Virus record (IMG/VR): IMGVR_UViG_3300012002_000039
Span: 1 to 22,017 of that record
From: a virus
Direction: 5' to 3' (one strand)
Length of the DNA: 22,017 nt
Shown here: piece after piece, positions 1 to 22,017 of the stretch
Position numbering within the stretch: the stretch's first letter is position 1
Layout of the letters: the number at the start of each line of letters is the position of its first letter
Position numbers and translations under genes: made by a program
Notes under the pieces: model-generated
What the model was told of the DNA's origin: nothing
Seen by the model: the letters and a program-made list of their open reading frames with translations, nothing else
Databases searched by the model: none

Positions 1-281
1 ACTGCTTTGAACTCATAATCTGTATCTGCCTGTAAGCCGGATTCATCAAGTGCAAAGTCGAGTAGCAATTCGGAGCTACCATTTCCAAGTGTACTCTTTT
101 GTACACTCCAATTTAGCCAACTTGGGTTACGATTTGATCCAGACTGTTGAGTACCATTTATGGTATCCAATTCCACGGACAAAAGAGTAAGGTTATCCCC
201 ATCTTCGTCCGTAACTCTCTCCTGAAAGTTTACGGTACCATCTGTAGCACTAACGGTACGTTCGCATGTCTCACAACTCAT
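1..281 (-). CDS. Ig-like/cadherin-like tail-associated protein, N-terminal part only
   Basis: The frame opens at an ATG (279-281) eight bases after the stop of the preceding tail gene and stays open for 93 codons to the left edge, so the C-terminus is missing. The visible part starts MSCETCERTV, with a CxxC pair, and contains DEDGDNLTL (residues 25-33) followed by NPSWLNW (52-58). An acidic DxDGDxLT strand followed by PSWL is the pattern of putative Ig/dystroglycan-type cadherin domains (He_PIG-like), which are often displayed on phage tails. Position after the propeller-bearing tail protein supports a tail tip or fibre role. No signal peptide is seen. Domain assignment rests on a short motif; the role is inferred from order. 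Confidence 0.6.
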   Translation of the reverse strand, partial: MSCETCERTVSATDGTVNFQERVTDEDGDNLTLLSVELDTINGTQQSGSNRNPSWLNWSVQKSTLGNGSSELLLDFALDESGLQADTDYEFKA

Positions 282-289
282 AGTTGTAT

Positions 290-2278
290 TTAGGCTTGAT
301 ATTCAAGGGAATCTTTTTGCTCGAACTCCGGCGACGTGTTGGAAGGAACGTTAAGTGATGCTTGTGCTGTAATGTATGCTCCTGTATCTGCCTGCGATGT
401 TGGACCTATACTTGTAAACTGACCATCAAAGTCTAATTCTGCTGTATTTACAGATGCATTACTAAATCCTTCAACTTGTTGTACAAATATCAACTTACGT
501 TCTTTCTGCAATACTGTCCATGCAGGATTAGGTGGTGTTCCTGATGAAACTGCAATTGCTATACTATTGTTGGTACTTGAACCATCAAACTTTCTAGCAA
601 TGTAGTCAACCCTTGTTCCCGATCTTACTTCAAAGTATACCAAATCTGATGCTACATGAACGTTTACGTTTCTTGTAATACCAGGTGTTGTATCAATGGT
701 GAGTTCTCCACTACCATCTAAATTGTATCTCTTAAGGGTACTGTTGTCTCCAGATGCAGCAAATATGTACCCCTCATTTGCAGCACTAACAACGGACAAT
801 GCTAAGTTACGATCTGCAATAGATCCTACTTCCTGATAATTACTACCATCGTAGGCCATTTGCCATATCCCATCTTTGTTTTCATGGGATACGTAAATCG
901 TTCGTGTTGATTGATCTACGTCTATACCTACAACCTCTTGACCATTAAATATATCTGTTTGGTTGGTACTAGGTGCAATTAACTCTGCCCGTGTAACTCC
1001 GCTCGATGTTGCAAGGAATACAAAGCCCGCATTATCATCTGCTGCTATTTGCCCATTTCCAATGTCGGGATAAAGGGTAATTCTCAATGAATCCCAATCT
1101 ATACGTGCAAACCCACCATCTGCCGTAAATAGATTCTTGGTATCATCGTATGTAACTTGAGCGCCTTCTGATGGCGGTCCAGTAAGCCCTTCCCAACATA
1201 CATTTCCTTTGTCTTCCCAAACAGGTGTTACATTATCCGTTGTTTGGGATGCATCTGCAAACCAACAAAGGTCCTCTTTCTGCTCGAATGTTGGCGGGTT
1301 ATTTGTTTGGTCAATGCATACATTACCTCTTTTCTCCCAAACTGGAGGTACATTTGGATCTGGAAGCTCCTTCCAATTTGGATCTGATACTCTGCTGCAA
1401 TCTGGAGTTACGCCGCCGGCATAAACCCTAGCCTTATTCTCTCCGGTATTCTTTACCAGAAGTCTAGGTCTTGCATTGGCATCATCTAATATACAACGTA
1501 CACTCCATGTATTCTTAGGTATTTGTAACTCTCCGGTCGATGTTTGGATGGCAGTACCATCCCAATTTACAGCCTGTATTCTTGCATTTGTTAAGCCATA
1601 TCCTTCAACTGACTTAAGCTCCAATGTTGAGTACCATACCGGAAACTCTATCTCTATGATTGCTTGAGATAAAGATGTGAGGTTTGATGCATTTCCAGCT
1701 AAGTCTACAGTTGCATTTTCTCCGGCCGTCCATAATGGACCTTTATATCCCGGTCTTGAACCTGAACCTGTACGTACTAAACTGACTCCATCTATTTGTA
1801 AATCTTTGGCAAGGTTATCATTGGGATTAACTGCTTCTGTACCTTGCCACGGAACCCCTTCTAATAGGTCCATTCCTTCCCATATTGCTGGATAGTATAT
1901 ATGGGAAGTTAAGTTGAGAACCTTTTCTACTTGTAGACCTGAACTTACGGCTGGATCTGTTACATTTAGACGTGTATCTTCAAGCCACATCCAGCTATCT
2001 GCTTTTGGACCCCCAATAAATGCTGCATGTACGGGGCAATTTAGAGACTGGAATATATCACCCATTAAAGCAAGCTCCCTGGCTACAACAGGAACCTGCA
2101 CTTGTGATGTTCTTCTTACAGGTCTTTCGGTACCATCTGTAAGTTGAACGTATTCCTCACTGTTAGACGGACCTTCAAAGGACAATGCAAACCTACTAGG
2201 TAGATCAATGATCGTACCTGATGCAGGTTGCCAAAATACGATACGTTCAAATAATCTCCTCCGTACAAATCTTGACAT
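290..2278 (-). CDS. Tail tip/receptor-binding candidate with beta-propeller
   Basis: This 662-residue protein follows the hub protein by six bases. Residues 1-290 form a beta-rich region without a recognised family. Residues 295-365 carry Trp/Cys repeats: VWEKRGNVC (313-321), TFEQKEDLC (330-338) and VWEDKGNVC (353-361), with a degenerate copy EFEQKDSLE (651-659) at the C-terminus. Residues 380-600 look like a six-bladed propeller of the LDL-receptor class B/NHL kind: repeated strands such as GIDVDQSTRTIYVSHENKDG and YIFAASGDNSTLKRYNLDG, where a display strand is followed by a turn and a residue-rich strand naming the next blade. Propellers in tail proteins usually bind glycans or act as adaptors, so a receptor-binding or baseplate-peripheral role is likely but inferred. 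The leader AAAACACT directly precedes the ATG; there is no Shine-Dalgarno sequence. Confidence 0.7.
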   Translation of the reverse strand: MSRFVRRRLFERIVFWQPASGTIIDLPSRFALSFEGPSNSEEYVQLTDGTERPVRRTSQVQVPVVARELALMGDIFQSLNCPVHAAFIGGPKADSWMWLEDTRLNVTDPAVSSGLQVEKVLNLTSHIYYPAIWEGMDLLEGVPWQGTEAVNPNDNLAKDLQIDGVSLVRTGSGSRPGYKGPLWTAGENATVDLAGNASNLTSLSQAIIEIEFPVWYSTLELKSVEGYGLTNARIQAVNWDGTAIQTSTGELQIPKNTWSVRCILDDANARPRLLVKNTGENKARVYAGGVTPDCSRVSDPNWKELPDPNVPPVWEKRGNVCIDQTNNPPTFEQKEDLCWFADASQTTDNVTPVWEDKGNVCWEGLTGPPSEGAQVTYDDTKNLFTADGGFARIDWDSLRITLYPDIGNGQIAADDNAGFVFLATSSGVTRAELIAPSTNQTDIFNGQEVVGIDVDQSTRTIYVSHENKDGIWQMAYDGSNYQEVGSIADRNLALSVVSAANEGYIFAASGDNSTLKRYNLDGSGELTIDTTPGITRNVNVHVASDLVYFEVRSGTRVDYIARKFDGSSTNNSIAIAVSSGTPPNPAWTVLQKERKLIFVQQVEGFSNASVNTAELDFDGQFTSIGPTSQADTGAYITAQASLNVPSNTSPEFEQKDSLEYQA

Positions 2279-2284
2279 AGTGTT

Positions 2285-3964
2285 TTATTCTACTCCTTCT
2301 AGCAAATGCGGAGGAACTTCTACAAGTGCAACATCGGTAATTCCTGTTGTTAGGTTTACCTCAAGTCCAGTTGCAATGTAAGGTGTACCATCATCATCGT
2401 TAATAAAGAATACATTTTCTGGACCATGAACGCCAAACAATTTCCCTCTCGCTGTTTGTGTACCAAAGGGACGATATGCACGCTCAACACTTGAACGTAC
2501 TAACCAGGGTTGGTTATTGTCAATACTCAATCCCGGTATCTTAATGCTCTTTGCTTCTGTAATATCTACGGCACCCATTAGAACTAATGGAGGAACAACA
2601 TCTTTAATTGTAATGTCGTCAACTCCTTTATCCTCTGAATCTGCAATTAGTGTCTCAATTATTCTTTCGTTTGTATCTACGTATCTTGCCTTTATTTCTA
2701 TTTCATCACTTGTCGATCCAGATACCTCAATTACAGGATCAATTCTGTCTGTTGTTACAGGACCAATAATACCCGACTTTGTAGATGCATCTGAAACGCT
2801 TTCTGTACTACCATCATCACCTCTGTATTTAAGTGTAACTCCAGGTGATCCAGTTACATTTTCCCATGTCACAAGTAAAGCTAGTGATTGAGTTGGGGTT
2901 ATTTCACCCAAAAAGAGTTCTACTGTACCATCTGGAACTACTACTACAAACTTTGTTATATCCGTTCCAAAGTATGTATCTAATGTAGAGGTACCAGGTG
3001 AATCTCTTTTCCATGCTGCAAACGACGTACCAGGAAGAGTAGATGAACCCGGCTGTATTAAGTTACCTTCTTGCTCTAACTCTACACGTATGACGGCCGC
3101 CCTATCTAGGTCTTCAAGTCCATCTGAATCTCTCTCAATTACAAACTCATCTATTGTTACAACCTTTTCCTCTCTTTCATAATCACTAAAGTCTGACAAT
3201 TGGGGATCATCGTTCCCAAAGTCAAACATACCACCTAAACCACTACCTATACGATCATCCCTAGTTCGACGTTGTACAGTTCCACCACTACCAATTAAAC
3301 GTGCACTATCAATAACAAGTGCACCCTCACTTAATGATCTATATAGCATTGCCTTTGTTGTCTTGGCATACTCTATAAAGGCATCATATATAGACCTTTT
3401 CCTTGTTATGTTTAATGGTAGTGAGTCAACTCGGTCTGATAGGTCTTTTGTTATACCATCCCTATCCACTAACTGAACGTCGGATCTGTATATCTCATCG
3501 TCTCCGAATACAATACCCTGAACTAGAAGATCATCAAAAAATGCTCCTGATGCATCCCCAAGTATACCTTCTGTTGGTAATGTAAGCCTATCTTTTGTTA
3601 TGCCTCCGTAGCAGTTTAATACTGTTCTTTCTACCTGCGTTCTCTGCGAGAATGGTATGGTACGTGACTCTTTTTTAACTAACCCACGCCAAAGTACACC
3701 TGGACCATCAATCTCAACAAGGTATTTCCTAGGGGCAAAGCCACCCCTAAACTCTTTGTGTAATTCTAATGTCTCATCCCTAAATGCAAGTTGTACCCAA
3801 CTCTTAAGAATCTGGACTAATGGTTGCCGTTTAAGTTCGCCATATCCAATTATAAGATCATTCTCTAGTTCAACGTTAAAAGGTGAACGTAGATTTTCAA
3901 TGTCGAATATAGTTACATTGTATAACCCTGTTCTTCCTGAAACGTCAACATCAACAATTGGCAT
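2285..3964 (-). CDS. Baseplate hub / distal tail protein
   Basis: A 559-residue protein whose ATG overlaps the tape-measure stop by one base (TAATG). The N-terminal 130 residues have the pattern seen in siphovirus hub or distal-tail proteins that follow the tape measure: a segment LELHKEF, then YLVEIDGPGVLWRGLV (about 82-97), then a strand pair leading to a CYGGITKDRL segment, resembling the 'wrV.I..g..vWkG.i' signature of such proteins. The middle region (about 165-225) may form the second hub domain; the rest is beta-rich and acidic. Gene order (tape measure, this gene, propeller protein) is the main reason for the call. It would sit at the tail tip as a trimer or hexamer. Whether it is Dit-like or Tal-like cannot be decided from the sequence. 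Confidence 0.65.
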   Translation of the reverse strand: MPIVDVDVSGRTGLYNVTIFDIENLRSPFNVELENDLIIGYGELKRQPLVQILKSWVQLAFRDETLELHKEFRGGFAPRKYLVEIDGPGVLWRGLVKKESRTIPFSQRTQVERTVLNCYGGITKDRLTLPTEGILGDASGAFFDDLLVQGIVFGDDEIYRSDVQLVDRDGITKDLSDRVDSLPLNITRKRSIYDAFIEYAKTTKAMLYRSLSEGALVIDSARLIGSGGTVQRRTRDDRIGSGLGGMFDFGNDDPQLSDFSDYEREEKVVTIDEFVIERDSDGLEDLDRAAVIRVELEQEGNLIQPGSSTLPGTSFAAWKRDSPGTSTLDTYFGTDITKFVVVVPDGTVELFLGEITPTQSLALLVTWENVTGSPGVTLKYRGDDGSTESVSDASTKSGIIGPVTTDRIDPVIEVSGSTSDEIEIKARYVDTNERIIETLIADSEDKGVDDITIKDVVPPLVLMGAVDITEAKSIKIPGLSIDNNQPWLVRSSVERAYRPFGTQTARGKLFGVHGPENVFFINDDDGTPYIATGLEVNLTTGITDVALVEVPPHLLEGVE

Positions 3965-6708
3965 TACTGTCTTGCGTTCTTATCCTTAAACTCTTTTACC
4001 TCTTCTAGACGTGTATCTAGCTCGAAGAGATCGGGACCATTTATTTCACCCATTAAGCGTACCAACGTGTTTACATTAACGTTCTGGTTTGATGCAAGTC
4101 CAGAACTAGGTGCAATTGATTCCATTGCATCCCTTGTAACTATTTGTCCATCTGCACTTGGAATGAAGAACTCTCTATCACCTAATCCATGTGTTTCAAA
4201 CAATCTTCCACCCTCAACTGGACCACCACTTTCACGGGATGGAATAAACCCTCCTTCTCCACCACCTTCTAATTCTAATCTTTCACCCCTATCTCTACCT
4301 CTACTTGTACCCCTACTCGGACCTATAGCACTTGCACTTGCAACTAATCCTGTACCTAGTGCGACCAATAATGCACCACTTCCAGCACCTACTCCTGTTA
4401 TAATTTGAGCTGTACCAACTGCAATTAACTGTTCACCTACCAATCTCATTACATTTGCAAGTGCCGAACGTGCTGCATCACTAAATGATTTAATAACACT
4501 TTCTCCCTCACCTATTGCAGCACCAAGTTCGATAAATGCTGATTGCAATCCTTGTACTGCTGCTCTTTGTGCATCTAATGATGTAAACTCTGTACTAAAC
4601 TGTGATACACTATCGGCTGCATCTTCTGCATCTTCTCCTGCACCCTTTAATTCATCCCTTGTATCTTTAAGTCTTTCTATAAGCTCTTGTATCCTTTCAA
4701 TAGACTCTTTATCACTTGTATTTCTTAGCTCATCATCAAGTACGCTTATTGCATGGTTTATTCTGTTAATAGTATTGAGCATCCCAACGGACATTACACG
4801 TCTAACGTCCGTTATACCTTGAACAGTATCCTCGAAGGTAACTGGATCTTCATCCAGTGTACCCATTGTTTCTCGGAGTTCAATAAACTCTTGACGTACT
4901 TGTCTTAACCTTTCTCTTTGATCTTCTGATGTTGCTTGGTTGAATAACGTCTCAAGTCTTGATAATACTTTATTGACGTTCGTGATTGAGTCTAATAGGT
5001 TACTATCAAGGAAATCTCTAGCATCTTCTGCACTTTGAATTGCAGAACTAAAGTCTAAATCAAGAGGTTGACTTAATAGTTTAAGTAGGTTAAAGTTAGT
5101 CTCTATAATTACATTTTGAACCTCTTCTATTGCTCCCTTTCTTCTTTCTACCAGTTCGTTTACTTTTTCCTCATCTTCAACCCGTTCTGCTGATGTATCC
5201 TGAATAACATCTAATGCTCTCTTTTCTACACGCCTTCTTTGTATAAGTGTATTTACATTTTCGAGCTGCGATTTAATTGCCTCTTCGTTTTGACTAAAGA
5301 ACTCTTGTGCTTCTTCTTGACGTTTTTGTAGTTCTTCGAGAGACAGTCTTTCCTCAATTCCAAGTTGTGCTCTTGCCTGAACTATTGTTCCTATTTGCGA
5401 TACATCTACATCTGTATCTGCGAACTGCTTTCTCAACCTAATAATCTCATTAAACAGTTCAGGTGCATCTCTCATTCGTTCTAATTCATCCCTTACCTGC
5501 TTTGCTTCATCTAATGTTTCTACCTGAAACTCTCCAATTTCAGCCTGCATTGAAAGGATAGACTCGGAAACACTTTGGTATGCTTCCTCTAGCTCTTTTG
5601 CTTCTTCTTCTCTAGATGCAAACCAGCTTGCAATCTTTGGGGCCATTACCAATAGACCCTGTAGTGCAACGATAATACCAACAGGACCTTTCAATGCCGC
5701 AAATACACCTTGAAGTGTATTCTTAAACCCACCTACGTTCTGACTTGCACGTATTAGTTCCTCTGCAACAAATGCAATGTTGTTGCCTGCTCCACGTAAA
5801 CCAAACTGCAAATCTTGGATGAGATCCCCTGTACTAAAGAGGATGTTATTCATATTGCCCATCTCACCCACAAATCCTGCGGTACGATCTCTGATGCGAA
5901 GTTGAGCTACACTTGTAGCATCAGCCTGTACCTCCATCTGTTCTAGTCTATTTACCGCACGTAGAACAGAGTTGTTGAACTCTTCTGTTCTCCCAGATGT
6001 GATTGATAGACTATCGGAGAACCTATTGTAAGTATTTGATGCTTCTAATGTATTAGTGTTAGCTCTATCTAATACATTAGAAAGACGTAATGCGTTATTG
6101 TTAAACTCTTCTGTTTCTTCGGCCGATACTGATATTTGATTCTCAAGTCTGTTTTGGCTATCAATTGCCTCAACAGTTAAGTTATCATATTGCTGTAATG
6201 CAGATTGACTTTCGATTAGTTTATCTGCCTGTTCTCCAGATGCATTTGCAGTCTCCATCTGGATGCCACTTAATTCCTCCTGACTTTGTGCAGCTTTCTT
6301 TGAACTATCGTCTAACTTCTCAAGGTTATCTGACAGTTGGGTTAGATCCCCATTTGCTTCCTGCAATTCGTCTCTAAATCCACGTATTTCCTTGCCAAAA
6401 TCTTCGGCACCAAAGTCAATGAGAGGCGCAACTTGTTGTAATTGTAGTCCAAAGTTTTCTGCTACTTGTTCCGCAGCACCAATCTTGCCTGAAAGATCAT
6501 CTACACCTTGAAATAAATCTCTAATGCGTTGATCGGCTTCAATCGCATTATCACCAAAATCCTTTAATCCTTGTTCAAATCCTTCTGATTCTTGACGTGC
6601 AAATGTTATTGCCCCACCTAAGTTCTCAAATACACGTCCTGTTGAACGTACCTTTTTAATTGCACCTTGATCGTCAATGTCCAAGGTGACTTGTATGGAG
6701 GCAGCCAT
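3964..6708 (-). CDS. Tape measure protein
   Basis: The largest protein of the window (914 residues), following the tail chaperone region as is usual in siphoviruses. Most of it (40-270, 365-745) is predicted coiled coil rich in Glu, Gln, Asn and Leu. Two hydrophobic stretches stand out: 334-363 and 750-796, the latter Gly/Ala-rich as in tape measures thought to enter the host membrane. DLIQDLQFGLRGAGNN (298-310 region) is a segment commonly seen before the first hydrophobic stretch in tape measures. The C-terminal part (816-860) has the Gly-rich ESGGPVEGG...FFIPSADGQ pattern typical of tape-measure ends. At about 0.15 nm per residue it would set a tail of roughly 137 nm. The ATG lies six bases after the frameshift-product stop; no Shine-Dalgarno sequence is present. 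Confidence 0.92.
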   Translation of the reverse strand: MAASIQVTLDIDDQGAIKKVRSTGRVFENLGGAITFARQESEGFEQGLKDFGDNAIEADQRIRDLFQGVDDLSGKIGAAEQVAENFGLQLQQVAPLIDFGAEDFGKEIRGFRDELQEANGDLTQLSDNLEKLDDSSKKAAQSQEELSGIQMETANASGEQADKLIESQSALQQYDNLTVEAIDSQNRLENQISVSAEETEEFNNNALRLSNVLDRANTNTLEASNTYNRFSDSLSITSGRTEEFNNSVLRAVNRLEQMEVQADATSVAQLRIRDRTAGFVGEMGNMNNILFSTGDLIQDLQFGLRGAGNNIAFVAEELIRASQNVGGFKNTLQGVFAALKGPVGIIVALQGLLVMAPKIASWFASREEEAKELEEAYQSVSESILSMQAEIGEFQVETLDEAKQVRDELERMRDAPELFNEIIRLRKQFADTDVDVSQIGTIVQARAQLGIEERLSLEELQKRQEEAQEFFSQNEEAIKSQLENVNTLIQRRRVEKRALDVIQDTSAERVEDEEKVNELVERRKGAIEEVQNVIIETNFNLLKLLSQPLDLDFSSAIQSAEDARDFLDSNLLDSITNVNKVLSRLETLFNQATSEDQRERLRQVRQEFIELRETMGTLDEDPVTFEDTVQGITDVRRVMSVGMLNTINRINHAISVLDDELRNTSDKESIERIQELIERLKDTRDELKGAGEDAEDAADSVSQFSTEFTSLDAQRAAVQGLQSAFIELGAAIGEGESVIKSFSDAARSALANVMRLVGEQLIAVGTAQIITGVGAGSGALLVALGTGLVASASAIGPSRGTSRGRDRGERLELEGGGEGGFIPSRESGGPVEGGRLFETHGLGDREFFIPSADGQIVTRDAMESIAPSSGLASNQNVNVNTLVRLMGEINGPDLFELDTRLEEVKEFKDKNARQ

Positions 6709-6714
6709 ATGAAT

Positions 6715-6942
6715 CTAGGATATTTCATCAAATACCTTTCGGACCCTACTTCTCTCGATATACAATATCAGCCTTTGAATCGGCCAATTGTATACCAATT
6801 CGTTATACTCGCTTGCATCTAGACGTGTAAGTTCTGCAAGCAAAGACGTGTGATCCCCTTCCTCTGATTTAGGGTACCACATGAATGTGTCTTTCCAAAA
6901 GTCTATTCTTGCCTCCGTAAGACTTATAATGTCTTGGAGGCT
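6715..6942 (-). CDS. Tail assembly chaperone C-terminal extension (GT-type, reached by -1 frameshift)
   Basis: A 75-codon frame with no credible start of its own continues from the 112-residue chaperone gene in the -1 frame and ends at TAG (6715-6717), six bases before the tape-measure ATG. It begins SLQDIISLTEARIDFW and ends VRKVFDEIS. Slippage of Lys-AAA on A-AAA-G (6945-6941), or of Phe-TTT on T-TTT-A just upstream, would give a fusion of about 182 residues. The frame is also open upstream to at least 7020. Siphoviruses commonly make G and GT chaperones this way, with the GT part recruiting tail tube subunits to the tape measure. This extension has no other explanation and fills what would otherwise be a 215-base gap. 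An independent start at the internal ATG near 6881 would give only about 55 residues and is less likely. Confidence 0.8.
   Translation of the reverse strand, partial: SLQDIISLTEARIDFWKDTFMWYPKSEEGDHTSLLAELTRLDASEYNELVYNWPIQRLILYIERSRVRKVFDEIS
6911..6941 (-). promoter_or_regulatory. Frameshift-stimulating stem-loop
   Basis: Read on the minus strand, GCCTCC-AAGAC, a seven-base loop ATTATAA, then GTCTT-AC-GGAGGC can form a stem of 6+5 base pairs with a two-base bulge. It starts directly after the A-AAA-G slip candidate and six bases after the TTTT run, a suitable distance for stimulating -1 frameshifting. On the plus strand the same hairpin is followed by TTTTATAAAAT and could resemble a terminator, but no plus-strand gene lies upstream. 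Confidence 0.7.
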
Positions 6943-7262
6943 TTTATAAAATAAGCGGTTAATGCCGCTATTAGACTTTTTACTTGTGCAGGGTGCATCT
7001 CTTTGATGTTGTACTCTTCGGAGTTGAGTACCAATGCATCAATAAATCCCTGCGCCTGAATCAATGCAGGATGTTCAGGTAGCTCCACATCCTCATTTGT
7101 GAAGAGTAATGTTTCTACATCTATTTGTAGATAAAAGCAACACTCTTCAACTAAACCTAAAGACATTTCATCAGGGGCAGGTAACTTAGGATCTGGATCT
7201 AACTTTAGCTCCTTAAGTTCCTGACCATCCCGACGAAATGTTTTTGTTTGTTTCCACGCCAT
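6924..7262 (-). CDS. Tail assembly chaperone (G-type, unshifted product)
   Basis: A 112-residue acidic protein between the tail tube gene and the tape measure, the standard position of the tail assembly chaperone. It opens with MAWKQTKTFRRDGQELKELK and has a compact helical C-terminal part (EMHPAQVKSLIAALTAYF, near 86-103). Its frame ends at TAA (6924-6926), but the -1 frame runs on for 75 codons and a stem-loop sits at the end, matching the G/GT frameshift arrangement. In lambda the two products coat the tape measure during assembly and are absent from the virion. No sequence family was recognised with certainty; the assignment comes from position, size and frameshift architecture. No Shine-Dalgarno sequence is visible. 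Confidence 0.75.
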   Translation of the reverse strand: MAWKQTKTFRRDGQELKELKLDPDPKLPAPDEMSLGLVEECCFYLQIDVETLLFTNEDVELPEHPALIQAQGFIDALVLNSEEYNIKEMHPAQVKSLIAALTAYFIKASKTL

Positions 7263-7287
7263 ACTACTTCCCTATGTTGTTAGGCGA

Positions 7288-7758
7288 TTAGCTACCAGAG
7301 GTATCATCTTCAATTGTATCACCAGGACCAATTCCCACTGCTGTATATTGCACCTGAAAGGCACGATGTCCGTCCTGATTTTGACGTACCTTTCCCATAC
7401 CAACAGTCATTCCCATTTCTCCACCAATAATTTCAGGAGACTTTCCAGACTGTTGAGGTACACGTTTCAACCAAACGTTACCGTTTTCTTCGGCAGCAGT
7501 CTTAAACAAGTCAAAAATGGTACCATCTGAATCATCTTCAAAGATGGTTTGAGAGAAACTTTGAGCTACGGATGCCATTACTTCTCGACCATCACCGATA
7601 GTTTGCATGTTCGGTTCTTCCGTAGGCTCATCTGAATCCCCAATTCTTTCGGGCAAATCAGACCCCTTATATTGATTCCATGTTGGGGTACCTCCGTAGA
7701 TTTCTGGTTTGTCTTCCGTGACGTAATACTCACGTACTAAGTCTTTCGTTACAGACAT
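7288..7758 (-). CDS. Probable major tail tube protein
   Basis: A 156-residue, strongly acidic protein (few Lys/Arg) placed directly before the chaperone genes and after the tail terminator candidate, which is the usual slot for the tail tube protein. The centre has alternating beta-strand pattern (VMASVAQSFSQTIFED, GNVWLKRVPQQ, AFQVQYTAVGIGPGD at about 133-147), fitting the tube beta-sandwich fold; the last strand FQVQYTAVGIG resembles the closing strand of such proteins. The C-terminus is a short acidic tail. Start is preceded by the A-rich leader AACAAAACACT, which is shared almost exactly with the propeller protein gene. The assignment is by order, size and strand pattern; no diagnostic motif was seen. 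Confidence 0.65.
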   Translation of the reverse strand: MSVTKDLVREYYVTEDKPEIYGGTPTWNQYKGSDLPERIGDSDEPTEEPNMQTIGDGREVMASVAQSFSQTIFEDDSDGTIFDLFKTAAEENGNVWLKRVPQQSGKSPEIIGGEMGMTVGMGKVRQNQDGHRAFQVQYTAVGIGPGDTIEDDTSGS

Positions 7759-7767
7759 AGTGTTTTG

Positions 7768-8337
7768 TTATGCATCTGTGATTGAGACTAAAAACTCCAT
7801 GTAATGTGCCCTTTCTTCTCCACTTCCTTCGAGAGATCGTGGCACATTTGGATATACAATGTTGCGGGGAACTCCAAGATATACCATCCTCGGAGTTCCG
7901 TTCACTGTTGGCTCTAAAGACCTACGTTCTCGAATGGTGGGTAATATACCCATCGGATCATAGGCTGTCAACAGGCTTTCCCAAGGTGCAAAGCTGTCGA
8001 TATTCCCATTACCGTCTTCGGACATACCATACCAAAGTACAACGCGAAATGCATCTATGGACCCATGTTGGGTACCATCATTTCGCATTACATTGTTACC
8101 TTCTTCTACACTATCTGGTGCATCAGGACCATCAAAGTAAACCTCACAATGCCGTACTTCCCCACTACTATTTTCTTGTATATCTCTACGTTCTGCACGG
8201 CTTCCAATTCTCATCATTGCCGTGATAGGACGTTGATATACAATAAAATCCTCACTGTGATCGGTAAAGATTTCCTCCAATAAATCAACCAATGCCTGAC
8301 GTTTTTCCGGCATCGGTACTTCCTCAAATGCAGGCAT
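7768..8337 (-). CDS. Probable tail terminator / minor tail protein
   Basis: A 189-residue acidic protein (only about two Lys, many Arg/Asp/Glu) lying between the gpG/gp10-like completion protein and the tail tube gene. This is where siphoviruses usually place the tail terminator, which caps the tube and joins it to the neck. It starts MPAFEEVPMPEKRQALVDLL, a helix as in terminator proteins, and later alternates short strands (FRVVLWYGMSED, HYMEFLVSITDA at the C-terminus). The stop of the upstream gene is one base before the ATG, implying coupling. No family motif identified; the function is inferred from position only. Confidence 0.5.
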   Translation of the reverse strand: MPAFEEVPMPEKRQALVDLLEEIFTDHSEDFIVYQRPITAMMRIGSRAERRDIQENSSGEVRHCEVYFDGPDAPDSVEEGNNVMRNDGTQHGSIDAFRVVLWYGMSEDGNGNIDSFAPWESLLTAYDPMGILPTIRERRSLEPTVNGTPRMVYLGVPRNIVYPNVPRSLEGSGEERAHYMEFLVSITDA

Positions 8338-8338
8338 A

Positions 8339-8965
8339 CTATTTTAGGTCCAATGTAAAGTTATCAATCAATTCTTCCCCTTTCTCTACGATAATTGGTA
8401 CTGCATCTTGCATTGCAGGTAAAAGGTACGGTCTTGCAGGAATCTCAAAGTGTGTTCTGTTCTTTGTTGCAAGTGCTAAACTTTTCCACCTAAATGCTTC
8501 TGGAAAGTCTGTCTCATAAAACATGAACCAAAAGAATCCCCTCATGTCTTCTGTAATCTTAATCCTACCTCCTTTCTCATGTATTCGTGCATATGGAACC
8601 CATATTGTTACCTTCCAATTTAGGCCCATTTCCGTGAACTCAAAAGTGTGCAATCCTTCACGTATTCCTGAACGTCCTCCTGAACCTGGTTGTCCAGATC
8701 CTCTATTATCCCTAAAGTTTTGTGCAACTGCTGCTGAAAGTCTACCCTTAACTTGCCGTAATGTATCGGTAGTATTTGGAGGCAATGCAGGACTATGATC
8801 TACAAAGATTGCTCCTGCATCTCGCATGTACTCTTGAGTTGAGATTCTTACGAACTCATTAGGTATTACTCTTTCTGCTAATGGACGTAATACCTTTTCC
8901 CTCATTTGTTCGGGAAACTCTTTCCATGCAGCAACGAATAAGTCTATGTTAGATTCTATTGCCAT
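8339..8965 (-). CDS. Tail completion / virion morphogenesis protein (Mu gpG / HK97 gp10-like)
   Basis: A 208-residue protein with the signature of the gpG/gp10 morphogenesis family: WVPYARIHEKGGRIKI (about 122-137) followed near the C-terminus by FEIPARPYLLPAM (about 173-185). In this family the YA.IHE.GG motif and the iPaRPyl motif are the two most conserved stretches. These proteins act at the head-tail interface or finish the tail end. The ATG overlaps the stop of the upstream adaptor gene by one base (TAATG), and the downstream gene starts one base after its stop. The N-terminal 60 residues are helical. Length is slightly above the usual 130-180, owing to an insertion between residues 75 and 105 that is Gly/Ser/Arg-rich. 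Confidence 0.8.
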   Translation of the reverse strand: MAIESNIDLFVAAWKEFPEQMREKVLRPLAERVIPNEFVRISTQEYMRDAGAIFVDHSPALPPNTTDTLRQVKGRLSAAVAQNFRDNRGSGQPGSGGRSGIREGLHTFEFTEMGLNWKVTIWVPYARIHEKGGRIKITEDMRGFFWFMFYETDFPEAFRWKSLALATKNRTHFEIPARPYLLPAMQDAVPIIVEKGEELIDNFTLDLK

Positions 8966-9636
8966 TAAGCATAGAACTTATAATCCAAAAGTGTCATTAA
9001 CTGATTAGATACAAACTTCTCATCCAGACTTGTCTTCTGGATTGTAGCTCGCATGTTTGATCCAATGTTCTGGATACTTTCGGACATACCAACTAATCCC
9101 TTAATCTGTTGCGTTGCCCAATACACGGCAATACGTAGGGATACACCTATAATGTCCTGGGGCAATGTTGGTATATCATCTACGCTATTAAGATTGTCCT
9201 CAATGTCACTTGAGAAGTCACTTAATTGATCTTGTCCCTCTCTGCGATAACCTGCAATGTAGTTTACGGAGTTCAATCTATCCTTTGCAAAAATATACCG
9301 ATCTCCGTATATAATTGTGTCTTCATCCGTCCATAATACCGGCCACTCATTTACATGGTGCAATTTCAGACGGTACAAATAATCATCATTTGGAGTACGA
9401 TCTGAACGGCACCAATCCATACTCCTTAATAGTGCCTTGTTGGTATCAACAAGCAACCTACGATTAAGATGATTCTTTACGTGTTCGGATGATTCTTCAA
9501 GTAAACGTATACCTTCATCAGACCACTGACCTGAATCATCAAATACTTGTTCAGCTAGTTTGTCTTCTGCATCCGAACGTAAAAGTATGTTCTTTGCACC
9601 ATCCAGTGTTACCAAAGATTCATCCGATACAGGCAT
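8965..9636 (-). CDS. Head-tail adaptor (gp6-like connector)
   Basis: A 223-residue mostly helical protein at the start of the neck genes. It starts MPVSDESLVTLDGAKNIL and contains VNYIAGYRREGQ (about 124-135) and then a helix region IPTLPQDIIGVSLRIAVYWA (about 154-173). A 'v.Y.aGy' strand followed by an acidic linker and 'lP.dl..a.......y' helices is the usual pattern of DNA-packaging/head-tail connector proteins of the HK97 gp6/SPP1 gp15 type, which form a ring beneath the portal. Its stop overlaps the next ATG. The length is larger than HK97 gp6 (about 110) because of an extra beta segment at 60-123. The family call is by pattern and position. Confidence 0.65.
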   Translation of the reverse strand: MPVSDESLVTLDGAKNILLRSDAEDKLAEQVFDDSGQWSDEGIRLLEESSEHVKNHLNRRLLVDTNKALLRSMDWCRSDRTPNDDYLYRLKLHHVNEWPVLWTDEDTIIYGDRYIFAKDRLNSVNYIAGYRREGQDQLSDFSSDIEDNLNSVDDIPTLPQDIIGVSLRIAVYWATQQIKGLVGMSESIQNIGSNMRATIQKTSLDEKFVSNQLMTLLDYKFYA

Positions 9637-9650
9637 GTGTGTTTAATACC

Positions 9651-10121
9651 TCACTTGTTTTGGAGCTTATTGATAGCTTCTTTGCGTGCCTCCATGTATG
9701 CATCCTTAATGTCTTTCGAGTAGGATTCTCCAATCCCACTTATTTCGGTGAAGTCCTCACTATAATCTGAAAGATCACCAAAAGTGTGAATGTCATTCTT
9801 CTTTAGTTGCCCGAAGTGAGGAAAGGTTTGCGGGATCATTTCATCGAAGAAGTTCATCTTATTCCCTTTGTCAACATCAGCTCCACTGTCTTCCTGGTCC
9901 TCGTCTTCTTTCTTAACCTCCGAAGTCTCTTTCTTCTCCGTGAATGTCTCGTCCTCATCTTCTTCTATAAACTCGACATACCCTCTCATCTCTAATGTTT
10001 CAGCTATAGGTTCAGGTAGGAGAATTACATCCCCTTTATTTGCAAGGTTTTTATTACCTTCCCTGGATACATTCTCCATTGTATTATTCATAAATGCAGT
10101 CTTTGCCTTAACCTTTTTCAT
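9651..10121 (-). CDS. Acidic helix-hairpin-helix phage protein
   Basis: The likely start is the ATG at 10119-10121, which overlaps the glycosyltransferase stop as ATGA; this gives 156 residues starting MKKVKAKTAFMNNTMENVSR. The frame is open 69 bases further upstream (to 10190), but that part overlaps the glycosyltransferase. Residues 27-55 (GDVILLPEPIAETLEMRGY) resemble a small phage module (DUF7302-like: a Gly-Asp turn, then 'l.e..A..L...GyvE'). Residues 56-100 are a highly acidic linker. The C-terminal part (105-150) contains HTFGDLSDYSEDFTEISGIG, a helix-hairpin-helix pattern like that of the RNA polymerase alpha C-terminal domain, often involved in DNA or protein binding. Located at the head end of the neck gene group; role unknown. 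Confidence 0.6.
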   Translation of the reverse strand: MKKVKAKTAFMNNTMENVSREGNKNLANKGDVILLPEPIAETLEMRGYVEFIEEDEDETFTEKKETSEVKKEDEDQEDSGADVDKGNKMNFFDEMIPQTFPHFGQLKKNDIHTFGDLSDYSEDFTEISGIGESYSKDIKDAYMEARKEAINKLQNK

Positions 10122-11224
10122 GACAGTTCTGGTAGTTTGTAATGATGTTTGTCGATGTTCCAGTCTTCTTGAATAGGGGATCTTTGCCACTGACTATACC
10201 TTTCTTCTGTTATCCCCATCTTTTGCTTCTTTTGCTTCACCCACTTTCTACTCCTTTGTTTGTTATATCTTTCGGGATTGCTACCATGACGATCATGTAT
10301 GCAAGTCGTATCCAATACTAATGCAACACCTAGAGGTACATCTTCGGGTACATCTGGAAGGTAGAATGGACGTGCATCATCCATTTGAACAACTGTTTCT
10401 GCATACCCATAATCTACCAGTTGTTTGCCATATTCTTCGGGTACTTTAATCCACTGATTCCCCATCTTCCGGCCGCCAAGGTATTTTCTATTCTGGATGG
10501 TAGTCTTAAGGTAAACATCCATGTTACCATCCTTATCTACAACATCTGGATTATTTCCAGTTGCACGTTTTATATACCTTTTTCTCCACTTCCAGTCTAA
10601 TTTATTATAGGGCCAATCCTCATTTAATGGTGCTCTTAATGCTGCAAGTCGCGTGAACCACTCGATATGCTCCTGTAACGGCAAAGATTCATCCCACGGA
10701 TTCCACTCAACGGCACCACGGCACGCGAGAAACCAGTTCGGGGTAAACATGACCCTCACCCAAGGTCCAACTTTGCGCCCGTTAGAAGCCGAAATTAGCG
10801 TTTCTGACGGATGCCGAAGTTCGGCAATGGTACCATTATAATCTACTTCTCCGGTAAACCAATTGTCCCTCTTTCTACCAAATGTCCAATTACCACCTAC
10901 AACACCAATATCATCCTGCGATTCTATAAGGTCAAAGAACTTTCGTATGTCTGTATCCTCTGTGCATATATAATCATCATCCCAAACGAATACATACGGT
11001 TCGTTTGTACGTTGCACTAGATGATTCCTCTTTGCAGACAGCCCAATATCATACGCATTTGGAGGTACGTTATATGCACCATCAAAGTCTGTTCTCTCCC
11101 TACTATCGTCACATATGTATATGTTGGGCTTGTTGCCGTAATGGTTACGTATTGAGTTAATTAACCTTTGGGCAACACGAGGACGCTCATGTGTTGTTAT
11201 AATGTGTGCAATCTTGTTATGCAT
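10118..11224 (-). CDS. Family-2-like glycosyltransferase with C-terminal accessory module
   Basis: A 368-residue protein. The N-terminal part is a GT-A nucleotide-sugar fold: KIAHIITTHERPRVAQRLI (4-22), then YICDDSRERTD (36-46), DIGLSAKRNHLV (59-70) and the metal-binding DxD-type motif VWDDDY (80-85). A WDESLPLQEHIEWF stretch (177-190) fits the region holding the catalytic acid. It is most like GalNAc-transferase/family 2 enzymes that work on exposed sugars. Residues 257-282 (VPEEYGKQLVDYGYAE) repeat the small module seen in the next gene; residues 300-368 are basic and unassigned. It overlaps the sulfotransferase by eight bases and the next gene by four, so these genes are translated together. 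Targets could be the virion, the host envelope or a capsid glycan; the sequence does not say. Confidence 0.85.
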   Translation of the reverse strand: MHNKIAHIITTHERPRVAQRLINSIRNHYGNKPNIYICDDSRERTDFDGAYNVPPNAYDIGLSAKRNHLVQRTNEPYVFVWDDDYICTEDTDIRKFFDLIESQDDIGVVGGNWTFGRKRDNWFTGEVDYNGTIAELRHPSETLISASNGRKVGPWVRVMFTPNWFLACRGAVEWNPWDESLPLQEHIEWFTRLAALRAPLNEDWPYNKLDWKWRKRYIKRATGNNPDVVDKDGNMDVYLKTTIQNRKYLGGRKMGNQWIKVPEEYGKQLVDYGYAETVVQMDDARPFYLPDVPEDVPLGVALVLDTTCIHDRHGSNPERYNKQRSRKWVKQKKQKMGITEERYSQWQRSPIQEDWNIDKHHYKLPELS

Positions 11225-11846
11225 ATTGCCGGGATGTATTTTCTGTAATTCCGGCTTCTACTTTCCAATTACTTTGCGGTATACCTGCATGTTTCAGTAT
11301 ATACCTAACTCCAACCTCATTGTTAAGCTCCCTTGTCTCAAATAGCTTAACCTCACTGTAATTGTTTGCCGCATTTTGCATTAAGGATACACAATGATCC
11401 CAAAATCTTCCAATAGCAACTCCACGTTCTTCTCCAGGCTTATATATTGGGTAACACTTATCCCAATCGCTAAACTCATACTTTTCGCCATTGTGATACT
11501 GCCAATGATTCTTATCTGTTACCCAACGTTCGTATGATGCAATAACCTCATCACGAGGACGAACTAGACCTATAATCCTAACCTGAACGTCAAACTCATT
11601 TCCCCAATGAATAAATTGCTCAATGTGCGGAGTCCAGTAAAATGCACAATCTCCAGCTACATCTACTTGTTCATTGTTAAGGTCCATAAATAAACGATAT
11701 GCCCATAGATACGATGGGCAATTCCATCGTACCTTATGGGCATATCTTTCGTGGGTAACTCTTGAACCAGGTTGTTGACATAGGAGTTGCGATAGGGAAG
11801 TAGAACCGCAGCGTCCTGTACCAACTCCGATTACAATGTCACCCAT
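11217..11846 (-). CDS. PAPS-dependent sulfotransferase
   Basis: A 209-residue protein with the two PAPS-binding elements of the sulfotransferase family. The 5'-phosphosulfate loop is GTGRCGSTSLSQLL (9-22), a clear P-loop-like GRxGSTxL motif. The 3'-phosphate element is LVRPRDEVIASYERW (94-108), with Arg96 and Ser104 at the expected places. The C-terminal helix ETRELNNEVGVRYILKHAGI (170-189) fits the conserved 'l..E.L..d.e..l..i..flg' region. The enzyme would transfer sulfate from PAPS to a hydroxyl of a sugar, lipid or protein. It is short for the family (usually 250-330), but the cofactor motifs are intact. It overlaps the glycosyltransferase gene by eight bases, suggesting that the sugar is the acceptor. 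Confidence 0.85.
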   Translation of the reverse strand: MGDIVIGVGTGRCGSTSLSQLLCQQPGSRVTHERYAHKVRWNCPSYLWAYRLFMDLNNEQVDVAGDCAFYWTPHIEQFIHWGNEFDVQVRIIGLVRPRDEVIASYERWVTDKNHWQYHNGEKYEFSDWDKCYPIYKPGEERGVAIGRFWDHCVSLMQNAANNYSEVKLFETRELNNEVGVRYILKHAGIPQSNWKVEAGITENTSRQYA

Positions 11847-11896
11847 GACGTTCCCCCACCATCACGCAGGGAATCTAACCAAAAGTCAACCTACGA

Positions 11897-13357
11897 TTAA
11901 GAACCACCAGAAGGAGAAGTTGCATCCATACTTTCGTTCTTAACCATACTATCAGGTTGTTCGACAGTAACCGTACCACGTAGATAGGCACGAATAGTTA
12001 CCATCAGTTTCTCAAAGTCATCAGCGTTCTCCGTTGCAATCTCCAACGAAGTCTGACGACGATCATAAAAGGTAGCTCCAACTGCAAAGTTACCTACAAG
12101 TGAGCTTCCTTCCGGCATTGCATTTGTAGATACAATTGGCAAACCCCAAAGTCGTGGTGTTTGTTGACTTTGTGCGTTTGCAAATCTGTAACTACCATCA
12201 TTGTCTTTCTCAAGAACAATGCCCCACCAATTCAATGGTGAGAGTAAAATGCCAGTTGCAGGGAAGTTTGAACGTTGAACTTGAAGGATACTAACCCCAA
12301 TTCGGTCAATATCATCAGCAGTACCATCTACAACTGCATTTTCCAAGTTGGTATTATAGGCACTAGATTGAGGAAAAATCCCATCTAGGTTTTGTCCAGT
12401 ACCATCCCCAAGCAATACTTGATCTTCAAGTGCCAATTCAAGAAGTTGTCTCATTCTTGTATTGACAAATGTTCGGAGACGTGGAGCATCATCTAGAATC
12501 TGGATGCTAGACTTAGCAATATGCCCCAATGTTGCGACAGTTGACGTATTAAGTGTAAACGTCATATCTGTCTGTCCAAGTGCACTACCTTGTCCAGATT
12601 GAACGTCTGCATTGTCCGTCTCACTTTGTTGCTTAACCCATTCCACTGCATCGGAGTCAGTTTCCAACACAGTCAATAGGTCAATAACTGTAGGGGTTCT
12701 AAGTGTAGGATCTTGGACGATCTGTTCACGTTCATCTGGAAATACAACTGGACCTGCACTTCCAGAAACGTTAGTGATATCTTTAAGTCCAACATCATCG
12801 AAATCAACCTTCAATGACGACCCTGCACTTGGACGATTCTTAAAGTTACGCTCATCTACCTTGTCCAGTACCTTTTGACCTAGATCGTCAATAGGCTTTT
12901 TACCTCCAGTCCATTTCTCCTGAACCTTTGTATCAACTTCGTCAACGTGTTCTTGAATCTCACCTACATCTTCACGTAGGCTTTTAATATCATCAACAAG
13001 TTGACTGTTTTCCTCGGAGATACGTTCAATCTTGGTCTTGGCATCATGAGCTGCATCTTTTGCAGTCTTAACATCCCCTTCTAGACCATCTTCCCCAAGG
13101 ATACGATTGAGGTTCTTTTTAAGACCCTCAACCTTATCTTTCAACTCTTTTGTTGCAACTGCTCCGGCCGATGCATACATACCATTACCGGGCATGTCGG
13201 TATGCAATGTTCCGACCTTATCTCCAAGGTATTCGGCCGTACATGTCAATGTATGATCCAGATGTTGCACTTCTGCGCCATACTCCGCCCCAAACAACGC
13301 GACGGTTCCGGCAAAAAGGGCAATAAATGCCCAATACCACTTTCCAAGTTTATGCAT
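11897..13357 (-). CDS. HK97-fold major capsid protein with N-terminal hydrophobic segment
   Basis: I chose the ATG at 13355-13357, which overlaps the protease stop as ATGCATAA; this gives 486 residues. An ATG nine bases upstream is possible. Residues 7-27 (WYWAFIALFAGTVALFGAEYG) form a likely membrane helix, unusual for a capsid protein. About 70-168 is a charged coiled coil, the scaffolding delta domain of HK97-type proteins. From about 178 the mature shell domain follows, with PVVFPDEREQIVQDP, a helix region RLRTFVNTRMRQLLELALEDQVL, SPLNWWGIVLEKDNDGSY (about 353-370) and a closing beta sheet near TIRAYLRGTVTV. The prohead protease next door would remove the N-terminal part during maturation. 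No downstream start explains the frame better, as the next Met (13195) would leave about 150 bases unexplained. Confidence 0.9.
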   Translation of the reverse strand: MHKLGKWYWAFIALFAGTVALFGAEYGAEVQHLDHTLTCTAEYLGDKVGTLHTDMPGNGMYASAGAVATKELKDKVEGLKKNLNRILGEDGLEGDVKTAKDAAHDAKTKIERISEENSQLVDDIKSLREDVGEIQEHVDEVDTKVQEKWTGGKKPIDDLGQKVLDKVDERNFKNRPSAGSSLKVDFDDVGLKDITNVSGSAGPVVFPDEREQIVQDPTLRTPTVIDLLTVLETDSDAVEWVKQQSETDNADVQSGQGSALGQTDMTFTLNTSTVATLGHIAKSSIQILDDAPRLRTFVNTRMRQLLELALEDQVLLGDGTGQNLDGIFPQSSAYNTNLENAVVDGTADDIDRIGVSILQVQRSNFPATGILLSPLNWWGIVLEKDNDGSYRFANAQSQQTPRLWGLPIVSTNAMPEGSSLVGNFAVGATFYDRRQTSLEIATENADDFEKLMVTIRAYLRGTVTVEQPDSMVKNESMDATSPSGGS

Positions 13358-14486
13358 GAGAATCAATTAGTTGGTTCATTTCATCGAGTAGTGTACCCAC
13401 ATCTTTATCAGATGTATTGTCACCGTCGCGGTGATTCTTATTGTAGGATGATCCTACAACAAGGTTGTTAAGCTCGTCCAATGTCTTCTCCATATTTCTC
13501 TCTATGGATCGAGCTACAAACTGTGTATCTTTCCGAACCTCTGTCCATTCATTGCGACTCTGGAATGTAAACCCATTGTCAATGTTTCCGGCATACTCAA
13601 TCTTGAAGTATTTACCGGAATCTACATTTCTTGCAATGATAAACTCTGGATAAATGTCTCTGGTACTAACTCGAAAGTCATCCAGATTTGCAAACTGGTC
13701 ATTAAAGTCAGTTCGGACTAGACTTAATTTGTCATAGATGGAAAGCGCCTTCATGTCTTCCTTAACTTCTTCATTACTTACCTTCTTTCCATCTAATACT
13801 TTTGCTGCAATGTCTTCAAGGGAACTAAACTCCAATGATTTTACAGGAGAAATGTTGGTACGTGGTTCAGCAGGTGTTGGGGTTAATGTTGAGTCAAATC
13901 CCAAAGGCCACTGTTTAATCCAATGTACGGGTTTCCCACTCTTACTTTCAACCTTCTCTCTTTGTACCAAATGAGAGGCAGTTCCAGAGGACAATCCTAA
14001 CTTGCCTTTCTTTGCAAGTTTGTGGATCATTTCCTCATATTTGTTGCGCTTCTGCAATTGGGTTTCATACCAGATGTGATCCTCCCTTTTCTCTAGCTTT
14101 CCACCATCAACATCAATGCGAGTCTTTCCTAACTTTGGATCTGCTCCATGTTGATAAAATGCAGCAGACTTGCCAAACAAGTCAAGGAAATACTCCGTCT
14201 TATTGTTGAAGAAATCTCGTTCTAAGTCGGTCGAATCTGGACCTGAAAAGATAACCAACTTCCCACCAAATGTACCTTTATCATCTAGGTCCTTAATTTG
14301 GTTTACTTGTGGGGATGCAACATGATTACCTTCTAATAGGTCCATTGTCTTATTTGCCTCTATTGCTGATATTTGTTGTTGAGCTTCTTCTCTACTTGAA
14401 TGGCAACCTACAAACTCTCCTTTGTTCAATAATGCAACCTCTCCCTCATTGCATTTGGGGTGATTCTTGCGAATCTGATAGGGCAT
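13350..14486 (-). CDS. Prohead maturation protease (HK97 U35 type)
   Basis: A 378-residue protein lying directly upstream of the capsid gene. Residues 65-215 hold the herpesvirus-like protease fold: GTFGGKLVIFSGPDSTDLERD (70-91 region), the catalytic His in AFYQHGADP (His113) and the catalytic Ser in LGLSSGTASH (Ser166 most likely). These match the His and Ser of the HK97 gp4 dyad. Residues 1-45 form a small N-terminal domain with NHPKC and CHSSREEAQQQI (Cys12, Cys28, His29), a fusion known in phage maturation proteases. Residues 220-378 are an acidic helical tail that may act as scaffold. It cuts the capsid N-terminal region during head assembly. The gene lies 93 bases after the head morphogenesis gene, the largest gap in this cluster. 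Confidence 0.9.
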   Translation of the reverse strand: MPYQIRKNHPKCNEGEVALLNKGEFVGCHSSREEAQQQISAIEANKTMDLLEGNHVASPQVNQIKDLDDKGTFGGKLVIFSGPDSTDLERDFFNNKTEYFLDLFGKSAAFYQHGADPKLGKTRIDVDGGKLEKREDHIWYETQLQKRNKYEEMIHKLAKKGKLGLSSGTASHLVQREKVESKSGKPVHWIKQWPLGFDSTLTPTPAEPRTNISPVKSLEFSSLEDIAAKVLDGKKVSNEEVKEDMKALSIYDKLSLVRTDFNDQFANLDDFRVSTRDIYPEFIIARNVDSGKYFKIEYAGNIDNGFTFQSRNEWTEVRKDTQFVARSIERNMEKTLDELNNLVVGSSYNKNHRDGDNTSDKDVGTLLDEMNQLIDSHA

Positions 14487-14535
14487 ATCAGCATCCCATT
14501 ATTTGTAGGATCGGCCGCTCAATGCAGTGTGTGGA

Positions 14536-14565
14536 ATAATACAGCCATTGTCAAGGGAAAGACAA
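14536..14565 (-). promoter_or_regulatory. Weak candidate promoter for protease/capsid genes
   Basis: In the 93-base gap before the protease gene, read on the minus strand, TTGTCT (14565-14560) and TATTAT (14541-14536) are spaced by 18 bases, as in sigma-70-type promoters. It would boost capsid expression. A TTGACA also occurs in this gap but has no matching -10 element at proper spacing. If the host uses a different consensus, this assignment would be wrong. Confidence 0.2.
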
Positions 14566-14579
14566 CATCAACACGCACA

Positions 14580-15527
14580 TCAGGATACGGGACGCAATGT
14601 GCACCTACAATAGATTGTGTTTCCAGGTGATCCATTTGGGTCGCTTGGATACCACAATGTTTCCGATATACCTCCTGTTCCAAATATAATGAATGGATCG
14701 TCTATTCCTACTATCTGTCCATCTGCACCCCTATGTGACCACCTACTACCAATTACGGGATCTCTAACATCACTGTCTCTCTGACTCAACCATGATATTT
14801 CACTCATTCCAGACTTACGAAATGATTCTCGTTGTCCAAACTCAAATCCTCCGTTAGCTGCTGTACGAACTATTCGATCAAGTCTAAACCCAATGTATTC
14901 CTCTGATTTATTTGCAACTCTTACAACGATTTTGGCCATATTATCCCCTTCTGAAAGGCCACGTTGTATTTCCCTTGCAGCTATTTTCTGGAATGTGTTT
15001 TGTGTTCTTGCTGTCTGATTAAGTATCTCATCTATTACAATTCTTACATTTGGTTTATCAGATGTAAAGTCTGGACCTTCTACAGCTAGACGTGTAAGTC
15101 CAGTTTCAAACCCCTCTTCTACTGATTTTTGTACTCCACCTTTTGCTGTTTCTTTTGTACGATCAAACCACAATCCCCAATCTATTAGTGTCTGAACAAT
15201 AAAGGGAACTAATTCAGGCTTCGTTGCCATCTTACGAAACCCTTTTACACCTACCTTGTCTCTTAGACTCTGAACTAACTCTGATATTTGCTTCTTAAAT
15301 AACCTTCTTAGATCCCTACGTAAAGGCTTTTCCTGTTGCTGTTTAATTGCATCTATAGACTTCCACTCTGCAACTAAGGCTGATTCAGATATTTCATGAT
15401 CCTTTGTTTGGTGCTTATTGTTATGATATATACCTCTACGTACAGCACCAATGTATCCTAAGATACGACGGTCTTCCGTATCTAGGCTTTTTGCTGTAAT
15501 CTTATTGTGGTCACATAAAATACACAT
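14580..15527 (-). CDS. Head morphogenesis / minor capsid protein (Mu gpF / SPP1 gp7-like)
   Basis: A 315-residue protein between the portal and the protease genes. The C-terminal 100 residues carry the family pattern: IVRTAANGGFEFGQ (219-231), SWLSQRDSDVRDP (245-257), WSHRGADGQIVGIDDPF (263-279), YPSDPNG (293-299) and finally YCRCTLRPV (306-314), with two Cys near the end. In this family the 'R..H...G......DPF...P.DP......CRC' ladder is diagnostic. Such proteins enter the procapsid near the portal. The N-terminus MCILCDHNK has another CxxC pair, possibly binding metal with the C-terminal Cys; that is inference. It follows the small gene on its right by one base. Confidence 0.85.
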   Translation of the reverse strand: MCILCDHNKITAKSLDTEDRRILGYIGAVRRGIYHNNKHQTKDHEISESALVAEWKSIDAIKQQQEKPLRRDLRRLFKKQISELVQSLRDKVGVKGFRKMATKPELVPFIVQTLIDWGLWFDRTKETAKGGVQKSVEEGFETGLTRLAVEGPDFTSDKPNVRIVIDEILNQTARTQNTFQKIAAREIQRGLSEGDNMAKIVVRVANKSEEYIGFRLDRIVRTAANGGFEFGQRESFRKSGMSEISWLSQRDSDVRDPVIGSRWSHRGADGQIVGIDDPFIIFGTGGISETLWYPSDPNGSPGNTIYCRCTLRPVS

Positions 15528-15528
15528 C

Positions 15529-15729
15529 TTAGTTGCTCATGTATTCGTATTCGGTGAACATATTCTCATACACGTTTGTTGTATCAGGATATTCATATTC
15601 AATCCTGTCTGCATCTTTATATATCATGTAATGCACTAGAAATGATTGACTGTGATTTATCACTCTTGTTTCAACCACTTCATGATGCTCATCTATATAA
15701 TGTGCATATGCCTTTACCGTGCAAATCAT
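15529..15729 (-). CDS. Small unknown protein
   Basis: A 66-residue protein with many Tyr, Glu and His; its first residues MICTVKAYAHYIDEHHEVVE and its acidic Tyr-rich end (NVYENMFTEYEYMSN) suggest a small alpha/beta fold. The ATG overlaps the stop of the upstream two-helix protein as ATGA, and the next gene starts one base after its stop. Such tight packing supports a real gene. No family recognised; no membrane segment or signal peptide is seen. Confidence 0.6.
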   Translation of the reverse strand: MICTVKAYAHYIDEHHEVVETRVINHSQSFLVHYMIYKDADRIEYEYPDTTNVYENMFTEYEYMSN

Positions 15730-16022
15730 CTTGATTGCAGTATGTCTTTTTCAGCGAACTTCTGTATTGCCTTTGGAGCAAAAGATGCAATAAGCCATCC
15801 AGTTATAATAAATACCCCAAAGTTGGATGGTTCTTCCTTAGATAGAACCATATAAGTGTAACCTATTGCTGCAAATAATGCAATGAATGACATAACCCTC
15901 ATTGCACTTGTTTTACCAGATGATTCTTCAAGTAGACCTTTACCATTTTTACGTTCCTCTTCTATCCTACGATCTTGTTCCTGTCTTCTTTTGCAGCAAC
16001 AACAGTTACAATCCTTGTTCAT
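15726..16022 (-). CDS. Cys-rich two-helix membrane protein, holin candidate
   Basis: A 98-residue protein. The N-terminus MNKDCNCCCCKRRQ has five Cys in six positions, followed by a charged stretch. Two membrane helices follow: 41-60 (MRVMSFIALFAAIGYTYMVL) and 67-84 (NFGVFIITGWLIASFAPKAI), and a short charged tail KFAEKDILQSR. Length, two helices and charged ends fit class II holins, and similar phage proteins ending in PKAIQKFAE are often annotated as holins, but there is no lysin gene beside it here. Start and stop overlap the neighbours as ATGA, so it is made with the secreted Excalibur-like protein upstream. Role in lysis, or in modifying the host membrane, is inference. Confidence 0.65.
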   Translation of the reverse strand: MNKDCNCCCCKRRQEQDRRIEEERKNGKGLLEESSGKTSAMRVMSFIALFAAIGYTYMVLSKEEPSNFGVFIITGWLIASFAPKAIQKFAEKDILQSR

Positions 16023-16492
16023 TCTTCGTAGGAGTATATTTCATACAATGTGTCAAGACACTCTGCCTCATTTATTGTAGGCATGTAATCTTGCTGATTA
16101 AATGGTGCACGTCTCATTTGAAGCTCAAACTCCTGTATGTTTATTGTACCTGCAAATGCATCGCAATGTGCTGAATGTAGCACTTCAATTGTACGAACCC
16201 ACCATCCCTCTGCATATACAATCTTTCGGTTATAATCTAATCCTTCACATGCATACCCATTGTTATCCCCATCAAGACGGTGGGGATCTGCTGTAGGATC
16301 TCCAACGATGATCTGCAATGCACGGTAATGAGACTGTGCATCAACCAATCCCGTAAAGTCGCTGCAATCTTTATCCCTACCTAGAAAGGCTTGAATACTG
16401 TCAATGTTCACTGTTTGTCCAAAAGATACACTGGACATTGAAAGTGAACATATGATGCAGGTGAGAACAAATCTTGCAATTGTGCTCGACAT
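16019..16492 (-). CDS. Secreted Excalibur-like calcium-binding protein
   Basis: A 157-residue protein. Residues 1-26 form a signal peptide: a hydrophobic core ARFVLTCIICSLSMSSVSFG with a probable cut near FGQT. Residues 41-84 hold an Excalibur-like domain: DCSDF (42-46), then DPHRLDGDNNGYACE (69-83). The Asp residues at 69, 74 and 76, Asn78 and Glu83 look like the calcium loop, and Cys43 and Cys82 are the conserved disulfide pair. A second half (105-150) has HCDAF and ECLD Cys residues that could form another disulfide. It would be exported to the cell surface or periplasm of the host. It is the first gene of a minus-strand run starting from the divergent region, and its stop overlaps the two-helix protein. 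Phage Excalibur-like proteins have no settled role. Confidence 0.7.
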   Translation of the reverse strand: MSSTIARFVLTCIICSLSMSSVSFGQTVNIDSIQAFLGRDKDCSDFTGLVDAQSHYRALQIIVGDPTADPHRLDGDNNGYACEGLDYNRKIVYAEGWWVRTIEVLHSAHCDAFAGTINIQEFELQMRRAPFNQQDYMPTINEAECLDTLYEIYSYEE

Positions 16493-16633
16493 ATGTGAAG
16501 AATATGCAAAGGTGAATTACTGCGGATCTATACCTACGCAGGCCCGTATTGCAGGGTACGTCGGATTATAGCTGCTAAGTCTGTTATGTCCGATTATCGT
16601 GTTAATACTCTAATCTAAACACCCCATCTTATT
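16493..16633. promoter_or_regulatory. Divergent intergenic region with short direct repeats
   Basis: This 141-base gap separates the Excalibur-like gene (minus) from the plus-strand gene, so it should hold two start regions. Two near-identical 10-base words, GTCGGATTAT (16560-16569) and GTCCGATTAT (16588-16597), lie in the same direction 28 bases apart and could be protein-binding sites. No convincing -35/-10 pair was found, and neither gene has a Shine-Dalgarno sequence. Confidence 0.4.
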
Positions 16634-17116
16634 ATGGGCGATCTCAATTTTGAAGTAGTTTCCAACAAGGAAGCAAACCAGGCAATTGGTTCTACAACCA
16701 GAGGACGTAAGTCAGAGTACGAACCTGTTGCACGTCAATGGGCAGAACTCGCTGATGATGAAAGCATCGTTCTCGATGGGCTTGAGCAGAACGATGTTCA
16801 GAACATTCGCAATCTGATGTATCGTCGATTTGGCAAGGAGGATGTTATTGTACGATCTGCCAAAAAGGAGGATGGTCTTTATAAGGCCATTGTTCGCCAA
16901 CGCGATGGTGATGAATACCTGCGTGATGGTGATGATACATCGGCAGATGATGATGAGAATCCGTTTGCTGATGTTGCTGATGATGATGTTGATGCAACTG
17001 ATGCAGCTTTGGATCTTGCACTTGGAAATGGTATCGACCTTTCCGATGTACAAGGTTCGGGTAAAGACGGACGTGTAACTAAGAGTGATGTTGAGGACTA
17101 CATGAAGGGTGAGTAA
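16634..17116 (+). CDS. Two-domain protein with C-terminal E3-binding-like (peripheral subunit-binding) motif
   Basis: A 160-residue protein, the only plus-strand gene between 1 and 20.9 kb. Residues 24-90 (GRKSEYEPVARQWAEL onward, with YRRFGKEDVIVRSA) form an alpha/beta domain like small DNA-binding domains of phage regulators (inference). Residues 91-121 are a very acidic linker. Residues 126-159 (LALGNGIDLSDVQGSGKDGR, then VTKSDVEDYMKG) follow the E3-binding motif of 2-oxoacid dehydrogenase E2 proteins: 'a...GiDls.V.GtG.dGrItk.DVe.y'. The same fold is used for DNA binding in Lsr2-type nucleoid proteins, so a host- or phage-DNA binding role is possible. A strong terminator follows. The gene sits as a separate unit within a minus-strand cluster, as phage morons do. 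Confidence 0.75.
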   Translation: MGDLNFEVVSNKEANQAIGSTTRGRKSEYEPVARQWAELADDESIVLDGLEQNDVQNIRNLMYRRFGKEDVIVRSAKKEDGLYKAIVRQRDGDEYLRDGDDTSADDDENPFADVADDDVDATDAALDLALGNGIDLSDVQGSGKDGRVTKSDVEDYMKGE

Positions 17117-17145
17117 CACCCTAAGTCTCAACATATGATTCTTTT

Positions 17146-17188
17146 AGGTGGGTACTCACTTTAATTGTGGGTACCCACCTTTTTTATT
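17146..17188 (+). terminator. Rho-independent terminator of the plus-strand gene
   Basis: A perfect 10-base-pair stem AGGTGGGTAC (17146-17155) / GTACCCACCT (17171-17180) is followed by TTTTTATTT. The stem may extend through T-G and CAC/GTG to leave a loop of seven bases. The T run overlaps the stop codon (17184-17186) of the convergent portal gene. On the minus strand only AAAAG follows, so it works mainly in the plus direction. Confidence 0.85.
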
Positions 17189-18602
17189 TGTGCTGTCCAT
17201 TTGTGGAAACTGTATTACCCAATATCCGATCTAACTCTTTCTGCATCTGGTCATCATCCAGTTCCCTAATGCTTTGTACGTTTTCTACTCCACTGTCAAT
17301 GTCAACGTTACTAAAGATGTCACGGTGAGTCTGGACATTAAACTTCCAGAGAAGTGCATCTGCATTAACAGTGTCATATCCGATAATTTGTCTACCTTCA
17401 TCTGGTGTAAGAACAGGACCACCAACTGCCTCTACAATCCTAGCGATCTTCTTAAGGTTAGCTTCTTCCAATGCGTCTATCTGCATTGGATCATAACTTA
17501 ATTGTACTCTATTATCCCCATCTGCAAACTTAGGTGTCAACCAACGATTTAGGGATGATAGAATAAAGTCAAGTAAAGGTAGGATCGTTGTTGTATATGC
17601 AATTAAGAGTGCCGTCCTGTAATTGTCATATGTTTGAGCTGCATTATCACCTAAGAGTACAGGATCAATTCCGATGCCTGTTGATACCAAACGTCCGAAA
17701 TACTTTGAACCCTCAATCCAGTTTGCATCTTTTGGGGTAATGTTTCGGTCTATTGGTTTATATGCACCAGACAGCACATGCCATTTATTTCCCTTCCTAC
17801 TATTATTTATGTGCTCGTCAATCTGTTCTTGTGCTTGCCTTCTGGTATCGGGATTAAGTGTTTGTGTTGGATCTAATCCTTCTGGTTGAAAGAAACCAGG
17901 AACTTGACCCTTACTTTGGGAAATAGCTTTATTCCACTCATCTGCATCTTCGATCATGTCTAATTGTCGAAGTACAGAGTAAAGGATTGCTAATCCCCTA
18001 AACTTATTCTTGGGGTTATAGTTAAATGCATGAAGTATTTCTTCCGTATCACCTTCGACAGTTTTAGACATATGATTCGGCCGCTCTTCCCGAAGTCTAT
18101 ATCCACTTACAAATCCATCTTGGTCTGTCTTGAAATCCATGAAGTCGGATTGATCGTATAGTTTCAACATACGAGGTTGACCCTGATTCAATCCTCCTTC
18201 TGGAGATATACTTCTCAACCAATATTCACCACCTCCCATCATTGCCCAAACCATACCCTTAAACAACCATTCTTTTGTATAACGATAGTTGCTAGGTCCG
18301 GCCGGTTTACGGAGCAATTCTAGGATAGGATGTTCACCTAAGTCTTCTGTCTCACCTTCATCATCTACTTTCTGAACCTTTAGCTCAATGTTGGCTAGGT
18401 TCTCACCTATAAAGTCAATAGCCCTTCTTGCCACGGGATTCCGTGATGCAAGTTTGACCATCTTATTATATGATGCTTGGCTCCAATCGGTACCCCATTG
18501 CGTAGTACCATATGAGAACCAATCTGATGCAGTAGATAACCGTAGTGTTTCTTTGACGGATCTCCATGCATTTGATAGTGCACTTCCGAAAGCCTTTAGC
18601 AT
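17184..18602 (-). CDS. Portal protein (HK97 family)
   Basis: A 472-residue protein immediately after the large terminase. The N-terminus (1-50) is basic and helical, followed by NPVARRAIDFIGENLANIEL (55-74), the start of the portal stem region, and HPILELLRKPAGPSNY (91-106), a well-known portal stretch. The middle has an Asn/Asp-rich segment before VLSGAYKPIDRNITPKDANW (about 275-294), then the helix GRLVSTGIGIDPVLLGD (about 303-319), typical of HK97 and Mu-like portals. The C-terminal part is acidic. It forms the dodecameric ring through which DNA is packaged. The ATG lies four bases after the terminase stop; the stop lies within the T tract of a plus-strand terminator. Confidence 0.9.
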   Translation of the reverse strand: MLKAFGSALSNAWRSVKETLRLSTASDWFSYGTTQWGTDWSQASYNKMVKLASRNPVARRAIDFIGENLANIELKVQKVDDEGETEDLGEHPILELLRKPAGPSNYRYTKEWLFKGMVWAMMGGGEYWLRSISPEGGLNQGQPRMLKLYDQSDFMDFKTDQDGFVSGYRLREERPNHMSKTVEGDTEEILHAFNYNPKNKFRGLAILYSVLRQLDMIEDADEWNKAISQSKGQVPGFFQPEGLDPTQTLNPDTRRQAQEQIDEHINNSRKGNKWHVLSGAYKPIDRNITPKDANWIEGSKYFGRLVSTGIGIDPVLLGDNAAQTYDNYRTALLIAYTTTILPLLDFILSSLNRWLTPKFADGDNRVQLSYDPMQIDALEEANLKKIARIVEAVGGPVLTPDEGRQIIGYDTVNADALLWKFNVQTHRDIFSNVDIDSGVENVQSIRELDDDQMQKELDRILGNTVSTNGQHK

Positions 18603-18606
18603 GTCA

Positions 18607-19935
18607 CTATGCTAGTACGTTTGAATAATCAACTCTGTTGCCCATTCTCGATACCATATTTACTTGTACCAAACTATCACCCTCATCTGTACTACGACTT
18701 AGGCGATCTCTTAATCCCCATTTAGAGTTACCCTGTTTAGGTTCAACCTCTATCTCTCTTTCGCCTTTAATCCTATAACGGGGTGCCGTTAAATCTTCTC
18801 GCAATCGTTGAGCTTCGGCAGTATTGGGATCAATTGCAAATGCTATTTGCCCCTTCTGCATCTTCGTCCGAAGGTACCACCATGCTTGTGATCTTATATT
18901 CTTAAACTGGAAGAAACTCTCTCTTGCAATCTCATCTTGTACTGTTGACCCACCAGCAATGAAAGGTGTAATTGATATGTCATTGTCTTCTAATGTATCT
19001 GCTGTTCCTGCACCTAATCCTACTGTATCAACAGCAATGTTTACATCAATTATTCCGTAAGTGTCTACGATCTCGATTATATCCCTTGCTGTTTGTGATG
19101 TTGATTGATCTTCTCTGGATTCAAGTAATATAACAGTGTCTCCATTCATTAAGCATATAGATGTTTTATCGGCACCTTTACGTGCAACGTCAACACCTAA
19201 CTTGAATGGCCCATCTGCAACATCTTCTGGATCTCGGTTAAATGCATCATCTATCCAACGGTCTTTTATTACTTGATCTGGATCTGCAACGTCGTAGAAA
19301 TCTCCGTGCATGTATATAGCACGCATTTCATCATCCAGATTATATAGTATCTCTTCATACTTCTTATCGGCATAGATGTTATCCTTGTATGTTGTCTTCA
19401 ATGCAAATGCATCAGGATGATCTATCTTATTCCCGGTAAAGAATCTTCGTCTAATCCAATGACTCTTATCAATTGCCGGGTTGAATGTTAGTATAATCTG
19501 GAAGTCTACAGGTATGCTACCACGTAAACGTAGGTCCAGGTTATCAAAGTCTTTCTCACTTATTTCGTTTGCTTCTTCAATCCATATGGTAGTAAGTCCC
19601 TCCATACTTTTAATACGTTCTGAATCATCCAATCCTCTACCCAAGATTTGAGCACCATTATGGAACTCAAACTCCATTGCATTTTCCCTAATCTTTACCT
19701 TCTCACTTAATCCTGCTTCTCTAATCTCTTTCTTTGTTTGTGCGAAGTTACTATCTCGCACATCAGTCTTAAACTTCCTTGTTAGCAGGATCTTTTGGTG
19801 CTCATTCTGGAGGCACTTTTGTATGCAATTTTGAGCTTGGGATACGGATTTACCTGAACCTGCACCACCATAAACGAATACATACCTTTTACGTGTACGA
19901 AAGGCAGGAGCATATGCAGGGTTAATCTTACGCAT
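18607..19935 (-). CDS. terL: Large terminase, ATPase and nuclease
   Basis: A 442-residue packaging motor. Walker A is GGAGSGKS (23-30). Walker B with catalytic Glu is TTIWIEEANE (115-124), and the coupling motif is ILTFNPA (148-154). The nuclease domain has KLGVDVARKGADKT (245-258) with Asp249 and IAVDTVGLGAG (300-310) with Asp303, fitting the RNase H-like metal site. The overall layout is of the PBSX/Terminase_3 type. It packages DNA through the portal and cuts at genome ends. The ATG overlaps the stop of the 73-residue gene by eight bases, and AAAAGG lies about ten bases upstream of the ATG, one of the few places with a Shine-Dalgarno-like word. Confidence 0.95.
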   Translation of the reverse strand: MRKINPAYAPAFRTRKRYVFVYGGAGSGKSVSQAQNCIQKCLQNEHQKILLTRKFKTDVRDSNFAQTKKEIREAGLSEKVKIRENAMEFEFHNGAQILGRGLDDSERIKSMEGLTTIWIEEANEISEKDFDNLDLRLRGSIPVDFQIILTFNPAIDKSHWIRRRFFTGNKIDHPDAFALKTTYKDNIYADKKYEEILYNLDDEMRAIYMHGDFYDVADPDQVIKDRWIDDAFNRDPEDVADGPFKLGVDVARKGADKTSICLMNGDTVILLESREDQSTSQTARDIIEIVDTYGIIDVNIAVDTVGLGAGTADTLEDNDISITPFIAGGSTVQDEIARESFFQFKNIRSQAWWYLRTKMQKGQIAFAIDPNTAEAQRLREDLTAPRYRIKGEREIEVEPKQGNSKWGLRDRLSRSTDEGDSLVQVNMVSRMGNRVDYSNVLA

Positions 19936-20149
19936 TTTCTATATGCCTTTTGCCTAAACGTCCTCTATTCTTATTAAGGTATTTTATTACCCTATCTCTT
20001 TCTTCTTCGGCCGTATGTTCTACTACACTATGTATGTACGCCTCCGTAAAACGATGGCGTAATCCTTCATATGCCTTTATTTTGGGTGCAAGAGACTCAA
20101 GAAGATACAGCAATCTCTCTGCATCTTTCTTATCAATCTCTATCTGCAT
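19928..20149 (-). CDS. Small helical protein between terminase subunits
   Basis: The likely start is the ATG at 20147-20149 (73 residues: MQIEIDKKDAERLLYLLE onward), which overlaps the small-terminase stop by 17 bases and ends eight bases inside the large-terminase gene. Upstream the frame is open to 20302, but this lies entirely inside the small terminase gene and looks like a shadow. The protein is helical and charged, with no membrane segment or family recognised. Similar short genes occur between terminase genes in other phages; some may assist packaging, but no role can be given here. Confidence 0.55.
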   Translation of the reverse strand: MQIEIDKKDAERLLYLLESLAPKIKAYEGLRHRFTEAYIHSVVEHTAEEERDRVIKYLNKNRGRLGKRHIENA

Positions 20150-20657
20150 CAGGTGTACCATTCGTGTGAGAATCCGACGATTGCAACTTCTTATCCTCTT
20201 CTTTATTACCTTTCCATTCAGGAGCTTCATTGGGATCTGCCCATGAGAATCCAATCTCTTCTCCATCTGGATCTGTAAATGCAATCTTATCAGGATCATC
20301 AAGACCTAAGTATTTGGCACGTCTCTCCATGATCCTAATAATACGATCTACAATGCTATTCTTGAAGTTGTTCTCCAGCTCCTTATAAAGTCGGTTTAGA
20401 AGATCATCTAAACGTTGCAACTCTAGCTCAACGTATTCTTTCCTTGTTTCTCTACATTCTTTACGCCAACGATCACACTCCCTTTTAATGTCTTTCTGAA
20501 CATACCGATGATCCCAACCACTTGGAAGATGTTTTCCACCCCACTTTTCAAGTAACCTTTCTGCTATATCATCTGGAGATACACCTTTTCTCCTAAGTTC
20601 CATTACCCTTTTTCGTCGTTGTGCTGTTGGGATCATTCCCTCAAAAGCGTTAGGCAT
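20133..20657 (-). CDS. terS: Small terminase subunit
   Basis: I prefer the ATG at 20655-20657 (174 residues: MPNAFEGMIPTAQRRKRVME). The open frame reaches 20753, but the extra 32 residues look non-coding and overlap a possible promoter region. Residues 12-60 contain a helix-turn-helix (AQRRKRVMELRRKGVSPDDI and a second helix), which would bind the packaging site. Residues 65-100 are a coiled coil for oligomerisation, and IMERRAKYLGLDDPDK (109-124) is a tail seen in many small terminases before the region that contacts the large subunit. Directly followed by the 73-residue gene and terL. Length fits the family (140-180). Confidence 0.8.
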   Translation of the reverse strand: MPNAFEGMIPTAQRRKRVMELRRKGVSPDDIAERLLEKWGGKHLPSGWDHRYVQKDIKRECDRWRKECRETRKEYVELELQRLDDLLNRLYKELENNFKNSIVDRIIRIMERRAKYLGLDDPDKIAFTDPDGEEIGFSWADPNEAPEWKGNKEEDKKLQSSDSHTNGTPDADRD

Positions 20658-20978
20658 GACTAAGTACCAATGTTTTGTAAACCTTCTAATTTGTATACCC
20701 TGACTAATGTTTACAATAGTTATACAATGTTGTAGTTCCCGCGATGTAGACAAGCCACCAGACTGCTAATTTTTGATTCTAAGAGGACGGAACCCCTACC
20801 CTTAGCATACCACTACGATGCAATTTGCGCCGATCCTGGGCAAGCCTCGTGGCGCACGTAGCAAACCAGTCACCTGGGCGACGTTTCAGCCCCACGAAAC
20901 TTTACTATATCTATGATGTATACGTATACAGTGAAGCTCCTACTCGTTTGTATTTCTTAACATACAATTATGTGCACT
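20658..20978. other. Non-coding divergent region with GC-rich block and palindrome
   Basis: No gene is supported in these 321 bases. Bases 20820-20900 are clearly GC-richer than the surroundings. There is an inverted repeat TGCGCC/GGCGCA (20826-20831 and 20851-20856), a smaller one CTAAG/CTTAG (20779-20783 and 20801-20805), and a repeated word CCTGGGC (20835-20841 and 20873-20879). At 20917-20930 there is a perfect palindrome TGTATACGTATACA. The block lies beside the small terminase gene, so it is a candidate for a cos/pac site or control region; neither is proved. Confidence 0.5.
20917..20930. promoter_or_regulatory. Perfect 14-base palindrome, operator candidate
   Basis: TGTATACGTATACA reads the same on both strands. 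It lies 48 bases before the first plus-strand gene, in the divergent control region, and could be a site for a dimeric regulator. No second copy was seen in the window. Confidence 0.4.
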
Positions 20979-21203
20979 ATGACAGAGAGGCAAGCAAAGC
21001 ACATTATACAGAAGATTAGTCGTGATATACAGGGTGTTGTCAGTATATCATACGACCCTCATCAGGAACAAATATCAGTGTACACCAGAAGGGCAAAACT
21101 TGTGGTGAATCTCGAAGATGTTGAGCCATTTGAGCTATACAAGATGTGCAATGGTGTTTGTGATACTTCTTCTTTCATTATGCCACCAAAAGACCTAAGC
21201 TAG
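20979..21203 (+). CDS. Small unknown protein, first of the plus-strand run
   Basis: I prefer the ATG at 20979 (74 residues: MTERQAKHIIQKISRDIQGV onward); another ATG three codons upstream (20970) is possible. The protein has an alpha helix at the start, then beta strands ISYDPHQEQISVYTR and LVVNLEDVEP, and a Cys pair near KMCNGVCDT (about 55-63). No family recognised. The next gene starts two bases after its stop, implying an operon of small early-type genes going to the right. Confidence 0.6.
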   Translation: MTERQAKHIIQKISRDIQGVVSISYDPHQEQISVYTRRAKLVVNLEDVEPFELYKMCNGVCDTSSFIMPPKDLS

Positions 21204-21205
21204 AT

Positions 21206-21514
21206 ATGCAAAACGGACGTACTACGCCACCCTATCCCGAAAGCATAGAACTTGAGTACATATGTGATGCAGCACGCGAAGCTGTACGTGATGCATGGGA
21301 TAATGCCCCTGATGGTTATAGGGATGTTAATAGCAGAGAAGAACTTAAAACTGTTCTTCCACAATCCTGGTACGATGATGAAAAGAGTTGGCTTAAACGA
21401 TGTTTGGGACGTGAACCTACGAAGATAGAATGGTTCTTATTCTGGATGTATTGGCGCATGTGGATGATGCAAGCAAAGCATGATGGTGGACTCGATCATA
21501 AGTTACACTCTTAA
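21206..21514 (+). CDS. Unknown protein, Trp-rich
   Basis: A 102-residue protein. It starts MQNGRTTPPYPESIELEYIC and is mainly helical with an aromatic end: EWFLFWMYWRMWMMQAKHDG (about 75-94), where Trp, Phe and Met are packed closely, yet charged residues follow on both sides. This stretch might be a membrane-contacting or buried helix; it is short for a membrane-spanning one. No family recognised. It is two bases after one gene and 17 bases before the next, in the same direction. Confidence 0.6.
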   Translation: MQNGRTTPPYPESIELEYICDAAREAVRDAWDNAPDGYRDVNSREELKTVLPQSWYDDEKSWLKRCLGREPTKIEWFLFWMYWRMWMMQAKHDGGLDHKLHS

Positions 21515-21531
21515 ACAAACAGCTAGGTACA

Positions 21532-21999
21532 ATGAGGCAAAGAGTTTCAGCTTTATCTCGATACCGCATTAAAACAGGAGCGTTTGCCAGCAAAGATGAG
21601 CATGGTCCTGTTGGTGCTTTCATGATACCATGTAAGGATATATACTTTCATAGCAACTTTACCTATGAGTATTTACAGGTTATTGCTCATGATGGTAAAA
21701 CCGATGTTTTAGGGGAAGATGCGGCAAACACTGAATGGGAACATGTATCTGTAACTGTCAAGTCACAGAAGGATGAATCTTATTCACGTATCCCAAGATG
21801 GGAAGAAATGGCATTTATAAAGCAAGTCTTTTGGACAGAAGATGAGACTGTTATGCAGCTTCATCCATCCGAAGATAATTATGTAAATGCCGGAGAACAT
21901 ATATTGCATCTTTGGCGGCCGATTAAAGATGCAATTCCAACGCCACCAACGGACCTAGTTGGTCCTAAATCTTCAACTGACATTAAGCCGATACTTTAA
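21532..21999 (+). CDS. DUF7694-like conserved phage protein
   Basis: A 155-residue protein. The core at 88-130 (RWEEMAFIKQVFWTEDETVM, then QLHPSEDNYVN and HILHLWRP) matches a conserved phage family of unknown role that I know as DUF7694: 'WEEM..IK..FW..dd.vmQLHP...dYvN.....LHLWRP'. Residues 22-34 (DEHGPVGAFMIP) are the family's N-terminal part, 'G.FriP'. The rest is a small alpha/beta domain with a Pro-rich tail (PTPPTDL). The family occurs in many phages among early or accessory genes; its function is not known. TAGG lies nine bases before the ATG. Another ATG two bases after the stop (22001) opens a frame that runs off the window. Confidence 0.75.
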   Translation: MRQRVSALSRYRIKTGAFASKDEHGPVGAFMIPCKDIYFHSNFTYEYLQVIAHDGKTDVLGEDAANTEWEHVSVTVKSQKDESYSRIPRWEEMAFIKQVFWTEDETVMQLHPSEDNYVNAGEHILHLWRPIKDAIPTPPTDLVGPKSSTDIKPIL

Positions 22000-22000
22000 T

Positions 22001-22017
22001 ATGGGACGTGGAAAAAG
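22001..22017 (+). CDS. Possible start of a further plus-strand gene
   Basis: Five codons (MGRGK) are visible, starting one base after the stop of the preceding gene, as is usual in this run. Too short to identify. Confidence 0.3.

What the first reader, a model, noticed from the sequence alone, without database searches (positions are those of the whole stretch)
10118..11846. Sulfotransferase and glycosyltransferase pair inserted between capsid and neck genes
Two modifying enzymes with intact cofactor motifs (PAPS loop GRCGSTSL; GT-A motifs IGLSAKRN and WDDDY) overlap each other by eight bases and replace the usual direct step from capsid to adaptor gene. Phage-encoded glycosyltransferases that decorate virions are known; one coupled to a sulfotransferase inside the head operon is unusual. 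The pair could build a sulfated sugar on the capsid or tail, or alter the host surface to exclude other phages.
Basis: partly seen in the sequence, partly recalled or inferred. Interest (0 to 1): 0.75.

Follow-up and report, generated by a model that had tools for sequence, protein, structure and literature searches.

The report
Phage enzymes likely sugar-coating own capsid

Summary
A sulfotransferase (ST) and a GT-A glycosyltransferase (GT) overlap by 8 bp between the HK97-type capsid gene and the connector genes. The order capsid-ST-GT-small protein-connector recurs in about eight diverged lineages (mostly 40-45%, lowest 32%, identity to the window's ST/GT), including all 184 Salinibacter ruber phage records that match this capsid. 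The pair is a fixed part of this head module and is under purifying selection.

New finding: in every lineage with an intact pair, the capsid protein ends in Gly-Ser-COOH, and so does the tail-tube protein wherever it could be read. No other head or tail protein compared does. Mycobacteriophage Che8, of the group reported to be glycosylated at the C-termini of capsid and tail tube, ends both proteins the same way. Relatives without annotated GTs do not. One relative has deleted ST and GT and also lost the Gly-Ser from its capsid protein.

Best reading: GT glycosylates the C-terminal Ser of capsid and tail tube, and ST sulfates the sugar. GT also carries a module shared with the next-door small protein, possibly for docking. 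The kind of system is known from mycobacteriophages. The ST, the unrelated GT and the halophile host group are new here. The chemistry is inferred, not shown.

The parts
11217..11846 (-). Sulfotransferase (ST), 209 aa: 5'-phosphosulfate loop GVGTGRCGSTSL (codons 11793-11828), invariant THER, 3'-phosphate-binding-like pair R96/S104 (11535-11561)
   Evidence: PF13469 weak in all 7 family members scanned; AlphaFold pLDDT 88.8 (97); Foldseek best PDB hits TPST1, TPST2, 3rnl; invariant motifs across 9 homologues
10118..11224 (-). GT-A glycosyltransferase (GT), 368 aa: GLSAKRN, WDDDY (DXD), conserved (Q/N)EHxExF as likely catalytic-base region
   Evidence: PF00535 36 bits, above cut-off; TIGR04440 8e-7, below cut-off; profile vs B4GALNT1 6.8e-14 (64); alignment A11 (70)
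10385..10543 (-). Module inside GT (about residues 228-280) homologous to the N-terminal domain of the small protein encoded next to it; proposed docking module
   Evidence: hhalign probability 98.6%, E=5.5e-16 over 46 columns; hmmsearch both ways; phrog_2616 hit on both proteins
9651..10121 (-). Small protein, 156 aa; start overlaps GT stop by 4 bases; N-terminal module shared with GT, C-terminal helix-hairpin-helix-like stretch
   Evidence: present after GT in all lineages with sequence there
11897..13357 (-). HK97-type major capsid protein, proposed acceptor (486 aa from the ATG)
   Evidence: PF05065 7.4e-34, NCBIfam major_cap_HK97 3e-33 (5, 7)
11900..11905 (-). Codons of the C-terminal Gly-Ser of the capsid protein (...DATSPSGGS), proposed glycosylation tag
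   Evidence: Gly-Ser invariant in all lineages that keep ST/GT, lost in the ST/GT deletion L118
7288..7758 (-). Tail-tube protein, 156 aa, proposed second acceptor; ends ...EDDTSGS
   Evidence: Position before chaperone and tape measure; AlphaFold pLDDT 68.9 (84); best Foldseek PDB hits are phage tail and tail-tube entries: 80alpha, P1, NF5, SPP1, lambda
7291..7296 (-). Codons of the C-terminal Gly-Ser of the tail-tube protein, proposed glycosylation tag
   Evidence: invariant G155-S156 in 7 homologues
8965..9636 (-). Head-tail connector (adaptor) gene that follows in the conserved order
   Evidence: position; homologues in every lineage with sequence there, 28-40% identity
8339..8965 (-). Neck/tail-completion protein
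   Evidence: phrog_26 1.7e-4 (6); conserved order

Best explanation
The pair is a virion-decoration cassette. GT acts in the cytosol and transfers a sugar from a nucleotide-sugar donor to the C-terminal Ser of the two most abundant virion proteins, the capsid and the tail tube, which share the terminal tag Gly-Ser-COOH. ST then transfers sulfate from PAPS to that sugar, giving a particle covered with acidic sulfated sugar. GT may be held near assembling heads by a module it shares with the small protein encoded right after it. Shown by sequence or model: conserved gene order, enzyme folds and motifs, the tag on both proteins, tag loss with enzyme loss in one relative, the shared module. Inferred: Ser as acceptor, sugar before sulfate, sugar identity, docking, benefit (charge or hydration in brine, shielding, adsorption).
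For: (1) Capsid-ST-GT-small-connector order kept in about eight lineages and in all 184 Salinibacter phage records that match this capsid. (2) Capsid proteins end in Gly-Ser in every lineage with an intact pair; tail tubes end in Gly-Ser in all 7 that could be read; no other compared head/tail protein does. HK97-like capsids without the pair: 2 of 24 clusters. (3) L118, 94-96% identical to Salinibacter phages, has lost ST and GT by a start-codon change, a frameshift and a deletion of about 1.5 kb, and its capsid changed from APTAGS to APTAA (55-59). (4) Che8 ends its capsid in NKTGS and tail tube in YSDGS; glycans on the C-termini of capsid and tail tube of Mycobacterium phages are reported in PMC12619734 citing Freeman 2023. 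Other GT-carrying actinophages mostly do the same: prophiGD57-2 AGS/AGS, Marvin QGS/GGS, Cornie EGS/DGS, Catdawg VGS/GDS, Brujita TAS/AGS. AGM1, Dubu (no annotated GT) and TM4 (GT status not checked): none. (5) ST relatives lie in sugar gene clusters in a 111-kb phage contig and a Methylomagnum plasmid. (6) dN/dS 0.14-0.32 for ST and GT. (7) No transmembrane-like stretch in ST or GT.
Against: No glycan or sulfate has been measured on these phages. GT is not detectably related to the Che8 GTs beyond the shared GT-A DXD region. The tag rule has exceptions: Thibault has GTs but ends in PSF/GLS, and two control capsids end in GS without the pair. The window lineages form one clade, so their shared tag is partly common descent; the independent support is the tail-tube tag, the actinophages and the single loss event. 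L118 is one assembled contig and does not reach the tail-tube gene. ST could sulfate tyrosine (best fold hits are tyrosylprotein sulfotransferases, with low TM-scores) instead of sugar.
Confidence: 0.72

Rival explanations
1. Host-surface modification: the enzymes put a sulfated sugar on host envelope polysaccharide during infection and so block superinfection or re-adsorption.
For: Phage GTs that alter host O-antigen are well known (general knowledge); the enzymes could use host glycans; ST homologues occur in bacterial sugar clusters.
Against: Cytosolic enzymes without membrane segments, no flippase or polyprenol-sugar partner nearby, fixed late position beside the capsid in all lineages, and no reason for a Gly-Ser tag on capsid and tail tube or for its loss with the enzymes (55-58).
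Confidence: 0.1
2. Virion modification of another kind: GT glycosylates the virion, but ST sulfates a protein side chain (for example Tyr) or another virion component.
For: Best PDB fold matches of ST are tyrosylprotein sulfotransferases.
Against: TM-scores are low (0.5-0.58) and sugar, metabolite and general sulfotransferases score similarly; ST neighbours elsewhere are sugar genes; ST and GT are always found together in this head module and are lost together in L118.
Confidence: 0.13
3. The Gly-Ser ends are an assembly or processing feature unrelated to the enzymes, and ST and GT are passenger genes.
For: Window lineages are one clade; Gly-Ser ends occur now and then without GT (L041, L096).
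Against: Same end on two unrelated proteins, again in unrelated GT-carrying actinophages, joint loss in L118; passengers would not keep one slot and 8-bp and 4-bp gene overlaps over such divergence, nor dN/dS of 0.14-0.3 (113).
Confidence: 0.05

Closest known systems
Mycobacteriophage virion C-terminal glycosylation (Che8 and others; Freeman et al. 2023, read here only through citing papers PMC12619734, PMC11600133, PMC11256854)
   Same: Phage-encoded GT-A enzymes; glycans reported on the C-termini of capsid and tail tube; Che8 capsid and tail tube both end in Gly-Ser; in cluster J (Thibault) the glyco-enzymes lie between capsid and connector genes.
   Different: Mycobacteriophages carry several GTs often with a methyltransferase; the window has one unrelated GT plus a sulfotransferase, fixed in the head operon, in a different capsid lineage and with Salinibacter ruber as the known host of relatives.
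GT12-like GT-A glycosyltransferases (beta-1,4-GalNAc transferase, B4GALNT1)
   Same: N-terminal 100 residues match at E=6.8e-14, DXD motif, EH motif region.
   Different: No membrane anchor; middle module shared with a phage small protein; acceptor probably a protein C-terminus; donor unknown.
PAPS-dependent sulfotransferases (Sulfotransfer_3, TPST, 3rnl)
   Same: P-loop, R...S pair with spacing 8, overall fold in the model.
   Different: Only about 200 residues, below the Pfam cut-off, own phage subfamily next to capsid gene.

Membership tests
Phage virion C-terminal glycosylation system (Che8 type) | Phage-encoded glycosyltransferase | tested here: met
   GT, PF00535 above cut-off, DXD conserved in 9 homologues
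Phage virion C-terminal glycosylation system (Che8 type) | Matching C-terminal Gly-Ser ends on capsid and tail tube (as seen in Che8) | tested here: met
Phage virion C-terminal glycosylation system (Che8 type) | GT homologous to the Che8 GTs gp108-110 | tested here: not met
   Only 7.5 bits over the DXD region with gp108; hhalign probability at most 10.6%. So it works like, but is not the same family
Phage virion C-terminal glycosylation system (Che8 type) | Glycan physically present on virion proteins | not testable with these tools
   needs mass spectrometry
PAPS sulfotransferase | 5'-PSB P-loop and 3'-PB Arg/Ser pair | tested here: met
   GxGRCG(S/T)xSL and R96/S104 (spacing 8) invariant in 9 homologues; assignment of the pair to the 3'-PB motif rests on general knowledge
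PAPS sulfotransferase | Score above the curated Pfam cut-off | tested here: not met
   PF13469 22 bits vs 27
PAPS sulfotransferase | Sulfotransferase fold | tested here: met
   AlphaFold pLDDT 88.8; Foldseek best hits sulfotransferases, E 5.8e-5 to 2.9e-4, with other P-loop kinases just below
PAPS sulfotransferase | Catalysis with PAPS | not testable with these tools
   needs enzyme assay
GT-A / GT2-GT12-like glycosyltransferase | GT-A domain with DXD and catalytic acidic residue | tested here: met
   PF00535; B4GALNT1 profile hit; D82-D84 and E185-H186 invariant

The most novel reading that the evidence does not exclude
A C-terminal Gly-Ser (or at least C-terminal Ser) end on capsid and tail-tube proteins is a general, convergently used acceptor tag read by unrelated phage glycosyltransferases in distant phage groups, and in the halophile lineage the sugar is sulfated by a phage enzyme, giving phage-made sulfated virions; the tag could then predict glycosylated phages from sequence alone.
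Probability: 0.45. Interest if true: 0.8.

Novelty: new variant of a known kind. Interest (0 to 1): 0.66.

Why it matters
Phage virion glycosylation is known to me only from actinophages. This shows the likely same strategy, with the same C-terminal signal on capsid and tail tube, in phages of an unrelated salt-lake bacterium, and adds sulfation. Many isolates with a culturable host exist (184 records on Salinibacter ruber M8), so it is directly testable, and it offers a simple sequence signature for spotting decorated phages and, if it holds, a C-terminal tag for placing sugars on protein particles.

Tried and rejected
Single-sequence scans of IMG/VR for GT and ST found nothing; alignment-based scans were needed. 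Both genome-contig scans found no GT relative, so a bacterial or prophage source is not known. A search for GT-less relatives through the tail-tube protein found only contigs already known to carry the pair, so no close natural control exists for that protein; the capsid scan gave only distant HK97-like controls. Homology of GT to Che8 GTs was tested and not found. PDB sequence search with ST alone gave nothing useful. Corndog and L5 records were not held. The Freeman 2023 paper itself is not held, so whether it already names the Gly-Ser end could not be checked. The idea that the two genes are accidental passengers was rejected on conservation of place, overlaps and selection.

Full report
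Observation. The window is an IMG/VR virus fragment of 22,017 bases with a tailed-phage head and tail module on the minus strand: TerL, portal, Mu-F, protease region, HK97 capsid, ST, GT, small protein, connector, neck, tail proteins, tape measure. ST (11217-11846) and GT (10118-11224) are as described and overlap by 8 bases. GT overlaps the small gene (9651-10121) by 4 bases, so capsid is followed by three tightly packed genes before the connector (8965-9636).

Enzymes. GT passes Pfam PF00535 and as a profile matches human-type B4GALNT1 at 6.8e-14 over its first 100 residues. DXD and an (Q/N)EH motif are conserved in nine homologues. ST is weak by sequence but all seven members scanned hit Sulfotransfer_3 over the P-loop. 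Nine homologues share GxGRCG, THER and R96/S104. The AlphaFold model is confident and its three best PDB matches are sulfotransferases, with P-loop kinases a little below. Named viral matches include phage and giant-virus sulfotransferases.

Conservation. All 184 Salinibacter phage records that match the capsid protein also match ST and GT, at 41-42% identity. The records read in full have the same order and a 7-bp overlap. Alignment-based IMG/VR scans gave further lineages, each with capsid-ST-GT, including the divergent L115. dN/dS is 0.14-0.32 for ST and GT, close to the connector. The pair is therefore a standing part of this head module and not a recent passenger.

The C-terminal tag. Printing the ends of all shared proteins showed that capsid proteins end in ...SPSGGS...APTAGS...APSGS...APTTGS...APSSGS or ...SPSGS, and tail-tube proteins in ...TSGS...NAGS...NSGS...YTGS...FSGS or ...GGGS, while none of the other shared head or tail proteins ends in GS. 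Later lineages agree (L115 ...GPSGGS, L119 ...APVGS). The tail-tube identity rests on gene position and on a moderate model (pLDDT 68.9) whose best PDB matches are phage tail and tail-tube entries. HK97-like capsids without the pair end in GS in 2 of 24 clusters; the Fisher value of 4e-6 given there ignores common descent and should be read as descriptive.

A natural loss. L118 is 94-96% identical to Salinibacter phage 2_12 on both sides of the cassette, but its ST has lost its start codon and frame and about 1.5 kb covering the rest of ST and nearly all of GT is missing. Its capsid has changed from ...APTAGS to ...APTAA with the reading frame kept. It is one contig, and it ends before the tail-tube gene.

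The yardstick. [quoted passage not shown] PMC11256854 says Che8 has glycans attached to its major capsid protein. Che8 ends its capsid in NKTGS and its major tail protein in YSDGS. Phages then chosen for having GT genes (before their ends were looked at, all reported) end: prophiGD57-2 AGS/AGS, Marvin QGS/GGS (gp43 by position), Cornie EGS/DGS, Catdawg VGS/GDS, Brujita TAS/AGS, Thibault PSF/GLS. AGM1 and Dubu, whose full annotations list no GT, and TM4, whose GT status was not checked, end in neither GS nor S. So the tag is common but not universal among GT carriers; a C-terminal Ser is almost universal in this small sample (13 of 14 proteins).

Shared module. GT residues 228-280 are homologous to the N-terminal part of the small protein encoded next to it (hhalign 98.6%, E=5.5e-16). 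Such sharing suggests, but does not show, that GT is docked to the same partner as the small protein during head assembly.

Mechanism. The most economical account is cytosolic O-glycosylation of the terminal Ser of capsid and tail tube, followed by sulfation of the sugar. ST homologues in sugar gene clusters favour sugar over tyrosine as the sulfate acceptor. The donor sugar is unknown; the GalNAc-transferase match makes a HexNAc a fair guess. The benefit (charge and hydration in brine, shielding, adsorption) is speculation.

Membership. It works like the mycobacteriophage system but its GT is not a detectable homologue of the Che8 GTs, so it is filed as a new variant of a known kind. The sulfotransferase, the fixed place in the head operon, the GT-small-protein shared module and the Salinibacter host group are the differences. 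I could not read Freeman 2023, so the Gly-Ser end may already be described there for mycobacteriophages.

Noticed in passing
window 13300-13357 (-) and capsid N-termini in L002, L009, L011, L013, L115: The capsid precursor begins with a hydrophobic, signal- or membrane-anchor-like stretch before the coiled-coil delta region in six of seven lineages (peak hydropathy 1.5-2.5); it is absent in L006 and in three ordinary HK97-like capsids checked. It might tether prohead assembly to the membrane.
   Followed up: partly
window 16019-16492 (-): A small protein with an Excalibur calcium-binding domain and a signal-peptide-like start sits inside the head module; no homologue was found in the related loci compared.
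   Followed up: no
L002 13363-14865: The Salinibacter phages read here carry a TnpB/IS605-like ORF and a small upstream ORF between Mu-F and protease genes; its length differs among isolates.
   Followed up: no
window 16634-17116 (+): A plus-strand gene lies opposite to the head operon between the Mu-F region and portal; L119 239-643 (-) looks similar and is also opposite to its operon.
   Followed up: no
L126 (Thibault) 5423-11302: Cluster J mycobacteriophage Thibault has GT, kinase and methyltransferase genes between capsid and connector genes, the same slot as here, but its capsid and tail-tube ends lack Gly-Ser.
   Followed up: partly
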